The notes below the pieces were generated by a model that searched no databases, had not been told where the DNA came from, and was given only the letters and a program-made list of their open reading frames with translations. From contig JADZCJ010000024.1 of NCBI GenBank assembly GCA_020851635.1, forward strand, positions 1 to 64,000: DNA of 64,000 nt, written 5' to 3'. The DNA is from Anaerolineae bacterium. GTDB taxonomy: Bacteria > Chloroflexota > Anaerolineae > UBA4142 > SHND01. The position numbers and the translations under genes are program-made. Positions 1 to 64,000 of this stretch are shown here, piece by piece. Position 1 is the first letter of the stretch. Each line of letters opens with the position of its first letter.

Positions 1-125
1 GATTCGCTGTGTCGCTCTAAACAAGATGACGCACGCCGGGATGCCACAGAGTTACAAAGTCGCCTGAGCCAATCCCCCACCAAGGGATTGCTGTGCGTCT
101 GATTTTTGATTCATGCACCAACGCC

Positions 126-215
126 GTGCAACAACATGAGATTGCGTAGTCGAATATCGAGTTTTATAACTCGCGCGCCAGCACTTGACTCGGCAATTTC
201 ATCATGTTGTTGCAC
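126..215 (+). repeat. MITE-like element, family A, copy 1 (90 bp)
   Basis: Terminal inverted repeats GTGCAACAACATGA (126-139) and TCATGTTGTTGCAC (202-215) enclose a 90-bp unit with an inner CGAGTT/AACTCG hairpin. Further copies of identical length lie at 18130-18219 and 32929-33018. The right end is followed by TA (216-217), shared with the neighbouring family B element. The expected TA on the left is CC here, so this copy may have lost its left target duplication. No coding capacity. Family A is defined from this window only. Confidence 0.8.
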
Positions 216-217
216 TA

Positions 218-309
218 GCAGGTTGTCGGAGAGATCTCGTTTGCAACTATGAACGCGCGTCGTAGTATCGCAAAGATAACTATAATTTGATTTCACTCCG
301 ACAACCTGC
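218..309 (+). repeat. MITE-like element, family B, copy 1 (92 bp)
   Basis: Perfect terminal inverted repeats GCAGGTTGTCGGA (218-230) and TCCGACAACCTGC (297-309), flanked by TA on both sides (216-217, 310-311). The same 92-bp unit occurs at 27177-27268 and 32835-32926, always in this orientation. It abuts family A copy 1 through one shared TA. TA flanks and short non-coding inverted repeats are what one expects of MITEs moved by IS630/Tc1-mariner-type transposases. The family assignment is an inference, since no such transposase is in the window. Confidence 0.8.
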
Positions 310-343
310 TAGACCGCAGAGCTGACAGGACCGTGATTTGTGT

Positions 344-394
344 GCCATGCCTTCCGGGGGCGCTCGAATGTCCGTGGGGCATGGCTCAATTTTT
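344..394 (+). terminator. Possible terminator hairpin
   Basis: GCCATGCC (344-351) pairs with GGCATGGC (378-385) across a long loop and is followed by a T-rich run (388-393). No plus-strand gene is visible upstream inside the window, so it may end a transcript entering from the left. Confidence 0.35.
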
Positions 395-421
395 CCCCGA
401 AATCGCCTTTTTTCGGACAAT

Positions 422-450
422 TTGGCTTATCCTGCAAAACGCCTTACAAT
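422..450 (+). promoter_or_regulatory. Sigma-70-type promoter for the membrane protein gene at 529
   Basis: TTGGCT (422-427), a 17-bp spacer and TACAAT (445-450). The predicted start near 457 leaves a leader of about 72 nt before the chosen ATG. Confidence 0.5.
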
Positions 451-528
451 GCGCGGCGTCGGCAAGCGCATCCCACCCCCGGCGTTTTGAGAGCAGGACA
501 TTTCACTCGATTCGACTGTGTTTTCTCC

Positions 529-1404
529 ATGACTGCGTTTCTTGAATTATTGGATACATATGCCATCTTTTTTTACATCGCGGGCGTGCTTGCCGTGTTG
601 TTTGGCATCAAGATGCTGTTTGACGCGCGCCGCGCGGGGCGCATGACGCTTTTTACTCTGGAGCAGGAACAAGCAAGCGACCGCGCGTTTCGGGCTGTAT
701 TGGTTATGCTGGGCGCGACGTTATTTATCGCCGCTGTGGCGGGCATCAATGCGTTTGTCTCGCCGATCGCGCCAGCCCAAGAGACTGATGTTGCCGAGCC
801 GACTATTGTGGCGTTTACCCCGCCCGTTCAATTGGCGACGGCTACGGCTCAGCCGACTTTGACGCCGCCCCCAGCGACTGCTGCCCCGGCGACTGTAGCT
901 CCGACCGAGGCGGCTGTTGTTGCTACTCCCGTTCCGGTGAAACCTACCGCGGGCGTATCTCCGACCCCTGAAGTGGTGGAACCGCCAACGCCGGAACTGT
1001 CGCCGGAGCCAACCTCACAGTTTCTTTATCTTGCTCCGACGTTGAATGTGCCGCCGAGTGGCGATAGCATTGGCTCGGACAGGATTCGAATGAGTTGGGG
1101 CGTGGACGAGTTTGGAAACCTTTCGATCCCGCAAACATTGCCGCCGGACCAGTTCTATCGGCTCGTCATTACATTTACGGACCGGACGCAGAATTCAACG
1201 TCTACACTTGTCTTGTGCACACACGAAAACAGCGTAGACCAACGATCGGGTGTCACGGTCACGGAATATCGCAACGAGGCGGTGGACAACCTGTTCCGTT
1301 GGACGGTGACTGCGGTTCAAGCGCCGAGCCAGGAAGCATGTCAGGCGGGGGATTTTCAGCCCGTCAGTCCGACGAGCGCAGTGTCTACGTTTATACTGCC
1401 ATGA
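529..1404 (+). CDS. Single-pass membrane protein with Pro/Thr-rich linker and beta-rich C-terminal domain
   Basis: 291 aa from ATG 529. Upstream in-frame codons back to 340 are unlikely: they would place the start before the promoter and encode Arg/Pro/His-rich sequence. Two hydrophobic segments (roughly residues 8-25 and 55-75) flank a short basic loop. A Pro/Thr/Val-rich linker (about residues 80-165) then leads to a C-terminal domain of about 120 aa with alternating hydrophobic residues, like a fibronectin-III or Ig-like fold. It probably displays that domain outside the membrane. I do not recognise the family and no catalytic motif is visible. The gene stands alone, followed by a terminator before the GT39-like gene. 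Confidence 0.7.
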   Translation: MTAFLELLDTYAIFFYIAGVLAVLFGIKMLFDARRAGRMTLFTLEQEQASDRAFRAVLVMLGATLFIAAVAGINAFVSPIAPAQETDVAEPTIVAFTPPVQLATATAQPTLTPPPATAAPATVAPTEAAVVATPVPVKPTAGVSPTPEVVEPPTPELSPEPTSQFLYLAPTLNVPPSGDSIGSDRIRMSWGVDEFGNLSIPQTLPPDQFYRLVITFTDRTQNSTSTLVLCTHENSVDQRSGVTVTEYRNEAVDNLFRWTVTAVQAPSQEACQAGDFQPVSPTSAVSTFILP

Positions 1405-1443
1405 TCGGGAATGCGAGACAGGCAATCATAAATCACCGAGACG

Positions 1444-1473
1444 CCCCTTTGCCGAGTGGTAGAGGGGTTTTTC
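1444..1473 (+). terminator. Rho-independent terminator
   Basis: CCCCTTT (1444-1450) pairs with AGAGGGG (1461-1467; one G-T pair), followed by TTTTT. It ends the gene at 529-1404. The next gene's -10 (1495-1500) lies just beyond. Confidence 0.7.
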
Positions 1474-1494
1474 TTTGGCGGCATGATACGGCAG

Positions 1495-1500
1495 TATAAT
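1495..1500 (+). promoter_or_regulatory. -10 element giving a probable leaderless mRNA
   Basis: TATAAT ends 8 bases before the ATG at 1509, so transcription would begin at or within two bases of the start codon. No convincing -35 is present. Confidence 0.55.
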
Positions 1501-1508
1501 TTCACGTC

Positions 1509-4367
1509 ATGGCAGATCTGAAAACTCTGGTTTCGAAAGTCTCGTGGCTGGTTTGGCTGGCAGGTGGCGTCATGGTCGCGGCGCTCCTGCTGCGATTTTT
1601 TGCGCTAGACCGGTTTCCGCCGGGTGTCCAGCATGACGAAGTGTTTGTCGCCAATTTTGCCCAAACTGTTCTCGGAGGGCAATACCCGATCTTTTTTGAA
1701 TTGAATCGCGGCAACGAGCCGTTGTTTATGTATTTGACGGCAGCGATGATGCGCGTATTTGGGGAGAATGTCTGGGCGTTGAGGGGCACGGCAGCGGTGT
1801 GCGGATTTGGCGCGCTGGTCTTGACCTATCTGCTCGCGCGCGACATGTTTTCAAAGGAATTCACCGGGCGCGGGGACAGGACGAGCGCGGACTTGATTGC
1901 GCTGATTGCGGCAGCAGGAATTACGGTGTCGTTTTGGCATTTGTACGAGTCGCGGATCGGGCTGCATACCATCAGCACGTATTTGTTGGCGGCGGCGACG
2001 TTTTATGTTTTCTGGACGGGCTGGACGCGCGGGAACAGGGTTTTGTTGGTGTTGTCAGGGCTTCTGGCAGGGTTGTCTGCGTATACGTATCGCTCGGGGA
2101 TTTTTGTGCCTGCTGCCTTGCTGGTCTTTATATTTTATACGTTGTTGTTTCATCGCAAGACCTGGGGCGGGAATGTGCGGCTGGTCCCTGTGATCTTGGT
2201 CGCTGCCGCGCTCGTCTATTATCCGCTCTTTGATTTTATTACCACGCATCCCGACACTGCTCTGGCGCGGCTGGGGGATTTGAGCGGAGATATGGATGCC
2301 TTGCGACAAGGCAATCCGCTTCCGCTCATCAACAATGTGGTGCGGGTGCTTGGGATGTTTGGTGTCAGCGGCGACCCCGAGTGGCGTTACAACGTGGCGC
2401 TGCGCCCGATTTTTGACCCGCTTTGGGCGACCCTGTTTTATGTCGGTATTGGCGTGTCGTTTTGGCGCATCAAGCGCGCACCCTATGCGCTGGCGTTGAG
2501 CTGGTTGTTTGTCATGCTTCTGCCGAGCATTTTGAGCGCAAGTGATTTGTCACAGCACCGCGCGACGGGGGCGATTGGCGCGGCATTTCTGATGCCTGCG
2601 CTGGCGTTGGACGAGGCGCGCATGCTTGTGACAGAGCGATGGGGACGGAGCGCGCACATCGGTTTTGGGGTGGTCGCGGTGGGATTGGTTTTGGTGGCGG
2701 CAGTCGGCGGGATAGAGGCATATTTTGTAACGTGGACGAATAACCCCGAGGTCCGATTGATACAGCGCGCGGACCTGGCAACGGCGGCGCGCTGGCTGGA
2801 CGAACATCGCACGGATGAACGCGCCCTGATTTCGGCAGAATTTGCAAATGATCTGGACCGCGGGGCGTTCAACCTTGTGGCGAGGAATCGGGACAGCGCT
2901 CAGTTTTTGCAGGGGGCCGATACATTTGTCCTGCCCGCGCGCACGAGCGCGTATATCGTCAACCCGCGCAGCGGACCGGTGAATGAATCGTTCAAGCGGC
3001 AGTTTCTTGCCGACCCTCCACTCTATACGTCCAAACTGCAAGACGGCAGCATAGAGGTCGAGATTTACAAATTGACGCAAGAGGCGCTCCAAGCCCTGCG
3101 GACGACGCGCGAGCTGAATACCGTGGCGCAGACCCAGGATGGGCAGCTGTTGATTCGCAAAGCGGTTTTGCCGCAAGACGCGAAATCGGGCGGGACCTTG
3201 AATGCGGAATTGTGGTGGCAGATTCTGGCGCCCTCTGCGAGCGATGCGGATGGGTTGGCATGGATCGGCGCGTTGCAGGACCGCTTGCGCTATACGTGGA
3301 GTGAAGTTGCATCGCTCGGCTATACCCCTTCGCAGTGGCAAACTGATGACATGGTGGTGACATTGCTTGCGCTTCCGATTCCGGTGGATGCGCCGCCGCA
3401 AAACTACTCGCTCGCCGTCGCGCTTGGGTCGAACAACGGCACACTGCCGTTGGTGAAACAGGGCGAAATGCCGACATCGCCGATACAGCTGGGCGATGTG
3501 GCGATTGCGCGCGGGGAGGCGCCCGAAACACAGCCGGATTTGCAAGTGCGGTATCCCAATCGAGAGCGGTTTGGAGACATCGAGTTTTTTGGCTCGGATG
3601 CGGTTGGTGAAGTGGAGGCAGGGGGGAGCTGGCGTGCGATCCTGTTCTGGAAGGCGGATGCCACGTTGACCGAAGATTTTAAGGTGCGCTTAATCGCATT
3701 GACGCAAGATGGGGAGGAAATTGCGCGCCAAGAGAGCGTGTTGTTGGAAGGGGTGTATCCTACGTCGCAATGGCGCGCAGGGGAATATGTGCGGAGCGTT
3801 CACGATTTTGCGGTGCCGGAAGATGCGCCGCGCGCAAGAGCTCAAATTCGCCTGACCGTCGTCGGGCAGGATGGGAAAACGGTCGGACGCGCCGATGGTG
3901 TGCCGATCGCCGGAATTGAGATTGTAGGACGGACGCGCGTGTTTGAGCAGCCCAGTCCGCAGACAAAGCGTTTGGCGCGTTTTGGCGAGGCAATTGAACT
4001 GCTCGGGTACGATTTGCCGGAAACGACTTTGCGCGCGGGCGACCCGTTCGAGATAACCTTGTACTGGCATGCGCGGCGCGCGACTGACAAACCCTATACG
4101 GTTTTTGTGCATCTGTTGGATGCGAATGGCAAAGTGATAGGGCAAAAAGATGCGCCGCCGTTGAACGGCGATGCGCCAACAGACACCTGGCAAAAAGACG
4201 AATATATTGCGGATGTATATACCTTTACGAGCGCAGCGGACGCGCTCGAGGGGGCTGCAAAGGTTGAAGTTGGGCTTTATGACCCGGCGACGGGAGCGCG
4301 GCTGGAAGTGGATGAGGATGGCGCGGTCGGTGACCATATTTTGGTGGACGGTTTGACGGTGGAATGA
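1509..4367 (+). CDS. GT39/PMT-like membrane glycosyltransferase with C-terminal beta domains
   Basis: 952 aa. The N-terminal half resembles GT-C fold glycosyltransferases of the GT39/ArnT type: a first helix (about 12-30), then an acidic motif (GVQHDEVFVANF, about 39-50) where the family carries its catalytic Asp/Glu, a Glu-Pro pair in the next loop, and about ten membrane helices up to about residue 415. These enzymes move a sugar from a polyprenyl-phosphate donor to protein or lipid on the outer membrane face. The C-terminal half (about 430-952) is soluble and beta-rich, with repeated patterns around LLGYDLPETTLRAGDP. Substrate unknown. TATAAT at 1495-1500 sits 8 bases before the ATG with no Shine-Dalgarno, so the mRNA is probably leaderless. 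Confidence 0.8.
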   Translation: MADLKTLVSKVSWLVWLAGGVMVAALLLRFFALDRFPPGVQHDEVFVANFAQTVLGGQYPIFFELNRGNEPLFMYLTAAMMRVFGENVWALRGTAAVCGFGALVLTYLLARDMFSKEFTGRGDRTSADLIALIAAAGITVSFWHLYESRIGLHTISTYLLAAATFYVFWTGWTRGNRVLLVLSGLLAGLSAYTYRSGIFVPAALLVFIFYTLLFHRKTWGGNVRLVPVILVAAALVYYPLFDFITTHPDTALARLGDLSGDMDALRQGNPLPLINNVVRVLGMFGVSGDPEWRYNVALRPIFDPLWATLFYVGIGVSFWRIKRAPYALALSWLFVMLLPSILSASDLSQHRATGAIGAAFLMPALALDEARMLVTERWGRSAHIGFGVVAVGLVLVAAVGGIEAYFVTWTNNPEVRLIQRADLATAARWLDEHRTDERALISAEFANDLDRGAFNLVARNRDSAQFLQGADTFVLPARTSAYIVNPRSGPVNESFKRQFLADPPLYTSKLQDGSIEVEIYKLTQEALQALRTTRELNTVAQTQDGQLLIRKAVLPQDAKSGGTLNAELWWQILAPSASDADGLAWIGALQDRLRYTWSEVASLGYTPSQWQTDDMVVTLLALPIPVDAPPQNYSLAVALGSNNGTLPLVKQGEMPTSPIQLGDVAIARGEAPETQPDLQVRYPNRERFGDIEFFGSDAVGEVEAGGSWRAILFWKADATLTEDFKVRLIALTQDGEEIARQESVLLEGVYPTSQWRAGEYVRSVHDFAVPEDAPRARAQIRLTVVGQDGKTVGRADGVPIAGIEIVGRTRVFEQPSPQTKRLARFGEAIELLGYDLPETTLRAGDPFEITLYWHARRATDKPYTVFVHLLDANGKVIGQKDAPPLNGDAPTDTWQKDEYIADVYTFTSAADALEGAAKVEVGLYDPATGARLEVDEDGAVGDHILVDGLTVE

Positions 4368-4376
4368 TGCCCTGTT

Positions 4377-4422
4377 GCCCTTGCAAGAGGCGGGCGAAAT
4401 TAATTATCGCACGGGCAAGGGC
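4377..4422 (+). other. Intergenic hairpin
   Basis: GCCCTTGC (4377-4384) pairs with GCAAGGGC (4415-4422). There is no T-run, so it is not a typical intrinsic terminator. It lies between the GT39-like gene and the response regulator. Confidence 0.35.
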
Positions 4423-4481
4423 GGGAACGCTTGAGGGGAATCGCTCTACGCGAATCGCCTTTTTTGATTTATAATGGCGGT

Positions 4482-5156
4482 ATGGCGGAGCGAATTCTCA
4501 TCATCGAAGACGAAATAAAGATTGCTGATTTTCTGCGTCGTGGACTGGCGTATGAAGGATACAAGGTCGAGGTCACGAATGACGGCGAGACCGGTCTCAA
4601 GGCGGCGCGCGACAATGCCCCGGACCTGGTGATTCTCGATGTGATGTTGCCCGGGCTGGATGGCTTGGAAGTCGCGCGGCGTTTGCGTTCGGGCGGCGAG
4701 ACGCCGATTTTGATGTTGACGGCTAAAGATACTGTCTCGGACAAGGTCAAGGGTTTTGACAGCGGCGCAGATGACTATTTGGTCAAGCCATTTGCGTTTG
4801 AAGAATTGTTGGCGCGAGTCAAGGCGCTGCTGCGGCGCAACAAAGCCGCCGACCAGACGACGTTTCGGTTTGCCGATTTGTCGCTCGACACGAGCACGCG
4901 CGAAGTGTCTCGCGGCGGACGCAAGATTGATTTGACCACCAAAGAGTTTGATTTGCTTCACTTTTTTATCCTGCACCCGCGCCAGGTGCTGTCACGTGAA
5001 CTGATCTATGACCGCATTTGGGGATACGATTTCGGCGGAGAATCGAATATTCTGGAGGTCTATATTCGATATTTGCGCTCCAAGCTCGAAGCCGGTAACG
5101 AACCGCGTTTGATTCAGACGGTGCGCGGCGTAGGGTATGCCTTGAGAGAAGAATGA
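4482..5156 (+). CDS. OmpR/PhoB-family response regulator
   Basis: 224 aa from ATG 4482. TATAAT at 4470-4475 ends 6 bases before this ATG, implying a leaderless mRNA and arguing against the longer reading from 4431. The receiver domain (1-120) has the acidic pair near residues 10-11, phospho-acceptor Asp53 in [10 protein letters not shown], and Lys102 in the VKPF motif. The C-terminal winged helix (about 127-224) ends in the usual YIRYLRSK...TVRGVGYAL pattern. It is followed after 86 bp by a histidine kinase, so the two form a two-component pair. Targets are unknown, but the three 11-bp-spaced half-sites before htrA (8840-8866) suit this DNA-binding class. Confidence 0.95.
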
Positions 5157-5162
5157 GTTCGA

Positions 5163-5192
5163 GGGCGCGGGCAATCGAATGCCCTTGCGCCA
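5163..5192 (+). other. Hairpin between response regulator and kinase genes
   Basis: GGCGCGGGCA and TGCCCTTGCGCC form a GC-rich stem with a two-base bulge and an AATCGAA-type loop, in the 86-bp gap upstream of the kinase start. It could modulate relative expression of the two partners, but nothing proves this. Confidence 0.35.
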
Positions 5193-5242
5193 AGTCCGCG
5201 TATCGCGTTTTTTTGCTCCGCAGAAGGTAGTCTTTATTTCGC

Positions 5243-6715
5243 ATGTCCATTCGCACACGTCTGACACTGTGGTATGTCGGACTCTTGGCTGTCCTGCTCA
5301 TCGTCTTTGGCGTCGCGCTTTATTCCACAGTCTATATCACATCGTACCAGGAAGTGGACCGCTCGCTGCAACAGCGCGCGAGTGATATCCAGGCAAGTCT
5401 GGCGACGGTTATAACGCTGCAAGATGATTTTGTTTCGATCATACGGCGCGGCGGTCTAGTGCTGCCGAACGCCGACGTCTTTTCGAACGGCGACATTTAT
5501 GTGCAGCTGCGCTCGTTGGATGGGCGCATCATCAGTCGTTCGGAAAATCTGGGCAATCAATACCTCGTAATTCCTCCCGACCAACATGAGCGCGCCAAGA
5601 ACGGCGAGGTGGTCCCCTCTGATTTTACGGTCAACAAAACCAGATTGCGCGCCTATGTCGCCCCAATTGTAATCAAATCGGGCAAAGTTGTCGGTTATAT
5701 TGAACTGGCGCAATCGCTGCGGCAAGTTGACAATACACTGCGCGACCTGGCGACGTTGATTGTTGTGAGCATCGGCGCCGGACTGATCGTTGCGGCGGTC
5801 GGCGGCTGGTTTATCGCGGGGAATATCCTCGACCCGATCAACCGCGTGACCATCACGGCACAAAAAATCGCGCGCGCGCGCGATTTGGGACGCCGAATTG
5901 AGGTGCCAGAAACCGTGGATGAGGTGGGGCGGCTCGCCATGACGTTTAACGAGATGCTGGCGCGCATCGAAGAGTTGTTTCGGGCTCAACAGCGTTTTGT
6001 GGCGGATGTATCACACGAATTGCGCTCGCCGTTGACCGCCGTCCGCGGCAACCTGGACTTGCTCAAACGCGGCGCGGCGAATGATGTGGAAGAACGCGCA
6101 CAAATGATTGATGCGATGGATTCGGAAACATCGCGCATGAGCCGGCTGGTGAGCGATTTGCTTTTGCTCGCCCGCCAGGACTCGGGCGTGCCGATTGCAA
6201 AACAACCGATCGAACTGGATACGCTGCTGCTCGAAGTGTATCGTCAGGCGCAAGTGACTGCAAAGGGCGTGCATCTGGCGCTAGGCGCAGAAGACCAGGC
6301 GATCATTGTGGGCGACCGTGACCGTTTGAAACAGGTATTGTTGAATCTGGTTGACAATGCGGTGAAATACACGCCGCCGGGCGGCAAAGTGACCTTGTCG
6401 CTGGCAAAGGATGATTCGTGGGTCAAGATCGCAGTGCAGGATACGGGGATCGGGATTGCCAACGAAAATATCCCAAATCTATTTGACCGGTTCTATCGCG
6501 TGGACAAGGCGAGAGCACGTGATGCAGGCGGCACGGGTTTGGGGTTGGCGATTGCCAAGTCAGTTGTTGATGCTCACAATGGAAGAATCACGGTCGAGTC
6601 ACAAATGGGCAGAGGCAGTGTATTTACCGTGTGGCTGCCCATCGGCGAGGCGAAACCGGCGATGGATGCGAGTCCAGTCAAGCCCCCGGCGCGTTTGGCG
6701 CTGCATGAAACATAA
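5243..6715 (+). CDS. Membrane sensor histidine kinase (HAMP-HisKA-HATPase)
   Basis: 490 aa, the partner of the upstream OmpR-type regulator. One N-terminal helix (about 9-32), an extracytoplasmic sensor region of about 130 aa, and a second helix (about 169-193). The HAMP linker (about 194-246) follows. The HisKA box VADVSHELRSPL carries phospho-acceptor His258. The ATPase domain shows the N box (NLVDNAVKYTPPGG), G1 (VQDTGIGI), F box (FDRFYRVD) and G2 (GGTGLGLAIAK). All catalytic motifs are intact. The signal sensed cannot be read from sequence. No clear Shine-Dalgarno precedes the ATG. A terminator follows at 6725. Confidence 0.93.
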   Translation: MSIRTRLTLWYVGLLAVLLIVFGVALYSTVYITSYQEVDRSLQQRASDIQASLATVITLQDDFVSIIRRGGLVLPNADVFSNGDIYVQLRSLDGRIISRSENLGNQYLVIPPDQHERAKNGEVVPSDFTVNKTRLRAYVAPIVIKSGKVVGYIELAQSLRQVDNTLRDLATLIVVSIGAGLIVAAVGGWFIAGNILDPINRVTITAQKIARARDLGRRIEVPETVDEVGRLAMTFNEMLARIEELFRAQQRFVADVSHELRSPLTAVRGNLDLLKRGAANDVEERAQMIDAMDSETSRMSRLVSDLLLLARQDSGVPIAKQPIELDTLLLEVYRQAQVTAKGVHLALGAEDQAIIVGDRDRLKQVLLNLVDNAVKYTPPGGKVTLSLAKDDSWVKIAVQDTGIGIANENIPNLFDRFYRVDKARARDAGGTGLGLAIAKSVVDAHNGRITVESQMGRGSVFTVWLPIGEAKPAMDASPVKPPARLALHET

Positions 6716-6724
6716 AACCCAAAT

Positions 6725-6760
6725 GCCCTTGATTGTATGCCGCAATCAGGGCTTTTTTTT
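6725..6760 (+). terminator. Rho-independent terminator after the histidine kinase
   Basis: GCCCTTGATTG (6725-6735) pairs with CAATCAGGGC (6743-6752) with one bulged T, followed by eight T residues. Confidence 0.85.
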
Positions 6761-6819
6761 GGCTCAGCATCTTTTTACACCCTTCTCATTCTTTCCTAAT
6801 CTGCGAACGATATTCTACA

Positions 6820-7107
6820 GGCGACAGGTTGGGGGATGCCAAAAAGGGTGAAGCGGAGCGAGGCTGTAAATTTCCGGACCGAGTGTTTTACAAGAGCGCA
6901 CCCCTGTTCGGAGGGTTCAAGCTCTATTCCCCGCCTGATCCTTTCAACATCGGGACTTGACTGTGTCGGCTGGAACGCAGGGACTGAAACTTTGAAATCT
7001 GAATAGGTTTGTTCTCCTTTGTTGGGTGGCTGTGTGCTGAATGGGTGTAAGCACACGCAGAAATAAAAACGCCGCATGTGAGGTTCACGTGCGGCGTTTT
7101 TATTTTG
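6820..7107 (+). ncRNA. Candidate structured RNA, possibly a stand-alone HEARO/omega-RNA-like locus
   Basis: This stretch of the 475-bp gene-free region 6716-7190 can fold extensively on the plus strand. An outer stem of about 12 bp is formed by CAGGTTGGGGGAT (6825-6837) with ATTCCCCGCCTG (6926-6937). Inside it are AGGGTG/CACCC, TGTAAA/TTTACA and a GGAG/CTCT hairpin. Downstream are a GTGTGCT/AGCACAC hairpin and a strong terminator (7061-7107). A multi-stem core closed by GGGGGAT/ATTCCCC reminds me of HEARO RNAs, the guide RNAs of IscB nucleases, which are reported as stand-alone copies in some Chloroflexota. That resemblance is from memory and no iscB gene is present. It could be another RNA class or chance folding. 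Confidence 0.4.
7061..7107. terminator. Strong bidirectional terminator
   Basis: A 21-bp stem (one G-T pair) around a 3-base loop, with GCCGCA/TGCGGC at its core and A-runs and T-runs on the two sides. It can stop plus-strand transcription through 6720-7060 and minus-strand transcription leaving the VTT-family gene that ends at 7191. Confidence 0.85.
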
Positions 7108-7190
7108 GTATAATTGCAAGGATTGTTTGTTCGAAATGCGATCCCAAGAGATTCCTGTCTCTTGGTTTGTGATGGCGATCGCGGAGACGC

Positions 7191-7820
7191 TCAGCGTCCA
7201 AACAAATTCAGCAGCCAATCAACACCGAGTGAGGCGCCGTATGCAAGGATAACGTTTTTGACGATCTTGCCCGCGCCCGCGGACATCAAGTAGAGCCACC
7301 AGGGCATGCGTAATGCCCCCGCGGCGATGCCGGCAATATCAAATATGGGATTTGGAATCAATGCCATTATAAAGATTGTGATAACGCCGTACTGGCGCAT
7401 CCAGACTGCGAGCCGCGCATAGCGCGGGGATTCGTCAATCAGGGATTGCCCGCTGTACCCCGCCAGATAGCCGGTCATTTCGCCGAGCGCTTGTCCGGCG
7501 CCTGCAACAATGCCGACGACGAGCGGGTTGCCGATGGTCCCCGCAAGCGCGGTCAGGGCGATTCCGGGGACGGGTAAAATCAAAGTGGCGTTACTGAGCG
7601 CCGAGAGGAAAAAGAGGACAATCAAACCGCCCGGCGAGGAAAGCAGCGTTTCGAGCTGTGCGCGTCGTTCGGGATCGAAAAGAATTACAAGAGTGGCGGC
7701 GAACGCGACGATGAGAATTACGACAGTAAAAATCTGGATGTGCCGCAGTCGTTGTGGCGGCGGCGCGGCAGGGACAAGAGGAGTCTCTGATGACATGGAA
7801 ATTGGACGCGATTGTCGCAT
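7191..7820 (-). CDS. VTT-domain (DedA/TVP38-like) membrane protein
   Basis: 209 aa from ATG 7820; an internal ATG at 7796 (201 aa) is also possible and neither has a good Shine-Dalgarno. About five hydrophobic segments. The middle carries the family's conserved features: a GEMTGYLAG motif near residues 108-116 and a MALIPNPIFDIAG motif near 147-159 before a Gly-rich re-entrant stretch. Relatives are lipid scramblases or flippases, such as polyprenyl-phosphate recyclers, or less defined VTT proteins. Single gene, minus strand, ended by the bidirectional terminator at 7061-7107. Confidence 0.8.
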   Translation of the reverse strand: MRQSRPISMSSETPLVPAAPPPQRLRHIQIFTVVILIVAFAATLVILFDPERRAQLETLLSSPGGLIVLFFLSALSNATLILPVPGIALTALAGTIGNPLVVGIVAGAGQALGEMTGYLAGYSGQSLIDESPRYARLAVWMRQYGVITIFIMALIPNPIFDIAGIAAGALRMPWWLYLMSAGAGKIVKNVILAYGASLGVDWLLNLFGR

Positions 7821-7883
7821 GGCAGGGGAGACTCGTCAAGCGAGGACAAATGAATACCGGAAAATGGAGACTCGAAACTCGAA

Positions 7884-8816
7884 ATGTCCGTGCGATATAA
7901 AAGCTGTATCCATTTGGTGGTGGCTGTGTGGATTGTTGTCTTGTCAAGCGCTTGCGGGGGCAGCGGAGGTGAGGTGGAGCCGAGTGTGACCCCAATCCCG
8001 TCTCGAGAGCGGGTTGTGCCGACAGCCACGCGGGAGCCAAGTGCGACCCCAACACTCACCTCGACGCCGACGCTTACACTGACCTCAACGCCTGCGGCGA
8101 CGGCGACCGCATTTATTACCGCCCCACCGCAAGGTGAGGCGGTAGACATTCCGATCTTGATGTATCATCATTTGAAATATCGAGAACCGGACGCCAGCGA
8201 ACTGCTAAAAACGTGGTCGGTCGCGCCGGACCAATTTATGGCGCAGCTGGACTATATGCAGGCGCAGGGTTTTCATACGATTACGTTCAAACAGTTGATC
8301 GAGTTTTTTCAAGACGGTGCGCCCCTGCCAACCAAGCCGATCTTGTTGACGTTTGACGATGGCTGGTTGGACCATTACACGGTGGCATTTCCGGAACTAG
8401 AAAAGCGCGGGATGGTTGGGAATTTCTTTGTGGTGACGCAATATGCCGATGTGGGCGGCGAACTATTGCTGAATTGGGACCAGGTCCTGGAAATGGACCG
8501 CGCCGGTCACGAGATTGGCGGGCATACTATCAGTCATGCGGATTTGACGAGCGTTAATTTGGACGAGATGCAGAGGCAGTTGGGCGGAGCCAAGGCGCAC
8601 ATGGAAGACAAGTTGGGACATCCGACTTTTGCTCTTGCTTATCCGTTCGGGGCGTTCAACTCGAGAGTGATTGCCGAAACAGAGGCAGCGGGATATCGCG
8701 CCGCGCTGATCTTGTGTTGCGGGTACGAGCAAAGCGCCGACATTTTGCTGACGCTCCCCCGCATCCGCGTCTCGTATGATGATACGATTGAGGATTTTGC
8801 CGGGCGATTGCCTTGA
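7884..8816 (+). CDS. Polysaccharide deacetylase (NodB domain) lipoprotein
   Basis: 310 aa. A type II signal peptide ends in the lipobox LSSAC near residue 24, so the protein should be a lipid-anchored extracytoplasmic enzyme. A Thr/Pro/Ser-rich linker (about 30-80) precedes the NodB domain. Visible metal-site motifs are TFDDGW (near 154) and GHEIGGHTISHADL (near 211), which give the Asp-His-His triad of carbohydrate esterase family 4. These enzymes remove acetyl groups from N-acetylated glycans such as peptidoglycan or exopolysaccharide; the substrate here is unknown. It is followed by htrA on the same strand, but htrA has its own promoter-like region. Confidence 0.9.
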   Translation: MSVRYKSCIHLVVAVWIVVLSSACGGSGGEVEPSVTPIPSRERVVPTATREPSATPTLTSTPTLTLTSTPAATATAFITAPPQGEAVDIPILMYHHLKYREPDASELLKTWSVAPDQFMAQLDYMQAQGFHTITFKQLIEFFQDGAPLPTKPILLTFDDGWLDHYTVAFPELEKRGMVGNFFVVTQYADVGGELLLNWDQVLEMDRAGHEIGGHTISHADLTSVNLDEMQRQLGGAKAHMEDKLGHPTFALAYPFGAFNSRVIAETEAAGYRAALILCCGYEQSADILLTLPRIRVSYDDTIEDFAGRLP

Positions 8817-8839
8817 CAATGGCATCTCTTTATGTCGCG

Positions 8840-8871
8840 TTAAGCTCGCGTTAAGCTCCTGATAAGATAAT
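8840..8871 (+). promoter_or_regulatory. htrA promoter with three 11-bp-spaced half-sites
   Basis: TTAAG (8840-8844), TTAAG (8851-8855) and ATAAG (8862-8866) start exactly 11 bp apart; the first two sit in the exact repeat GCGTTAAGCTC. A -10-like GATAAT lies at 8866-8871, and the place where a -35 should be is covered by the repeats. Direct repeats at 11-bp spacing overlapping a poor -35 are typical of activator sites for OmpR/PhoB-family regulators. Assignment to the regulator at 4482 is a guess. Confidence 0.55.
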
Positions 8872-8902
8872 GGCTGTGATTATTATGTAGGAGGCAATCA
8901 AT

Positions 8903-10024
8903 ATGTCACGTTCATTCAAGGGATGGATTATTGTTTTGGTGCTTTTGGGAATATTGCTTGGAGTTGTGGGTGGCGGTGTCATGGGCGGAGTGGTTGGCAT
9001 GTATGTTGCGCGCTCTAATGCCCAGCAAAACCTGCAGCCGGTGCCGCAAGAAATCAAAGCGGTGAATCCGGGGCAGCCCTCGGTGGTTCAGAATTTGACC
9101 GTCAATTCCACGACCGAGATAATTGACGCAGTGAACAAGCTCAAGCCCGCGGTTGTCACGGTCATGACGGATGTCGGGACCTCGTTTGGCGGGTCTGCCC
9201 AGGCGTCCGGTTCGGGCGTGGTGATTTCGCAGGACGGGCACGTGGTCACCAACAACCATGTGGTCGAGGGAGCAAGTTCGGTCGTGGTGATTTATAGCGA
9301 TGGGACACGTGTCAATGCGACGGTGGTGGGCACAGACCCGTTGACGGATATCGCGGTTTTGAAAGTGAATGGTCCGGTGCCCGCCTATGCGACATTCGGC
9401 GATTCCGGCGCGCTGCAGGTGGGTGAATGGGTGATCGCGATTGGCAGCCCGCTGGGAAATTATCGCGGCTCGGTGACAGTCGGTGTGATAAGCGGTCTGA
9501 ACCGTAGAGTGTCGCCGCAAGAAGGGTTGGTCCAAACGGACGCCGCCATCAATCACGGGAACTCGGGTGGTCCGTTGATCAATCTTGCCGGACAGATCGT
9601 CGGGATCAACACGTTGGTCGTCCGCGATACGGTCGGCGGCGCGCCGGCAGAGGGTCTTGGCTTTGCGGTGCCGTCAAATACGGTGCGGTCGGTTGCAGAA
9701 CAATTGATTTCGCGCGGCAAGATCGAATATCCGTTTATCGGTATATCATACCGGGATGTAGACCCGCAATTGGCAAGTGAATTGGGGTTGACTGCCAAGA
9801 ACGGAGTCATTCTGACCGAAATCACGCCCAATAGCCCGGCTGCCGCGGCGGGTCTCAAGGCGCAAGATGTGGTCACTGCGCTCGACAACTTGCCGATTGA
9901 CGCAGATAATTCGCTGCGTTCGATCCTGTTTCGCTATCGGGTGGGGGACAAGGTCACGTTGAGCGTCGAACGCGCGGGACAGACCATACAGTTACAACTT
10001 ACACTGGTCGCAAGACCCTCATAA
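8903..10024 (+). CDS. Membrane-anchored HtrA/DegP-like serine protease
   Basis: 373 aa with a strong Shine-Dalgarno (AGGAGG, 10 bases before ATG). An uncleaved N-terminal helix (about 7-35) anchors it, with the protease domain outside. The trypsin-like triad is His119 (TNNHVVEG), Asp149 (DPLTDIAVL) and Ser221 (GNSGGPL). One PDZ domain follows (about 275-370). HtrA proteins degrade or refold damaged exported proteins and are often induced by envelope-stress two-component systems (CpxR, CssR). The half-site array in its promoter fits such control. Confidence 0.93.
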   Translation: MSRSFKGWIIVLVLLGILLGVVGGGVMGGVVGMYVARSNAQQNLQPVPQEIKAVNPGQPSVVQNLTVNSTTEIIDAVNKLKPAVVTVMTDVGTSFGGSAQASGSGVVISQDGHVVTNNHVVEGASSVVVIYSDGTRVNATVVGTDPLTDIAVLKVNGPVPAYATFGDSGALQVGEWVIAIGSPLGNYRGSVTVGVISGLNRRVSPQEGLVQTDAAINHGNSGGPLINLAGQIVGINTLVVRDTVGGAPAEGLGFAVPSNTVRSVAEQLISRGKIEYPFIGISYRDVDPQLASELGLTAKNGVILTEITPNSPAAAAGLKAQDVVTALDNLPIDADNSLRSILFRYRVGDKVTLSVERAGQTIQLQLTLVARPS

Positions 10025-10102
10025 GCGCCGCGCAGTTTGGCGCATGGCAAGGTATCAACTTGGTGAAACCGCCTCTGAAATCTGGGAGGCGGTTTCTTGT
10101 TG

Positions 10103-11269
10103 TCATGGGGTCAAAGGCTGCAACTCGGTGATTACCGCGCGATGGTCCGATTGTCCGTCCCAAGCCGCAACATGGGTGTTGATGGCATTGAGGTGACGAG
10201 TGTAAAAGACGTAATCTATGCGGAGGAGGGGCAAAGGGGGCAAGTAAAGCCAGCGGAATAGCGGCGCGACCATACGCGCGCGAGCGCCCAGGGAACGGGC
10301 GACCCAAAAGGTGATCATGGTGCGGAGAAATTCGGGGTTAGTGGGAAAGGTCAGTCCAAGACCCCATCCGGCGTCGCGATGGGCATCGTTGAGTTCTGAT
10401 GAAAAAAGCGCATAGCCCTGCGTGGTGTCGGTCATGTTAAAGTCGCCGGCAACAATGGTGGGCACGGGGTCGCTTGCAATTAAATCGAGCAGTTGGCGCA
10501 GCTGCGTCTCGCGCTCGCGAAAGGATGTCTCTATGTCCTCTCCCGGCATGGTGCTTTCGAGATGCACGTTGATCAAGTTAATCTTTTGTCCTTGCCATTC
10601 CAGGGTGGCGCGCTGAGCTGCATACGGGTCCTTGCCAAGTCCGAGCCAGCCCTGTGAGTCAATCGGATAGCGCGAGAGGATGCCGATGCCGCGCCGTCCA
10701 TAGAGTGGCTCGAATTGGCGAAAGGGGTAGCGGTTACCCAGCTTGGCGGTGAGTTCAAAGGAATGGCGGGGGCTTAGTTCTTGAATGAACAATACGTCGG
10801 GATTTGTGGATTCGATGATGGTGGTAACAAGTTCGGGATCGTCCGAGTTGCCAAAGACGTTAAAGGTCATGACGCGCAAGATCGGTTGGCCCGCCAGCGC
10901 GCGCGAGGCGCGGGGCAGAAACTGAGCGCCGAACAAAAGGAAAAAGAGCGCGAGCGGGATGAGCAGGCAGGGTAATAGGATGAGACGACGGGTGGACAGG
11001 ACGAGAGGAATGAAAAGCAGGAGCGGAAGGAACAAATAGAGCGCAAGAGCGTTGGCAAGCGCGAGCCAGGGGAGTGTGTCGCCGCGCTGGAGACGCAAGA
11101 CGAACCAGCCGCACAGAGCGACGGCGTACACGCTGACGGACAACGCGAGCAGGCGGTCGAAAACGCGCCGGAAATCAAATCGAAGGAGTTGTCGTCTGGA
11201 CAAGCGACTGGGAATCGGAACGGGGGCGCGCGAGCCACGCAAATGCAATGCCGAGCAAGTAGAGCGCAA
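10103..11269 (-). CDS. Membrane protein with endonuclease/exonuclease/phosphatase (EEP) domain
   Basis: Up to 388 aa. Three membrane helices (about residues 40-130) precede an EEP domain (about 145-385). Visible motifs are VMTFNVFGN (metal site), a Glu in LFIQELSP, the VAGDFNM motif with catalytic Asp/Asn, and SDHRAVI near the C-terminus. The EEP superfamily hydrolyses phosphodiesters in nucleic acids, phospholipids or phosphoinositides; this membrane-bound form has no clear substrate. The start is uncertain: ATG 11269 overlaps the tatC-like gene by 95 bp, and a TTG about 65 bp inside the frame is an alternative. It is the last gene of the nusB-tat group. Confidence 0.8.
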   Translation of the reverse strand: MRSTCSALHLRGSRAPVPIPSRLSRRQLLRFDFRRVFDRLLALSVSVYAVALCGWFVLRLQRGDTLPWLALANALALYLFLPLLLFIPLVLSTRRLILLPCLLIPLALFFLLFGAQFLPRASRALAGQPILRVMTFNVFGNSDDPELVTTIIESTNPDVLFIQELSPRHSFELTAKLGNRYPFRQFEPLYGRRGIGILSRYPIDSQGWLGLGKDPYAAQRATLEWQGQKINLINVHLESTMPGEDIETSFRERETQLRQLLDLIASDPVPTIVAGDFNMTDTTQGYALFSSELNDAHRDAGWGLGLTFPTNPEFLRTMITFWVARSLGARARMVAPLFRWLYLPPLPLLRIDYVFYTRHLNAINTHVAAWDGQSDHRAVITELQPLTP

Positions 11270-12383
11270 TCATTGGGAGCGCGACGAGCGCCATGTTGAG
11301 AGGATCAACGGTAGGCGTGATGACGGCGGCGATGATGGTAATGAGAACGACGGCAAAGCGCCATTGCTGAGCAAATTTACGCGCGGTGACGATGCGAAAG
11401 CGCGCGAGAAAGAACATGATGAGCGGCAGTTCAAAGGTGAGACCAATCCAAAAAATCAGAGACAGCGCAAAGTCCATATAGTCATGGAGCGAAGGCAGCG
11501 GCTGGACATATGTGCCGCCCAAGCTGAATAAAAAGTCGAGCGCGCTTGGCAGGAGCAAAAAGTATGTGAAAAGGACGCCGCCCACAAACAAGAGCAATGC
11601 GAGCGGGAGCATGAGGAACATGGGACGCGTTTCCTCGGCAGTCAGCCCTTCATACACATCGTGCCTTTGTTTTTCGAGGTCGGCGCGTTCTTCGGGTGAC
11701 AGGGTCTCGCGCATCGCCTCCCATTCTTTTTTGCCCATTGAGGCGATAGAGAATTTGGGTCCGCGCAGAAACAAGACAAGCTGCAGCATGATCATGGGCA
11801 GGGCGGTGGCAAAGCCCGCGATTAGCGCAATCTTGATATAGGTCGAAAAGAGTTCAGTGGGACCGGTGACGATGGGGGTGGTATTGGTCAAGCCGATGGG
11901 CAGAATTGTCCCGGTGGGAATTGTGACGGTGGTGCTCACGGGTCCCGATGCCGTGATGATCGTGGTAGAGAATTGGACATCCTTGAGGACGACATAATTG
12001 TTGAGCGGGATGTTTGTCTGTACCGTCGGAGCAATGATGCGGACCGGGCGGATGATAAAACCAAGCAGGGGTTGGGCAAAGGCGAACGACAGCCCAAAGC
12101 CGATGCCAAAGGCAATCAGGATGTAAAAGAGACGACGGCGCAGCTCTTCGAGATGCACCGTAACTTGATCGAGAATCTGAATGCCGGCATAGATGCTGCT
12201 CTTTTGACTGATCCAATAGCGGCGCGCGTTGTGCAGTGAGCCGAGCGGGGGCTGACCATTCTGGACGCGGCGGAAATCGGTGAGGGCGAGCCAGAGCGCC
12301 TCGATGCTTTCCGGCAAGCGGCGCGGTCCGATGACCAAGAGCGCTGCCAGCGCAAGGAGCACAATCGAGATGATTTCAGGCAT
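11175..12383 (-). CDS. tatC: TatC twin-arginine translocase with fused TatA/B-like N-terminus
   Basis: 402 aa, far longer than the usual 240-260. Residues 1-45 look like a complete TatA/TatB start: one helix, then GPRRLPE and an amphipathic stretch. A linker to about residue 70 leads into TatC with its signature HLEELRRRL near 77-85. Six TatC helices can be followed to the end. Two loops are enlarged: the first periplasmic loop (Thr-rich, about 120-165) and a charged insertion after the third helix (about 200-245, with LSPEERADL). TatC recognises twin-arginine signal peptides and recruits TatA for export of folded proteins. A separate TatA/B gene sits 2 bp upstream, so the fused segment may act as the TatB part. 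Confidence 0.88.
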   Translation of the reverse strand: MPEIISIVLLALAALLVIGPRRLPESIEALWLALTDFRRVQNGQPPLGSLHNARRYWISQKSSIYAGIQILDQVTVHLEELRRRLFYILIAFGIGFGLSFAFAQPLLGFIIRPVRIIAPTVQTNIPLNNYVVLKDVQFSTTIITASGPVSTTVTIPTGTILPIGLTNTTPIVTGPTELFSTYIKIALIAGFATALPMIMLQLVLFLRGPKFSIASMGKKEWEAMRETLSPEERADLEKQRHDVYEGLTAEETRPMFLMLPLALLLFVGGVLFTYFLLLPSALDFLFSLGGTYVQPLPSLHDYMDFALSLIFWIGLTFELPLIMFFLARFRIVTARKFAQQWRFAVVLITIIAAVITPTVDPLNMALVALPMIALYLLGIAFAWLARPRSDSQSLVQTTTPSI

Positions 12384-12385
12384 GG

Positions 12386-12784
12386 CTAACCTTGCGGCGG
12401 GGGAGCGGGCGGAGCGGGTTCAACAATCGAGTCCGGATTGAGAATACGATTCTCGGCGCCTGCATCAGACCGGGCGCTCGTCGCATCGGCAGAGCTGTTT
12501 TCCGGTGTGGGCGATTCTGCGGGGGTGGGGTTGGTGGGCTGATCAATGACGGTTGGGGCGGCGGTGGAGGACGCGGGCTGGATCATCTTGGCTTTGTCAA
12601 TTTCCATGGACGCTTCGAGCGCGCTGTTCATTTGCTCGTTGACATTGTTCAGGTTGTCTCGGATTTCGCGTGACGCGCCGCCGATCTTTTTGGCAAGCTC
12701 GGGTAGTCTCTCGGGTCCAAAGAGCACAAGAATAACGATCAGAACAATAAAGATCTCTGTCGGTCCAACGCCAAATACATTCAT
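12386..12784 (-). CDS. TatA/TatB-family Sec-independent translocase subunit
   Basis: 132 aa. The N-terminal helix (about 8-25) carries the family pattern GPTEIFIVLIVILVLFGPER, then LPELAKKIG and an amphipathic helix to about 55. The rest is a long Pro/Ser/Ala/Glu-rich tail without structure. In the Tat system this subunit forms the transient pore (TatA) or joins TatC in receptor binding (TatB); sequence alone does not decide. It starts directly after the nusB stop codon (12785) and ends 2 bp before the TatA/B-TatC fusion, so the three are co-transcribed. Confidence 0.88.
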   Translation of the reverse strand: MNVFGVGPTEIFIVLIVILVLFGPERLPELAKKIGGASREIRDNLNNVNEQMNSALEASMEIDKAKMIQPASSTAAPTVIDQPTNPTPAESPTPENSSADATSARSDAGAENRILNPDSIVEPAPPAPPPQG

Positions 12785-13240
12785 TTACGCGCCTCGCTTT
12801 GCCAACGCGGGGTGTCCCGCGAGGTAAGCACCCAGCACACCATTTATGAAACGCGGCGCACTGTCACTCCCGTACAGTTTTGCCAGTTCGACCGCTTCGT
12901 TGATCGCAACTTTGACCGGGACATCGCCCATATTCTTGAGTTCGAAAAAGGCGAGTCGCAGAATGTTGCGGTCTACAATTGCCAGCTGGTCCACCGGATA
13001 TTCGGGCGCGAACCTGGCGATGAGTCCGTCCAGCTCCTGGCGATTGTCCAGCACCCCGCTCACCAGATTCTTTACAAATGCCTGACCCTCGGGGGGTAGT
13101 GGCTCGCGATTCAATGCCTGGTCTTCTTCGCGCGCAGCTTCGAGGCGAAGGGGCAGCGCAGTCTCGACGGGATGTTCCACCGAATCAATTTCAAAAAGTA
13201 CCTGGAGCGCCAGAGCGCGAGCTTTGCGACGGACTTTCAT
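12785..13240 (-). CDS. nusB: Transcription antitermination factor NusB
   Basis: 151 aa, normal length, all-helical. The N-terminus [19 protein letters not shown] is the classic NusB start, and the C-terminal half has [13 protein letters not shown] and the [13 protein letters not shown] motif. NusB binds the boxA RNA of rRNA leaders with S10 (NusE) to prevent early termination. Its ATG overlaps the TGA of the upstream asp23-like gene by 4 bp (ATGA), and the tatA/B-like start follows its stop directly, so it sits in a tightly packed operon. Confidence 0.93.
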
Positions 13241-13599
13241 GGGCTGTGGGAAGCGTACGTCAAAGGGTCGTGAACATCGGCGAAATGCACATTGACCGCG
13301 CGGACAGGCATACCAACCACGTCCGATATGGCGCGGTGTATCTCTTTTTGCAGAGTTTGTCCCAATGGCAACAATTGTGTGTTGGGCATTGCAACGACAT
13401 ACACCTTGACGGTGACTGCCCCGTCCTCGAGCTCAACATCAACCCCGCTGGCAGAACGACTGCCGCGCAGCACACGCGTCATGCGACCCGAGAGACTGGT
13501 CGCCAAATTTGCCACACCCGGTGTGCTTTCCGCAACCTGTCGCGCAATGGTCGTTATGACCTGGGGTGAAATAATCACCGCGCCTGAGAATTCTTGCAT
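13237..13599 (-). CDS. Asp23/Gls24-family protein
   Basis: 120 aa from ATG 13599; the longer reading from 13623 is rejected because a TATAAT (13611-13606 on the minus strand) ends 6 bases before this ATG. Asp23 proteins are small alpha/beta proteins thought to work at the membrane in cell-envelope homeostasis. Here the order [20 protein letters not shown] and the later [18 protein letters not shown] match the family. It is usually found just upstream of nusB, as here (4-bp overlap). A second, more distant member lies at 24299-24652 next to fakA. Confidence 0.88.
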
Positions 13600-13605
13600 A
13601 AAAGA

Positions 13606-13611
13606 ATTATA
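13606..13611 (-). promoter_or_regulatory. -10 element for the asp23-nusB-tat genes
   Basis: TATAAT on the minus strand, 6 bases before the asp23-like ATG and overlapping the fabG stop codon. It predicts a leaderless transcript and a second promoter inside the fab-to-tat gene run. No clear -35. Confidence 0.5.
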
Positions 13612-14350
13612 CCATCCCACCATCTACGGCGAGTGTTTGTCCTGTGATATAGGAAGCGCGGTCAGAAGCGAGAAAGGCGACGGCGTCGGCGACTTCATCG
13701 CACGTGCCAAAACGCTGCAAGGCGACAAATTTGACAATGCCCGCTTTGATGTCGTCGGGGAGGGCATTGGTCAAATCGGTCGGAATATATCCCGGCGCAA
13801 CGGCGTTGACAGCGATGTTTTTGGAGGCATATTCTTTTGCCATGGCTTTGGTAAAGCCGATGATGCCCGCTTTGGCGGCGGAGTAGTTGGTTTGTCCCGG
13901 ATTTCCCACAATCCCCGCGACAGAGGTGATGTTGACGATGCGCCCGTATTTTTGTTTCATCATTTGCCGCAGCACCGCTTTGGAGCAGTTGAAAACGCTC
14001 TTGAGATCGTTGGCGATGACGTAATCAAAGTCTTCCTCCTTCATCAGCGCCAGAAGGTTGTCGCGCGTCGTGCCTGCATTATTGACCAAAATATCGAGAC
14101 GCCCAAATGTGTCAACCGTGACTTTGACGACATTCTGGGCGTCCTGGAATTTGCTGACGTCGCCCTGGACGGCAATCGCCGCGCCACCATTCTTGACGAT
14201 TTCCTGAACGACCTCGGCAGCGGCATCCGCGCTTTTTTGATAATTGACGGCGACCTGTGCGCCTAGTCCACCGAGACGAATGGCGATGGCGCGGCCGATG
14301 CCGCGTGACGCGCCGGTGACGAGGGCGACTTTGCCGTTGAGCTCGATCAT
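13607..14350 (-). CDS. fabG: 3-oxoacyl-ACP reductase FabG
   Basis: 247 aa, a standard short-chain dehydrogenase. NADPH-binding motif VTGASRGIGRAIA (about 11-23), NNAG near 87, and catalytic Ser (NITSVAG), Tyr and Lys (NYSAAKAG) near 138-156. It reduces 3-oxoacyl-ACP in fatty-acid elongation. The start at 14350 gives a 4-bp ATGA overlap with fabD; the longer frame to 14518 runs into fabD and is not used. No acyl carrier protein gene follows in this window, where many genomes have acpP. Confidence 0.93.
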   Translation of the reverse strand: MIELNGKVALVTGASRGIGRAIAIRLGGLGAQVAVNYQKSADAAAEVVQEIVKNGGAAIAVQGDVSKFQDAQNVVKVTVDTFGRLDILVNNAGTTRDNLLALMKEEDFDYVIANDLKSVFNCSKAVLRQMMKQKYGRIVNITSVAGIVGNPGQTNYSAAKAGIIGFTKAMAKEYASKNIAVNAVAPGYIPTDLTNALPDDIKAGIVKFVALQRFGTCDEVADAVAFLASDRASYITGQTLAVDGGMV

Positions 14351-15282
14351 GGGGCGACTCCTGAGAGAAATTTTTCGATTTGTTCGACCGTGCCAAGCGC
14401 TCTGGTCGAGGCGGTTTTGGCGATGCGCTTGTTCAAGCCCGCCAACACATCTTTGGCGCCGATTTCGAGAAATGTGGTGACACCTTGCGCTTCCATCCAC
14501 TCGACACTCTTGACCCATTGGACGGAAGATGTGAGCTGCGCCAACATTTCCACGCGCAGCGCCTCTACATTGGTCATGGGTTGTGCCGTAACGTTGGAAA
14601 CAATCGGGACACGGGGGGCGCGCAGCGGAGTCATGCTGACGACGGCATGAAATTCATTGATGGCGGGGCGCATCAACTCTGAATGGGCGGCGATGCTGAC
14701 GGCGAGCACAATCGCGCGTTTGGCTCCTGCTTTTTTTGCGCCCTCGACAGCGCGCTCGATGGCTTGTTTTTCGCCCGAGATTACGATTTGACCGGGGGCA
14801 TTATAGTTGGCGACCTGAACCGCGCCCGCATCGGCACACACTTGCCGTATGGCGGCATCGTCAATTCCCAAGATGGCTGCCATTGCGCCGGGACGTTCTT
14901 GGCCCGCATGTTTCATTGCGAAACCGCGCGCGCGGACGAGTTTGATGCCGTCCGCGAAATCGAGCGCGCCCGCGGCGACAAGGGCAGAGTATTCGCCCAT
15001 GCTGTGACCTGCCACCAGCGACGGTTCGGGCAAAGAGTTGTTGGACGCCTGCTGCAAGGCGGCGAGCGCGGCGATGCTGTGCGCGAGCAAAGCAGGTTGC
15101 GCGTTGACGGTATCTGTTAATTCCGCTTCGGGACCGTCGAACATAAGCCCGGATAACGGAAATCCGAGGACCGAGTCGGCGGCATCAATGACAAGGCGGG
15201 CGGCAGAAAACTTGTCGTAAAGGTCGCGCGCCATGCCAACATACTGCGACCCTTGTCCGGGAAATACCCATGCGGTGGTCAT
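14347..15282 (-). CDS. fabD: Malonyl-CoA:ACP transacylase FabD
   Basis: 311 aa, normal size. N-terminal VFPGQGSQYVGM, nucleophile Ser94 in GHSMGEYSA, a conserved Arg near 116, and the GAKRAIVLAVSIAAHSELM block holding the catalytic His. It loads malonyl groups from CoA onto ACP for fatty-acid synthesis. It overlaps fabG by 4 bp. An intrinsic terminator lies 11 bp upstream of its ATG (15294-15322), between rpmF and fabD, so expression must come from read-through or a promoter overlapping that hairpin. Confidence 0.94.
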   Translation of the reverse strand: MTTAWVFPGQGSQYVGMARDLYDKFSAARLVIDAADSVLGFPLSGLMFDGPEAELTDTVNAQPALLAHSIAALAALQQASNNSLPEPSLVAGHSMGEYSALVAAGALDFADGIKLVRARGFAMKHAGQERPGAMAAILGIDDAAIRQVCADAGAVQVANYNAPGQIVISGEKQAIERAVEGAKKAGAKRAIVLAVSIAAHSELMRPAINEFHAVVSMTPLRAPRVPIVSNVTAQPMTNVEALRVEMLAQLTSSVQWVKSVEWMEAQGVTTFLEIGAKDVLAGLNKRIAKTASTRALGTVEQIEKFLSGVAP

Positions 15283-15293
15283 AGGTTAAAACA

Positions 15294-15322
15294 GAAAAAG
15301 TCTGGCGGTCTTGGCGCCAGAC
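15294..15322 (-). terminator. Rho-independent terminator between rpmF and fabD
   Basis: On the minus strand GTCTGGCG and CGCCAGAC form a perfect 8-bp stem, followed by TTTTT (15299-15295). It ends the yceD-rpmF transcript at least partly. Because fabD starts only 11 bp later it could also act as an attenuator. Confidence 0.8.
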
Positions 15323-15347
15323 CTTTTGCATGTGGTCAGCAAGCTTT

Positions 15348-15542
15348 TTATTTCTTTTTCTCTTGTTTGACCTGGAAAACCTCGGCGCCTTTGTAATATC
15401 CGCAGTTCGGGCAAACGCGGTGCGGAATATACAGGTTATGGCAGTTGGGACATTCCGAAAGGTTCTGCGGCGTGAGCGCGAGATGACTGCGGCGACGGTC
15501 TCGGCGGCCTTTGGAAAGTTTTCGTTTTGGGAGAGGTGGCAT
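15348..15542 (-). CDS. rpmF: Ribosomal protein bL32
   Basis: 64 aa. The N-terminal MPPLPKRKLSKGRRDRRRSH is the usual basic L32 start. Two CxxC pairs (CPNCHNLY and CPNCGYY) form a zinc ribbon, so this is the zinc-binding form. It sits 65 bp downstream of the yceD-like gene, a pairing kept across most bacteria, and upstream of fabD. Confidence 0.95.
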   Translation of the reverse strand: MPPLPKRKLSKGRRDRRRSHLALTPQNLSECPNCHNLYIPHRVCPNCGYYKGAEVFQVKQEKKK

Positions 15543-15607
15543 GTTACGGTACTCCTTGACGGGGCGCAGTGTCCGGCGGACGACTTGCCAGAGTGCGCGA
15601 CGCGAAA

Positions 15608-16147
15608 TTAGTTCAATGAATCTGAATCATCCAGCAGTTGTTTCAATGCGGCAAGGCGCGGGTCCAATTCGCTATCGTTACATTCGCAAGCGCCATTGTT
15701 CCAGTTCTGCCCGCATCTGGAACACAAGCCCTTGCACTCGCTGCGACAAAGCGGCACGAGGGGCAGGGCAAGCATCAAGTCCTGGCGCACGATCTCGGAC
15801 AAATCCAAAATGTGATTGCTGTCAATGATTGCCGCCTCATCGACATCATCGGGGAGCGGAAGGCGCGCGCCGGTGTTGATATCGGTGAGCGGAAGGAATT
15901 CTTCATCCAATTTGAAGCGAACGGGCAGTGAAAATTGGGTGAGACAGCGACTGCACGCGAGCTCGACGCTGGTACGCAGGTCGGCGCGAACCAGAATACC
16001 GTCGTGCGTGCGAATCATGTCTACATTCCCGGTCAGGTCGGTCAGCGGTTTGAGCGACGGGTCTAGTTCCGCAATTTCCTGGCGGAGTTGATAATGGCGC
16101 ATTCCGCCAATATGTTCTTTGAGTAATTGCGCGACATTGTACCGCAT
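15608..16147 (-). CDS. YceD/DUF177-family protein
   Basis: 179 aa, the usual length. The family pattern is visible: a CSRCL motif near 84-88, a central acidic strand region, and a C-terminal cysteine cluster (CRSECKGLCSRCG, about 134-146, and CEC near 154). YceD proteins lie next to rpmF in nearly all bacteria and are implicated in 23S rRNA accumulation or ribosome assembly, with the mechanism unsettled. An AGGTGATAG Shine-Dalgarno-like site precedes the ATG and a promoter lies at 16159-16187. Confidence 0.9.
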   Translation of the reverse strand: MRYNVAQLLKEHIGGMRHYQLRQEIAELDPSLKPLTDLTGNVDMIRTHDGILVRADLRTSVELACSRCLTQFSLPVRFKLDEEFLPLTDINTGARLPLPDDVDEAAIIDSNHILDLSEIVRQDLMLALPLVPLCRSECKGLCSRCGQNWNNGACECNDSELDPRLAALKQLLDDSDSLN

Positions 16148-16158
16148 CTATCACCTGT

Positions 16159-16187
16159 TTTATCGAGCGCCGATTTTACTTGGACAA
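16159..16187 (-). promoter_or_regulatory. Promoter for the yceD-rpmF genes
   Basis: Minus strand: TTGTCC (16187-16182), a 17-bp spacer, then GATAAA (16164-16159), 11 bp upstream of the yceD ATG. Confidence 0.5.
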
Positions 16188-16227
16188 CCCGCCGGAACCC
16201 ACCAGACGAGTTCAAAGAGCAAGGGAA

Positions 16228-16250
16228 AGCCAGCGCAATACGCGCTGGCT
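16228..16250. terminator. Hairpin, possible weak terminator
   Basis: AGCCAGCGC (16228-16236) pairs perfectly with GCGCTGGCT (16242-16250). On the minus strand it is followed by a weak pyrimidine run, so it may end the transcript of the gene at 16686-17207. Confidence 0.45.
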
Positions 16251-16273
16251 TGTGGCACGACGCTTTTTTCAAC

Positions 16274-16507
16274 GGGATATATCTCAATAATCACGACATC
16301 GTGCAGCGTTTTTTGGCACTTTTCTAGCCGGGCGAGTACTCATGACATCATGCGCTTTGATTATCGCAGTTAGCGCGGATTAGCCGCATTTGCGCCAGAA
16401 ATCGCGAAAACCTGCACGATGACGCGAGTACGATTGGACGATAGAGTGCGCACGATGTCGCGAGTACGAATCACTGCACGATGTCCTGATTATTGACAGA
16501 TATATTA
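16274..16507. repeat. Inverted-repeat element with a symmetrical GCACGATGTC array
   Basis: This fills most of the gene-free stretch 16148-16685. Outer arms 16284-16306 and 16474-16496 match as inverted repeats at 22 of 23 bases, and the similarity continues outward through GATATAT on both sides. Inside, GCACGATGACGCGAGTACGA (16414-16433) and GCACGATGTCGCGAGTACGA (16450-16469) are direct repeats 36 bp apart, and a diverged inverted copy lies at 16333-16355. Altogether five related sites: two pointing left in the left half, three pointing right in the right half. It could be an operator or partition-like array, a recombination site or a degenerate mobile element. No coding capacity is credible. 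Confidence 0.6.
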
Positions 16508-16685
16508 TAGCCCAATAGCAGTTCGCGTCAAAAAACAGGGATGTGCGTCCTATTTTTGGCTGTGAGTAGGGCACTGCTTGCCGCAACGCGCCGGGAGGGG
16601 AACGAAACGGCGTTCGTTCCTTACCGTCCAAAATCGTGACGCACACATACAATAGAGGACGGCGGCTCACCCGCTGCCCATGTTT

Positions 16686-17207
16686 TTAGTTGGATACGGG
16701 ACCGGAAGGAGGCGCAGGGGGCGCCGCTCCGCCAACACTGCCGCGCTTGTCGTTGAGCATGCGTAAGCCGTTGTGAACGGTGCCCTGTAAAGTAGCCATG
16801 CGCGCGGTGAGTTCGTCGAGACGCTGCTGCAATTCGGTCAAGACCTGGTTAGCATAGTCGTCCGCGCCGCCCCGCGTGCTCTTGGCATCCAGTTCGGCTT
16901 GCGCCATGATCGCTTGCGCCCGCTGTTGGGCGGTTTTGGCGACCTCGCTCATATCCGCCATTCGCAGCGCCTCGTCCTTTGCCATTGTGACGATGCGGTC
17001 TGCCTCCTCTTTGGCTTGGGCGAGGATACGGTCTTTTTCCTGGGTGACGCGGCGTGATTGTTTGATTTCTTCCGGGACGGCAATCCGCAATTGATCAATG
17101 ATGTCGAGACACTCGTCTTCGTCAATCATGCGTTTGTTGCTAAATGGCACCGCGGTGCCTTTGTTGATTGCAGCTTCGAGGCGATCAACCAAATATAGGA
17201 TATCCAT
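16686..17207 (-). CDS. Coiled-coil protein with DivIVA/ATPase-stalk-like features
   Basis: 173 aa. The N-terminus (MDILYLVDRLEAAINKGT) leads into a long charged, Ala/Glu/Arg-rich helix (about 55-150) with heptad character, then a Pro/Gly/Ala-rich tail. Similar proteins sit next to coaD in several Gram-positive and Chloroflexota genomes and are annotated variously as ATPase or DivIVA-like. No catalytic motif is visible. It is 125 bp downstream of coaD on the same strand and could be read with it. The role is unknown; membrane-proximal scaffolding would fit the shape. Confidence 0.75.
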   Translation of the reverse strand: MDILYLVDRLEAAINKGTAVPFSNKRMIDEDECLDIIDQLRIAVPEEIKQSRRVTQEKDRILAQAKEEADRIVTMAKDEALRMADMSEVAKTAQQRAQAIMAQAELDAKSTRGGADDYANQVLTELQQRLDELTARMATLQGTVHNGLRMLNDKRGSVGGAAPPAPPSGPVSN

Positions 17208-17332
17208 GGTATTTCAACCCCTTGTATCCCACCGAACGCGCGGGGGGTTGGCGGTTTGATTTGCGTTCTGCCGTTGGCGGCACAGCGTATTGATACTACT
17301 ACAAAATACGCGCAATTACAATTGACCTGCAA

Positions 17333-17860
17333 CTATTCTTGAATCGAGACCAGTTTGACCTTTTCGCCCCGGTCATCGCCGAGTTGAGCCATACGGGCGG
17401 TGAGTCTGGTGGCGACATAAGGGGGGACCATTTCGGTAATGTTGCCGTTGGCAAGGGCGACCTCTTTCAAGATGCTGGAACTGAGGAACGCGTACTGGGC
17501 GCCGGTCATGAGACAGACGGTGTCAATTTCAGGCGCTTGCTGCTGGTTGGTGAGCGCCATCTGGTATTCGATTTCAAAATCATGGGTGGCGCGCAAGCCG
17601 CGTACGATAGCTTTGGCGCCGACCTGCCGCGCAAAAAGCACGGTGAGACCGTGATAGGAACAGACCTGCACGTTGGGCAGGTCGCGCGCCGCCTCGAGCA
17701 TGAATTCGAGGCGTTCCTGCTCGCTAAAGAGCACATTTTTGAGCGGACGGTCGTATGCCGCCCAGATTACCGTCTCAAAGAGCTGTGCGGCGCGGCGGGC
17801 GATTTCGATGTGTCCGTTATGGATGGGGTCGAACGATCCGGGATAGATGGCGATGGTCAT
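17333..17860 (-). CDS. coaD: Phosphopantetheine adenylyltransferase CoaD
   Basis: 175 aa from ATG 17860; codons upstream to 17914 encode a low-complexity KIEN...KSKIEN stretch made by intergenic repeat DNA and are excluded. The nucleotidyltransferase motif YPGSFDPIHNGHIEI (about 5-19) holds the HxGH signature. RGLRATHDFEIEYQMA (near 92) and the C-terminal LSSSILKEVA (near 130) are also family features. It transfers AMP to 4'-phosphopantetheine, the penultimate step in coenzyme A synthesis. CoA supply suits the fatty-acid genes nearby. Confidence 0.93.
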   Translation of the reverse strand: MTIAIYPGSFDPIHNGHIEIARRAAQLFETVIWAAYDRPLKNVLFSEQERLEFMLEAARDLPNVQVCSYHGLTVLFARQVGAKAIVRGLRATHDFEIEYQMALTNQQQAPEIDTVCLMTGAQYAFLSSSILKEVALANGNITEMVPPYVATRLTARMAQLGDDRGEKVKLVSIQE

Positions 17861-17865
17861 TGGGG

Positions 17866-17902
17866 GATTTTCGATTTTTGATTTCTGATTTTCGATTTTA
17901 CA
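17866..17902. repeat. Short AT-rich direct repeat upstream of coaD
   Basis: GATTTTCGATTTTTGATTT and GATTTTCGATTTTA stand in tandem. A related word recurs at 41037-41056. This is simple intergenic repeat DNA and contributes the false N-terminal extension of coaD. Confidence 0.5.
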
Positions 17903-17910
17903 AAACCGTG

Positions 17911-18117
<207 letters not shown>

Positions 18118-18129
18118 TCAATTCCAGTA

Positions 18130-18219
18130 GTGCAACAACATGAGATTGCGGGGTTGAGCGTCGAGTTTTGTATCTCGTGTGCCATCACTTGACTCGGCAA
18201 TTTCACCATGTTGTTGCAC
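18130..18219 (+). repeat. MITE-like element, family A, copy 2
   Basis: 90 bp, with terminal repeats GTGCAACAACATG/CATGTTGTTGCAC and TA on both sides (18128-18129, 18220-18221). On the minus strand the TA at 18221-18220 plus the first G of the element form the TAG stop codon of recG, so the element sits exactly at the stop. Confidence 0.85.
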
Positions 18220-20720
18220 TAGCTGAGGTCGCTCCCACTTTTCCAAAAATCGTCCATGCCTTTTTTGACAAGTTGATTTTCGGGTTGTGCCAAGTCGGGA
18301 TCGGCAGCAAAGAGGTCCTGGGCGACCTTGCGCGCATGTTCGAGCAGCTTGACATCGGTGAGCTGCGCGACTTTGAGGTCGGGAAGACCGGACTGTTTGG
18401 TCCCGAAAAATTCTCCGGGACCGCGCAGGAGCAAATCGGCTTCGGCAAGTTTGAAACCGTCCTGCGTGTTCTCGATTACCTTTAAGCGCTCGTCGCTGGT
18501 AGAGCCCGATTCTTCCGCGAGGAGGATCGCATAAGATTGATGTGCGCCGCGTCCGACGCGCCCTCTGAATTGGTGCAACTGCGCTAAACCGAACCGGTCC
18601 GCACCCTCGATTAACATGACAGTGGCGTTTGGAACGTCAATCCCGACTTCGACGACGGAGGTGGCGACGAGAATATCTATCTCGTGTTCGCGGAATTTGT
18701 TCATAACCGCGTCTTTTTCGGCAGGTCGCAATTTACCATGAACCAGACCTACACGCAGGTCAGGATAGACCTGCGTCCGAAGGTGCTCGTATTCCTCGAC
18801 AGCTGCTTTGGCATCTATCGCTTCGGATTCTTGAATGAGCGGACAAATGACGAACGCCTGGCGACCCTCAGCAATTCGGCTGCGAATGAATGTATATGCG
18901 GCTTCACGTTCTCGCGGTGCGAGCCACTTGGTCTTGATGGGCGTGCGTCCCGGTGGCATTTCGTCGAGGATCGAAAGGTCAAGATCGCCATAGACGGTGA
19001 GCGCGAGCGTGCGCGGGATGGGCGTGGCAGACATGACGAGGATATGGGGATTGTATCCCTTTTGGCGAATGGCGGAACGTTGTCCAACGCCGAAACGATG
19101 CTGTTCGTCCACCACGGCGAGCGAAAGATTTTGAAATTGAACTGCTTCTTGAATCAACGCATGGGTGCCGATAGCTATATCCACTTGTCCTTGAGCGATC
19201 TCTTCCTGAGCGGCAGCTTTGTCGCGCGGTTTCATGCTTCCGATCAACAATTTCAAACGCGGTCCGATGCCGAATTTCTCTGCGACTGCGGGCAAGATGC
19301 GGATGATGGTATTGTAATGCTGTTCGGCAAGAATCTCGGTCGGCGCCATCAAGACCGCTTGCGTCCCATTCATGACGGCGATGAGCAGGGCGGCGAGGGC
19401 GACGACTGTTTTGCCTGCGCCAACGTCGCCTTGCAGCAAGCGGGTCATGGGCATAGTGTCTTGAATGTCGCCAAAAACCTCGCCGATGGCGCGTCGTTGG
19501 GCGCCCGTCAACGGGAACGGCAGACCGGACTCGTAGCGCGCTAAAAAATCAGACGGGATGGGGAGCGCGCGTCCCGGCTCGCGACGCCATTTGGCGCGCT
19601 GACGCAAGACGCCGAGCTGGATATAGAGCAACTCTTCAAAGGCGAAACGATGGCGCGCCTCTTGCATGCGCGGCATGGAGGTTGGAAAGTGAATCTCGCG
19701 TAGCGCTTGAGACAAGGGCATGAGGCGCTCTGTTTGACGAAGCGCCGCCGGCAGCGGGTCAACCGCCTTGTCTGCCCAATAGCGGACGACTTCGCGTTCG
19801 TTCTTGCGAAGCCAATTGGCTTTGACGCCTTCGGTGAGCGGATAGATCGGATAGACGTGCGCGGTGTCGAGCAGACGCTGGAGTTCTTTGGTGAGCGGTT
19901 CGTATTCCGGAGATTTGAACGAAAGTTTATTGAGGTCGCGGTCAACTTTGCCGCTGACGACGACGAATTGGCGCAGGCGCAAACCTTTGGCAACCCAGGG
20001 CTGCTTGAAGAATTTTGCGGTGATGCCGCCGGTCGGGTCCACCAACACAATGTCGGTGATATGGAAACCGCTGCGTGTGCGATAGTCGTTGATGTGCGAA
20101 ACCTGGGCAACGATGGTGGCGTCATCGCCAAACATGAGCTCGCTGATTTTTTTGACGGGGCGGTAGGCGCGCGGAAAGTGATACAACAAGTCGCGAATTG
20201 TTTCGATGCCGAGACGGGCAAGCTGCGATGACTTGGCGGTCCCAACACCGGAAATACGACTGACCGGCGCGTCCAAGCCGAAATCGACGCGAATGCTGCC
20301 GGAGGGTAAAGGTTCGTCATCCTCATCGTATTCCGGGATCGGCTCGGCGGCGGGAAGCGGGGAATTGTCTTGGCGCAGTTCGATCGGCAGGGCGGCGGGT
20401 GGGTGCGACTTGATTTGGTTGGCGTTCCGGCGAGGCGGCGCGCGCTTGGAGCCAGGAGCGGGGCGCGCGGGACTGACGTCATATTGTCGCGCAGCCGCAA
20501 CCGCGCGCTGGATCATCTGATTGCGCTGCGGTACGTCCGCCGCCGCATACCCGGAGAGCGCGTCCAGAATTTGGCGCACGCCCGACTCGTTTTCCGGATT
20601 GCGTGTGCGCCCTGCCCAATTCTCGACAAATTTTTCCACTCCGCCAATCACACTGGAATTGTTGCAACCCTTGGCTTGTTCGTGCGCGAGAATTTTTGCA
20701 AGTTCGGTAAAGTTCGACAT
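18219..20720 (-). CDS. recG: ATP-dependent DNA helicase RecG
   Basis: 833 aa, about 140 longer than E. coli RecG. The first 150 residues form a helical region and a Pro/Arg/Ala-rich linker not in proteobacterial RecG. Then come the wedge/OB domain (from about 160, with VGTAKSSQLARLGI), helicase motif I LQGDVGAGKTVVA, motif II DEQHRFG, motif III MSATPIPRTL, and motifs V-VI with VVEVGIDVPNA and QFRGRVGRG. RecG regresses stalled forks and processes branched DNA. The TAG stop is created by the inserted family A repeat (TA + G). It starts 6 bp after the degV gene ends, inside the asp23-fakA-degV operon. Confidence 0.95.
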   Translation of the reverse strand: MSNFTELAKILAHEQAKGCNNSSVIGGVEKFVENWAGRTRNPENESGVRQILDALSGYAAADVPQRNQMIQRAVAAARQYDVSPARPAPGSKRAPPRRNANQIKSHPPAALPIELRQDNSPLPAAEPIPEYDEDDEPLPSGSIRVDFGLDAPVSRISGVGTAKSSQLARLGIETIRDLLYHFPRAYRPVKKISELMFGDDATIVAQVSHINDYRTRSGFHITDIVLVDPTGGITAKFFKQPWVAKGLRLRQFVVVSGKVDRDLNKLSFKSPEYEPLTKELQRLLDTAHVYPIYPLTEGVKANWLRKNEREVVRYWADKAVDPLPAALRQTERLMPLSQALREIHFPTSMPRMQEARHRFAFEELLYIQLGVLRQRAKWRREPGRALPIPSDFLARYESGLPFPLTGAQRRAIGEVFGDIQDTMPMTRLLQGDVGAGKTVVALAALLIAVMNGTQAVLMAPTEILAEQHYNTIIRILPAVAEKFGIGPRLKLLIGSMKPRDKAAAQEEIAQGQVDIAIGTHALIQEAVQFQNLSLAVVDEQHRFGVGQRSAIRQKGYNPHILVMSATPIPRTLALTVYGDLDLSILDEMPPGRTPIKTKWLAPREREAAYTFIRSRIAEGRQAFVICPLIQESEAIDAKAAVEEYEHLRTQVYPDLRVGLVHGKLRPAEKDAVMNKFREHEIDILVATSVVEVGIDVPNATVMLIEGADRFGLAQLHQFRGRVGRGAHQSYAILLAEESGSTSDERLKVIENTQDGFKLAEADLLLRGPGEFFGTKQSGLPDLKVAQLTDVKLLEHARKVAQDLFAADPDLAQPENQLVKKGMDDFWKSGSDLS

Positions 20721-20726
20721 CGAGAA

Positions 20727-21584
20727 TTAGTATTTGCCGTTGATCCAGGCGACCCCGACCGCGCCGGGACCCGTGTGTGCGCCGATGACCGGGCCGGTCT
20801 CACAGACCATGATTTGTTCTTCGAACCAGGTTTCGGCAAAGTGTTTGCGTAAGGATTCCGCCAATTCGGGCGCGGCGGCATGGATGATCGAGAGCTCTTG
20901 AATGGGTCCCGAACCGAGCACAATGTCAGCGATGCGTTCGACGGCGCGCTTTTGGGTGCGGATTTTTTCGACGAGCAAGACCTCGCCGTTGACCAGCGAA
21001 ATGATGGGCTTGACGTTGAGCAAGCCGCCGACGAGCGCGGCGCCTTTGCCCAAACGTCCGCCGCGCACGGCATAATCCAAAGTGTCGAGCATCGCAATGG
21101 CGTGCGTGCGTGGGATGACGTCGTCAATCAATTCTTTGATTTCGTCCAGGGCATAGCCATAGCGGGCGGCGCGGGCGGCATAGATGGCGAGCCAACCAAG
21201 TCCCATCGAAGTCGCCTGTGAGTCCACCACTTGAATTTGCATGCCGAGCGGATCGGTCGTCTTGAGCGCTTGTGCTGCCAGTCGCGCCGAGTTGTACATG
21301 CCTGTGAGGGTCTTGACAGTGTGGATCGAATAGATTTGGTTGGTCTTGACCGAGAGCTCGCCAAAGATGTCAAGAAACGTGCCCGGCGATGCCTGCGAAG
21401 TCGAGGGAATCAGCGGACTGGTCTGGAGTTTTTTGTAAAACTCGGCCGGGGACAAGTCAACCCTGTCGCGGTAGCTGGTTTCGCCGAAATGGACAAAGCA
21501 GGGCACGCGGACAATGTCGAGTTCCTGAGCGATTTCGTCGGGAATGTCGCTGAGACTGTCGGTGACGATTCGAACCTGAGACAT
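20727..21584 (-). CDS. DegV-family fatty-acid-binding protein (FakB-like), first copy
   Basis: 285 aa. Starts MSQVRIVTDSLSDIP, with the DSxSD fatty-acid head-group motif. It continues with TSQASPGTF, a Thr-Ser pair that contacts the bound carboxylate in FakB structures, and ends in the typical GAHTGPGAVGVAW. DegV/FakB proteins carry a fatty acid that FakA phosphorylates to acyl-phosphate, feeding exogenous fatty acids into lipids. The close fakA gene upstream makes that role likely. It shares the fold and gene position with the second copy at 21668 but is clearly diverged, so the two may prefer different acyl chains. Confidence 0.9.
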   Translation of the reverse strand: MSQVRIVTDSLSDIPDEIAQELDIVRVPCFVHFGETSYRDRVDLSPAEFYKKLQTSPLIPSTSQASPGTFLDIFGELSVKTNQIYSIHTVKTLTGMYNSARLAAQALKTTDPLGMQIQVVDSQATSMGLGWLAIYAARAARYGYALDEIKELIDDVIPRTHAIAMLDTLDYAVRGGRLGKGAALVGGLLNVKPIISLVNGEVLLVEKIRTQKRAVERIADIVLGSGPIQELSIIHAAAPELAESLRKHFAETWFEEQIMVCETGPVIGAHTGPGAVGVAWINGKY

Positions 21585-21667
21585 TTGTCAATCCACAATA
21601 CAGAATGTCGAATACGCAATGCGCACGGTCTGTTTGTTCATTGCGCATTATCCATTTTGCGATGCCT

Positions 21668-22510
21668 TTACATGCCCTCGTAGACGACGACGCCGAGGGC
21701 GCCGGGTCCGAGAAATGCGCCGAGGGAGGGTCCGTACATTTCAACTTTCATGTCGAGATTGGGCAGCTGCAGATTGACCTGTTCGATGAGCAAGGCAACG
21801 TCTTCGGGCGTGGTGCTGTGCAGAACATCCATTTTTTCGATATGGGTAAACTCGATGATGAACTCGACCAGTTTCTCGACGGCTTTGGCGCGCGTGCGCA
21901 CTTTTTCGAGCACGACAATCTCGCCTTCTTCCAGAATCAAAAGCGGCTTGATATTGAGAAAGGTGCCGAGAATCGCCTGTGCCTTGCGGATTCGTCCGCT
22001 GCGTTCGAGATAGTCAAGGGTGTCGGCAAAGGCGGCGATATAGGTGCGCGGGATCAAGCCGCGTGTGAGGCGCACCACGTCTTCTACGTCAGCCCCATCC
22101 CTGGCGGCGCGCGCCGCGTTGGTGACGATCATGCCCAGCCCGGTCGAAATCAGCTGTGAGTCAATGACACGGATTTTGGCGCGTCCCATCAATGGCATGG
22201 CGGCGCGATGGGCATTGGCAAAGGTGCGCGACAATTTTGACGAATTGAAAATCATTACGATTTCGTTGGTCTGTTTCATCAATTCGTCAAGGGTTTGTTC
22301 AAATTGCTGGACTGACGGCGGGACCAGCAGGGGCGTTGCGTTGGTACGTTCGATTTTGGCAAAGAACTCTTTGGCATTCAAATCAATGCCTTCGCGATAA
22401 GATTTGCTGCCGAGTTGAATGGTGAGCGGCAGGACCGTAATGCCGAGCGAATCCGCCAGTTCAGGCGAGATTTCGGCGGTGCTGTCGGTGATGATTTTTA
22501 CTTGAGCCAT
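21668..22510 (-). CDS. DegV-family fatty-acid-binding protein (FakB-like), second copy
   Basis: 280 aa. N-terminal VKIITDSTAEISPELA carries the DSTAE variant of the binding motif, followed by PPSVQQF in place of TSQAS, and the C-terminal end is LGAFLGPGALGVVVY. The substitutions at the ligand pocket suggest a ligand different from that of the first copy. It lies 66 bp downstream of fakA and 83 bp upstream of the other degV gene. Two FakB-type partners per FakA is the known arrangement in Firmicutes such as Staphylococcus. Confidence 0.88.
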   Translation of the reverse strand: MAQVKIITDSTAEISPELADSLGITVLPLTIQLGSKSYREGIDLNAKEFFAKIERTNATPLLVPPSVQQFEQTLDELMKQTNEIVMIFNSSKLSRTFANAHRAAMPLMGRAKIRVIDSQLISTGLGMIVTNAARAARDGADVEDVVRLTRGLIPRTYIAAFADTLDYLERSGRIRKAQAILGTFLNIKPLLILEEGEIVVLEKVRTRAKAVEKLVEFIIEFTHIEKMDVLHSTTPEDVALLIEQVNLQLPNLDMKVEMYGPSLGAFLGPGALGVVVYEGM

Positions 22511-22576
22511 TTTGCTGTTATCTCGCGCGCCATCTGCCGATCAAAAGAGCAGGCACGGCGGCTGCGAGACCGGACC

Positions 22577-24268
22577 TTAATCAATCGAGATAATGTATGG
22601 ATACAACGGTTGTCCGCCCTCGTGCAATTCTATTTCCTGTTGGGGAAATTCGTGCATGAGCCGGGCGCGCATTTCTTGCGCGGCAGCGGGCGTAATGTCA
22701 CTGCCATAGTAGAACGTGATAATTTCACTGTCTTGAGCATTTGCCCGGCGCAAGACTGAAACGACCAGCGAGTCGAGGTCCTGCCCCGCGGCAGCCAGTA
22801 CACCATCAATGAGCGCAATGGGCTTGCCCTGTTCGACGTTGACCCCGTTGATTTGCGCGGACCGAACTGCGTTGGTGAGTTCGATGGTATGCACACGGTC
22901 GAGGGCGCCGGTCATCATTTTTACGTTGGTGTCCAGATTGCCCTGGAAATTGAATGCGAGCAAGGCGGCGAGACCTTGCGGGACGGTGCGCGAGGGCACA
23001 ACCTGAATCCGTTTGCCGGTGAGATGCTGCACTTGATGGGCGGCGAGGATGATATTTTTGTCGTTGGGCAAGAGAATAATGTCATGAGTCTGCACCCGAT
23101 TGATGGCATCTAGAATATCCTGCGCGCTGGGGTTCATTGTGGGACCGCCGCTGATAATGGCGCTGGCGCCGAGCGACCGGAAAATTTCCCCCAGCCCGGG
23201 ACCTGGCGCAACTGCGATGGTTGCGATTCCTGATGCCACATCCGTAGCCGCTGTCTTGTATACGCGCGCGGCGTGCGGCAGGATGGCGCCGAGATTCTCT
23301 GCGCCCACGCGCATATCCGCTGTGCTGCCGGACATAAAGTCGGCATACTGTTCCTGCATATTTTCGATAATGATGTTGACGAGCGGACCCTGGTCGGCTC
23401 CGAACTTGAGAATATCGCCGGGATTCTGGGCGTGGATGTGGACTTTGACGAGCGCCTCGTCTCCGACGATCAGCGCCGATTCCCCCATGGCAGAGATGTG
23501 TTCGCGAATTGCTTGAACGTTCAGATTGTGTCCGCGGATGTGAAATTGGATGTCGTAACCAAAACCCTCATCAACCGCCAGACGTTCGAAATTTCGCGCA
23601 ACTTGGGTCGTCGGCAGGGTTTCGAGGAGCTCGCCTTCAAGATATTTGAGCGCGCCTTCCAAGATGAAGACAAGACCCTGTCCGCCTGCGTCTACCACGC
23701 CTGCTTCTTGAAGCAAGGGGAGCAGTTGGGGCGTCCGCATGACGGAATTGTGCGCCGCACGGTGAGTTTCGCGGAACACAAACCGGATGTCGTTTGTCTG
23801 CGCGGCGGCGATAACTGCCTGATCGCCCGCCTCGCGAATCACGGTCAGAATGGTGCCTTCGACGGGTTTGACCACGCCCTTGTAGGCGGTGTGAGCGCCT
23901 TCGACAAAGGCATCGGCAAAGGTGCGCGCGTCAATGGTTTCGCGCTTGTCCACGCCGCGCGTAAAGCCGCGAATGATTTGCGAGAGGATGACGCCGGAAT
24001 TGCCGCGCGCCCCCAACAACGCGCCGCGCGCGAGCGCGGCACTGGTTTCAGCAGCCGTGCGCGCCTGTCTTGAATGAGCTTCCCGCACCGCGGCTTGCAT
24101 GGTGAGGAGCATATTGGTGCCCGTGTCGCCGTCGGGCACGGGAAAGACATTCAAGGAATTGACATACGGCGCGTTGCGTTCGAGCCAGAGCGCGCCCGCG
24201 CCAAAGATCCTTTCCAGTTCCGTACTATCTACCTCAGTAAGAGGCGGTCGTGTTGACGAGAGATCCAG
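22577..24268 (-). CDS. fakA: Fatty acid kinase FakA (DhaL/DAK2-domain)
   Basis: About 563 aa if started at CTG 24268. The motif NVFPVPDGDTGTNM is normally some 40 residues inside FakA, after a helix ending in YVNSL; the same frame encodes LERNAPYVNSL upstream, so starting at TTG 24154 would cut the domain. In that upstream frame I see no ATG, GTG or TTG before the TAA that ends the asp23-like gene, but a CTG has GGAG 8 bases before it. The DhaL ATP-binding domain (with LGARGNSGVILSQ) is followed by the family's central and C-terminal domains. It phosphorylates FakB-bound fatty acids; two DegV genes follow. Confidence 0.9.
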   Translation of the reverse strand: MDLSSTRPPLTEVDSTELERIFGAGALWLERNAPYVNSLNVFPVPDGDTGTNMLLTMQAAVREAHSRQARTAAETSAALARGALLGARGNSGVILSQIIRGFTRGVDKRETIDARTFADAFVEGAHTAYKGVVKPVEGTILTVIREAGDQAVIAAAQTNDIRFVFRETHRAAHNSVMRTPQLLPLLQEAGVVDAGGQGLVFILEGALKYLEGELLETLPTTQVARNFERLAVDEGFGYDIQFHIRGHNLNVQAIREHISAMGESALIVGDEALVKVHIHAQNPGDILKFGADQGPLVNIIIENMQEQYADFMSGSTADMRVGAENLGAILPHAARVYKTAATDVASGIATIAVAPGPGLGEIFRSLGASAIISGGPTMNPSAQDILDAINRVQTHDIILLPNDKNIILAAHQVQHLTGKRIQVVPSRTVPQGLAALLAFNFQGNLDTNVKMMTGALDRVHTIELTNAVRSAQINGVNVEQGKPIALIDGVLAAAGQDLDSLVVSVLRRANAQDSEIITFYYGSDITPAAAQEMRARLMHEFPQQEIELHEGGQPLYPYIISID

Positions 24269-24298
24269 ATGCCGTTCTCCGATTTGATTGACAATCGG

Positions 24299-24652
24299 TT
24301 ACGAGTCCCGACTGACTCGCAACCCTTGCACGTGGACATTGACCTGGTCAACGGTCAAGCCCGTATCGCGTTCGACAATGTATTTTACGCGATTTTTGAT
24401 TCCCTGCGCGACCTGGCTGATGCGAGTTCCGTACTCGATAATCACAAACAGCTCAATGACAATGTGCCCCTCATAATAGTCCACCTGGACGCCCTTGCGG
24501 AAATTGGCGCGCGGCAAGAGGGCTGCCACATACTCTTTTGAATCTTTGGGCGCCATGCCAACGACTCCGTAGCTTTCGAGCGCGACAAGTCCTACAATGC
24601 TTTCCAGGGCATGTTTGGAGACTTCGATACGCCCCAAATAGGGTTCTGTCAT
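24299..24652 (-). CDS. Asp23/YloU-family protein
   Basis: 117 aa. The family pattern shows in IEVSKHALESIVGLVALESYGVVGM and a later strand region HIVIELFVIIEYG followed by VKYIVERDTGLTV. It is the first gene of the asp23-fakA-degV-degV-recG run and matches B. subtilis yloU, which precedes yloV (fakA). Function not settled; envelope homeostasis is the usual suggestion. A perfect 16-bp palindrome lies 12 bp before its ATG (24665-24680). Confidence 0.88.
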   Translation of the reverse strand: MTEPYLGRIEVSKHALESIVGLVALESYGVVGMAPKDSKEYVAALLPRANFRKGVQVDYYEGHIVIELFVIIEYGTRISQVAQGIKNRVKYIVERDTGLTVDQVNVHVQGLRVSRDS

Positions 24653-24664
24653 ACGTTTTCTCGA

Positions 24665-24680
24665 TGCGGCAATTGCCGCA
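24665..24680. promoter_or_regulatory. 16-bp perfect palindrome between asp23-fakA genes and rpmB
   Basis: TGCGGCAATTGCCGCA, self-complementary along its whole length, placed just upstream of the asp23-like start and close to the divergent rpmB promoter. It could be an operator for the fatty-acid-kinase genes or a short RNA hairpin in the leader. Confidence 0.4.
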
Positions 24681-24684
24681 AAAT

Positions 24685-24745
24685 TTGCAGGAAATGAACG
24701 ATAATGCTAATATGGCGCCCGCCGAAAGACCGGCGCTATTTTTTT
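24685..24745 (+). promoter_or_regulatory. rpmB promoter followed at once by a terminator-like hairpin
   Basis: TTGCAG (24685-24690), 17-bp spacer, TAATAT (24708-24713). The predicted transcript starts near 24720 and directly meets CGCCG/CGGCG followed by ATTTTTTT. About 185 nt of leader without a recognised motif separate this from rpmB. Either early termination regulates rpmB or the true start lies further downstream. Confidence 0.4.
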
Positions 24746-24930
24746 GCCTGACAGACTAGAGTCAGCAGCACGACTGCCTGTTTGCATGGCACGCAAGACA
24801 CCGGTGATTACGGCATAAAAATCCGAAAAATGAAAGGCGAGAACCGTCCGCTGCGACGTTTGCCCAATTCAGGGTGGCGGTTCGAGCTCAAGAGCTATCT
24901 CGAGGTCGTTTCTGAAGGGAGTGATGTATC

Positions 24931-25152
24931 ATGGCGCAACGATGTGAATTGTGTGGCAAAGGTCCTCAATACGGGCGGGCGGTCTCATTTTCCAAAAAGG
25001 CAACGCCCCGCCGGTTTATGCCAAATCTTGCGAACCGCCGCGTGCTGGTCAATGGAAAAGAGCAGCGGCTCAAAGTGTGCGCGCAGTGCATGCGGACGTT
25101 GAACAAAGCCGAAAAGGGCAAATTTGCCGCTTCCCTGACGAAATCTGCTTGA
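24931..25152 (+). CDS. rpmB: Ribosomal protein bL28
   Basis: 73 aa. CELCGKGP at the N-terminus and CAQCMRTL near the C-terminus give four cysteines for zinc, so this is the zinc-containing form. The middle (RRFMPNLANRRVLVNG) matches L28. It is divergent from the asp23-fakA genes, as in B. subtilis. The upstream region has a promoter and a hairpin. An intrinsic terminator follows. Confidence 0.95.
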   Translation: MAQRCELCGKGPQYGRAVSFSKKATPRRFMPNLANRRVLVNGKEQRLKVCAQCMRTLNKAEKGKFAASLTKSA

Positions 25153-25183
25153 GCGTTACACACCATTCTTGATTGTGACAGGG

Positions 25184-25215
25184 CGCGCCCTTTGGGCGCG
25201 TTTTGTTTTTTTGGC
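25184..25215 (+). terminator. Rho-independent terminator after rpmB
   Basis: CGCGCCC (25184-25190) pairs with GGGCGCG (25194-25200), then TTTTGTTTTTTTGG. Confidence 0.85.
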
Positions 25216-25299
25216 GGTCCGGCGGAAAGCAGCGAGTTTGGCTCTTTGGGTTGCCGAGACGCACAAAATCAGATGCCAGAGCAAAGGGCGCAAGACTCG

Positions 25300-26427
25300 T
25301 CATAGCGCAAGCTGCAGTTCCGAGATGCGTTGTTTGTTGACCTGCTGGCGCAGCTGCCCACAGCCCGCGGCGATTTCGATGCCTTTTTCGACGCGCAGAG
25401 TGGTCGGGATGTTGGACGCGCGCAGGACACGTTCAAATTCCTGAACCCGCGCCATGGGTGTGCGTTGATAGGGTGATTCACTGGTCGGGTTGAGCGGAAT
25501 GAGATTGACGTGACAGAGCAAGCCGGACAAGAGCTGCGCGACGGCACTCGCTTGCGCGGGACTGTCGTTAATTCCATCCATCAGCGCATATTCGAACGTG
25601 ACACGGCGGTGAGTCGCGCGCACATAGTCGCGGCATGCCTTGATCAGTTCGCGCAGTGGATGTTTGCGATTGACCGGGACAAGCCGGTCGCGCAAAGCAT
25701 CGTCGGGCGCATGCAGGGACACTGCGAGATTGACCTGGGAGCCCTTTTCGATGAGCGCGTAAATACCTTCGGTATATCCCGACGTCGAGACGGTGATGCG
25801 GCGCGCGCCCATACCGAAACGCGCGGGGTCGGTGAATGCCTTGATGGCGCGCCAGGTGACGTTGAATTTCATGAACGGCTCGCCCATACCCATGATGACG
25901 ATATTTGTGAGCGGTGTCGCATAGCCGGCGCGTTTTTGTGCGCGGGCAAAAAAGAGCACCTGTCCGACGATCTCACCCAGAGTGAGATTACGCACAAAGC
26001 CCGCCTGACCCGTTTCGCAGAATGGACAGCCCACGGGACAACCGACCTGCGTCGAGATGCAGACGGTGCGCCGCGCGATGGCAGGCGGGTCCGCCGTGTC
26101 CTGGGGACTGCCGGGCGCATCAAGATAACGCATCAAAACAGTCTCGACCGTCTGTCCATCGCTCATTTGAAAGAGGGCTTTGTGCGTAAGCCCATCCGCC
26201 GAGTCTCGAACGGCAACAGATTTGAGCGTTCCGATTGTCGTTTGCTCTTGCAAGCGGGCGCGCAAGGGCAGGGGAAGATTCGACATGGCGTCGAAATCAT
26301 CCACCAGCTCATGATAGAGCCAATTCTCCATCTGCTTGACACGATAAACCGGCTCGTTCCAACGCGTGAGCAAGCCGGTCAGTTCGTTCGTGTCGAGACT
26401 CAAAAGATCAATTCTTTTCTCGCTCAA
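25300..26427 (-). CDS. rlmN: 23S rRNA (adenine-C2)-methyltransferase RlmN
   Basis: 375 aa. Radical-SAM cluster motif CPVGCPFC (CxxxCxxC, near 129-136), preceded by STQVG. The N-terminal domain has YRVKQMENWLY. The SAM-binding GMGEP follows, and the C-terminal VEKGIEIAAGCGQLR carries the second catalytic Cys. RlmN methylates A2503 of 23S rRNA and A37 of some tRNAs. It starts 2 bp after the YugP-like gene ends, so the two are co-transcribed. Confidence 0.95.
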   Translation of the reverse strand: MSEKRIDLLSLDTNELTGLLTRWNEPVYRVKQMENWLYHELVDDFDAMSNLPLPLRARLQEQTTIGTLKSVAVRDSADGLTHKALFQMSDGQTVETVLMRYLDAPGSPQDTADPPAIARRTVCISTQVGCPVGCPFCETGQAGFVRNLTLGEIVGQVLFFARAQKRAGYATPLTNIVIMGMGEPFMKFNVTWRAIKAFTDPARFGMGARRITVSTSGYTEGIYALIEKGSQVNLAVSLHAPDDALRDRLVPVNRKHPLRELIKACRDYVRATHRRVTFEYALMDGINDSPAQASAVAQLLSGLLCHVNLIPLNPTSESPYQRTPMARVQEFERVLRASNIPTTLRVEKGIEIAAGCGQLRQQVNKQRISELQLAL

Positions 26428-26429
26428 AA

Positions 26430-27137
26430 TTAATCCCTCGAGACACGGTTCGCAAGCATTACATAGTATAGCAAGTTTAACAACGTGCTTGCTGCGGCAG
26501 CGACATAGGTCCAGGCGGCGGCGCCGAGAACGGAACGCGCGCCCTGCACTTCTTGCGGCACCATCAATCCGCTGGCTTCGAGCATCTTGATCGCACGGTT
26601 ACTGGCGTCAAACTCGACAGGCAGGGTGATGAGCGCAAAGAGTGCGGCGCCCGACAAGAGCAAAATGCCGAGCCACATGATGGCGGGATTGCCGCCCGCC
26701 TGCGTCGCAAGACAAAAGCCGAGAAAAAAGACAATATAGCCGAGCCACGAACCAAGGTTCACGATGGGGACGATTGCCATTCGCAGATTCAGCGGACCAT
26801 AGTTTTGGGCATGCTGCATGGCGTGTCCCAACTCGTGGGCGGTGATGCCCAATGCGGCGACGGATGCGCCGCGAGCGACCTCCGGTGACAGGAACAAAGT
26901 GCGGTTGCGCGGGTCATAATGGTCCGAGAGTTTTCCGGGTGTGCCCTGAACGTTGACGCGCCCTTGTAACCCATTTTGGCGGATCAGCAGGTCCGCCGCC
27001 TCGACACCCGTGATGCCGCGCCCATTGCGGACGCGCGAGTATTTGTTGTAGGTAGAATTTACCCGCCATTGCGCCCAGAGCGTCAGCGCCAGCCCGGGCA
27101 GGGCGAGCAAAAAGTAGAGTGGGTCGAAAAAAAACAT
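26430..27137 (-). CDS. YugP-like membrane zinc metallopeptidase
   Basis: 235 aa from ATG 27137, preceded by a GAGG Shine-Dalgarno 10 bases upstream; the ATG at 27164 is not supported. An N-terminal helix is followed by a cytosolic segment with the zinc motif AHELGHAMQH (near 119-128), then three helices (about 140-165, 175-200, 215-230). Members are putative Zn-dependent membrane proteases of unknown substrate. The family B repeat (27177-27268) lies 38 bp upstream. Confidence 0.9.
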   Translation of the reverse strand: MFFFDPLYFLLALPGLALTLWAQWRVNSTYNKYSRVRNGRGITGVEAADLLIRQNGLQGRVNVQGTPGKLSDHYDPRNRTLFLSPEVARGASVAALGITAHELGHAMQHAQNYGPLNLRMAIVPIVNLGSWLGYIVFFLGFCLATQAGGNPAIMWLGILLLSGAALFALITLPVEFDASNRAIKMLEASGLMVPQEVQGARSVLGAAAWTYVAAAASTLLNLLYYVMLANRVSRD

Positions 27138-27176
27138 TGATCGTTCCTCGGTCGCTTGTTGCAAACTCGTTTGCTA

Positions 27177-27268
27177 GCAGGTTGTCGGAGAGACCTCATT
27201 TGTAACTATGAACGCGCGTCGTAGTATCTCAAAAACAACTATAATTTGATTTCACACCGACAACCTGC
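27177..27268 (+). repeat. MITE-like element, family B, copy 2
   Basis: 92 bp, terminal repeats GCAGGTTGTCGG/CCGACAACCTGC, TA at 27175-27176 and 27269-27270. It lies between the start of the YugP-like gene and the end of the HAD gene. It contains a TATAAT-like hexamer on the plus strand near its right end. Confidence 0.85.
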
Positions 27269-27314
27269 TAGCAGTATAGCAACGCAAGATGAATAGTCAA
27301 TATACAATTTATTA

Positions 27315-28115
27315 TTATACGGATTTGAGCCAGATTTGTTGCAGGGCGGGCAGGTCGGCGACAATGAGGTCGGGGATAACCCGGTTTTGTTCGGCTTGAG
27401 CGCGGGTCGAGACGCCGGTGAGGACCAGGATAGTCTTGAGTCCCATATCGGCTGCGCCGTCAATGTCAGTATCCAGCCGGTCGCCGAGCATGGCGGTTTC
27501 TGCGGGCAGGGTATGAGTGAGTTCGAGCGCCAAATCGAACATGGGGCGCCCGGGCTTGCCAATCACGATTGGTTCGACATCAGAGGCGGCGACCAGCGCG
27601 GCGACGATCGAACCCGCGCCCGGCGTCAAACCTTGTTCGGTGGGCAAGGTCCGGTCGCGGTTGGTCGCGATAAAGGTTGCGCCGCGCCGAATTTGGAGCG
27701 TGGCAATTTTCAGCTTTTCGTATGTCAACTGCCGGTCCATGCCAACGATTACGGCATCGGCGTTTTCGTTCACCAGCTCGAATCCGTCGTCGCGGAGCGC
27801 ATCCAGTAAAGCGGTTTCGCCAATCACAAAAACGCGCTTGAGGTGGGGCATTCTCAATTTGAGCCAGCGCGGCGCGGCATCGGCGCTGGTCAGGACCTGG
27901 GAAGGGGCAACCCGGATGCCCATTTTGGCGGCTTGTTGAACGACATAGTCTGCGCGACGGGTTGCATTGTTTGTAACCAAAAGATGTGGGATGCGCTGTG
28001 CTGCCAGAAAAGAAAAAAATTCGGCGACGCCCGGGAGAACGTGATCGCCCACCCACAATACGCCGTCGAGATCAATCAGGAGCGCGCGGACGTTTTTGAG
28101 ATCGAGCGCCATCAT
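27315..28115 (-). CDS. HAD-superfamily (IIA, NagD/PGP-like) phosphatase
   Basis: 266 aa from ATG 28115, whose bases overlap the yggT TGA; sequence in this frame further upstream is antisense-like and excluded. HAD motif I DLDGVLWVGD (near 14-23), motif II LVTNNAT, the Lys in IGKPGRPMFD, and motif IV MLGDRLDTDIDGA are all intact. The order fits subclass IIA (NagD, p-nitrophenylphosphatase), which dephosphorylates small metabolites such as sugar phosphates, nucleotides or 2-phosphoglycolate. Last gene of the pgeF-yggS-yggT group. Confidence 0.9.
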   Translation of the reverse strand: MMALDLKNVRALLIDLDGVLWVGDHVLPGVAEFFSFLAAQRIPHLLVTNNATRRADYVVQQAAKMGIRVAPSQVLTSADAAPRWLKLRMPHLKRVFVIGETALLDALRDDGFELVNENADAVIVGMDRQLTYEKLKIATLQIRRGATFIATNRDRTLPTEQGLTPGAGSIVAALVAASDVEPIVIGKPGRPMFDLALELTHTLPAETAMLGDRLDTDIDGAADMGLKTILVLTGVSTRAQAEQNRVIPDLIVADLPALQQIWLKSV

Positions 28116-28393
28116 ACGACAATCCCGAATGCGCTGGCGACGATAAACAGCAGGATTTGTTGAAGAATGCCCATGACAATGATGGCGACCATCGGGCTGA
28201 TGTCGAACATACCGATAGGTGGGATGAGTCGTTGAAAGGGCGCAAGAATTGGCTCGGTGATGCCAATGACCAGTTGTGCGATTGAATTTGACTGGTATTG
28301 CGGAAGGAAAGAGAGAATAATCCGCGCCAGAATCAAGAGAAACACAATATTGAAAAACATTTCGATAGTAGTATAAAGAATTTCGCCTATCAC
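28112..28393 (-). CDS. YggT/YlmG-family membrane protein
   Basis: 93 aa with two YGGT repeats, each a membrane helix with a basic end: the first (about 1-35, ILARIILSFLP) and the second (about 60-93). YlmG homologues take part in division or nucleoid placement and lie next to yggS in most bacteria. The start overlaps the yggS stop by 4 bp, and its stop overlaps the HAD start. Confidence 0.9.
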   Translation of the reverse strand: MIGEILYTTIEMFFNIVFLLILARIILSFLPQYQSNSIAQLVIGITEPILAPFQRLIPPIGMFDISPMVAIIVMGILQQILLFIVASAFGIVV

Positions 28394-29106
28394 GTTGTTG
28401 TCTCCCGTTGTCCAAAAATCGCGCGGCCGATGCGCACGATGGTCGCGCCTTCCTGAATCGCAACCGCATAGTCATCTGTCATGCCCATCGAAAGCTGTGT
28501 CCAGCTTGCCTGCGGGAACCTCTGCGCCAGGTCGTCGCGCAAGATACGGAGACCGCGAAAGAATGGTCGCGCCTCCTCTGCTGTTGCGACGAGGGGTCCG
28601 ATGGTCATTAGCCCGGCAATACGCAAGTTGGGCAGCGAAACGATCCTTTCGACATCCCGGAAAAAGACGTCGCGGTGATCGAGCGAAAAGCCAAACTTGT
28701 TTGGATCGCCGCCTACGTTTACCTGCAGCAGCACGGGCATCTGTTTGCCTAGCGCGAACGCGTGACGCTGGACCGTTTCGGCAAGGCGCAAGGTGTCTAT
28801 GGACTGGATCATGTCAAACAAGGCGACGGCATCGCGCGCTTTGCGTCGTTGTAAATGTCCGATCAGATGCCACCGAATTTTGCCCGTCCCCACCGCCCGG
28901 TCCACCGAGGGAATCTTGTCGGCAGCTTCTTCGACCCGGTTTTCGCCAATGTCAATCGCTCCGGCGTTGAACGCTTGAATGATAGACGCGGCGGGAAACG
29001 TCTTGCTGACCGCGACCAGAGTGATTTCGGCTGGCAGGCGCGCCGATTTCAGAGCAACATTTTCGATCTGTTCGCGTACGCGAAGGAGGTTTTCGGCAAC
29101 GGACAT
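28390..29106 (-). CDS. YggS/PLPBP-family pyridoxal-phosphate homeostasis protein
   Basis: 238 aa, a single TIM-barrel domain. The PLP Lys is in LVAVSKTFPA (near 31-40), GENRVEEA follows near 54, WHLIGHLQRRK near 78, and the C-terminal SMGMTDDY near 207. These proteins bind PLP and buffer its supply and have no enzymatic activity. It starts 10 bp after pgeF. Confidence 0.93.
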   Translation of the reverse strand: MSVAENLLRVREQIENVALKSARLPAEITLVAVSKTFPAASIIQAFNAGAIDIGENRVEEAADKIPSVDRAVGTGKIRWHLIGHLQRRKARDAVALFDMIQSIDTLRLAETVQRHAFALGKQMPVLLQVNVGGDPNKFGFSLDHRDVFFRDVERIVSLPNLRIAGLMTIGPLVATAEEARPFFRGLRILRDDLAQRFPQASWTQLSMGMTDDYAVAIQEGATIVRIGRAIFGQRETTT

Positions 29107-29116
29107 GAGTATCGGA

Positions 29117-29896
29117 TCAGGTGAGCGCGATCAACGCGGCGAAACGCCCGGTCCTGGCATTTTCGCGGCGCCACGAGTAGAAATCGAGCGTATGGTCAGC
29201 GGTGCAAATCTCTGCAATTTCAATCTGTTGTACGCCCAGGGCGCGCAGTTGGGCTGCATTGGCTTGCCACAAATTGAGATGCGTGGCGCCATTGTTCGAG
29301 AGCAACAACGCATGCGTGTCCGGGAAAGCTGTTTCGACTTTTTTTACGACATCGGCGCCGATTTCGTAACAGCAAGGACCGATGGATGGTCCGATACAGG
29401 CAATAACATCGCGGGGAGCAGTCTGATAAGCCGTCTGCATGGCTCGAATGGTGTTTGTAAGCACCTTTGCCACCGTGCCGCGCCACCCCGCGTGGGCGAC
29501 ACCGATGGCGAGATGGACGGGGTCATAGAGAATAATTGGGACACAATCGGCAAACCGCAACATGAGCGGGATGCCGCGATGATTGGTTATCAGCCCATCA
29601 ACCCCTTGAAGGCGCGTGCCGCGCTCACCCGGCGTAACCACCGCCACGCGATCGGCTTGCGCTTGGCTGGCGTCCACAGTTGACTGCCTGTCCAAGCCGA
29701 GGGCACGGTGCAAACGGTCCAGATTTTGTTGGACGCGGGAGGGCTCGTCGCCGACGTGCGCGCTCGTATTTAGTGAATCGAAAGGGGCAGGGCTTGTGCC
29801 GCCGTGACGAGTGGTGACGGCATGAACCAGATTTGAAAAGGCGAGTAGTTGTTCGGACTGGTAACAGATAATGCTTTGATAGGTAGTGCGCTGCAT
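29117..29896 (-). CDS. pgeF: Polyphenol oxidase family protein (PgeF/YlmD/YfiH-like)
   Basis: 259 aa from ATG 29896. TACAAT ends 7 bases before it, so the mRNA is probably leaderless, and the longer frame to 30238 would run into the divergent sigma gene. Metal-site residues are in TTRHGGTS (His near 28), FADCVPI (Cys) and GVAHAGWRGTV (His), with a Cys-containing SIGPCCYEIG segment. The family has copper-type oxidase or purine nucleoside phosphorylase activity, and E. coli YfiH/PgeF edits peptidoglycan stems. First gene of the pgeF-yggS-yggT-HAD operon. Confidence 0.9.
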   Translation of the reverse strand: MQRTTYQSIICYQSEQLLAFSNLVHAVTTRHGGTSPAPFDSLNTSAHVGDEPSRVQQNLDRLHRALGLDRQSTVDASQAQADRVAVVTPGERGTRLQGVDGLITNHRGIPLMLRFADCVPIILYDPVHLAIGVAHAGWRGTVAKVLTNTIRAMQTAYQTAPRDVIACIGPSIGPCCYEIGADVVKKVETAFPDTHALLLSNNGATHLNLWQANAAQLRALGVQQIEIAEICTADHTLDFYSWRRENARTGRFAALIALT

Positions 29897-29971
29897 GTGC
29901 GGTATTGTAGCACAGGTTAATTTACGGGTGTTTTGAGAGTATCTTTTTCTCTGTCTCGTGCGTTTTTGGAG

Positions 29972-30622
29972 ATGAGTAACAAGAGTTCTATGATTTCGCA
30001 GGCGCCTGCGCCCTCTGCTGTATCGAATTCGCTGCACCAACTCTTGCCGCCTACCGAAGCGAGCGAGTTGATTCGGCGCGCCCGGCAGTATGATGAAAAG
30101 GCGCTCACGCGAATCTATACTCTTTTTAGCGACCGCGTTTTCAGGTTTATTTATTATAGAATTCAAGACCGCTCGCGCGCACAAGACCTGACCAACGAGG
30201 TGTTTGTGCGGCTGTTGGAGGGGATCGAGCGATTTCAACCGAGCGGAGATGATCCGTCACTCGCTCTGGCGGGTTGGATTTTGACGATTGCGCGGAATAT
30301 TATCATTGACGATTACCGCCGGAACAAGGTCAGGAGCGCTGTGCCGCTGCCGGAAGATATTGATGAGCTGGCGGATTCGCGGAATGACCTGGAGCTGCAC
30401 CTTACGCGGGCAGACTTGCAAGCGGCGCTGGGGCAACTGACAGAAGAGCAACAGACAGTCCTTTTGCTGAGGTTTGAGGAGGGGTTTACGAGCGGGCAAA
30501 TTGCCAAGATGATGGGAAAGACGGATATGGCAATCAAGGCGCTGCAACGGCGCGGGCTGGCATCCATGGCGCGTCTGATGGGTCATGGACAGGATGATGC
30601 AGTCCGAGGACGGCAAATTTGA
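29972..30622 (+). CDS. ECF-type RNA polymerase sigma factor
   Basis: 216 aa from ATG 29972; ATG 29990 or 29933 are alternatives, none with a well-placed Shine-Dalgarno. Region 2 (about 30-110) shows LFSDRVFRFIYYRI and the promoter-melting part WILTIARNIIIDDYRR. Region 4 (about 140-200) has LTEEQQTVLLLRFEEGFT and a helix-turn-helix. Such factors direct polymerase to stress or envelope genes. It overlaps the next gene as TGATG, so sigma and its DUF5667 partner are translated together. It is divergent from pgeF with a short gap of about 75 bp. Confidence 0.9.
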   Translation: MSNKSSMISQAPAPSAVSNSLHQLLPPTEASELIRRARQYDEKALTRIYTLFSDRVFRFIYYRIQDRSRAQDLTNEVFVRLLEGIERFQPSGDDPSLALAGWILTIARNIIIDDYRRNKVRSAVPLPEDIDELADSRNDLELHLTRADLQAALGQLTEEQQTVLLLRFEEGFTSGQIAKMMGKTDMAIKALQRRGLASMARLMGHGQDDAVRGRQI

Positions 30623-31941
30623 TGGAACCCCGAGAAGAAAACCGCGCCCGCGATGAACACCTCGACGACCGGATCGAGCAAATGTTGTCGGGCAAGGGCG
30701 GAACACAAGAATCACAGACGTCTGCCGAGCAAATGGCGCGTGAATTTGCGCGATTGGCGGCGGAGGAATCGCCGCGGATGTCGAACGCGGCACGCGCCCA
30801 GGGATTGGAAACATTGCGCGCGCGTGCGGCGCAGAAACGCGCGGCGCGCCGTCCGAACCCATTTGGGTTTCTGGGCGCGGCGCCGCGTTGGGCGCAGATT
30901 GGCGCGGTGGCTCTGATCGTGGTTATCCTCGCAAACGGGGTGAGTATCGCGGCGGCAGACGCCCTGCCCGGCTCGCTGTTGTATCCGTTGAAACGTATCA
31001 CCGAAGACGGACAACTGCTGCTGCAAAACAGCAGCGGGCAGCGCGCGCGGTTGTGGATGAACCTCGCCAACACACGGCTGGACGAGCTACAGCGTTTGCT
31101 GAACAGCGGGGCGAGCGTGGACCCGTCAGCACTGGATGCGGTTGACGAGAGTATTTTGCGCGCTTTGACGGAATTGGCAGGGACGCGCGGCGAGGAGCGG
31201 GTGGCGCTATTGCAAGACCTGACCGCGCTTGCAATCCGGCAGCAGCAAATTTTGCAACAAATGGCGCTGAATGTCTCGCCTGAAAACCGGGCACGTCTGG
31301 AACAGACGGAACGACTTTTGCAGGGGGTGGCAAATTACGCAACGTCTCCGAATGCCGCAAGCGGACCTGAAATCAGCCCGTTCCAGTTTTTGACACCGAC
31401 CGTGACGCCCACTTTGACACCGACCTTGATTCCCACTGTCACCCCATACCCAACAAACACCATGACGCCGATGCCGGCGCCAACGGCTGTGCCATCGCTC
31501 ACGCCCGTGCCTGCGGTGAGCACGGATAGCCCTGACGACAATGATGACGACGCGAGCGTTGACGGGAATGACAACTCGGACAGAGTCCCGGATGTGAATA
31601 ATGATGATGATAATGGAACGAGCAACGGCAGCAGCGGGGACGACAATACCGATGACGATGGAGACAATGACGACAACAGCGGGAACGGGAACGACGACGG
31701 AGGCGATGACGACAGCGGGGATGGGGACGGGGGCAGCGATGATGGGAATGATGACGGCGACAATGAAAGGGACGATAGAGGCGATGACGACAGCGGGAAT
31801 GGGGACGGCGACGACAAAGCCGGGAATGATGACGGCAACAATGAAAAGGACGATGGGGGTGATGATGACGGCGGGAGCGGAGACGGCGATGATGGGAATA
31901 AAGAGGGGGGTGAAGACGCTGAAAAGGACGATAATGATTAG
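30622..31941 (+). CDS. Membrane-bound putative anti-sigma factor with DUF5667 and acidic tail
   Basis: 439 aa. A cytosolic N-terminus of about 90 charged residues, one membrane helix (about 92-113), then the DUF5667 pattern ALPGSLLYPLKRITEDGQ and a helical region to about 240. A Thr/Pro-rich linker (about 252-305) follows, and the last 130 residues are almost only Asp, Gly, Asn, Ser and Lys in imperfect repeats. Coupling to the ECF sigma gene suggests the N-terminus holds the sigma factor at the membrane. The acidic tail, probably outside, could bind calcium or the cell surface. The anti-sigma role is inferred from position and topology. Confidence 0.8.
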   Translation: MEPREENRARDEHLDDRIEQMLSGKGGTQESQTSAEQMAREFARLAAEESPRMSNAARAQGLETLRARAAQKRAARRPNPFGFLGAAPRWAQIGAVALIVVILANGVSIAAADALPGSLLYPLKRITEDGQLLLQNSSGQRARLWMNLANTRLDELQRLLNSGASVDPSALDAVDESILRALTELAGTRGEERVALLQDLTALAIRQQQILQQMALNVSPENRARLEQTERLLQGVANYATSPNAASGPEISPFQFLTPTVTPTLTPTLIPTVTPYPTNTMTPMPAPTAVPSLTPVPAVSTDSPDDNDDDASVDGNDNSDRVPDVNNDDDNGTSNGSSGDDNTDDDGDNDDNSGNGNDDGGDDDSGDGDGGSDDGNDDGDNERDDRGDDDSGNGDGDDKAGNDDGNNEKDDGGDDDGGSGDGDDGNKEGGEDAEKDDND

Positions 31942-31979
31942 GGACAGGAGAATGGGTCGAATAGAATCGGGAAAACAAA

Positions 31980-32031
31980 GAGACCCGTATCTTGCGGTGG
32001 AGAACACTGCCAAGATACGGGTCTCGTTTTT
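31980..32031. terminator. Bidirectional terminator
   Basis: GAGACCCGTATCTTG (31980-31994) pairs perfectly with CAAGATACGGGTCTC (32011-32025), then GTTTTT. It lies between the convergent anti-sigma gene and the small gene at 32030 and can serve both. Confidence 0.9.
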
Positions 32032-32248
32032 AGCTTTCGACGCCCAGCCAGATGTAGTTGGGCATGATCGTCGGTTTGGACCGGATTTTGATATTTTTGA
32101 CCCTGGCGCCTGTTTTCAAATCGCCGGGGTTCACAAAGGCAATGTTGGGCACAATGCCGAATTTTTCTTGATAGCGTTTGGCAGCCGCCTGAATCTTGTC
32201 TTCGAGGTAACTGGATTTGGGGTCATACCACAACAAACCTGATTTCAT
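32030..32248 (-). CDS. Small conserved-looking protein, unknown
   Basis: 72 aa with a strong Shine-Dalgarno (AGGAGG, 6 bases before ATG). The sequence starts MKSGLLWYDPKSSYLEDKIQ; it has an N-terminal amphipathic helix region (KIQAAAKRYQEKFG) and a basic middle (VKNIKIRSKPT), and is probably soluble. Its ribosome-binding region is nearly identical to that of the next gene upstream (32364-32693): TCAGGAGGAAACA in both, which suggests a duplicated control region or coordinated translation. I cannot name a function. Confidence 0.65.
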   Translation of the reverse strand: MKSGLLWYDPKSSYLEDKIQAAAKRYQEKFGIVPNIAFVNPGDLKTGARVKNIKIRSKPTIMPNYIWLGVES

Positions 32249-32308
32249 GTGTTTCCTCCTGAATTGAGATTGTTGTTGCGGAACGGTGGTTGGTTGTGCG
32301 AGAAACTT

Positions 32309-32352
32309 TTCCTTGCAAACGGAGATTTCTCACTGCAATCGAAATGACATGT
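32309..32352. repeat. Partial copy of the GAGATTTCTC/TCGAAATGACAT intergenic repeat
   Basis: GAGATTTCTCACTGCAATCG followed by AAATGACATG resembles the right half of the element at 35957-36084. It sits between two small genes. Confidence 0.45.
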
Positions 32353-32363
32353 TGTGACGCCTG

Positions 32364-32693
32364 TCAGGGCGAATTTAGCTTGACGACGGACAGGGTCCAG
32401 ATGTTGGTCTTGACATTCTGGGCGAGATCAAAAATGCCCCCGCTGCAGCGGACGCGAAAACAGAGGTTGGGGATGCGCCCCATTTTGGTCCAGGTGCGTT
32501 CGACGGCTTGAACCTGATGGGTGTGCCCGCGCCATTGAAAGCGATGGGGGAAATAGCCAAAACGCCTTTCGAGAATTTCGACGGCGTCACCGCGCACAAT
32601 GCGGGAACGACGGGCAGGGGACGCGCCGCTGCGAGTCGAACGGGTGCCCGCGCCAACGCGCGGGAGCGTGGGTAGTGAATCGGTGCGTAACAT
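32364..32693 (-). CDS. DUF6504-like small basic protein
   Basis: 109 aa from ATG 32693, preceded by AGGAGG at good spacing. The first 40 residues are Arg/Ser/Thr/Pro-rich. The rest (about 50-109: VEILERRFGYFPHRFQWRG and a later SGGIFDLAQN) resembles the small beta domain of DUF6504, often found near translesion-polymerase genes in other bacteria. That link is remembered rather than tested, but would suit the LexA/SOS-box region upstream. A GGTCTCG/CGAGACC hairpin lies in its leader (32717-32741). Confidence 0.55.
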   Translation of the reverse strand: MLRTDSLPTLPRVGAGTRSTRSGASPARRSRIVRGDAVEILERRFGYFPHRFQWRGHTHQVQAVERTWTKMGRIPNLCFRVRCSGGIFDLAQNVKTNIWTLSVVKLNSP

Positions 32694-32834
32694 GTTTCCT
32701 CCTGAGTTGATTGTGGGTCTCGAACACAGCTGCCGAGACCACAACGGGTTTATAGAGCCAGCGATTTTACGGACATGCTGTGCTTGTTTGCTGCGGACAA
32801 ATTGCCAGCAGGCGCGCTATAGATTCGTCCACTA

Positions 32835-32926
32835 GCAGGTTGTCGGAGAGACCTCATTTGTGACTATGAGCGCGCGTCGTAGCATCTCAAAAATAGTTAT
32901 AATTTGATTTCACTCCGACAACCTGC
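32835..32926 (+). repeat. MITE-like element, family B, copy 3
   Basis: 92 bp, terminal repeats GCAGGTTGTCGGA/TCCGACAACCTGC, TA at 32833-32834 and 32927-32928. The right TA is shared with family A copy 3, giving the order B-A, the reverse of the A-B pair at 126-309. Confidence 0.85.
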
Positions 32927-32928
32927 TA

Positions 32929-33018
32929 GTGCAACAACATGAGATTGCGGAGTGGAGTATTGAGTTTTATAACTCGCGTGCTGTCACTTGACTTGGCAAT
33001 TTCATCATGCTGTTGCAC
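32929..33018 (+). repeat. MITE-like element, family A, copy 3
   Basis: 90 bp. Terminal repeats have one mismatch (C at 33010). TA flanks at 32927-32928 and 33019-33020. On the minus strand TA (33020-33019) plus the first G of the element makes the TAG stop of the gene at 33018-33485, as at recG. Confidence 0.85.
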
Positions 33019-33485
33019 TACTCTGTGCCGATGATGCGCCATTCGCGTGCATCCACGGCGCCGGGTTGTTCGTGCATGAACGAATATTGAGCGGCGTTCC
33101 ATTGGGGCACCAGTTGTGCGCCCGGCGGAAATTGACCTAGTCCCCCAATAACCTGGCCTTGCGGCGTGACGACGATGATTTGCGGCTGCTGCATCTGCGG
33201 TTGGGGGGCGATTTGAGCTGGCTGTGGGATGCGATGAGGTGAGGGCTGTTGGATGATCTGAACCGGTTCGGGTTCGGGGTCAACCCATTCGACCTGTGGC
33301 TCGTTTTGGCGATGCCGGCGTGTGAGGGCGATGAGCAACCCGAGGGAAACGGGAATGCTGGCAGCGATGCCGCAGGCGACGCCGAGCGCGACATTCAAGG
33401 CATCGGATGGGACGCGTTCCAGAACTTGATAGGCGACAACGGCAAGCACTAGACCGCCGACGAAAATGACGCTGGTTTTGGACAT
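33018..33485 (-). CDS. Two-helix membrane protein with Gln/Pro-rich cytosolic tail
   Basis: 155 aa from ATG 33485; upstream codons to 33554 are not supported by a ribosome site. Two helices (about 5-22 and 32-52) are separated by a short loop. The rest is a Gln/Pro-rich, probably disordered stretch (about 60-115) and a short C-terminal part. No known domain. It lies 97 bp downstream of the FtsK-like motor gene on the same strand and could act as its membrane anchor, since FtsK proteins normally carry membrane helices and a Gln/Pro-rich linker before the motor. Its stop codon comes from the inserted family A repeat. Confidence 0.7.
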   Translation of the reverse strand: MSKTSVIFVGGLVLAVVAYQVLERVPSDALNVALGVACGIAASIPVSLGLLIALTRRHRQNEPQVEWVDPEPEPVQIIQQPSPHRIPQPAQIAPQPQMQQPQIIVVTPQGQVIGGLGQFPPGAQLVPQWNAAQYSFMHEQPGAVDAREWRIIGTE

Positions 33486-33582
33486 GAGTTGTTCCACTCG
33501 TATTTGTTGATTGGACTCGACCGCACAATAAGCGCGTTGCCACAAGCAAGGCAAAATTCAGAAACGCGGTGAGCGCAATGGA

Positions 33583-34473
33583 CTATTTGACACGCCGCAG
33601 ACGATTCATCAAGTCGCCTAAACCGGATTTGCGGGTCTGTGTGCGCGCCCGGACTGAGCGGACCCACGCGTGATACGCGTCAATGTCTTGAGGCGCAAGA
33701 TACGCTGCTTGAAAACGCACCCGTTCGCCCCCCGCCATCAATATAAAATCACCGCGCCCCGCGAGTTTTTCGGCGCCATCGTAGGTCCCCGATTGTTTGC
33801 CGACGAGGCGCACGGGAAAATTGCCGCGAAGGGACGCATACAAATCGGACGCGTTTGGCTTGTTGGCGCAGACGATGAGTGAGATGCCCGCCATACGCCC
33901 GCGCCGGGCGAGACGCGCCAAGTGGACCTGGAATTCGCGGCCGCCGGGCGTGAGAAATTCTTCAACCGCGTCAATCACGACAACAAGACGGAGACTGGCG
34001 ACGCGTTCGCTTTCACGCCGTTCGAGCTCGTTCTCCAACCAACGTAATCGCTGCAAGCCGCGTTCGGGTGTGGTGGCAATCTCACCCAAGAGGTGAGGAG
34101 CGGCAGCGAGAAATTCAAATGACGCGCCGCCGGGGTCCAGGAGCAACAGTTGAATCTCGCGCGCTTTTTGGTAGAGGACGATGGAAGCCAGAATTGTGCG
34201 AACTATTTGAGTCTTGCCACTGTTCTTGACACCTGATATGAGTACATGCGCCACATCGGGCGAGGCGAGCCGGATCATGAGCGGGACGCCGTCAGCGGCG
34301 ATGCCCAATAGAGCTGTGCCCGGGACCTGAAGCGCATGATAGAGCTGGGCATCACCGTTCATTTCGCGGGCGAGATCGAGAAAACTGACGCGGCGAGCCG
34401 CTGTGTGCGCGCTAGCGAGCTGGGGGCTGGATCCGAGAGGTGATAAGCGCGCGGTGTTGGATTGGATGGTCAT
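33583..34473 (-). CDS. Orphan FtsK/SpoIIIE-like motor domain
   Basis: 296 aa without membrane helices. Residues about 45-290 match the RecA-like part of the FtsK/SpoIIIE motor: Walker A ISGVKNSGKTQ (Gly81-Thr88), Walker B LVVVIDAVEEF (Asp168), the ARRGRMAGISLIVC block, and the late GRGDFILMAGGERVRFQAAY segment. The residue after the Walker B Asp is Ala rather than the usual Glu, and the ATQRPS motif reads CANKPN. There is no DNA-reading gamma domain. Such proteins occur in conjugative or secretion settings and as cellular FtsK fragments. ATP binding is likely; hydrolysis is uncertain. Confidence 0.75.
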   Translation of the reverse strand: MTIQSNTARLSPLGSSPQLASAHTAARRVSFLDLAREMNGDAQLYHALQVPGTALLGIAADGVPLMIRLASPDVAHVLISGVKNSGKTQIVRTILASIVLYQKAREIQLLLLDPGGASFEFLAAAPHLLGEIATTPERGLQRLRWLENELERRESERVASLRLVVVIDAVEEFLTPGGREFQVHLARLARRGRMAGISLIVCANKPNASDLYASLRGNFPVRLVGKQSGTYDGAEKLAGRGDFILMAGGERVRFQAAYLAPQDIDAYHAWVRSVRARTQTRKSGLGDLMNRLRRVK

Positions 34474-34510
34474 GGCGAGTTATTCGGACAACTGCTATTG
34501 GACTCCCGAG

Positions 34511-34914
34511 TCAATTCTCGACGACGGCGATGGCGTCCATTTCCACGAGATAATCGGGATTGGCGAGACCGGACACAAAAACAGCTGTGATCACCGGCGG
34601 ATTAGGGCGGTTGCCCCAGACGCGCTGAAAGGCAGCAAAGCCCGGGCGCAGATCTTGCCCTCGACGATATAGAGATTCCACTTGATGATGTTTTCAAGTT
34701 TGGCGCCCGCTGCTTGCAGGGCGAACTGGAGATTCTTGAAAACTTGCTCCGTCTGTGCCGCCAGGTCACCCTTGCCGACAATTTCGCCGCCTGGAGTGTT
34801 GGCATCAACGCCGCCGATATAGATAGTTTTGGCGTTGGCGGGGACGACGATCGCCGCAGTAAAGGCGGGATTCTTTATCAGGGTGTCGGGGTTGAGGTGT
34901 TGGATTTTTGCCAT
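34511..34914 (-). pseudogene. RidA-family protein, frameshifted
   Basis: From ATG 34914 the frame encodes a normal RidA start (IQHLNPDTLIKNP) through YIVEGK, then leaves the family. One base out of phase, the next codons give DLRPGFAAFQRVWGN, then PPVITAVFVSGLANPDYL and a TGA at 34513-34511, exactly the expected RidA C-terminus. The break is at about 34652-34660 (GGCAAGATC where GGCCAAGATC would restore the frame). RidA hydrolyses reactive enamine/imine intermediates. Whether this is a real pseudogene or a one-base sequencing or assembly error cannot be told from here. No base-composition change is evident. Confidence 0.85.
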
Positions 34915-34959
34915 GGTGAATTTGAGAGACAACTCTAATTGTGACCGGACACTTGCACT

Positions 34960-35889
34960 CTAGTCGGTCCAGCCGACGCAGCGTTCATAATCAATGGTTT
35001 CCTGGTAAGCGCCTGCGGCGGCTTGCATGCCGAGGGGAGAGTAGATAATGTCGGAAACGCCGTCGGCATCGGGTTGAACGGCTTGCGGTTTGAAAGGACT
35101 GTTGGTGGGCGTCCCGGCGGCTTTTTTGTTCATCTGGCTCGCTAGCCACTCTTTCATTTGAATGATTTTTGGTTTGGTTTCGGGTCCGGCTTGCGCCGCG
35201 ACTTGCGCTTGTTGTTCCTGCGCGAGGCGTTCGATTTCGCGCTGTCGTTTCTCTGCTGCCTTGCGTTCGGCGGTTGCCCTGGCGCGCGCAATCAGGTCAT
35301 TCGCCATGCCAACATCAATCGAGGCGGGTTGAGCAGAGGCACGCGCGGTGGCTTCTGAGATGGTCTGATGTTGCGCAGCGGTTGGTGTGACTGATTCACC
35401 AATTGGTTGTGCCGCGTTCAAACCGGCGGCGGCTTGCGTGCCGCGCACAGCAGAACGGGACGAGCGCTGCGGTGCAGCTGCGTGCGGCGCGATGATGGCA
35501 GGTCCGGCGCCAGCGATGGGCTGCTTGCTGCGATGTGCGACCTGAAGCGCGGTTTGCGGGATAACGTTGGGCAGCCGAATCGGACAACCCGCGCAATCGC
35601 GCGGTGAATTGATCGGCATGGTCTTGGCAGCACAGGCAGCTTGCTTGAATTCGATGGTCGGCGGAGCGTTGTTCCAGACCTCAACGCGTCCCGTGGCAAA
35701 GCGAACCGTGATGGGCGTCGAGGTCTTTTTCTCTAACCCTGCGCGCAGATTCTGACAATTGATCTGTGAAACCGGGCATGCGCGGCACAGCTGCACAGAC
35801 ACTTCACGGTCGCCACTTTTGATGATGCCGCAAAGGATGCGACCGTGATTGTCCACCTGGCGAAAATGACAGGGCTTGAGTTCGTCCAC
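34960..35889 (-). CDS. Cysteine-rich protein with central disordered region, unknown
   Basis: 309 aa from GTG 35889. Eight cysteines cluster in the first 105 residues: C7, C20, then CRACP near 35-39 and another near 45, and later C85, C98 and C101 (DCAGCPIRLP). Such spacing suits one or two zinc or Fe-S sites. After an Ala/Gln-rich stretch comes a charged helix (about 200-235, RARATAERKAAEKRQREIER) and a C-terminal tail. No family recognised. A 16-bp inverted repeat lies 13 bp upstream of the start. It sits in the LexA-like gene's transcription direction and may be co-regulated. Confidence 0.65.
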   Translation of the reverse strand: MDELKPCHFRQVDNHGRILCGIIKSGDREVSVQLCRACPVSQINCQNLRAGLEKKTSTPITVRFATGRVEVWNNAPPTIEFKQAACAAKTMPINSPRDCAGCPIRLPNVIPQTALQVAHRSKQPIAGAGPAIIAPHAAAPQRSSRSAVRGTQAAAGLNAAQPIGESVTPTAAQHQTISEATARASAQPASIDVGMANDLIARARATAERKAAEKRQREIERLAQEQQAQVAAQAGPETKPKIIQMKEWLASQMNKKAAGTPTNSPFKPQAVQPDADGVSDIIYSPLGMQAAAGAYQETIDYERCVGWTD

Positions 35890-35901
35890 GAAAGAATCGG
35901 G

Positions 35902-35943
35902 TTGAAAGGGGTTTGATATTTCTGAACATCAAACCCCTTTCAA
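35902..35943. other. Strong 16-bp inverted repeat before the Cys-rich gene
   Basis: TTGAAAGGGGTTTGAT (35902-35917) and ATCAAACCCCTTTCAA (35928-35943) pair perfectly around a 10-base loop. There is no T-run, so it may be a transcript-stabilising or start-controlling hairpin rather than a terminator. It abuts the repeat element at 35957. Confidence 0.6.
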
Positions 35944-35956
35944 TTATTCACTCATG

Positions 35957-36084
35957 TTACGCAGTAAATGTCATTTCGAGCCGTCTTTTGCTTGCGAACT
36001 GTGTTCGCCCGAAATCCTCTCTTGGGAAAACCGAGATTTCTCTCTCTCGACTGCGCTCGAGATCGTTCGAAATGACATGCGTAA
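35957..36084. repeat. Inverted-repeat intergenic element (REP-like)
   Basis: Arms TTACGC...ATGTCATTTCGA and TCGAAATGACATGCGTAA enclose about 128 bp, with GAGATTTCTC inside. A partial copy lies at 32309-32352. Words of this kind (GAGATTTCTC with TCGAAATGACA) are widespread bacterial intergenic repeats. It separates the LexA-like gene from the Cys-rich gene. Confidence 0.6.
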
Positions 36085-36090
36085 GGTGAA

Positions 36091-36702
36091 TTATTCAGGG
36101 CGTTTGCGCAGAATTGCGAGAACTCGACCGCGAATTTCCAAATCGGAAAGCTTGTAATACTGCGGTTGAGTGTCGGGATTGGCGGACTCGACGCGGTAAC
36201 GACCGTTTTGGCGATAGATGTGCCGCAGGGTGGTGCGTTTGGATGATTTCAAATAGATGGCGAGCATGTCTCCATCGCAGAATTGGTTGGTGCGTTTGAC
36301 GACGACGAGATCGCCGTCATCAAGAGTGGCATCACGCAAGGACTGCCCGCGCGCACGCAAGAGAAATGTGTCCTGTTCGTCTTGAAAGAGTTCGGCGGCA
36401 AGGCGTCCCAACTCATCGGATGGCTGCATCTGTTCCGCAGAGTTGAAATAGGGGAGGGGAAGGGCGTTTTGTCGCGCCCGCACCTGTGGTGACTTGAGCA
36501 GCACGATGCTCTTGCTGACACGCGGTTTGAACGAGATGTAACCGTCACGTACGAGGCGTCGCAAATCGCGCGAGACATGGTCGGTCGAACTGATGCCAAC
36601 GGCGGCGCCAATTTCTCGAAAGGTTGGCGAGCGGCGATTCTGCTGCTGGTATCGCTCGACAAAGGTGAGGATTTGCGCGCCGTGTTCGTCTAGCTGTGTC
36701 AT
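36091..36702 (-). CDS. LexA-like repressor with degenerate autoprotease domain
   Basis: 203 aa from ATG 36702. The N-terminal winged helix (about 1-65, with SPTFREIGAAVGISS) is typical LexA. The S24-type C-terminal domain keeps Ser121 in RARGQSLRDATLDDGD. The catalytic Lys position (TVK in E. coli LexA) reads TLR, Arg160, and no Ala-Gly cleavage site is visible: the aligned region reads LPLPYFNSAEQ. It may therefore not cleave itself normally. Two GAAC-N4-GTTC boxes, of the Gram-positive SOS type, lie in its promoter, implying autoregulation. Whether it is the main LexA or a paralogue cannot be told here. Confidence 0.85.
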   Translation of the reverse strand: MTQLDEHGAQILTFVERYQQQNRRSPTFREIGAAVGISSTDHVSRDLRRLVRDGYISFKPRVSKSIVLLKSPQVRARQNALPLPYFNSAEQMQPSDELGRLAAELFQDEQDTFLLRARGQSLRDATLDDGDLVVVKRTNQFCDGDMLAIYLKSSKRTTLRHIYRQNGRYRVESANPDTQPQYYKLSDLEIRGRVLAILRKRPE

Positions 36703-36805
36703 GATTTTGTGTCCTCGGCAGAGCCGTCCGGCTCTGAACAATATAGTGGGGTGACACAGAACAAGGAGTGAGACACACCTGTTCGTCTGGTACGATCGTT
36801 GAGTA

Positions 36806-36817
36806 GAACGAGCGTTC
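36806..36817. promoter_or_regulatory. SOS-type operator 2
   Basis: GAACGAGCGTTC, a perfect GAAC-N4-GTTC box, located around the predicted +1 of the lexA-like promoter. Its centre is 27 bp from operator 1. Confidence 0.75.
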
Positions 36818-36823
36818 TATTGA

Positions 36824-36852
36824 ATTATAATAGAACAAGTGTTCCAAGTCAA
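36824..36852 (-). promoter_or_regulatory. lexA-like gene promoter
   Basis: Minus strand: TTGACT (36852-36847), a 17-bp spacer holding operator 1, TATAAT (36829-36824). The predicted start is near 36817, with a leader of about 115 nt. Confidence 0.75.
36833..36844. promoter_or_regulatory. SOS-type operator 1
   Basis: GAACAAGTGTTC, a perfect GAAC-N4-GTTC box inside the spacer between -35 and -10 of the lexA-like promoter. LexA bound there would block RNA polymerase. Confidence 0.78.
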
Positions 36853-36956
36853 GAGGCGCGCGAGGAATTTAAGGTTTGGCGTAGAAAGAGAGCTGGGAAG
36901 GGAAAGGAAAACCGGAGACGGGAGGTGAGGAGATCGGGGGAGTGCGCCGAAAGGGG
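36853..36956. other. Purine-rich gene-free stretch
   Basis: Between the lexA-like promoter and the rpsT terminator the plus strand is strongly G/A-rich (for example GGGAAGGGAAAGGAAAACC). A short plus-strand reading frame over it has no ribosome site and biased composition; I see no gene here. Confidence 0.5.
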
Positions 36957-37004
36957 GAAAAAAAAGTGCCGGAGACGGGTGTCATGCGGCACTTTTTTTT
37001 TTTT
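36957..37004. terminator. Terminator after rpsT
   Basis: AAAAAAGTGCC and GGCACTTTTTT pair, with an extra G/C step, and T-runs on both strands. It stops rpsT transcription on the minus strand. Confidence 0.85.
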
Positions 37005-37007
37005 CGC

Positions 37008-37280
37008 TCATTTTGCATTGGCGGCGGTTTTGCGATAGCGCTTGACAAGGCGAGATTTTTTGCGGGCAGCGGTGTTTTTGTGGATGATGCCTTTGCTGAC
37101 CGCCGAGTCAAGTTCGATCTGCGCCATGCGAATTTCGTCCAGCGCGTTTGCTTCGCCATCGTCAATGGCGACGGTCGCGCGCTTGACGACTGTGCGCGTC
37201 TTGGATTTGACCAGACGATTGCGCGAGCGGCGGCGGGTGTTTTTGCGAATTTCTTTTTGGGCGGATGCCGTATTTGCCAA
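37008..37280 (-). CDS. rpsT: Ribosomal protein bS20
   Basis: 90 aa with a TTG start at 37280. The Shine-Dalgarno GGAGG lies 8 bases before it and the protein then begins with the typical ANTASAQKEIRKN. No ATG in frame gives a sensible N-terminus. All-helical and very basic, with NRLVKSKTRT and the C-terminal KSRLVKRYRK. It binds 16S rRNA early in 30S assembly. Single gene, convergent side closed by a strong terminator. Confidence 0.93.
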   Translation of the reverse strand: MANTASAQKEIRKNTRRRSRNRLVKSKTRTVVKRATVAIDDGEANALDEIRMAQIELDSAVSKGIIHKNTAARKKSRLVKRYRKTAANAK

Positions 37281-37388
37281 TTTCGATTCCTCCGAATAAA
37301 CAGTTCCGATTGCGACACGCAATTCTACTTGAAACAGCCAAGAACGCAAAATCAGAGGGCAGAAAATAGAGGGAAAATGGGGATGGTG

Positions 37389-37394
37389 TATAAT
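37389..37394 (+). promoter_or_regulatory. -10 element for the murJ-prfA-prmC-tsaC run
   Basis: TATAAT, 10 bases before ATG 37405, so the transcript would have a leader of only a few bases, or start within reach of the second ATG at 37417 which has GGAG before it. Confidence 0.5.
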
Positions 37395-37404
37395 CGGCGT
37401 TCGC

Positions 37405-38961
37405 ATGGGAGCCACTATGAATCGCGGGACGACAGCGCGGTCGCTCGTCACTTTGACGGGGATTGTGATGCTGTTTTTCGTAATCAGCCGGATTTTGGGG
37501 CTTGTACGTGAAATCGTGATTGCATCTCAATTCGGGACATCTGCCGCGATGGATGCGTATGTGGCTGCGTTTCGGATTCCTGACCTCTTGTTCAATCTGG
37601 CGGCGGGCGGGGCGCTGGCGTCGGCGTTTATTCCGCCTTTTTCCAAGCTGTTGACGGAGGGTGATACGCGGGGGAGCTGGCGGCTGGCGACGCAGGTCAT
37701 GAACCTGGTGTTTGTGGTCACAGCGCTGTTGTGTATTGTCGCCGCGATTTTTGCCGAGCCGTTGGTGCAGCTGACTGTGGGGCGCGGATTTGCGCCGCCC
37801 GAACAGCAATTGACGACAGATTTGATGCGGTTGATGCTGATTACTCCTGCCGTATTTGCGGTGAGCGGCATTGTGATGGGGATTTTGAACGCCCACCAGG
37901 AGTTTTTGCTGCCTGCGGCTGCGCCGGTCATGTATAATCTCGCTATCATCGCAGGGGCGTTACTGTTGGCGCCAACGATGGGTGTGTTTGGGCTGGCGGT
38001 CGGGGTGGTCATTGGCGCATTTTTGCATTTGTTGATTCAAGTGCCGTGGCTGATCCGGAACAAAATAGAGTATACGGCGAGTTTAGGCATCCATGACCCG
38101 GAAGTGAGGCACGTCGTGCAGTTGGTGATCCCGCGCACGGTGGGGATTGCGGCAGTGCAGCTCAATTTTCTGGTCAATACGATTCTCGCTTCCACGCTCG
38201 CAAGCGGCTCGCTGGCGGCTTTGAATTATGCCTTTTTGCTGATTCTGCTGCCGATCGGGGTGATCGCGCAATCTATCGCGACGGTGTTGTTTCCGATGTT
38301 TTCGCGCATGTTTGCGGCGGACGACCTGGGGGGTTTGCGGCGCGGCTTTTCGACCGGATTTCGTGTGACCTTGTTTTTGACTGTGCCCGCGTCAGTCGGG
38401 CTGATCATGCTGGCACCGCAGATCGTTCAAATTCTATTACAGCGCGGCGCGTTCACGGCTGAATCTACAGAAATGACGGTAGTGGCGCTGCAGCTGTTTG
38501 CGGTTGGGTTATTTGCGCATGCGGGATTGGAAACAATCACGCGCGCGTTTTATGCGATGCACGACACGGCGACGCCGGTGCGAATTGGCATTGCGTCCGT
38601 GGGCTTGAATATCATCCTGTCGCTGGTGTTGCTTGGACCGCTGCAGCAGGGCGGGTTGGCGCTGGCAAACTCGATCGCCACAACCTTAGAGATGCTGATT
38701 TTGTTATATTTGCTGCGTCCGCGGTTGGGCGGGGTGGATGGCGGGACGCTCATAAAAAGCGGGGGCAGGATGTTTGTGGGCGCGGTGGTGATGGCGCTGG
38801 CGATCGCGGGGTATGGCTTGATAGTCCCGGCGCAGAACGCGCTTGTATGGTTGATCGGCGGGATCGTGGTCGGCGGCGCGGCGTATTTTGTGACGATGGT
38901 TGTGATACAGAGCAAAGAGATAAAGCTGGCGCTGAATTTGGTGAAAGCGAGAGGAAGTTGA
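37405..38961 (+). CDS. murJ: Lipid II flippase MurJ
   Basis: 518 aa; start at 37405 or at ATG 37417 (GGAG 5 bases upstream). Fourteen helices of the MviN/MurJ fold. Conserved features: FVISRILGLVREIVIASQFG near the N-terminus, DAYVAAFRIPDLLFNL, the AFIPPFSKLL segment and the RAFYAMHDTATP motif near 387-398. It flips lipid-linked peptidoglycan precursor to the outer face. The prfA start overlaps or directly follows its TGA, giving the run murJ-prfA-prmC-tsaC. Confidence 0.93.
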   Translation: MGATMNRGTTARSLVTLTGIVMLFFVISRILGLVREIVIASQFGTSAAMDAYVAAFRIPDLLFNLAAGGALASAFIPPFSKLLTEGDTRGSWRLATQVMNLVFVVTALLCIVAAIFAEPLVQLTVGRGFAPPEQQLTTDLMRLMLITPAVFAVSGIVMGILNAHQEFLLPAAAPVMYNLAIIAGALLLAPTMGVFGLAVGVVIGAFLHLLIQVPWLIRNKIEYTASLGIHDPEVRHVVQLVIPRTVGIAAVQLNFLVNTILASTLASGSLAALNYAFLLILLPIGVIAQSIATVLFPMFSRMFAADDLGGLRRGFSTGFRVTLFLTVPASVGLIMLAPQIVQILLQRGAFTAESTEMTVVALQLFAVGLFAHAGLETITRAFYAMHDTATPVRIGIASVGLNIILSLVLLGPLQQGGLALANSIATTLEMLILLYLLRPRLGGVDGGTLIKSGGRMFVGAVVMALAIAGYGLIVPAQNALVWLIGGIVVGGAAYFVTMVVIQSKEIKLALNLVKARGS

Positions 38962-38963
38962 CC

Positions 38964-40043
38964 GTGTTTGCGGAAAAATTTGCGGCGTATCAACGGCGCT
39001 ATGATGATTTGCACAAATTGATGGAAGAGCCGGAGGTCTCGATGAATCCGACGCGCCTGCGCGAGATCACGCGCGAAATCAGCGAAATCGAGCCGCTGGT
39101 GGAAAAATATCAAGAGTATCTCAAGACGCAGCATGCGCTGGAGCAAACGCTCGAGGTGGCGAGTGACGAGTCGGACCCGGAGATGCGCGAGCTGGCGCAG
39201 TTGGAAGCGGAACAACTGCGAGCGCAACAAGACAAACTCAACAATGACATGCGCGTGATGCTGCTGCCGCGCGACCCGCGCGATGAAAAAGACATTTATG
39301 TCGAAATCCGCGCGGGAACCGGCGGCGAAGAGGCGGCATTGTTTGCGGCGGACCTGTATCGGATGTATACGCGCTATGCGGAGCGTCAGCGCTGGAAAGT
39401 AACACTGTTGGACGAGAACCGAACCGGGCTCAAGGGGTTTCGTGAAGTGGTCTTTGAAATCAAGGGCAAGGGGGCATTCTCGCGTTTGAAATATGAGAGC
39501 GGAGTGCACCGGGTCCAGCGCGTGCCGCTGACGGAATCGTCGGGGCGGATACATACCTCGACCGCGACGGTCGCGGTGATGGCAGAAGTGGACGATATCG
39601 AAGTGGAGGTGCGCCCGGAAGACTTGAAAATTGATATCTATCACGCGTCGGGGCACGGCGGGCAGAATGTGCAAAAGGTGGCAACGGCGGTGCGAATAAC
39701 GCATTTACCGACGGGGATCGTCGCGGCGGTGCAGGACGAACGGTCGCAGCTGCAAAACAAGATGCGCGCAATGTCAGTGCTCAAGGCGCGCCTGTACGAG
39801 ATTGAAGTGGAACGCCAGCAAAAAGAGATCACCGAAGAACGACGCTCGCAGGTGGGGAGCGGAGAGCGCGCAGAAAAGATTCGGACGTATAATTTTCCAC
39901 AAGACCGCATGACCGACCATCGCATCGGCTTGACCGAGCACAACCTGGCGGGAATCCTGGATGGAGATATTGACCCGATTATTGATGCGCTAGTATTGGC
40001 GGACCAGACTGACAAGCTGCGCGCGATGGGAGTGGAAGCGTGA
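38964..40043 (+). CDS. prfA: Peptide chain release factor 1
   Basis: 359 aa from GTG 38964 (GAGG 9 bases upstream); a TTG at 38958 overlapping the murJ stop is the alternative. The first helical domain (about 1-100) is followed by the peptidyl-release part. The GGQ motif is in ASGHGGQNVQK (near 230-240) and EIRAGTGGEEA lies near 117. RF1 reads UAA and UAG, which fits the TAG stops in this genome. The methylase that modifies the GGQ Gln, PrmC, is the next gene. Confidence 0.94.
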   Translation: MFAEKFAAYQRRYDDLHKLMEEPEVSMNPTRLREITREISEIEPLVEKYQEYLKTQHALEQTLEVASDESDPEMRELAQLEAEQLRAQQDKLNNDMRVMLLPRDPRDEKDIYVEIRAGTGGEEAALFAADLYRMYTRYAERQRWKVTLLDENRTGLKGFREVVFEIKGKGAFSRLKYESGVHRVQRVPLTESSGRIHTSTATVAVMAEVDDIEVEVRPEDLKIDIYHASGHGGQNVQKVATAVRITHLPTGIVAAVQDERSQLQNKMRAMSVLKARLYEIEVERQQKEITEERRSQVGSGERAEKIRTYNFPQDRMTDHRIGLTEHNLAGILDGDIDPIIDALVLADQTDKLRAMGVEA

Positions 40044-40136
40044 TGCAAAGCGCCGAGATATGAGGACCGTGGACCGGACGGAAACCGGCGCAAGATGTTG
40101 GATGTCGGAGCTCGAGAATGGGAAATTGGGTGCGTT

Positions 40137-41012
40137 GTGTTGATTAGTTCGCCAGAGACGATTCAAGAAGTATTGGTGTCGGCGGTGCGCGCGCTCGGAG
40201 CGCGAAATGGGTTTGCCAGCGCGCGGTTGGAAGCAGAGATTTTGCTGGCGCACACACTAAAAATTTCGCGGGCATATCTGTTGGCGCGACTGGGCGACCC
40301 GATCGAACGCGCGGACGCGGCACAGTTTGCGGGAATGGTTGCGCGGCGGGCACAGCGGGAACCGATTGCCTATATTGTCGGGCACCAAGAATTTTATGGT
40401 TTGGATTTATTGGTAGACCGCCGCGTGTTGATACCGCGTCCCGAGACCGAGCATGTGGTGGAACATGCGCTGTCGGCGTTGAAACGGACGCCACATGCTG
40501 AACCAGTCATTGTGGATGTGGGCACCGGGTCGGGAGCGATTGCCCTGGCGATGGCGCACAAGGCGAGTCGCACAAGGATCATTGCGACGGATATTTCGCC
40601 CGAAGCGCTGGTGGTGGCGCAGATGAACGCGGCGCGTTTGAATCTGAGCGAACGCGTCGAGTTTCGGAAAACGGATTTGTTGGAAGGGCAGACAGAGCCG
40701 ATTGATATTTTGACGGCAAACCTGCCTTATATTCCACTCGAGCGCGAGGCGCAGCTGCCGCGCGAGATTCTCGAGTACGAACCGCGGCTGGCGACTATTG
40801 CGGGGTTGGATGGGTTGAGCGTGATTCAGCGTTTGCTGAAACAGGCGCCCGCGCACATGGCGCGCGCGGGTGTGATGTTTCTGGAGATTAGTGAGGAACA
40901 AGGGGAAGCGGCAAAGGCGCTGGCGCAGGCGTTACTGCCGGGAGTGCGGGTCGAGGTGCATCGCGATCTGGAAGAGCTGGATCGGGTGATGGAAGTGAAG
41001 ATGGGAGGATAG
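40137..41012 (+). CDS. prmC: Release factor glutamine methyltransferase PrmC
   Basis: About 291 aa from GTG 40137 (TTG 40140 equally possible); the ATG at 40095 would add 14 residues unlike the family. N-terminal helical domain (about 1-80), then the SAM-binding motif VDVGTGSGAIALA and TDISPEAL. The substrate motif reads NLPY (TANLPYIPL) rather than the textbook NPPY, a variant seen in other PrmC proteins. It methylates the GGQ Gln of RF1/RF2; the prfA neighbour supports this. Confidence 0.92.
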   Translation: MLISSPETIQEVLVSAVRALGARNGFASARLEAEILLAHTLKISRAYLLARLGDPIERADAAQFAGMVARRAQREPIAYIVGHQEFYGLDLLVDRRVLIPRPETEHVVEHALSALKRTPHAEPVIVDVGTGSGAIALAMAHKASRTRIIATDISPEALVVAQMNAARLNLSERVEFRKTDLLEGQTEPIDILTANLPYIPLEREAQLPREILEYEPRLATIAGLDGLSVIQRLLKQAPAHMARAGVMFLEISEEQGEAAKALAQALLPGVRVEVHRDLEELDRVMEVKMGG

Positions 41013-41146
41013 AGGGGAGAGGATTCTGGGTTTGTGATTGTTGATTTTCGATTGAGCAAAGACAAAAAGAGGTTGGTGGTTGGATGTTGGACGCAGATGG
41101 TCGCGGATGGACGCGGAATTGTGGCAGGGCGCGGCGAGTGTGGGCG

Positions 41147-41785
41147 ATGAGCACTGAGGTTTTGAAAGCAAACGCGCCGGGTGCGATGGAGCGCGCATTG
41201 GAGGTCCTGCGACGCGGAGGCGTGGTAGCGATGCCGACCGATACGGTTTATGGGATCGGGGTGGATGGATTCGATGCCGCGGCGGTCGAGAAATTGTATA
41301 TCGCCAAGGACCGGCCCGCGAACAAGGCGATCATGCTCTTGCTCGGCGATGAGGAGGATATGGCAAAGGCGGCGGCGTCTATATCGTCCACGGCGCGGCG
41401 ACTGGCGGAGCGGTTTTGGCCCGGAGGGCTGACACTGGTCGTGAGGGGACGCGCGGAACTGCCTCGCAATTTGTGCGCCGAGAATGGGACGATAGGGCTG
41501 CGACTGCCGGATTCGGACGTGGTTCGCAACCTTGTGCGCCGCTTTGGAAGACCGCTGGCTGTAACGAGCGCGAATCTTTCAGGGGGCGTGAACTCGCAGA
41601 CGGCTGAAATGGTCCTGGCGGATTTGGATGGAAGGATTGATTTGATTCTGGATGGAGGCGCGACTCCCACGAGCGTGCCGTCAACGGTGTTGGATTGCAC
41701 GGTCGAACCACCGCGCGTGCTGCGCGAAGGAGCGATCGGAATTGGACAGATCGAAAGTGAGTTGGGGCTCGAGCTTGCAGATTGA
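41147..41785 (+). CDS. tsaC: Threonylcarbamoyl-AMP synthase (TsaC/Sua5/YrdC)
   Basis: 212 aa from ATG 41147; upstream frame to 41084 lies in decayed intergenic repeat sequence. YrdC-domain motifs are intact: PTDTVYGIGVDG (near 27), the KDRPANKAIMLL motif (near 50), and SANLSGG (near 145), which bind ATP and threonine. It makes the activated intermediate for t6A at position 37 of ANN-reading tRNAs. The short form without the Sua5 C-terminal domain. Often found behind prfA-prmC, as here. Confidence 0.92.
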   Translation: MSTEVLKANAPGAMERALEVLRRGGVVAMPTDTVYGIGVDGFDAAAVEKLYIAKDRPANKAIMLLLGDEEDMAKAAASISSTARRLAERFWPGGLTLVVRGRAELPRNLCAENGTIGLRLPDSDVVRNLVRRFGRPLAVTSANLSGGVNSQTAEMVLADLDGRIDLILDGGATPTSVPSTVLDCTVEPPRVLREGAIGIGQIESELGLELAD

Positions 41786-41804
41786 CTGTCAGACGGAGGC
41801 GAAC

Positions 41805-42188
41805 ATGACGGAACGAGACACACAATTGATCCAGCTCGCGCGGATGGTCTATACGGGCGAGGCAGCCGAGCACAAGATCATTTCCCCGGACATTCTTTGG
41901 CACGTGCCCGGTCACAATCCCGTTTCGGGGGAGTATCGAGGCGCGGATTATTTTCAAGTGATGTCCGCACGTATGGCGCCGTTGGACCGGTGGGAGTTTC
42001 GAGTTGAGTGTGTGATGGTCAATGGCGACTATGTTGTCACACAAATTCGGCTCCGCGGGGAGCGCAAGGGCAGACAGATTGACACGCGAGGCGGGCACAT
42101 TTTGCGATTTGGCGCCGATAACCAAATTGTCGAAGGATGGGGTTTTACCGAGGACCAGGACGCACTCGATGATTTTTTCGCCGCTTGA
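41805..42188 (+). CDS. SnoaL/NTF2-like protein
   Basis: 127 aa from ATG 41805, with GGAGG 6 bases before it. The pattern fits the NTF2-like fold: an N-terminal helix (TQLIQLARMVYTG), the HVPGHNPVSGEYRG segment with His/Asn around the pocket entrance, then strands VECVMVNGDYVVTQIRLRG and ILRFGADNQIVEGWGF. Such proteins are small binding proteins or enzymes (isomerases, cyclases, hydrolases); this one gives no clue to substrate. It lies 19 bp after tsaC and 9 bp before the GT4 gene, so likely co-transcribed. Confidence 0.8.
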   Translation: MTERDTQLIQLARMVYTGEAAEHKIISPDILWHVPGHNPVSGEYRGADYFQVMSARMAPLDRWEFRVECVMVNGDYVVTQIRLRGERKGRQIDTRGGHILRFGADNQIVEGWGFTEDQDALDDFFAA

Positions 42189-42197
42189 GCTCGATGC

Positions 42198-43340
42198 ATG
42201 AGCTATTCGAAACAAGCGCCCGATACCGGGGCTGCCCGCAGACCGGGAATCATCGGCATTGACGCGAGCCGAGCAGTCACGGATGCGCCGACGGGCACGG
42301 AATATTATTCGCGCGCGCTGATTGACGCCTTGCTCTGCGAGGATTCCTCATTTCGTTTTCGGCTGTATACGCGAACGACGCCCCCAAGCAATTTTTTTCC
42401 TCAAACCAACAATTACGAAATCCGCGCGATTCCCTTGCCGCGCTTGTGGACGCATGTGCGGCTGGCGCACGAGATGCTGAGGCGCGCGCCCGACGTCTTG
42501 TTCGTGCCTGCCCACGTCCTCCCGCCGATTCATCCGCGCCGTTCGCTGGTGACGGTGCATGATCTCGGATACAAGTTTTTCCCCCAAGCTCACCCCTTGA
42601 CGCAGCGGCTGTATCTGGATTTGTCCACGCGCTGGAATGTGCGGAGCGCGGAGGCGGTGATTGCGGACTCGGATGCAACGCGGAATGACATTGTACGTCA
42701 ATATCGCGTCCCTGCCGAGCGGATCCATGTGGTCTACCCGGCGCACAATGCGGATATTTTCAAACCCGACCCTGACCCGCGCGAGATTGAGCGTATCAGG
42801 GCTAAATACGGGTTGACGGGTCGCTATCTCTTGAGCGCGGGCACGCTGCACCCGCGCAAGAATTATGCGCGCTTGATCGAGGCGTGTGCCGCGCTGCCGT
42901 CCGAGTACTCTTTGGTGATTGCGGGAAAAAGGGGCTGGATGTTTGATTCGATCCGTGCGCGGGCGCGCGCATTGAACGTGACTGGGCGCGTCAAGTTTCT
43001 GGATTACGTGCCGATTGAGGAGATGCCACTGCTGTATGGTGGTGCGGAGCTGGCGGCGCTGCCTTCGCTCTACGAAGGATTCGGATTTCCGGCGCTGGAG
43101 GCGCAGGCATGTGGAACGCCGCTGGTCTGTTCCAATTCGTCGTCACTCCCGGAGGTGGCAGGCGAAGGGGCGGTCTATTTTGACCCGCTGAATGTGGGCG
43201 AGATGGCAAGCGCATTACGGCTGTGTTTGGAGGATAAGGGGCTGCGACGAGATCTGGTGAGGCGCGGATGTGAGAACTTGCGCCGTTTTTCATGGGCAGA
43301 CGCGGCAAAGCGGGTTTTGAAGATTATCGGGGCGGTTTGA
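42198..43340 (+). CDS. Family 4 glycosyltransferase (GT-B fold)
   Basis: 380 aa. The N-terminal Rossmann-like half starts IGIDASRAVTDAPTGTEYYS with the glycine-rich acceptor loop. The C-terminal half has LLSAGTLHPRKNYARLIEA, VKFLDYVP and the donor-binding ALPSLYEGFGFPALEAQACG (EX7E motif). It transfers a sugar from an NDP-sugar (typically mannose or glucose) to a lipid or glycan in the cytoplasm. The acceptor is unknown. A terminator hairpin includes its stop codon. Confidence 0.93.
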   Translation: MSYSKQAPDTGAARRPGIIGIDASRAVTDAPTGTEYYSRALIDALLCEDSSFRFRLYTRTTPPSNFFPQTNNYEIRAIPLPRLWTHVRLAHEMLRRAPDVLFVPAHVLPPIHPRRSLVTVHDLGYKFFPQAHPLTQRLYLDLSTRWNVRSAEAVIADSDATRNDIVRQYRVPAERIHVVYPAHNADIFKPDPDPREIERIRAKYGLTGRYLLSAGTLHPRKNYARLIEACAALPSEYSLVIAGKRGWMFDSIRARARALNVTGRVKFLDYVPIEEMPLLYGGAELAALPSLYEGFGFPALEAQACGTPLVCSNSSSLPEVAGEGAVYFDPLNVGEMASALRLCLEDKGLRRDLVRRGCENLRRFSWADAAKRVLKIIGAV

Positions 43341-43370
43341 GTTGGCACACGCAAATTCAAACCGCCTTTT
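43331..43370 (+). terminator. Terminator spanning the GT4 stop codon
   Basis: GGCGGTTTGAGTT (43331-43343) pairs with AATTCAAACCGCC (43354-43366, one G-T pair), followed by TTTT. The TGA (43338-43340) lies inside the stem. Confidence 0.8.
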
Positions 43371-43493
43371 AATTCACAGTTAACGCGCTGCGGATTCAAT
43401 ACAGATATTCGAGGGACGACCCGGGGTGATCCGGCGCGATGAGGCGGGGGAGACCGTTGGGTGACGTAATCAAGGGTAAAGGGAATTCCGGAT

Positions 43494-44834
43494 ATGAAAA
43501 AATTGCTGGTCGGGCTGATTTTGTTGGCTGCCGCATTCATGACCGCGTGCGGGAGTCAGACGACGCCGACCGTGACTGTGGCAGAGATGCCCCCGACGCC
43601 GAGATTTACGCAGACGCAGGCGCCGATGGGCTCGGAACTGCTGTTTGACGGCGCGCGCGCCTATGAGCAAAATCGCAGGCTTGCGGTTGATATTGGCACG
43701 CGCGTTGCAGGCACACAGGGCGGACAAAACGCGGCAGACTATATTGCGAGTGAATTTGAGGAGAGTGGTCTGGAGGTGACGCGGCAGGCGTTCACATTCG
43801 AAGGATGGGAGGACCGCGGCACAACGGTCCAATTGATTGGCGCAAACGCCGGGCAACTGGATGCAAACCCGATCCAATACAGCGTTGGAGGCAACGTCGA
43901 AGGGGACATTGTGCTGACGCCGGGGACAGGGACACGCAATGATTTTTCAAGAGTAAATGTGCGCGGCAAGATTGCGCTGGTCAAGCGCGGGACTTTGTCC
44001 TTTGGCGAAAAGGCGCAGAATGCGGCGGAGGTGGGCGCCAAGGCGATTTTGATTTACAACGAACGACCCGAGAGTTTTACGGGGACTTTACGCGAGCGGG
44101 TATCAATTCCGACGATTGCGCTCAGCGGGGCGGCGGGGCAGGAAATCTTGAAGCGGCTGCCGCAAGGCACGGTCCGGGTTCAAATCAAGAGTGATTCGGG
44201 CGTGGAGCAGCGAACGGGCTATAACGTGATCGGAACGCTCAAGGGCAAGACCGCAGAGACGATTGTGCTGGGTGGGCACTATGATTCGGTTTCGGCAGGA
44301 CCCGGCGCAGGCGACAACGGGTCGGGCACTGCAGTTGTGTTGGAGCTGGCGCGCGCGCTGGCGCAAAAACCGCAGCCCGAGCATACATTGGTCTTTGTGG
44401 CATTTGACGCGGAAGAGCTGGGATTGGTGGGGTCACGCGCATATGTGGATGATCTGAGCGAGAGTCAACTGGGCGAAATCCGCGCGATGTTGAATTTTGA
44501 CATGCTGGGCGCGGGGGGCGGACCCTTGATCCTGATGGGTAACGGAGACGTTGCGCTGTTGGCGCGATCGAGCGCACAGCAGTTGGGCATTGACGCGCGG
44601 AACGGCTCGATGCCGTCCAATGCGGGGAGCGATCACGAATCGTTCGCGCGCCAAGGGGTGGATACGGTCTTTTTTATGCGGGACTATGATTTGCTGCATA
44701 CACCCGATGACACCATCAATCAGGTCAAGGAGCAATATCTGGACGAGGCAGGACGCGTCGCCGAACGGGTGCTTGAACGGCTGGATGCCGCACCTGTCCG
44801 ATTGGACTCTTCCAAGCTGATGCCGACCGAATGA
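43494..44834 (+). CDS. M28-family aminopeptidase lipoprotein with PA domain
   Basis: 446 aa. Lipoprotein signal with lipobox MTAC (Cys19) and a short Thr/Pro linker, so extracytoplasmic. A protease-associated domain (about 115-225) is inserted before the M28 zinc peptidase core. Metal ligands are visible in GGHYDSVSAGPGAGDNGSG (near 262), FDAEELGLVG (near 305), and later NFDMLG and SDHESF. M28 enzymes are usually aminopeptidases with two zinc ions. Single gene, terminator at 44859. Confidence 0.92.
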   Translation: MKKLLVGLILLAAAFMTACGSQTTPTVTVAEMPPTPRFTQTQAPMGSELLFDGARAYEQNRRLAVDIGTRVAGTQGGQNAADYIASEFEESGLEVTRQAFTFEGWEDRGTTVQLIGANAGQLDANPIQYSVGGNVEGDIVLTPGTGTRNDFSRVNVRGKIALVKRGTLSFGEKAQNAAEVGAKAILIYNERPESFTGTLRERVSIPTIALSGAAGQEILKRLPQGTVRVQIKSDSGVEQRTGYNVIGTLKGKTAETIVLGGHYDSVSAGPGAGDNGSGTAVVLELARALAQKPQPEHTLVFVAFDAEELGLVGSRAYVDDLSESQLGEIRAMLNFDMLGAGGGPLILMGNGDVALLARSSAQQLGIDARNGSMPSNAGSDHESFARQGVDTVFFMRDYDLLHTPDDTINQVKEQYLDEAGRVAERVLERLDAAPVRLDSSKLMPTE

Positions 44835-44858
44835 CTCGGCGAGAGTGACCGAAGATAC

Positions 44859-44893
44859 GAGACCATGGGGAAACCTGTGGTCTCTATTTTTTT
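44859..44893 (+). terminator. Rho-independent terminator after the M28 peptidase
   Basis: GAGACCA (44859-44865) pairs with TGGTCTC (44878-44884), followed by TATTTTTTTT. Confidence 0.85.
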
Positions 44894-45004
44894 TAGAGTT
44901 GGAACTCTTTTGAATCTGCTTGCGTCTGTATCGCAGAATCGAATACCCAGCAGGGGCGAAACAGTTGCAGCAGGCGCGCCGGCAAGCGTTTCGTTCTTGT
45001 AAGC

Positions 45005-45026
45005 AACGCATCTTGAGATGCGTTGG
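45005..45026. promoter_or_regulatory. 22-bp palindrome upstream of the VIT/VWA gene
   Basis: CAACGCATCT and AGATGCGTTG separated by TG, ending 7 bases before the Shine-Dalgarno. Either an operator or a hairpin next to the ribosome site. Confidence 0.5.
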
Positions 45027-45047
45027 GTGAACTTGAGGAGGTTCGCC

Positions 45048-47240
45048 ATGAAGCATCTACGCATCATTGTGTTGAGTTTGATCGCGCTCGGCGCGCTGTC
45101 GCTGCTGGCGCTCGGCAGCGCCCCATCCGCTCTGGCAGATGGGTTGATCGTAATTGACTGCCCCACGCTGTCTCCCCCGCCAGCAACGCCCTGTCCGCCT
45201 AACGCGCGCTGTATGCCGCCGGTGGACACGGGCATCTGTCCCGCGTATCTGCGGGTAAAAAATCACAACGTTACGGTAACAATTGAAAATCAGGTGGCAA
45301 AGACAAAGATTGACCAGATTTTTGTGAATGACAGCGACTCGACGCTGGAGGGGACGTACATTTTTCCATTGCCGGAAGATGCGACGATCTCGGATTTTGC
45401 CATGTATGTGGACGGCGTTCGCCTGGAGGGGCGGGTGCTGGACCGCGACGAGGCGCGCGAGATCTATGAAGGAATCGTGCGGCGACAGCGTGACCCGGCG
45501 CTACTCGAGTATATCGGGCGCGGCGCATTCCAGGCGCGTATTTTTCCGATTCAACCGCATTCGGAAAAACGTGTAGATATATCCTACGGTCAGGTCTTGA
45601 AGGCGGACAATGGTCTGGTGAAATATGTGTACCCGCTTTCGACAGAGAAATTCTCACCGCAGCCGCTGGACAGTGTGACGATCAATGTGGATTTGAAATC
45701 AGCTCAGGCGCTCAAGGCAATCTATTCTCCGTCGCACAACGTGGCGGTGACGCGCCGGGGCGATTTTGCGGCGAATGTGAGCTATGAGGACAACAACGTC
45801 AAGCCGGACCGCGATTTTGTGCTGTATTACAGCGTTTCGACGGACGATATCGGCGCGACGCTGTTGAGCTATAAACCGGATGCGACGGGGGATGGCTTTT
45901 TCGTGCTGCTTGTGTCGCCCAAGGTGGAGGTGGCGCAGGAACGGGTTGTGGAAAAGGACGTAATCCTGGTGCTTGACTCGTCCGGCTCGATGGAGGGCGA
46001 AAAGATTGCGCAGGGGCGGAACGCGCTGAAATATGTTTTGCAGCAACTCCAGCCGAATGATCGTTTCAAAGTAATTTCGTTTGCGACCTCGATTTTGACG
46101 TATGCCAATGACCTGCGACCTGCTTCAGAGCGCGGTGACGCGATAAGATGGGTGGAGAATATCGTCGCGAGCGGTGGGACGGACATTAACCGCGCATTGC
46201 TCGAAGCGTTGGACGATGTAGACAAGGAGCGCGCGACGATTCTGATCTTTGTGACGGATGGTTTGCCAACCGTCGGCGAGGTGAACGGTGAGCGCATTCT
46301 AGAGAACGTCAAACGAGATGCGCCGGACAATGTGCGGCTGTTTACGTTTGGCGTCGGCGATGATGTAAATACGGTTCTTTTGGACTCGCTGGGGGAGGCA
46401 CATCGCGGGACGAGCGCGTATGTGCGCCCGGGAGAGAATATCGAAGAAGCCGTGTCGGGTTTTTATGCCAAGGTTTCAACGCCCGTGCTCTCGGACATCA
46501 AACTCGATTTTGGCGGCATCGAGACCTTTGACGTATACCCGTTCCCTTTGCCGGACTTGTTTGCGGGGACACAGTTGGTGATTGCAGGTCGCTACAAGGG
46601 TGGCAGTCCGGCGAATATTACGCTGTCGGGGAATGTGAACGATCGCAAACAAGATTATGTGTTTGAGGGCTTGAGCTTGGCGCGCGAGGGTGGAGACCCG
46701 TTTATCGCGCCGCTGTGGGCGACGCGCAAGATCGGGTATCTGCTGGCGCAGATTCGGCTGCATGGCGAGAACAGGGAAGCGGTGGATGAGATCGTGGAAC
46801 TGGCGATTCGCTATGGCATTGTGACACCTTATACGTCGTTTCTGATCGAAGAAAATGCGGATGTGTTGAGCGAAGAGGGGCGCACGTCAGCGGGTAGCGC
46901 GGTGCAGCAGAATGTCCCGCCTCCTGCCGCGGCTCCTCAATCGGGCGCGGGGGCAGTGCAGCAGAGTCAAGCCAACAAAGCGCTGCAAGATGCCGATAGT
47001 GCGCCAACGTCGAGCGAGGGCAAGGTAAAGCATGTGGGCGACAAGGCGTTTCTGCTGCAGAATGGTGTTTGGACAGATACGACCTTTGTGCCGGAAAAAA
47101 TGACGACGACGAAAATCGCGTTTGGAAGCGCGCAGTATTTTGACCTGCTCAAGCAGCATCCCGAGTGGAGCCAATACGCGGCAGTTGGCGCAAAAGTGAT
47201 TTTTGTGGCGGACGGTGTGGCGTACGAGATTACAGAATGA
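45048..47240 (+). CDS. Exported VIT and von Willebrand A domain protein
   Basis: 730 aa from ATG 45048 (GAGGAGG, 8 bases upstream). An N-terminal signal segment (about 5-30). The VIT domain (about 65-190) has VNDSDSTLEGTYIFPLPEDA and DRDEAREIYEGIVRRQRDPA. The VWA domain (about 305-480) has an intact metal site: LDSSGSM, GGTDI and VTDGLPT. The C-terminal half continues like inter-alpha-trypsin-inhibitor family proteins, with an Ala/Gln/Pro-rich stretch near 620-660. It is probably an adhesive or protein-binding surface protein. No sortase or membrane anchor is visible. Confidence 0.9.
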   Translation: MKHLRIIVLSLIALGALSLLALGSAPSALADGLIVIDCPTLSPPPATPCPPNARCMPPVDTGICPAYLRVKNHNVTVTIENQVAKTKIDQIFVNDSDSTLEGTYIFPLPEDATISDFAMYVDGVRLEGRVLDRDEAREIYEGIVRRQRDPALLEYIGRGAFQARIFPIQPHSEKRVDISYGQVLKADNGLVKYVYPLSTEKFSPQPLDSVTINVDLKSAQALKAIYSPSHNVAVTRRGDFAANVSYEDNNVKPDRDFVLYYSVSTDDIGATLLSYKPDATGDGFFVLLVSPKVEVAQERVVEKDVILVLDSSGSMEGEKIAQGRNALKYVLQQLQPNDRFKVISFATSILTYANDLRPASERGDAIRWVENIVASGGTDINRALLEALDDVDKERATILIFVTDGLPTVGEVNGERILENVKRDAPDNVRLFTFGVGDDVNTVLLDSLGEAHRGTSAYVRPGENIEEAVSGFYAKVSTPVLSDIKLDFGGIETFDVYPFPLPDLFAGTQLVIAGRYKGGSPANITLSGNVNDRKQDYVFEGLSLAREGGDPFIAPLWATRKIGYLLAQIRLHGENREAVDEIVELAIRYGIVTPYTSFLIEENADVLSEEGRTSAGSAVQQNVPPPAAAPQSGAGAVQQSQANKALQDADSAPTSSEGKVKHVGDKAFLLQNGVWTDTTFVPEKMTTTKIAFGSAQYFDLLKQHPEWSQYAAVGAKVIFVADGVAYEITE

Positions 47241-47338
47241 GAGCGGAGGATGGAGACTGGAGACTGGCGTGAAGGGTTTGAAACGTGAAACGTCAAGCGT
47301 GAGGTGACATGCGCCAGTTGAATGGAAGGAAACAAGAA

Positions 47339-47376
47339 ACAGGTCCGCGCCAAAGATGGTGCGGACCTGTCTTTTT
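47339..47376 (+). terminator. Rho-independent terminator after the VIT/VWA gene
   Basis: ACAGGTCCGC (47339-47348) pairs perfectly with GCGGACCTGT (47361-47370), then CTTTTT. Confidence 0.88.
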
Positions 47377-47697
47377 GTTTGCGGGGGAATGGAGCGTCAC
47401 GGCCGTGACAAGTTTCAAGCGATGCACGCGGGATGCGCGCACGCGGAGAATCGTGTGCGGAAAACGAGTTAGAACATGCGTGCGGGTCGTACTCTATGCT
47501 GTGTGGGATAAGTGTGGGATAGTGTGGGATAATCGAAAATGTATGTTTTGCTACATCCTGCTCAGTCACGGTTCGGCGGATGGGGTTTGAGGTTATCAAG
47601 AGAAAAAAATACGGGCATATTTAGACTATTTTTGTGATAATATTGGGTTATTGTTCGAATCACTATTTTTAGTTTTGTTCTTGATTGCTGAGGTCCC
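47377..47697. other. Gene-free region with GTGTGGGAT repeats and a promoter-like end
   Basis: No gene visible. Three near-tandem copies of GTGTGGGAT lie at 47501, 47512 and 47522. Nearer the SPFH gene the sequence becomes AT-rich, with an extended -10-like TGTGATAAT near 47633-47641, about 55 bases before the start codon. The repeats could bind a regulator of the SPFH gene. Confidence 0.45.
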
Positions 47698-49209
47698 ATG
47701 CGTCGTCCCGCCTTGGTCAAAAAGATAAAATCTCTTGCTCGATCCTTTTACGTGCTATTTGGATTGGCTTGCGTGTTCGTCTTGCTGGCTTTTTTTGCGG
47801 GGGTATTCAGTGTCCCGCGCAGTGACCTGGTGAACAGGGTATTGTATGCATCATTGTTTGCGGCGATGCTCATACTGGGATTGGCACTTTTTGGGTGGTT
47901 GTATACGCGGATGATTGTGAATCGGATTGCGCCGTTTGTGTTAAATCCATATGGTGTTCGGGATGCGAATCATTCACGCAAACTGTTGAATGATTTTTTG
48001 TTTGGCGCGAAACAAGCCAAACTGGTGATTGAAGATGGAAGCATATCGCCCAAATCGGATGATACGGTGCTCAAAACCACGCTGATAGGTCCCGGGACGA
48101 TCGAGGTGGATTGGGAGAGCGCCGCGCTGGTGGAAAAGGTGTCCGACAAGACACGGACGTTCGTGCTTGTCCATGCAGGAGAGCATGAACTGGAAGACAA
48201 AGACCGTATCCTGGGAATTGTTGATCTGCGTCCACAAAAGGAGTCATTTGATTTCTCTACCATCTCGACGGGCGATGGCATCCTGGTGCGCGTGCGGGGA
48301 TATATCATTTATCACATTGAACAAGACCTGGCACATCTCAAGATGAACCGAAGCCATCACACGCACTTGGGCGCCGTGAAAAATGCAATCATGCCAGATG
48401 GCGGATGGCAAAAAAGGGTCATTGGCGCGATTGAACCGATTGTTCGACATTCTTTTAGAGAGTATGAGCTGGGCGAGATGTTTATCCGCGAGCCGCGGTT
48501 TGCGCCTTCCGATACACGCGCGGTCCTGGAGGGTCTGGCAGCGCGTCGGATAACGCCATTTGTGTTGGGCGATGTCGAGAATCGCATCAAACAAGGATTG
48601 CAGGAGGTGACGGCTCAGTGGGGGGTGCAGATCTCGATAGTGAGAATCGAGGAGATTGGACCGCCGGATGAACTGACGGACCGCGCGATGCGAGCGTATC
48701 AGGTCTGGTTGACGCGCGAGGCGGAGCTGCAACGGGTCGAGACAAATACTCAAATCGCCCAGCGTGAGGCAGAAGCGGCGCGCGAGATGGCGGCGATACA
48801 GCGAGACACCGAGTTGATTCGGTCCGAGGCGCAAGCTGCTGCGCTGCGTTCCAATGCGAGCGTCGAAAAAGACACTGCCTTGATACGCGCAGAAATGCAA
48901 GCAGAAACAAAGCGAATTATGGCAGAGGCGGAACAACGCGCTCAATTGCTGCTGGCGGAAGCGGAATCGGATGCGCACCGTTTGCGGATGAATGCCATTG
49001 GAGAGGCGGGGATGGACGTAGCGCGTCGAATTGACCTGTTGATGGATGTGACCGGGCGAAATCTTGATGACTCGGTGCTGCGCGAATTCTTGCGCGCAAT
49101 TGGGCTACTCGAGTCCGATGTGGAGGGTCTGGACGACCAGACCTCGCGAGTGATTCAGATTCGTGATATCGCGGTTGGCGGAAAGGCGGATGCGGAGGCG
49201 AGCAAATAG
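47698..49209 (+). CDS. SPFH/band-7 membrane scaffold protein
   Basis: 503 aa. Two N-terminal helices (about 15-38 and 48-70), then an SPFH domain (about 110-345; LVRVRGYIIYHIEQD and the later VQISIVRIEEIGPPDEL fit the family), then a long Ala/Glu/Arg-rich coiled coil (about 345-440). Such proteins (flotillin, stomatin, HflK/C-like) form large membrane rings or cages. Flotillin operons in bacteria usually carry an NfeD partner; none is here. Instead a helical 193-aa protein follows after 5 bp. Confidence 0.85.
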   Translation: MRRPALVKKIKSLARSFYVLFGLACVFVLLAFFAGVFSVPRSDLVNRVLYASLFAAMLILGLALFGWLYTRMIVNRIAPFVLNPYGVRDANHSRKLLNDFLFGAKQAKLVIEDGSISPKSDDTVLKTTLIGPGTIEVDWESAALVEKVSDKTRTFVLVHAGEHELEDKDRILGIVDLRPQKESFDFSTISTGDGILVRVRGYIIYHIEQDLAHLKMNRSHHTHLGAVKNAIMPDGGWQKRVIGAIEPIVRHSFREYELGEMFIREPRFAPSDTRAVLEGLAARRITPFVLGDVENRIKQGLQEVTAQWGVQISIVRIEEIGPPDELTDRAMRAYQVWLTREAELQRVETNTQIAQREAEAAREMAAIQRDTELIRSEAQAAALRSNASVEKDTALIRAEMQAETKRIMAEAEQRAQLLLAEAESDAHRLRMNAIGEAGMDVARRIDLLMDVTGRNLDDSVLREFLRAIGLLESDVEGLDDQTSRVIQIRDIAVGGKADAEASK

Positions 49210-49214
49210 ATTAT

Positions 49215-49796
49215 ATGGCTGGCACAGAGTTGACTCGAGACCTTGTTCGGCTCGGACAGCAATATTTGCTGGACCCTCCTATGGTGGGGAACGTCGGAAC
49301 GAGCGTTCGGGCGATGATGCAGGATGCGGCAAATGCCTGCTTGGCGGGTGACTGGCAGCGGGCAGACGCGTCGGCGCGCTCGTGCCGACAGGTCTCGGAC
49401 CTCTCGCCCGCTTATCGCGGTTCAATTCCAGTCAAGTTCGTCCTTGGGGTGAGTGACTATTTCGCAGCGGTCACCCTAATCGGACAAGAACAGTACAAAG
49501 CTGGGCTGGAGAGACTGATTATTGGGGCGGACGAGCTTTCATTTGCCTCGCCCCGGTCCTCGGCTGCGATCTGGCTTGGTCATGCCCGCGTTTTGAGACA
49601 GATTGCGACTGGCGACCCCAAGATCATGAGAAAAGATTGGGAGGATGATGCTTTTGATCCCGTGTATGCAGGGCTTTGGAGTTTGCAGCGCAGTGAAAAT
49701 CTGCTCCAAGAGCTTAGAGAGTTGACCGCCAAGCAACTAACAGACGAAGTTGTGCATGAACATGCTCGCTTTATGGCGTTGTGGCGAACGCCGTGA
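49215..49796 (+). CDS. Helical (TPR-like) protein coupled to the SPFH gene
   Basis: 193 aa, predicted soluble and all-helical, with helix pairs (LAGDWQRADASARSC; EQYKAGLERLIIGA) of TPR-like length. No signal, membrane helix or catalytic motif. It begins 5 bp after the SPFH stop, so the two are translated from one message and may form a complex. I do not recognise the family. It ends 5 bp before the convergent AlbA_2 gene. Confidence 0.7.
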   Translation: MAGTELTRDLVRLGQQYLLDPPMVGNVGTSVRAMMQDAANACLAGDWQRADASARSCRQVSDLSPAYRGSIPVKFVLGVSDYFAAVTLIGQEQYKAGLERLIIGADELSFASPRSSAAIWLGHARVLRQIATGDPKIMRKDWEDDAFDPVYAGLWSLQRSENLLQELRELTAKQLTDEVVHEHARFMALWRTP

Positions 49797-49801
49797 TGCT
49801 G

Positions 49802-51202
49802 TCATTTGAGGATATAGTATGTCCCCCGTCTGTCGCCCATCTTGATTAGCAGTCCGGCGTCCACGAGATCGGCGAGGTCGCGGCGGATGGTCTCTTCGCT
49901 GACATCGGGGTATGCCTCTTTGAGGTCGCGGTTGCCGATGCGCCCGGTTTTGTGGAGGATTTGGAGGGCAGCCGTCTGACGCTCGTTGAGCGGAAGGTTG
50001 TGGTAGCGGGTGCGATCGAAATCGGTGGTGACGAATTGGTCGCCCGCGCCGCGCAGCGTGACGCGAAAACCATTGGCGGTTTCCTGGAATCTCGGCTTGG
50101 GGAGGCCTGCCTCGTTCATCTGTCGCAAGATGCGGTCAATGCCATAGCCCAAACGCTCGACAAAACCCAGATCGGTAAGCACCTGAACGATGACTTCGTT
50201 GCGGGCAAATCGTTCCTGCACAATGTTTTCGATTGTGATGTGTCCCGGAAGGCGACCCGGCGAATAGACCTCGACACGATCCACGAACATGAGGACGCGG
50301 ATTTCTTCGCCGCGAATCTGATAATCGCGGTGGGCGACCGCGTTGACAATCACTTCACGGACGGCGGGCAGGGGATATTCCGGTTTTTCCTGGCGGCGCA
50401 ATTCGGTTATGCGCGCCCCCTTGCGCATGTTGGCGACGAGAAACGCCTCTGCCGCGCGGACTTGTTCGCTGAGCGAACCCCGCGCCGTTTCACGGATAAA
50501 CGTATCGGACATTTCGGCGCCCGAGTAACGGACGAGCACGATCTCGGCGCTGGGCAGCAGCCGTTGTGGTTCGCGTCCAAAAAGCAGCAAGCCCGCCACA
50601 GTCGGACGGTAGGCGCCGCTCTCTTTGGCGAGACAGCCCCGGCGATACAGGAGGTCGAGGGTGCCTTCGTCCCAACGGCTGCGTGAGCTGACATCGGTCA
50701 GAAAGAGTTTGGCGTATGCATCTACGCGTTCACGGTCGAGCTCGTCAAGGGTCGCCCCCTGAAGCACCTGGGCTTCAAAGTTGCCTTCGCCGCGTTGGCG
50801 GAGCAGATCGCGCAGCTGGCGGGGACCAAGCGCGCGATTTTTTTTGCCCTCGCGTTCCAGATATTTGCCGCGCAGTGCGTACGCGTGTGGCAAGCCCGAG
50901 GGAATGGAGGCGATGAGAACGGGTTTGCCTTGAAGGATGGCGACGACAGGGCGAGGAAGGACGAGGGGCGGTTCGCACCGCAGACCGGCAGCGAGCGTCT
51001 TTTCGCGCGCCGTCTCCACGTCCTTGAGACCCTTGATCGCTTCGGTGACGGGGTCTATTCCGACAAGCACGAGACCGCCCTCGCTGTTCGCAAGGGCGGA
51101 AAATGTTTCCGCAAAGCGAAGAATAGGAGCGCTTTCCGATTCGAACGCGAGAGTCTCGGACTGACCTTGATCGTAAATGGATTGGAGGTCGGTCGTTTCC
51201 AT
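49802..51202 (-). CDS. AlbA_2/Schlafen-type ATP-binding transcriptional regulator
   Basis: 466 aa. The N-terminal AlbA_2 domain (about 10-135) has ETLAFESESAPI and FSALANSEGGLVLVGID, the Schlafen-like fold. A middle region (about 150-260) leads to an HATPase_c_4 domain (about 265-390) with REVIVNAVAHRDYQIRG and LGYGIDRI. A C-terminal winged helix (about 400-466) has GRIGNRDLKEAYPDVSEETI, as in DeoR-type regulators. This is a common architecture for putative ATP-responsive transcription regulators. Targets unknown; the SPFH pair is convergent. Confidence 0.9.
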   Translation of the reverse strand: METTDLQSIYDQGQSETLAFESESAPILRFAETFSALANSEGGLVLVGIDPVTEAIKGLKDVETAREKTLAAGLRCEPPLVLPRPVVAILQGKPVLIASIPSGLPHAYALRGKYLEREGKKNRALGPRQLRDLLRQRGEGNFEAQVLQGATLDELDRERVDAYAKLFLTDVSSRSRWDEGTLDLLYRRGCLAKESGAYRPTVAGLLLFGREPQRLLPSAEIVLVRYSGAEMSDTFIRETARGSLSEQVRAAEAFLVANMRKGARITELRRQEKPEYPLPAVREVIVNAVAHRDYQIRGEEIRVLMFVDRVEVYSPGRLPGHITIENIVQERFARNEVIVQVLTDLGFVERLGYGIDRILRQMNEAGLPKPRFQETANGFRVTLRGAGDQFVTTDFDRTRYHNLPLNERQTAALQILHKTGRIGNRDLKEAYPDVSEETIRRDLADLVDAGLLIKMGDRRGTYYILK

Positions 51203-51260
51203 CAGGGTTGGAAATAAAACCCGTCCGGTGACGAAACAGTCGAACGAGACGGGATTAGAT

Positions 51261-51587
51261 TCACGTTTTGGGATAAGTTACTTGCCAGTGGAAACCGCCG
51301 GTGTCCTCCGTTGGCGGTGCGTCACCATTTTGGGACGAGGATGGAGCAAGAAACCCGGGCAGTTCAATACCGACGACGATGCCAAAGAGAAACGCGCAGC
51401 AGCTGCATAACAGAACGGCGCCCACGATGAGCGCCATTGGTAAATAGCGCGAGTTCTTGCGACCGGCGAGCCAGGGGATATAGTCGGGTCCGACGTCATA
51501 GCCCTGATACGGATTGTATGGATTGTAGCCGCCCGGCGGCGGAAGTTGCGGTGGGAACTGCGGCGGTTGAGGCGGATAACTGTTCAA
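51261..51587 (-). CDS. Small membrane protein with Pro/Tyr-rich N-terminus
   Basis: 108 aa. The first 35 residues are Pro/Gln/Tyr/Gly-rich (PPQPPQFPPQLPPPGGYNPY), then a single hydrophobic segment (about 50-78, containing a CSCC cluster) and a polar C-terminus. The N-terminal type resembles many small DUF-like membrane proteins of Actinobacteria and Chloroflexota. No function can be given. Confidence 0.6.
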   Translation of the reverse strand: MNSYPPQPPQFPPQLPPPGGYNPYNPYQGYDVGPDYIPWLAGRKNSRYLPMALIVGAVLLCSCCAFLFGIVVGIELPGFLAPSSSQNGDAPPTEDTGGFHWQVTYPKT

Positions 51588-51723
51588 AGATTACTCCAAG
51601 GGTCTTGATAATGCCAACAGAATCCGGCGCATCGTTCTTGTCAAGCACTCGATCGCAGATGGGTTCGAGACAATCCGACTTGCGCGCTTGTTTAACGATG
51701 CACTCGTTCGCTCTGCGGCGACG

Positions 51724-54165
51724 CTATTGGGCAGCGTGAGTTGCGCGGGAGCCGGTTCTGGCGCGGCGCGAGGCGATGCGTTTGGTTTTGTTGACGGGTT
51801 CCGGCGGTTTGATGAGCGCAACAGGCAAGACCTGGTCCATTGAATCCACCAGGATCAGATTGAGGTTACGTTGGACACGCCGAGGCAAATCTACCAGGTC
51901 TTTTTTGTTCTTTTTTGGGATGACGAGGGTTTTTAGCCCTGCGCGATGGGCGGCGATCACTTTTTCGCGCAAGCCACCGATCGGCAAAACACGTCCGCGC
52001 AAGGTGATTTCACCCGTAAACCCAACATCCTTGTGGACTGCCCGCTGAGAAAGCGCCGAGACGAGCGCGGTGGCAATGGTAATACCAGCCGAAGGTCCAT
52101 CTTTTGGGATTGATCCTTCGGGCACGTGAATGTGAATATCGAGTTTGTCGAAATCGGTACGCAAGCCGAGCAGGGTGGCGTTGGTGCGCGCGTACGAGAG
52201 AGCCGCTTGAGCGGACTCTTGCATCACCTCGCCGAGCTGACCCGTCAAAAGCAGACCGCCTCTGCCTGGCATCAACGTTACTTCGATTGCAATCGTGTCG
52301 CCACCTACGCTGGTGACGGCGAGACCGGTCGCAACGCCGATCTGGTCGTTTTCTTCTTTCATGCCGTAGGAAAATTTGGCGGGACCGAGGTGTTTGGAAA
52401 GAGATTCTCGGGTGATGGTGCCGGTGACAGGCTTGCCCTCGGCAACCTGTCGCGCGATCTTGCGACAAATTTGAGCTGTCTCGCGCTCGAGATTGCGAAC
52501 GCCGGCCTCGTAGCTGTATTCGCGAATGAGTCCGCGCACGGCTTCATCCGAGAATTTTGGGCGTCCTGCCAGACCGTGCTGTTCGAGTTGGCGCGGGATA
52601 ATGAACTGTTTGGCGATCGCAAGTTTTTCGTCTTCGATATAGCCGGGAAATTCGATCACCTCCATGCGATCCAACAGCGCGGGCGGAATGGGGTCCAGAA
52701 GATTTGCGGTGGTGATGAAAATGACCTTGGACAGGTCGTAAGCCACTTCGAGATAGTGGTCGCTGAACGCGCTATTTTGTTCCGGGTCCAGCACCTCGAG
52801 CAGCGCCGCGCTGGGGTCGCCGCGGAAATCCGCGCCAACCTTGTCAATCTCATCGAGCATGAAAACGGGGTTGATCGTCTTGGCGCGACGCATCGTCTGA
52901 ATCACGCGCCCGGGCAACGCGCCGATGTAGGTGCGGCGATGCCCGCGAATTTCGGCTTCATCGCGCACGCCGCCGAGTGAGACGCGCACAAAATTGCGCC
53001 CCAGCGCCTGGGCGATACTGCGTCCCATAGACGTTTTGCCTGTGCCCGGAGGTCCCACAAAACAGAGGACGGGGGAGGACATTTTTTCAGCGGCAAGTTT
53101 TCGAACGGCGATATACTCGAGGATACGTTCTTTGGCTCGTTTCAAGCCATAGTGGTGTTCGTCGAGCAGCCGGGCGGCGGCGGCGATGTCCAGATTGTCT
53201 TCAGTCGCGGTTTTCCAGGGCAGGGCGATCAGCCAATCGAGGTAGGTGCGAATAATGCCGAGTTCGGGCGACCCAAAGGGCATCTGCGTAATGCGCTGGA
53301 GTTCGTGGTCTGCTTTGGCGCGCGTTTCTTCGGGCATTTCCGCTGCGGCAATTTTCTCGCGCAGTTCATTGACCTCGCGCCCCTGCGCATCCATCTCTCC
53401 AAGTTCATGCTGGATTACGCGCATTTGCTCGCGCAAATAGTATTCGCGCTGATTTTTGTCTACTTCATCCTGCACCTGCGTATGGATTTTGGTCTGAAGC
53501 TCGAGCACCTGGAGTTCGTTTTCAAGGAGCCGCGAAATCTTGTTGAGGCGGTCCACCGCGTCAAGGGTTTCGAGCAAATCCTGCCGTTGGAGGATGTCGA
53601 GATTTAGCGAAGAGCCGATGAGATCGGCGAGCGCGCCCGCGCCTTCGGCGTTCATTGCGGCAACGTACATTTCCTCGGGGAGGTTGGAATTGAGCCGCAC
53701 AATTTTTTCAAATTGGGCGAGGACCGCGCGGCTCAGCGCCTGGGTCTCGATAGAGTTGTCCTGCGTCTCTGGTAATTCGACAACACGCACCGCGACAAAC
53801 GGGTCGGTCTGGACGATTTCCAAAAGCCGCGCCCGCGTCTCGCCCTGTCCGAGAACGCTCGTCGTCCCGTCGGGCATACGCAACATGCGCCCGATCGAAA
53901 GGACCGTGCCGATGAGAAAAAGATCGTCAATCCCCGGTTCCTGGCGTTCGGGGTCTTTTTGGGCAAAGACGACGATGCGTTGATCGCGCAGCATGGCGTC
54001 TTCAATCGCGCGCACAGAGCGTTCGCGTCCGGCAGAGATGGGGGAAATCAGACGTGGAAAGACAACGGTATCACGCGCCGGGACGAGCGGATAGACACGA
54101 ACGGGATAGGATTGTTTATCTGGTGTTTCGGGTGGTTGCGCTTGGCGCGCGCGACGTCGGGGCAT
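51724..54165 (-). CDS. lon: ATP-dependent protease Lon
   Basis: 813 aa from ATG 54165; the longer frame to 54279 is low-complexity. The N-terminal LON substrate-binding domain (from about 22, YPLVPARDTVVFP), a coiled coil, the AAA domain with Walker A GPPGTGKTSMG and Walker B MLDEIDKVG, and the C-terminal Ser/Lys peptidase with KDGPSAGIT (catalytic Ser) and LREKVIAAHRAG (catalytic Lys). It degrades misfolded and regulatory proteins. The basic N-terminal tail (PRRRARQAQP) and C-terminal tail are extra. Confidence 0.95.
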   Translation of the reverse strand: MPRRRARQAQPPETPDKQSYPVRVYPLVPARDTVVFPRLISPISAGRERSVRAIEDAMLRDQRIVVFAQKDPERQEPGIDDLFLIGTVLSIGRMLRMPDGTTSVLGQGETRARLLEIVQTDPFVAVRVVELPETQDNSIETQALSRAVLAQFEKIVRLNSNLPEEMYVAAMNAEGAGALADLIGSSLNLDILQRQDLLETLDAVDRLNKISRLLENELQVLELQTKIHTQVQDEVDKNQREYYLREQMRVIQHELGEMDAQGREVNELREKIAAAEMPEETRAKADHELQRITQMPFGSPELGIIRTYLDWLIALPWKTATEDNLDIAAAARLLDEHHYGLKRAKERILEYIAVRKLAAEKMSSPVLCFVGPPGTGKTSMGRSIAQALGRNFVRVSLGGVRDEAEIRGHRRTYIGALPGRVIQTMRRAKTINPVFMLDEIDKVGADFRGDPSAALLEVLDPEQNSAFSDHYLEVAYDLSKVIFITTANLLDPIPPALLDRMEVIEFPGYIEDEKLAIAKQFIIPRQLEQHGLAGRPKFSDEAVRGLIREYSYEAGVRNLERETAQICRKIARQVAEGKPVTGTITRESLSKHLGPAKFSYGMKEENDQIGVATGLAVTSVGGDTIAIEVTLMPGRGGLLLTGQLGEVMQESAQAALSYARTNATLLGLRTDFDKLDIHIHVPEGSIPKDGPSAGITIATALVSALSQRAVHKDVGFTGEITLRGRVLPIGGLREKVIAAHRAGLKTLVIPKKNKKDLVDLPRRVQRNLNLILVDSMDQVLPVALIKPPEPVNKTKRIASRRARTGSRATHAAQ

Positions 54166-54323
54166 GGAGGTTAATGGGCAATGAACAATAAAATTGAACA
54201 ATACCGGGTGCGCTCGGCACAAGTGAGGCGCTCGGTGGCTCGATGGCGCACTGTGCCGAGAACAATGGGATATTAGCATAGCGAGGGGGAAATGGCAAAG
54301 AAAAACTGATATTCTATTTTCTT

Positions 54324-54352
54324 TTTACACTGCGGGTGCTCTCGGTTATAAT
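54324..54352 (+). promoter_or_regulatory. Promoter for the MFS transporter gene
   Basis: TTTACA (54324-54329), a 17-bp spacer and TATAAT (54347-54352), close to consensus. About 14 nt of leader with AGGGGGG precede ATG 54373. Confidence 0.65.
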
Positions 54353-54372
54353 GCTCAAGAGGCAGGGGGGCA

Positions 54373-55638
54373 ATGCCTCCACTGTCCATGCTGACCTCTC
54401 TATATTCGCGCTTGACCCTGAATAATACGTTAATTGCGGTTATCACCCGTTCGTTTATCAGTGGGATCGAACAAAGCATGATCGGGGTGATTTTTCAGCC
54501 CTTTGTGCTTGCGTTGGGCGCGAGCATGTCACAGCTGGGTTTGCTCAATTCGCTGAGCGGGTTTGGCGGACTGATTCCGACGCTGGCATACCCGTGGGGC
54601 GGATGGATTGCGGACCAACGCGGACGCAGACCTGTGCTGCTGGCGGCATCGTTGGCGGCCATGGGTGCGTTTGGTGTGTACGCCATGGCAGGATGGTTGG
54701 GCGCGCTGGCAATGTTGCTGCCCGGCATTTTGCTGCTCGGGATTTCGCAGGTGTATCAGCCCGTCAACGCCGCGCTGGTGGGTGAAGCGGTGGGCGCGGG
54801 AAAAAGGGGGAGCGCGTACTCGCTGATTACACTTGTTGTGATTGTGCCCGGAATTTTTGTCCCGATTTTAGCGGGAGTTGTCGCCGAAAGATATGGTTTT
54901 ACGTTTATCTTTCCGGCGGCGATCTTGTTTGAAGCGGCTGCGTTTTTTGTAATCTGGAAGTATTTGCATGAAACGCGTTCGCCGAGTCGCGATAAAAGCG
55001 ACGCCGGCGCGATTGGGCAATTTCTAAAGCGCGCCTGGATTCCGCCAAGTGATTTGCGATGGTTCTTTATTGCCGTCGCCATGGACAATTTTGCATGGGG
55101 GATGGGGTATGGGTTGTTTTACGGCTTGCTCACGCGCGAGTATGGATTTACCCCGATTCAGTTGGGTGTGTTGTCAACAGTCTCGGCTATTACGTGGGCG
55201 GTGACCTCGCTGCCGATCGGACGGTTGGTGGACCGCTGGGGTCCGCGCCCGGTGCTGATTCTGTCGGAGGCGGTGGCGGTGCCGTTGATGATTGTCTGGA
55301 TGACGCAATCGCAATTCGCAGTTCTTGCCGCGTCCATGACCCTTTTTGCCCTGAACGCCGCGACCTGGATCCCTGCACGAAATGTGTATGTGACGCAGGT
55401 GGTTGAACCGACGCGCCGAGGCGAGATTTTTGGACGGCTCTCGGCATTTGCGGGCATTATCGCATTCCCTGCGGCGTTTATCGGCGGGTATTTGTTCGAC
55501 ACGGTGGGTTTTCATGCCCCATTTGTTGGAAATCTGATTTTTGCCGTGATCACGCTGGCGATACTGGTGTTTTTTGTCAAAGCGCCCAAAAAGGGTGAGG
55601 AAGTATGGCGCGGTGCGGTGGCGGCGCCGACCGAATAG
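54373..55638 (+). CDS. Major facilitator superfamily transporter
   Basis: 421 aa with twelve predicted helices. The cytoplasmic loop 2-3 motif reads GGWIADQRGRRPVLL (classic MFS motif A) and a second copy, GRLVDRWGPRPVLI, lies between helices 8 and 9. The central loop near residues 195-220 is charged. Substrate unknown; the sequence resembles drug/small-molecule efflux carriers more than sugar carriers. It has its own near-consensus promoter and is divergent from lon. Confidence 0.9.
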   Translation: MPPLSMLTSLYSRLTLNNTLIAVITRSFISGIEQSMIGVIFQPFVLALGASMSQLGLLNSLSGFGGLIPTLAYPWGGWIADQRGRRPVLLAASLAAMGAFGVYAMAGWLGALAMLLPGILLLGISQVYQPVNAALVGEAVGAGKRGSAYSLITLVVIVPGIFVPILAGVVAERYGFTFIFPAAILFEAAAFFVIWKYLHETRSPSRDKSDAGAIGQFLKRAWIPPSDLRWFFIAVAMDNFAWGMGYGLFYGLLTREYGFTPIQLGVLSTVSAITWAVTSLPIGRLVDRWGPRPVLILSEAVAVPLMIVWMTQSQFAVLAASMTLFALNAATWIPARNVYVTQVVEPTRRGEIFGRLSAFAGIIAFPAAFIGGYLFDTVGFHAPFVGNLIFAVITLAILVFFVKAPKKGEEVWRGAVAAPTE

Positions 55639-55695
55639 TAGTCTAACTTGTAGAGAGGGGGCGGACAAGTTTTGCGATTTGTCCCTTGCAGTCCT

Positions 55696-56292
55696 ATGGA
55701 ACATCGTGACACATACACAGTTCGAATCGAAGGTGTGACGCGTCATCTACCGTTGTTTGCCGTGAATCCGCAATTGAGGATCGCCGTTTTTAATTTATTG
55801 GGCGATACCGAGATAACGATCGCGGCGGCGCGGGGCCTGGCAAAAAAGCTGGCAAAAGTGGAGGCGGATGTGTTGGTGACGGCGGAAGCCAAGAGCATTC
55901 CGCTGGCGTATCATCTGGCGATCGAATTGAACAAACCCTATGTGGTGCTGCGAAAAGACCACAAGCCCTATATGGGCAATGTGTTGAGCGCGGAAACCCT
56001 TTCCATCACAACGGGGAAACCGCAGACGCTGTATCTTGACGAGCGAGACCAGGGACTGGTGCGCGGCAAAAAAGTAATCCTGGTTGATGACGTGATAAGC
56101 ACGGGCAGCACGCTGCAGGGAATGCGGCTCTTGATGGACAAGGCGGGCGCGACGATTGCGGCAGAAGCGGCGGTGTTTACCGAAGGCGAACGGGCGCAGT
56201 GGGGGCATATCTATGCGCTGGGGCATCTGCCGTTGTTTACAGGTGAAGAAAAGCCGAAAGCGAAAAGCAAAAAAGCAAAGGCAAAGAGTTAG
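55696..56292 (+). CDS. Adenine phosphoribosyltransferase-like protein
   Basis: 198 aa from ATG 55696; the in-frame ATG 55672 would add 8 residues. The PRPP-binding motif VILVDDVISTGSTL (near 133-146) and the flexible loop region are intact, and the N-terminal half has the apt-like ADVLVTAEAKSIPLAYHLA. The C-terminal tail is a short Lys-rich run. It could salvage adenine or act as a PRPP-binding regulator; apt-like and xpt-like members look similar. It lies 57 bp after the MFS gene and 12 bp before the kinase gene. Confidence 0.85.
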   Translation: MEHRDTYTVRIEGVTRHLPLFAVNPQLRIAVFNLLGDTEITIAAARGLAKKLAKVEADVLVTAEAKSIPLAYHLAIELNKPYVVLRKDHKPYMGNVLSAETLSITTGKPQTLYLDERDQGLVRGKKVILVDDVISTGSTLQGMRLLMDKAGATIAAEAAVFTEGERAQWGHIYALGHLPLFTGEEKPKAKSKKAKAKS

Positions 56293-56304
56293 GCGGATGG
56301 ATTG

Positions 56305-57405
56305 ATGGCGGCGACGACGACGCGCGAGTTGGCGCAGGATGCGCTCACGAGTCTTGCCGATGGTGTGACCCTGGTGGACGATGGGTCACGCGTCGTTTTG
56401 CTGAATCCGCAGGCACAGACATTATTTGGGGTGCGCGCCGAAGACTGGATTGGCAAAGAGGTGGCGGAATTCTATAGGGCGGTCGCCAAAAATTCTACGG
56501 TCGGAGAGATTCTGGCGGAACGATTCGAGCAACAGGCGGCGCGGGCACAAGAAACGCCGCGCCTCGAGTTTACGCTGCGCGCGCCGCGCGAGCAAGTGAT
56601 CGAAGCAAAGTGGTTTGCGCTGCCTGCAAGTGGGGCTTTTGGTGTCTTGTGGCGGGATGTGACTCGCGACAAGGAAGCCGAGCAGATCAAGAACCAGTTG
56701 CTCTCGACGGTCTCGCACGAGCTGCGCACACCGCTGGCCTCGATCAAGGGGTTTGCGACCACGCTACTGCGCCAGGATGTGCGCTGGGACGAGGCGACGC
56801 AGCGCGAGTTTCTGCGAATTATCGAAGAAGAAAGCAACCGCCTGGAAGAACTGATTGATAACCTGCTGGACATGTCGCAGATGGAAGCGGGCGCGCTGCG
56901 GATTCGGCGCGAGCCGACCCAAGTGCGGCGACTGGTGCGCGAGGCGGTGGAGGTGGCACAACGGCGCACCGAAGCGCATTGGTTTGTGATGGACCTGGCT
57001 GCCGAACTGCCGCGGGTGTGGGCAGACCCGCGGCGCGTGCGCCAGGTGTTGAATAATCTTTTGGAAAACGCGATCAAGTATGCGCCCGAAGGCGGACAGA
57101 TTACGGTCACATGCGAAGTGGAAGGCGAAAATGTGGTCGTGAGCATCGCCGACCGGGGGCAAGGCATTCCACCGGAATATTTGGAGCGGGTGTTTGACCG
57201 GTTTTTCCAGGTGGATGGCGCCAGCACGCGCAAGACCGGGGGAAGCGGGTTGGGGCTGGCAATTGCCAAGGGGATCATCGAGGCGCATGGCGGCAAGATG
57301 TGGGCGGAATCTGCGCCGGGCGCAGGGAGTGTCTTTCGTTTTACTCTGCCTGTTGTAAAAGAGTCGGATCTGTTGCAAAATGAACCGCCCGCGGAAGCGG
57401 GCTGA
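56305..57405 (+). CDS. PAS-domain sensor histidine kinase, cytosolic
   Basis: 366 aa from ATG 56305, with no membrane segment. The PAS domain (about 8-115) shows TLVDDGSRVVLLNPQAQTLF and WRDVTRDKEAE at its end. HisKA box LLSTVSHELRTPLASIKGFA (His near 136) and HATPase motifs NLLENAIKYAPEGG, IADRGQGI, FDRFFQVD and GGSGLGLAIAKG follow. No response regulator is adjacent, so it is an orphan. A soluble PAS sensor may respond to redox, light or a small molecule. It ends 5 bp before the metallo-beta-lactamase-fold gene, suggesting co-transcription. Confidence 0.92.
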   Translation: MAATTTRELAQDALTSLADGVTLVDDGSRVVLLNPQAQTLFGVRAEDWIGKEVAEFYRAVAKNSTVGEILAERFEQQAARAQETPRLEFTLRAPREQVIEAKWFALPASGAFGVLWRDVTRDKEAEQIKNQLLSTVSHELRTPLASIKGFATTLLRQDVRWDEATQREFLRIIEEESNRLEELIDNLLDMSQMEAGALRIRREPTQVRRLVREAVEVAQRRTEAHWFVMDLAAELPRVWADPRRVRQVLNNLLENAIKYAPEGGQITVTCEVEGENVVVSIADRGQGIPPEYLERVFDRFFQVDGASTRKTGGSGLGLAIAKGIIEAHGGKMWAESAPGAGSVFRFTLPVVKESDLLQNEPPAEAG

Positions 57406-57410
57406 CCTTT

Positions 57411-58334
57411 ATGGGCGATAAATTCTCTGTCACCTTTTATGGGGTGCGCGGCAGTTATCCTACGCCGGGACCCGGGACGGCGCGAATCGGCGGCAACACC
57501 CCGTGTGTGCATGTGCGCGCAGGCGCGCATAATTTGATTTTTGATGCAGGAACGGGAATCATTACGCTGGGCAAGCAACTTGCTCTGGAATACAAGCCGG
57601 AAACGAACCCGTTGAACCTGACCCTCTTTTTTACCCATTCACACCACGACCACATGCAGGGTTTCCCGTTTTTTGTCCCGTCGCGATTTCAACTCACCAC
57701 GTTGTATATTTTTGGTCCGAGGAGTTTGGACGAGGACCTGGCGCGGGTGCTTGCCCTTTCTATGCTGCCGCCGCTCTTTCCCATCACGGTCGAAGAATTG
57801 CCATGCGAGCGGGTGGTGCGTAATTTGAGCGAGAACGAAGTGATCATGTTCAACGGCGCGGCGAGCGAGCCGCGCGTGATGTGGTCACAGCGCGATGCGG
57901 ATGTGTTGGCAAGAGCAGAGAACCAGGGGGCGTTGTGCGTGCAGGTGCTGCGGTCGGCGGCGCATCCGCAGGGGGTTTTTATCTACCGTGTGAATTTTCA
58001 AGGACGCGCCTTTGTGTTTGCAACAGACGTCGAGTCGTATATCGGAAATTACCAGCGTTTAGTCAAGTTTGCAGAGGGCGCGGACTTGATGGCGCATGAC
58101 GCGCAATATACCGACGCGCTGTACTTGAATGGTCCTGTGCCGCGGCAGGGGTGGGGTCACTCGACATGGCGAATGGCGGTTGAGACGGCGAACGCGTCGA
58201 ATGTAAAACAACTGGCGCTGTATCATCACGAGCCGGAGCATGACGATGACGCTCTGGAGGAAATCGAGAAACGGGCACAGCAGGTGCGGGCGAATACATT
58301 TTTGGCGCGGGAGGGAATGACGATAAACTTGTAA
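57411..58334 (+). CDS. Metallo-beta-lactamase-fold hydrolase
   Basis: 307 aa. The metal motif THSHHDHMQGFPFF (near 75-88) gives HxHxDH. Further ligands are likely at FATDVESY (Asp near 205) and HHEPEHDDD near the C-terminus. The start VTFYGVRGSYPTPG is typical of the PhnP/cyclic-nucleotide phosphodiesterase-like branch. Probably a phosphodiesterase; the substrate is open. It follows the PAS kinase by 5 bp, which could tie the sensor to nucleotide signalling, but that is only a guess. Confidence 0.85.
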   Translation: MGDKFSVTFYGVRGSYPTPGPGTARIGGNTPCVHVRAGAHNLIFDAGTGIITLGKQLALEYKPETNPLNLTLFFTHSHHDHMQGFPFFVPSRFQLTTLYIFGPRSLDEDLARVLALSMLPPLFPITVEELPCERVVRNLSENEVIMFNGAASEPRVMWSQRDADVLARAENQGALCVQVLRSAAHPQGVFIYRVNFQGRAFVFATDVESYIGNYQRLVKFAEGADLMAHDAQYTDALYLNGPVPRQGWGHSTWRMAVETANASNVKQLALYHHEPEHDDDALEEIEKRAQQVRANTFLAREGMTINL

Positions 58335-58492
58335 GCCCGGGGGCTGGAGTTTGGGGCTTGGGACCGGGGATCGGATTTGAGATTACACAATTTGGGATAT
58401 GTTAGGCGGACAGGATCGAGGATGGCGTAAAACATGAAGCGTCAGGGATTGCGGTTGACGATCCACGCCCGGACATGGGGGGACCAGATAAC

Positions 58493-58572
58493 GGGCGATG
58501 CGCGAGATGCGACACGCGGACGTGAGGCGATGGATTGTCACGATATGACGTGAGATTCATCGCCCTTTTTTT
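58493..58572 (+). terminator. Terminator/attenuator-like hairpin directly before folP
   Basis: GGGCGATG (58493-58500) pairs with CATCGCCC (58558-58565), enclosing about 57 bases with an inner CGTGA/TCACG stem, followed by seven T residues. The folP ATG comes 3 bases after the T-run. Confidence 0.6.
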
Positions 58573-58575
58573 GAG

Positions 58576-59463
58576 ATGAAACGAGAGTTTGAATGGGGCA
58601 GGCGAACGTATGTGATGGGGATTGTGAATGTCGCGCCGGACTCGTTTTCGGGAGATGGGGTGACGGATGTAGAGGCGGCGGTCGAACAGGGGCTGCGGTT
58701 TGTGGACGAAGGCGCCGACATTCTGGACGTGGGTGGCGAGTCAACGCGTCCCGGCTCGGCGCGCGTCGAGCCGGAGCAAGAATTGCGGCGCGTGATTCCG
58801 GTGATAGAGGGGCTCGCCGCGCGGACCAACGCTCCGATCTCTGTGGACACCTCGCGCGCGGTGGTGGCACGACATGCCATACAAGCGGGTGTGACGATTG
58901 TGAATGATGTTTGGGCATTGACGCGTGATGCCGAACTGGGATACGTGGCAGCAGCTCACGACGTGTATCTTGTGTTGATGCATAATCGCGACGCACAAGC
59001 GGTGGTTGGCGAGCTAGGCGGGCACTATGGGAATGTGGAATACGAAAGCCGAGATATCGTTCAGGCGGTGGCGACCGAGCTGGCGCAGAGAGTCGAGGTG
59101 GCAGAACGGGCAGGGATTTCGCGTAGCAACATCATTATTGACCCAGGGATAGGATTTGGAAAAGGACTGGAGCAAAATCTAGAGCTGCTGCGGCGGTTGA
59201 GTGATCTGAGGACGATTCTGGGGCTGGCAGACTTGCCGCTGCTGCTGGGAACATCTCGCAAAAGTGTGATAGGTTTGACGCTGAATTTACCGGTCCAAGA
59301 ACGTCTGGAGGGAACGCTCGCGACACTGGCGCTCGGCATCGCACAGGGAGTAGATATTGTGCGAGTGCATGATGTGCGGGCGGCGGTGCGAGTGTGCCGG
59401 ATGACAGATGCGGTGGTGAGGAGAGGCCAAGAGACCAGAGACGCGAGATTGGGGCTTTGGTAA
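58576..59463 (+). CDS. folP: Dihydropteroate synthase
   Basis: 295 aa. N-terminal VMGIVNVAPDSFSGDG is the pterin loop, followed by GADILDVGGESTRPGS, the VDTSRAVVARHA segment, and DPGIGFGKGLEQNLELL. The Lys of the LLGTSRKSVIG motif is present. It joins dihydropterin pyrophosphate and p-aminobenzoate in folate synthesis. No Shine-Dalgarno lies before the ATG, and a terminator-like hairpin sits 3 bases upstream. folC follows 59 bp later. Confidence 0.94.
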   Translation: MKREFEWGRRTYVMGIVNVAPDSFSGDGVTDVEAAVEQGLRFVDEGADILDVGGESTRPGSARVEPEQELRRVIPVIEGLAARTNAPISVDTSRAVVARHAIQAGVTIVNDVWALTRDAELGYVAAAHDVYLVLMHNRDAQAVVGELGGHYGNVEYESRDIVQAVATELAQRVEVAERAGISRSNIIIDPGIGFGKGLEQNLELLRRLSDLRTILGLADLPLLLGTSRKSVIGLTLNLPVQERLEGTLATLALGIAQGVDIVRVHDVRAAVRVCRMTDAVVRRGQETRDARLGLW

Positions 59464-59522
59464 AGAGGGAATGAGTAACGGATCAATGGGTGATTCGATG
59501 GAGCACGAACGGACAAGCGCAA

Positions 59523-60896
59523 ATGAGCGGCTATTCTGAGGAGTTAGGGTATCTGCTGGGATTACCCGATTGGGAGAGGGGGACCGGGGCGCGCGAGGGG
59601 CGCGAGGACTTGATGTTGAAACGCCCGTCTGAGCTGCTGGCTGTTTTGGGCGCGCCGCAAGCGCGATTTCGTTCCATACTGGTTGCGGGAACCAAGGGCA
59701 AGGGGTCAACAGCTGTGATGCTCGCGAGTATCTTGCAGGCATCGGGATTAAAGGTGGGGTTGTATTCATCGCCGCATCTGCACACATATCGCGAACGAAT
59801 CAGGGTGAACGGAGAGATAATTTCAGAGCAAGCGTTTGCCGGTCGCGTGCAGGAGATTCGCCCGTTGATCGGGCAGGTGATCCAAGCACACCCGGAATTT
59901 GGCACGTTCTCGACGTTTGAAGTAATGACCGCACTGGCGTTGGATTATTTTGCGACCGCTCAGGTTGATGTGGCGATCTTGGAAGTGGGGTTAGGGGGGC
60001 GACTGGACGCGACGAATATAGTCAATGCCGAGCTGAGTCTGCTGACACCCATCAGTTATGATCACGTGGCGGTGTTGGGCAATACGCTAGCCCGGATCGC
60101 GGCAGAAAAGGCAGGGATCATCAAGGAAGCTAAGCTGGTGTTGAGCGCGCCGCAGCATGCGGAGGCATTGCAAGTGATCGAGAGGACCGCGCGCACACAG
60201 CAGGCCGTGCTGGGCGTCGGGGAGCGCGATTGGATTTGGCTCGGCGGGCACAAGGATTTTATGGTGGCGGGAGAGCCGCATACGGGACTTTGGTCGGATT
60301 ATTGGCACTATCGCGAGCTGAGTGTGCCGCTGCTGGGTCCGCACCAGTTTGTGAATGCGGGGTTGGCTGTGGCGGCGGCGCGGGCAATTCAGGATAACTG
60401 GAAATTCGAAATTGGAGAGCGCGCGGTTCGGGAAGGATTGAAAAACGTGAAATGGGCAGGACGGATGGAAATTTTACAGGAGGGGTATGGAGAAGAGCCC
60501 TTGATTGTGACGGATGGGGCGCACAATGGAGATTCCGCGCGCAAGTTGACTGAGGCGTTGAGATTCCACTTGAAATTTGAGAAATTGTTTGTAGTTCTTG
60601 GGGTGCTGGGGGACAAAGAGCTGGACGCGATTGCGAAACCGTTTGCAGAGAGGACCGAATTTGTGTGGACGGTACAGCCCAAGCACCCGCGCGGACGAAG
60701 GGCAGAGAGCACAGCGTGGGAACTGAACAGGATGGGGTTGCGCGCGAGCGCAGCGAGCAGTTTCAAAGAGGCGTTGGCGCTGGCGCGGGGACGCGCGGAG
60801 GCGGGAGATTTGATACTGATAACGGGGTCGCTGTCCATTGCGGCGGAAGCGCGCGCCGCGTTTGGTCTGGCGCAAGAAAAAGACCCGGTGTTGTAA
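59523..60896 (+). CDS. folC: Folylpolyglutamate/dihydrofolate synthase
   Basis: 457 aa from ATG 59523. The ATP loop AGTKGKGSTAVMLASILQ (near 59-76) and the Mur-ligase-type GVYTSPHL equivalent GLYSSPHLHTYRERI are intact. The EVGLGGRLDATN motif and the C-terminal domain with VTDGAHNG (folate/glutamate site) are present. It adds L-glutamate to dihydropteroate or tetrahydrofolate. It follows folP, so the two form a folate pair. A bidirectional terminator follows. Confidence 0.93.
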   Translation: MSGYSEELGYLLGLPDWERGTGAREGREDLMLKRPSELLAVLGAPQARFRSILVAGTKGKGSTAVMLASILQASGLKVGLYSSPHLHTYRERIRVNGEIISEQAFAGRVQEIRPLIGQVIQAHPEFGTFSTFEVMTALALDYFATAQVDVAILEVGLGGRLDATNIVNAELSLLTPISYDHVAVLGNTLARIAAEKAGIIKEAKLVLSAPQHAEALQVIERTARTQQAVLGVGERDWIWLGGHKDFMVAGEPHTGLWSDYWHYRELSVPLLGPHQFVNAGLAVAAARAIQDNWKFEIGERAVREGLKNVKWAGRMEILQEGYGEEPLIVTDGAHNGDSARKLTEALRFHLKFEKLFVVLGVLGDKELDAIAKPFAERTEFVWTVQPKHPRGRRAESTAWELNRMGLRASAASSFKEALALARGRAEAGDLILITGSLSIAAEARAAFGLAQEKDPVL

Positions 60897-60982
60897 ATGT
60901 CAAAAGAAAACTCTTGCAGGGAAACAGCTGTCAAGAGAGAACTGTGGGGCAGATGGCAGCCAGTCGGAGAGAGGAACGGAAC

Positions 60983-61026
60983 AAAAAAAGGCGACACGAA
61001 GATATGCGCGTGTCGCCTTTTTTTTG
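60983..61026. terminator. Bidirectional terminator between folC and the IscA-type gene
   Basis: GGCGACACG (60990-60998) pairs with CGTGTCGCC (61009-61017), with A-runs and T-runs on the two sides, placed between convergent genes. Confidence 0.9.
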
Positions 61027-61123
61027 TCAAGATGGTCAGCCCGCCCGGGCAGTGTGGGCACACTCGTTTACGACAAAGCGAGATATCTCAGCCCCTTTGA
61101 CATGACGAGATATGGGCAGACGT

Positions 61124-61582
61124 TCAATGATGTCCGCAGCCGCACCCGGAGCCATGCGCGTGGCTGTGTGCCGCTTCGGCGCCGTCACCTGCCCCGGCGT
61201 CAAAGGACTGACCGCATGAGCAAGTCGAAACGGCGTTCGGGTTTTCGATGCGAAAGCCGCCACCCATGAGCGAATCAACATAATCAACCTGGGCGCCTTC
61301 GAGATACATGGCGCTGGCTTGATCAACATACAAACGTACGCCTTTGGATTCAAAGACCATGTCACCGTCTTCCATCTGGTTTTCGAATGCCATGCCATAT
61401 TGGAAACCGGAGCAGCCGCCGCCGGCGATGAAAACGCGCAAGCCGTGCGCGGTCAAGTTCTTGTCTTGCATGATTGCGCGCAATTTTTCGGCAGCGAGGG
61501 GCGTCAATTCGACGATTTCGGTCGCTTCGGGGGTTGTGGGTAGATCCGTAGTCACAGGAATTGGGGCTGCTTGTGTCATCAT
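61124..61582 (-). CDS. IscA/ErpA-family Fe-S assembly protein with His/Cys-rich tail
   Basis: 152 aa from ATG 61582 (GAGGAG upstream at good spacing); longer readings to 61708 are unsupported. The HesB/IscA domain (about 25-130) has AAEKLRAIMQDKN, the first Cys in GGGCSGFQYGM and the C-terminal pair STCSCGQSF. These A-type carriers deliver Fe-S clusters to target proteins. Unusually the chain continues with a Gly/Ala linker and a His/Cys-rich end (AHSHAHGSGCGCGHH), which could bind nickel, zinc or iron. moaA, a radical-SAM Fe-S enzyme, lies upstream on the same strand. Confidence 0.9.
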   Translation of the reverse strand: MMTQAAPIPVTTDLPTTPEATEIVELTPLAAEKLRAIMQDKNLTAHGLRVFIAGGGCSGFQYGMAFENQMEDGDMVFESKGVRLYVDQASAMYLEGAQVDYVDSLMGGGFRIENPNAVSTCSCGQSFDAGAGDGAEAAHSHAHGSGCGCGHH

Positions 61583-61752
61583 TTCTCTCATCTCCTCTTT
61601 GTCGCACCAAACGTGGTTTGCGCCAATCGCATCTCGCGTTGCTGCGTACGGGTAGGGTTCTCGAAAACTACCTTGCAAATATAGTAATGATATTTGGGGT
61701 TTTGTCAATCGGTTAAAACTATGTTATGAGAGTAGTGTGTCGCTTGAATCTG

Positions 61753-62730
61753 TTAGCCGCCGATTTGACTCATGATTCTGGAACCGGCGATCGTGTTGTC
61801 GGCAAGCCCATGCCCCCAGGGTTTGGCATAAATGCCCCGGGAAATCAGGGCGCGCAATTCCTCGTCGGAGGCGCCATCGCGGACCGGCTGCAAGAGCTCT
61901 ACTTCGTCGTCGCGCAAAAGACAGAGCCGCAGGCGTCCATCAGATGTAAGCCGGACGCGGTCACAACCCTCGCAGAAAGGCGCGCTGACGGAACTGATGA
62001 ACCCGAGAGTCCCTTGACCACCATGCAGACGGTAGGGACGTGCCGGGTCGTGACCGTTCCAATCCAGAGGGATCAACCCGCCAAATGCCTCTACGATGCG
62101 CGCCTGCATCTCGGCAGCTGTAACGATACTGTCCACTTGAAAATCAGCGATCGAACCGAGCGGCATCATTTCGATAAAGCGCATGTCCCAGGCGTGGTCA
62201 ATGGTCAGACGCGCAAGATCAACGAGATCGTCCTCGTTATACCCGCGCACAATGACAGCATTTAGTTTGATTGGGGTCAGCCCCGCGTTTTCGGCTGCGA
62301 CAATGCCGCGCCAGACAGCATCGAGTTTCCCAAAACGGGTGATGCGGGAAAAGCGTTCGGCATCCAGCGTGTCAATGCTGATGTTGACGCGATTGAGTCC
62401 GGCGCGGGCAAGCGGCTGTGCCACTTGTTCGAGGCGCATGCCGTTGGTGGTCATGGCGATTTCTTGAATGCCTGGGATGGCGCTGATCGCTTGTACGATG
62501 GGCACAAGGTTTGGACGCACCGTCGGTTCACCGCCGGTCAGGCGGATGCGATCAAAGCCGAGGGTGGACATGATGCGAATGAGGCGCACCAGTTCCTCAT
62601 CGCTCAAATGGTGAGAGTGCGGATGAAAGACGACGCCCTTTTCGGGCATGCAGTAGACACACCGAAAATTACAGCGATCGGTGAGTGACACCCGCAAATA
62701 GTGGATTTCTCGGTTATACGAATCACGCAT
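61753..62730 (-). CDS. moaA: GTP 3',8-cyclase MoaA
   Basis: 325 aa from ATG 62730; the frame further upstream (to 63528) lies across the divergent gene and is not coding. Radical-SAM cluster DRCNFRCVYCMP (CxxxCxxC, near 18-26), LTGGEPTVR near 66, and the C-terminal cluster CEGCDRVRLTSDGRLRLC near 256-273. The protein ends in Gly-Gly, needed for activity in MoaA. It starts molybdopterin synthesis from GTP. No MoaC follows. A TACAAT-like -10 lies 16 bases before the ATG. Confidence 0.94.
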   Translation of the reverse strand: MRDSYNREIHYLRVSLTDRCNFRCVYCMPEKGVVFHPHSHHLSDEELVRLIRIMSTLGFDRIRLTGGEPTVRPNLVPIVQAISAIPGIQEIAMTTNGMRLEQVAQPLARAGLNRVNISIDTLDAERFSRITRFGKLDAVWRGIVAAENAGLTPIKLNAVIVRGYNEDDLVDLARLTIDHAWDMRFIEMMPLGSIADFQVDSIVTAAEMQARIVEAFGGLIPLDWNGHDPARPYRLHGGQGTLGFISSVSAPFCEGCDRVRLTSDGRLRLCLLRDDEVELLQPVRDGASDEELRALISRGIYAKPWGHGLADNTIAGSRIMSQIGG

Positions 62731-62814
62731 GATAAATACGGTATCTATTGTATCACAAGCGGAACGTCCGTTCGTCAAAAGTTTATCAGAAACGGAGCTA
62801 TAGGAGGACAAGCG

Positions 62815-63273
62815 ATGCCCATCCTGGAAATTTTTGCGATTATAGTCGCTGCCGCCGCGATCCTGTTGGCGTGGCGAGCGATACAAGAGCTCAAGGGTGT
62901 GACCGCCAAGCTGGACCGATTGCAGTCCACGGTGTATGAAACGCGGCAGGAACAGCGCGCGGCGCAAGAAAAGACCGACAGTAAAATCGCGGCGTTCGAT
63001 GTTTCGATGCAAAAGGCGTCGGGAAGAATGCGGTTTGACCCGGATTGGAAATTGGCGCGCCTGTATCAACAAGAGCCGCGTGCCGAAGCGGTCCTGGCGG
63101 CATTTCATATCGGCGGCTGCGCCAGCTGTGCGGTGGATGAAAACGTGACTCTTGCCGAGGCGGTCCAAGAGCGCGGGGCTAATCTGGACAAGGTATTGAC
63201 GGCGTTGAACACGCTGCCGGAGGACGGAGGACAAGCCGATTTGCGAATGCCCAACGTGCGGTTCGAAATCTGA
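62815..63273 (+). CDS. Membrane-anchored DUF1858-like redox-disulfide domain protein
   Basis: 152 aa from ATG 62815 with AGGAGG upstream. An N-terminal helix (about 4-22), a charged coiled-coil stretch (about 30-70), and a C-terminal domain (about 85-140: RFDPDWKLARLYQQEPRAEA then FHIGGCASCAVDENVTLAEA). The CxxC and the LNTLPE end match DUF1858-like domains, which are associated with hybrid-cluster and redox proteins. It may serve as a thiol/iron or redox sensor at the membrane. It is divergent from moaA; a terminator follows at 63310. Confidence 0.8.
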   Translation: MPILEIFAIIVAAAAILLAWRAIQELKGVTAKLDRLQSTVYETRQEQRAAQEKTDSKIAAFDVSMQKASGRMRFDPDWKLARLYQQEPRAEAVLAAFHIGGCASCAVDENVTLAEAVQERGANLDKVLTALNTLPEDGGQADLRMPNVRFEI

Positions 63274-63309
63274 ACACACCGGTTCGAGATGAAGCGGGCG
63301 TGGCGACGG

Positions 63310-63336
63310 AGGCGTTGCTGCGCCTTTTTGTTTTTC
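63310..63336 (+). terminator. Rho-independent terminator after the DUF1858-like gene
   Basis: AGGCG (63310-63314) and CGCCT (63321-63325) form a short stem followed by TTTTGTTTTT. Confidence 0.65.
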
Positions 63337-63346
63337 CGCCGTCAGG

Positions 63347-63352
63347 TATAAT
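63347..63352 (+). promoter_or_regulatory. -10 element before the DUF1786 gene
   Basis: TATAAT, about 80 bases before the ATG at 63434; no convincing -35. The gene also has AGGAGGG 6 bases before its ATG. Confidence 0.45.
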
Positions 63353-63433
63353 GAATCAGCTGCTGCGCGCAAGGCAGTGGGGATTTCTCGAGGGTTTAAT
63401 AGAACTGCACAAAAGCAGACAGGAGGGCGCGAG

Positions 63434-64000
63434 ATGAGAATTTTGTGCATTGACGTCGGCACCGGCACGCAGGACATTTTGCTGTTCGACTCGTCCGCAG
63501 AAATTGAAAACTGCCTGCAGCTTGTCATGCCATCGCCGACGGCGCTGGTGGCAAATCAGATTCGCGCGGCGACGAAACGGCGCGAACGGGTCGTGCTGAC
63601 AGGCACGACCATGGGGGGCGGTCCCAACAGCTGGGCGGCAGAGGAGCATTTGCGCGCGGGATTGGAAGTGCTTGCGACGCGCGGAGCGGCATTGAGTTTT
63701 AACGACGAGCTGGACAAAGTTGCCGAGATGGGCATTCGCATAGTGGAGGACAAAGAGGCAGAAGAGGCGGATGCCACGCGCGTTGTCATGCGGGATGTGG
63801 ATTTGGATGCAATCGGGCGCGCATTTGAAGCATTTGGCGTCCCGTTGGATTTTGATGCGTTGGCAGTGGCGGTGTTTGATCATGGGAACGCGCCGCCGGG
63901 CATCAGCGACCGCACCTTCCGCTTTGAGTTTTTGGCGGAGCGAATTCGCGCGACGGGAAAACTTTCAGGATTCGCCTTTATGCGCGGAGCTATTCCCGAA
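63434..64000 (+). CDS. DUF1786-family protein (5' part, cut by the window end)
   Basis: At least 189 aa; the frame is open to base 64000. Start ATG 63434 with AGGAGGG upstream. The N-terminus ILCIDVGTGTQDILLFD is a phosphate-1-type ASKHA loop and LTGTTMGGGPNSWA follows near 55; both fit DUF1786, whose members have been loosely annotated as pyruvate formate-lyase activating proteins, although no radical-SAM motif is visible here. The function is not known. Confidence 0.8.
   Translation, partial: MRILCIDVGTGTQDILLFDSSAEIENCLQLVMPSPTALVANQIRAATKRRERVVLTGTTMGGGPNSWAAEEHLRAGLEVLATRGAALSFNDELDKVAEMGIRIVEDKEAEEADATRVVMRDVDLDAIGRAFEAFGVPLDFDALAVAVFDHGNAPPGISDRTFRFEFLAERIRATGKLSGFAFMRGAIPE

Follow-up and report, generated by a model that had tools for sequence, protein, structure and literature searches.

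A predicted non-cleavable LexA paralogue under SOS-type boxes, carried beside a canonical LexA in a genus of Anaerolineae

In the textbook SOS response, damage destroys the repressor, and the E. coli lexA(Ind-) alleles S119A, G85D, and K156A, which make LexA uncleavable, block the response. How, then, is a LexA-like gene to be understood that lies under SOS-type boxes and seems to lack the means of self-cleavage? Such a gene, here called lexA2, occupies positions 36091..36702 (minus strand) of the window, the whole stretch of 64,000 nucleotides analyzed, from an Anaerolineae bacterium (Chloroflexota). An earlier note, made from the sequence alone, described a LexA-like repressor with SOS-type boxes in which the catalytic Lys and the Ala-Gly bond are missing. 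That description was confirmed, and what it said of Ser121 had to be corrected.

The LexA2 protein and its catalytic residues

lexA2 encodes a protein of 203 amino acids, starting from an ATG at 36702. Pfam LexA_DNA_bind (PF01726) covers residues 1-63 (41 bits against a cut-off of 23.7), and Peptidase_S24 (PF00717) covers residues 99-194 (63 bits, above its cut-off). The DNA-binding domain, residues 1-70 (36493..36702, minus), carries the recognition helix motif S39-T-D-H-V-S-R-D-L. The AlphaFold model has LexA architecture (mean pLDDT 80), and its best PDB matches by Foldseek were LexA structures, with E values down to 2e-13. Against TIGR00498, the NCBIfam LexA equivalog model with a cut-off of 110.95 bits, the product scored 104.4 bits and its five orthologues in the genus 97.6-106, all under the cut-off, whereas the canonical LexA of the same genome (LexA1, see below) scored 167 and two cleavable LexA2 proteins of the sister family 148 and 140.

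Alignment with canonical LexA was unambiguous at the general-base position, where TTLK is replaced by TTL-R160. The Lys of the Ser-Lys dyad is thus Arg160 (codon CGG, 36223..36225, minus), as the earlier note had read it. That note had also raised the possibility of a shifted Lys near the active site. None was seen, the nearest being K155, five residues away and immediately before a predicted strand at 156-165, and the invariant T158-L159 fixes the register of TTL-R, which rules a shifted catalytic Lys out. At the expected scissile position stands Ala89-Glu90 (36433-36438, minus), although the cleavage-loop alignment of LexA2 is ambiguous; none of the six LexA2 proteins of the genus has Gly there, in keeping with the reported lack of an Ala-Gly bond. 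Ala89-Glu90 lies within residues 74-92, which are disordered in the model (pLDDT < 50), and within a degenerate cleavage-loop region, residues 71-96 (36415..36492, minus), that is the fastest-evolving part of the protein.

The nucleophile position tells a different story from the one first proposed. Ser121 (codon TCC, 36340..36342, minus) is indeed kept in the window protein, but in this species only: the other five genomes of the genus all have Ala. Residue 160 in those five reads R/R/K/C/R, and the sole orthologue with Lys160 has Ala121, so that none of the six has both dyad residues. Because the orthologues in the genus also lack the dyad, five of them with Ser replaced by Ala, the Ser121 of the window is probably a remnant or a reversion and not a retained nucleophile. 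On the tree, whose support inside the genus is modest, one loss of Ser with a later regain in the window lineage is more parsimonious than several separate losses. From these comparisons it is near certain that LexA2 of the genus is non-cleavable, and a test of RecA-stimulated self-cleavage is predicted to be negative.

Cleavable orthologues, gene order, and selection

Each of the six genomes examined from the genus has a lexA2 orthologue with an intact frame, and the recognition helix S-x-D-H-V/I-x-R-D is kept in 12/12 lexA2 genes of the order. LexA2 proteins with the same helix signature that retain Ala-Gly, Ser, and Lys, and are thus of the cleavable type, were found outside the genus, both in the sister family within the order and in two more families of the class (loci L035, L037, L044, L046, L047, L048, L120, and L134); for those of the sister family the assignment rests on the tree, the recognition helix, and synteny. 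In the tree, lexA2 and lexA1 form separate groups (support 100/100), and a long stem branch, of 1.66 changes per site (per alignment column), lies under the lexA2 of the genus. Since the sister-family orthologues retain all three elements, autoproteolysis was evidently lost on the branch leading to the genus, from a cleavable ancestor. As a separate observation, relatives in family f3 (L122, L124, and L125) encode a canonical-looking LexA with Ala-Ser replacing Ala-Gly, and a second, divergent LexA-like gene lies close by.

The surroundings of lexA2 are conserved as well. Upstream lies rpsT, encoding ribosomal protein S20 (37008..37274, minus; synteny and profile match). Downstream, by synteny in both families, lies a gene for a Cys-rich protein (34960..35889, minus) that had no Pfam or NCBIfam match and was assigned to no family, followed by a gene for an FtsK/SpoIIIE-type ATPase (33583..34473, minus), a paralogue of which adjoins lexA1. 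The order rpsT, lexA2, Cys-rich ORF, FtsK-like ATPase is common to both families, and the lexA2 genes of the two are therefore orthologues at one chromosomal locus. murJ, prfA, and prmC (names read from translations) are also near. An origin as a prophage or phage CI-like repressor was ruled out by this conserved order of core genes. In one genome (G014, L034) a homologue of the Cys-rich protein adjoins lexA1, an arrangement that duplication of a lexA-CysORF-ftsK cassette could have produced.

When the window gene was compared with its closest relative, approximate dN/dS came to 0.11 for the gene as a whole, 0.06 in the DNA-binding domain, and 0.23 in what had been the cleavage loop; the values are rough because dS is near saturation. 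By this measure the DNA-binding domain appears to be under strong purifying selection and is the most constrained part of the protein, the former loop being the least. The C-terminal dimerization domain is also under purifying selection, its catalytic function having been lost.

Promoter boxes and the canonical LexA

The lexA2 promoter (36824..36852, minus) consists of TTGACT (36847-36852) and TATAAT (36824-36829) 17 bp apart, an exact match to TTGACNNNGAACNNNNGTTCNNNTATAAT, with an SOS box filling the spacer. Two boxes of the form GAACNNNNGTTC are present: box 1, GGAACACTTGTTCT, between TTGACT and TATAAT (36832..36845, minus), and box 2, AGAACGCTCGTTCT, just downstream of the -10 element (36805..36818, minus). 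The earlier note had called both perfect, which holds for the GAAC/GTTC cores of both, but box 1 departs by one flank base from AGAAC..GTTCT. Composition alone would yield ~0.9 such core sites per 64 kb and ~0.0006 pairs within 50 bp. A TTGACNNNGAACNNNNGTTCNNNTATAAT-type promoter with boxes precedes lexA2 in each of the six genomes from the genus, and the double-box layout is common to 12/12 lexA2 promoters examined in the order. Double boxes of this pattern occurred 44 times in 20 genomes from the order, against 2 for a reversed control pattern. Single AGAACN4GTTCT sites in the whole window genome numbered 11 against 7 for the control, a count too weak for defining a regulon, and paired and promoter-embedded boxes were therefore used.

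Just upstream of the Shine-Dalgarno sequence GAGGA (36712-36716, minus), the leader can form a 7-bp hairpin (36719..36736, minus). Comparison of the window with the leaders of L006-L010 found pairing conserved in 42/42 cells across the six genomes, with 5/7 pairs changed on both sides. Because compensatory changes keep it in all six, the hairpin is probably a real RNA element. Leaders of lexA2 in the sister family are shorter than those of the genus. Most lexA2 promoters of the order also carry a TTAAA...CGCGC element ~10-20 bases upstream of the -35 (window about 36855-36875, minus), possibly an UP element, and TTAAGG stretches resembling it occur near some other SOS-box promoters (L017 and L021).

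The earlier note had proposed looking for a second lexA, and one was found: contig C84 of the window genome (G000) encodes a canonical LexA, LexA1, with Ala-Gly, Ser, and Lys. LexA2 is thus not the lone LexA of this organism. It might have been the sole one in G001, where no lexA1 was seen, but that absence was discounted since the contig ends just short of the place that lexA1 occupies in G002. LexA1 and LexA2 share only ~30% identity, and the recognition helix of LexA1, S-T-S-V-V-N-Y-N, was found in 17/17 sequences.

GAAC-type boxes also lie in the promoters of recA and of a NurA-domain gene in the window genome, which makes a working SOS regulon likely there. In 6/6 genomes of the genus, a gene of the lexA1 region that encodes an FtsK/SpoIIIE-like ATPase carries two SOS boxes in its promoter (G000:C84:44033-44068, L025 and L154, with equivalents in G001-G005). 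Box pairs persist near ftsK or mraZ (names inferred from position and neighboring motifs) in G008 and G017, relatives in which only lexA1 was found; for this reason LexA1 plausibly reads double boxes alone. The box cores and promoter geometry of lexA2 equal those of lexA1. On the basis of its promoter, SOS control of lexA2 is strongly supported as a prediction.

SOS-type boxes were also seen at a division cluster. In G000 a box lies just upstream of mraZ, at the head of the cluster (L022, G000:C53:62947), and double boxes enclosing TCCCAC/GTGGGA (MraZ-like) motifs occur in sister genomes (G006, G007, G011, and G016-G019), which suggests that the cluster may be under SOS control.

A possible two-LexA circuit and its rivals

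The sequences show an inactive site that cleavable orthologues still have intact, a gene held under purifying selection, a promoter with SOS-type boxes, and a canonical LexA encoded elsewhere in the genome, and together these suggest a repressor that may be switched on by damage rather than destroyed. Binding by LexA1 and LexA2, SOS induction of lexA2, and a role as brake or relay are steps that we infer from them. It could well be that LexA2 is an SOS-controlled, RecA-insensitive paralogue, repressed by LexA1, that acts as a brake and/or relay. We propose more tentatively a two-LexA circuit, in which destruction of LexA1 would switch on RecA-insensitive LexA2, which would then shut SOS promoters or separate genes. 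LexA1 would repress lexA2 via the two SOS boxes; DNA damage would activate RecA, LexA1 would cleave itself, and lexA2 would be transcribed. Lacking both a cleavage site and a functional Ser-Lys dyad, LexA2 would not be inactivated by RecA filaments. Its dimer would bind GAAC-type operators at its own promoter and possibly at other SOS promoters, and would limit the output or duration of the SOS response or meanwhile repress a separate gene set. Recovery would come from renewed repression by LexA1 together with dilution or ordinary turnover of LexA2, so that the SOS switch would set the synthesis of LexA2, not its destruction.

Parts of this arrangement have precedents. Canonical LexA (that of E. 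coli, and LexA1) resembles LexA2 in its winged-helix domain, its S24 fold, and the operator-type boxes in its promoter, but keeps Ala-Gly, Ser, and Lys, whereas LexA2 is without intact cleavage machinery. The E. coli lexA(Ind-) changes fall at the positions altered in LexA2, but those are laboratory mutants of an only LexA, and LexA2 is a natural, genus-wide paralogue. The LexA of Synechocystis sp. PCC 6803 is natural, has neither the Ala-Gly site nor the Ser, and is described as the LexA of that organism, with no SOS involvement (PMC3091678, PMC4759255); in the genome studied here there is a canonical LexA as well, and the gene for the paralogue lies under SOS-type boxes. In Leptospira, LexA2 is an additional LexA, and both it and LexA1 bind the promoter of its gene; it keeps Ser, Lys, and a Cys-Gly bond, disappears after UV, and is encoded in a prophage-like region (PMC3789691), whereas the Chloroflexota lexA2 lies in a conserved core-gene neighborhood and its product lacks the dyad and the scissile Gly. 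Deinococcus likewise offers two LexA homologues within one genome; in D. radiodurans both are cleaved with RecA, and the damage repressor DdrO is removed by a partner protease, the conserved IrrE (PMC8072749), whereas an IrrE-type partner is not conserved in genomes with lexA2. Non-cleavable LexA (Synechocystis) and cleavable second LexA proteins (Leptospira and Deinococcus) are thus already known. In the literature searched we found no natural LexA paralogue that is uncleavable and has SOS-type boxes in a genome also encoding an intact LexA, an absence that is not proof, and nothing useful on a K156R LexA. Evolution appears here to have retained the DNA-binding half of a repressor and an SOS-type promoter and to have discarded self-destruction, beside an intact LexA. 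If the reading is right, a natural uncleavable LexA would be made on damage, a duplicated sensor having become an effector, in a circuit that is directly testable with the cleavable sister orthologues as ready controls.

The main rival is that LexA2 is a constitutive, self-regulated repressor with a small regulon of its own, uncoupled from DNA damage, the boxes being mainly its own operators. The Synechocystis protein offers a precedent (PMC3091678, PMC4759255), and the recognition helix is distinct and invariant in all lexA2: D41, H42, R45, and D46 are invariant in LexA2, whereas STSVVNYN is almost invariant in LexA1. These differences fall at most of the positions that contact bases in E. 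coli LexA (3JSO complex), for which reason LexA2 may not bind the operators of LexA1. The box spacers point the same way. The central 4 bp have the form R..Y in 12/24 lexA2 boxes, 24/26 ftsK boxes, and 17/17 lexA1 boxes (Fisher p = 0.001 for lexA2 against ftsK), and the deviation is greatest in box 2 of lexA2, where 4/12 fit. The lexA2 boxes may accordingly be tuned to LexA2 itself, the central bases being unlike those of the ftsK and lexA1 boxes. The R..Y criterion, taken from the Gram-positive consensus, was chosen post hoc and the boxes share common ancestry, so that the difference is only a hint, suggesting that both LexA2 and LexA1 use the lexA2 boxes. Against the rival, the shared cores and geometry and the ftsK boxes of lexA1-only relatives make control of lexA2 by LexA1 hard to avoid. 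We consider a purely constitutive repressor possible but rather unlikely.

The earlier note had suggested a repressor released in another way, by a partner protease or other signal. IrrE/PprI inactivates DdrO in this manner. A repressor unable to cut itself could have to be removed by some other route, and several of these genomes do encode M78 proteins. In a single species, the gene for such a protein, of the HTH plus M78 (IrrE-like) type (L160, G005:C390), is preceded by a promoter with a double SOS box. M78 matches were, however, absent from G001 (93% complete) and G004 (95%), both of which carry lexA2 and which make up two of the four lexA2 genomes with completeness of 90% or more and contamination of 5% or less; in G002 and G003 the matches were weak. 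No M78 gene lies beside lexA2, and the fast-evolving loop shows no conserved linker motif that would indicate a site of cleavage. With two lexA2-carrying genomes missing it, a dedicated IrrE-type partner is improbable. Moreover, since the boxes are of the canonical LexA type, SOS can switch synthesis, and no release of LexA2 is required. Of the earlier interpretation, then, the loss of self-cleavage is well supported and extends to the whole genus, and an alternative release is not where the evidence leads.

It is less probable again that LexA2 acts chiefly by way of LexA1, altering the cleavage or DNA binding of that protein as its heterodimer partner or its competitor. Purifying selection on a dimerization domain that has lost catalysis would fit such a role, but the low identity between the two proteins does not, and the invariance of its DNA-contact helix suggests that LexA2 binds DNA itself.

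Some self-cleavage might persist if Arg160 served as an unusual base or if a Lys had shifted into place, and the Ser121 of the window protein speaks for this. We think it very improbable: in the orthologues Arg or Cys is paired with Ala121, the Lys-bearing one also has Ala121, and there is no Gly and, in the model, no ordered cleavage loop. That lexA2 is a decaying pseudogene or evolutionary remnant, as its long stem branch and lost catalytic residues might suggest, is hardly credible and was rejected on dN/dS, which at ~0.1, and lowest in the DNA-binding domain, indicates purifying selection, with the frame intact in 6/6 genomes and perfect promoter boxes in all.
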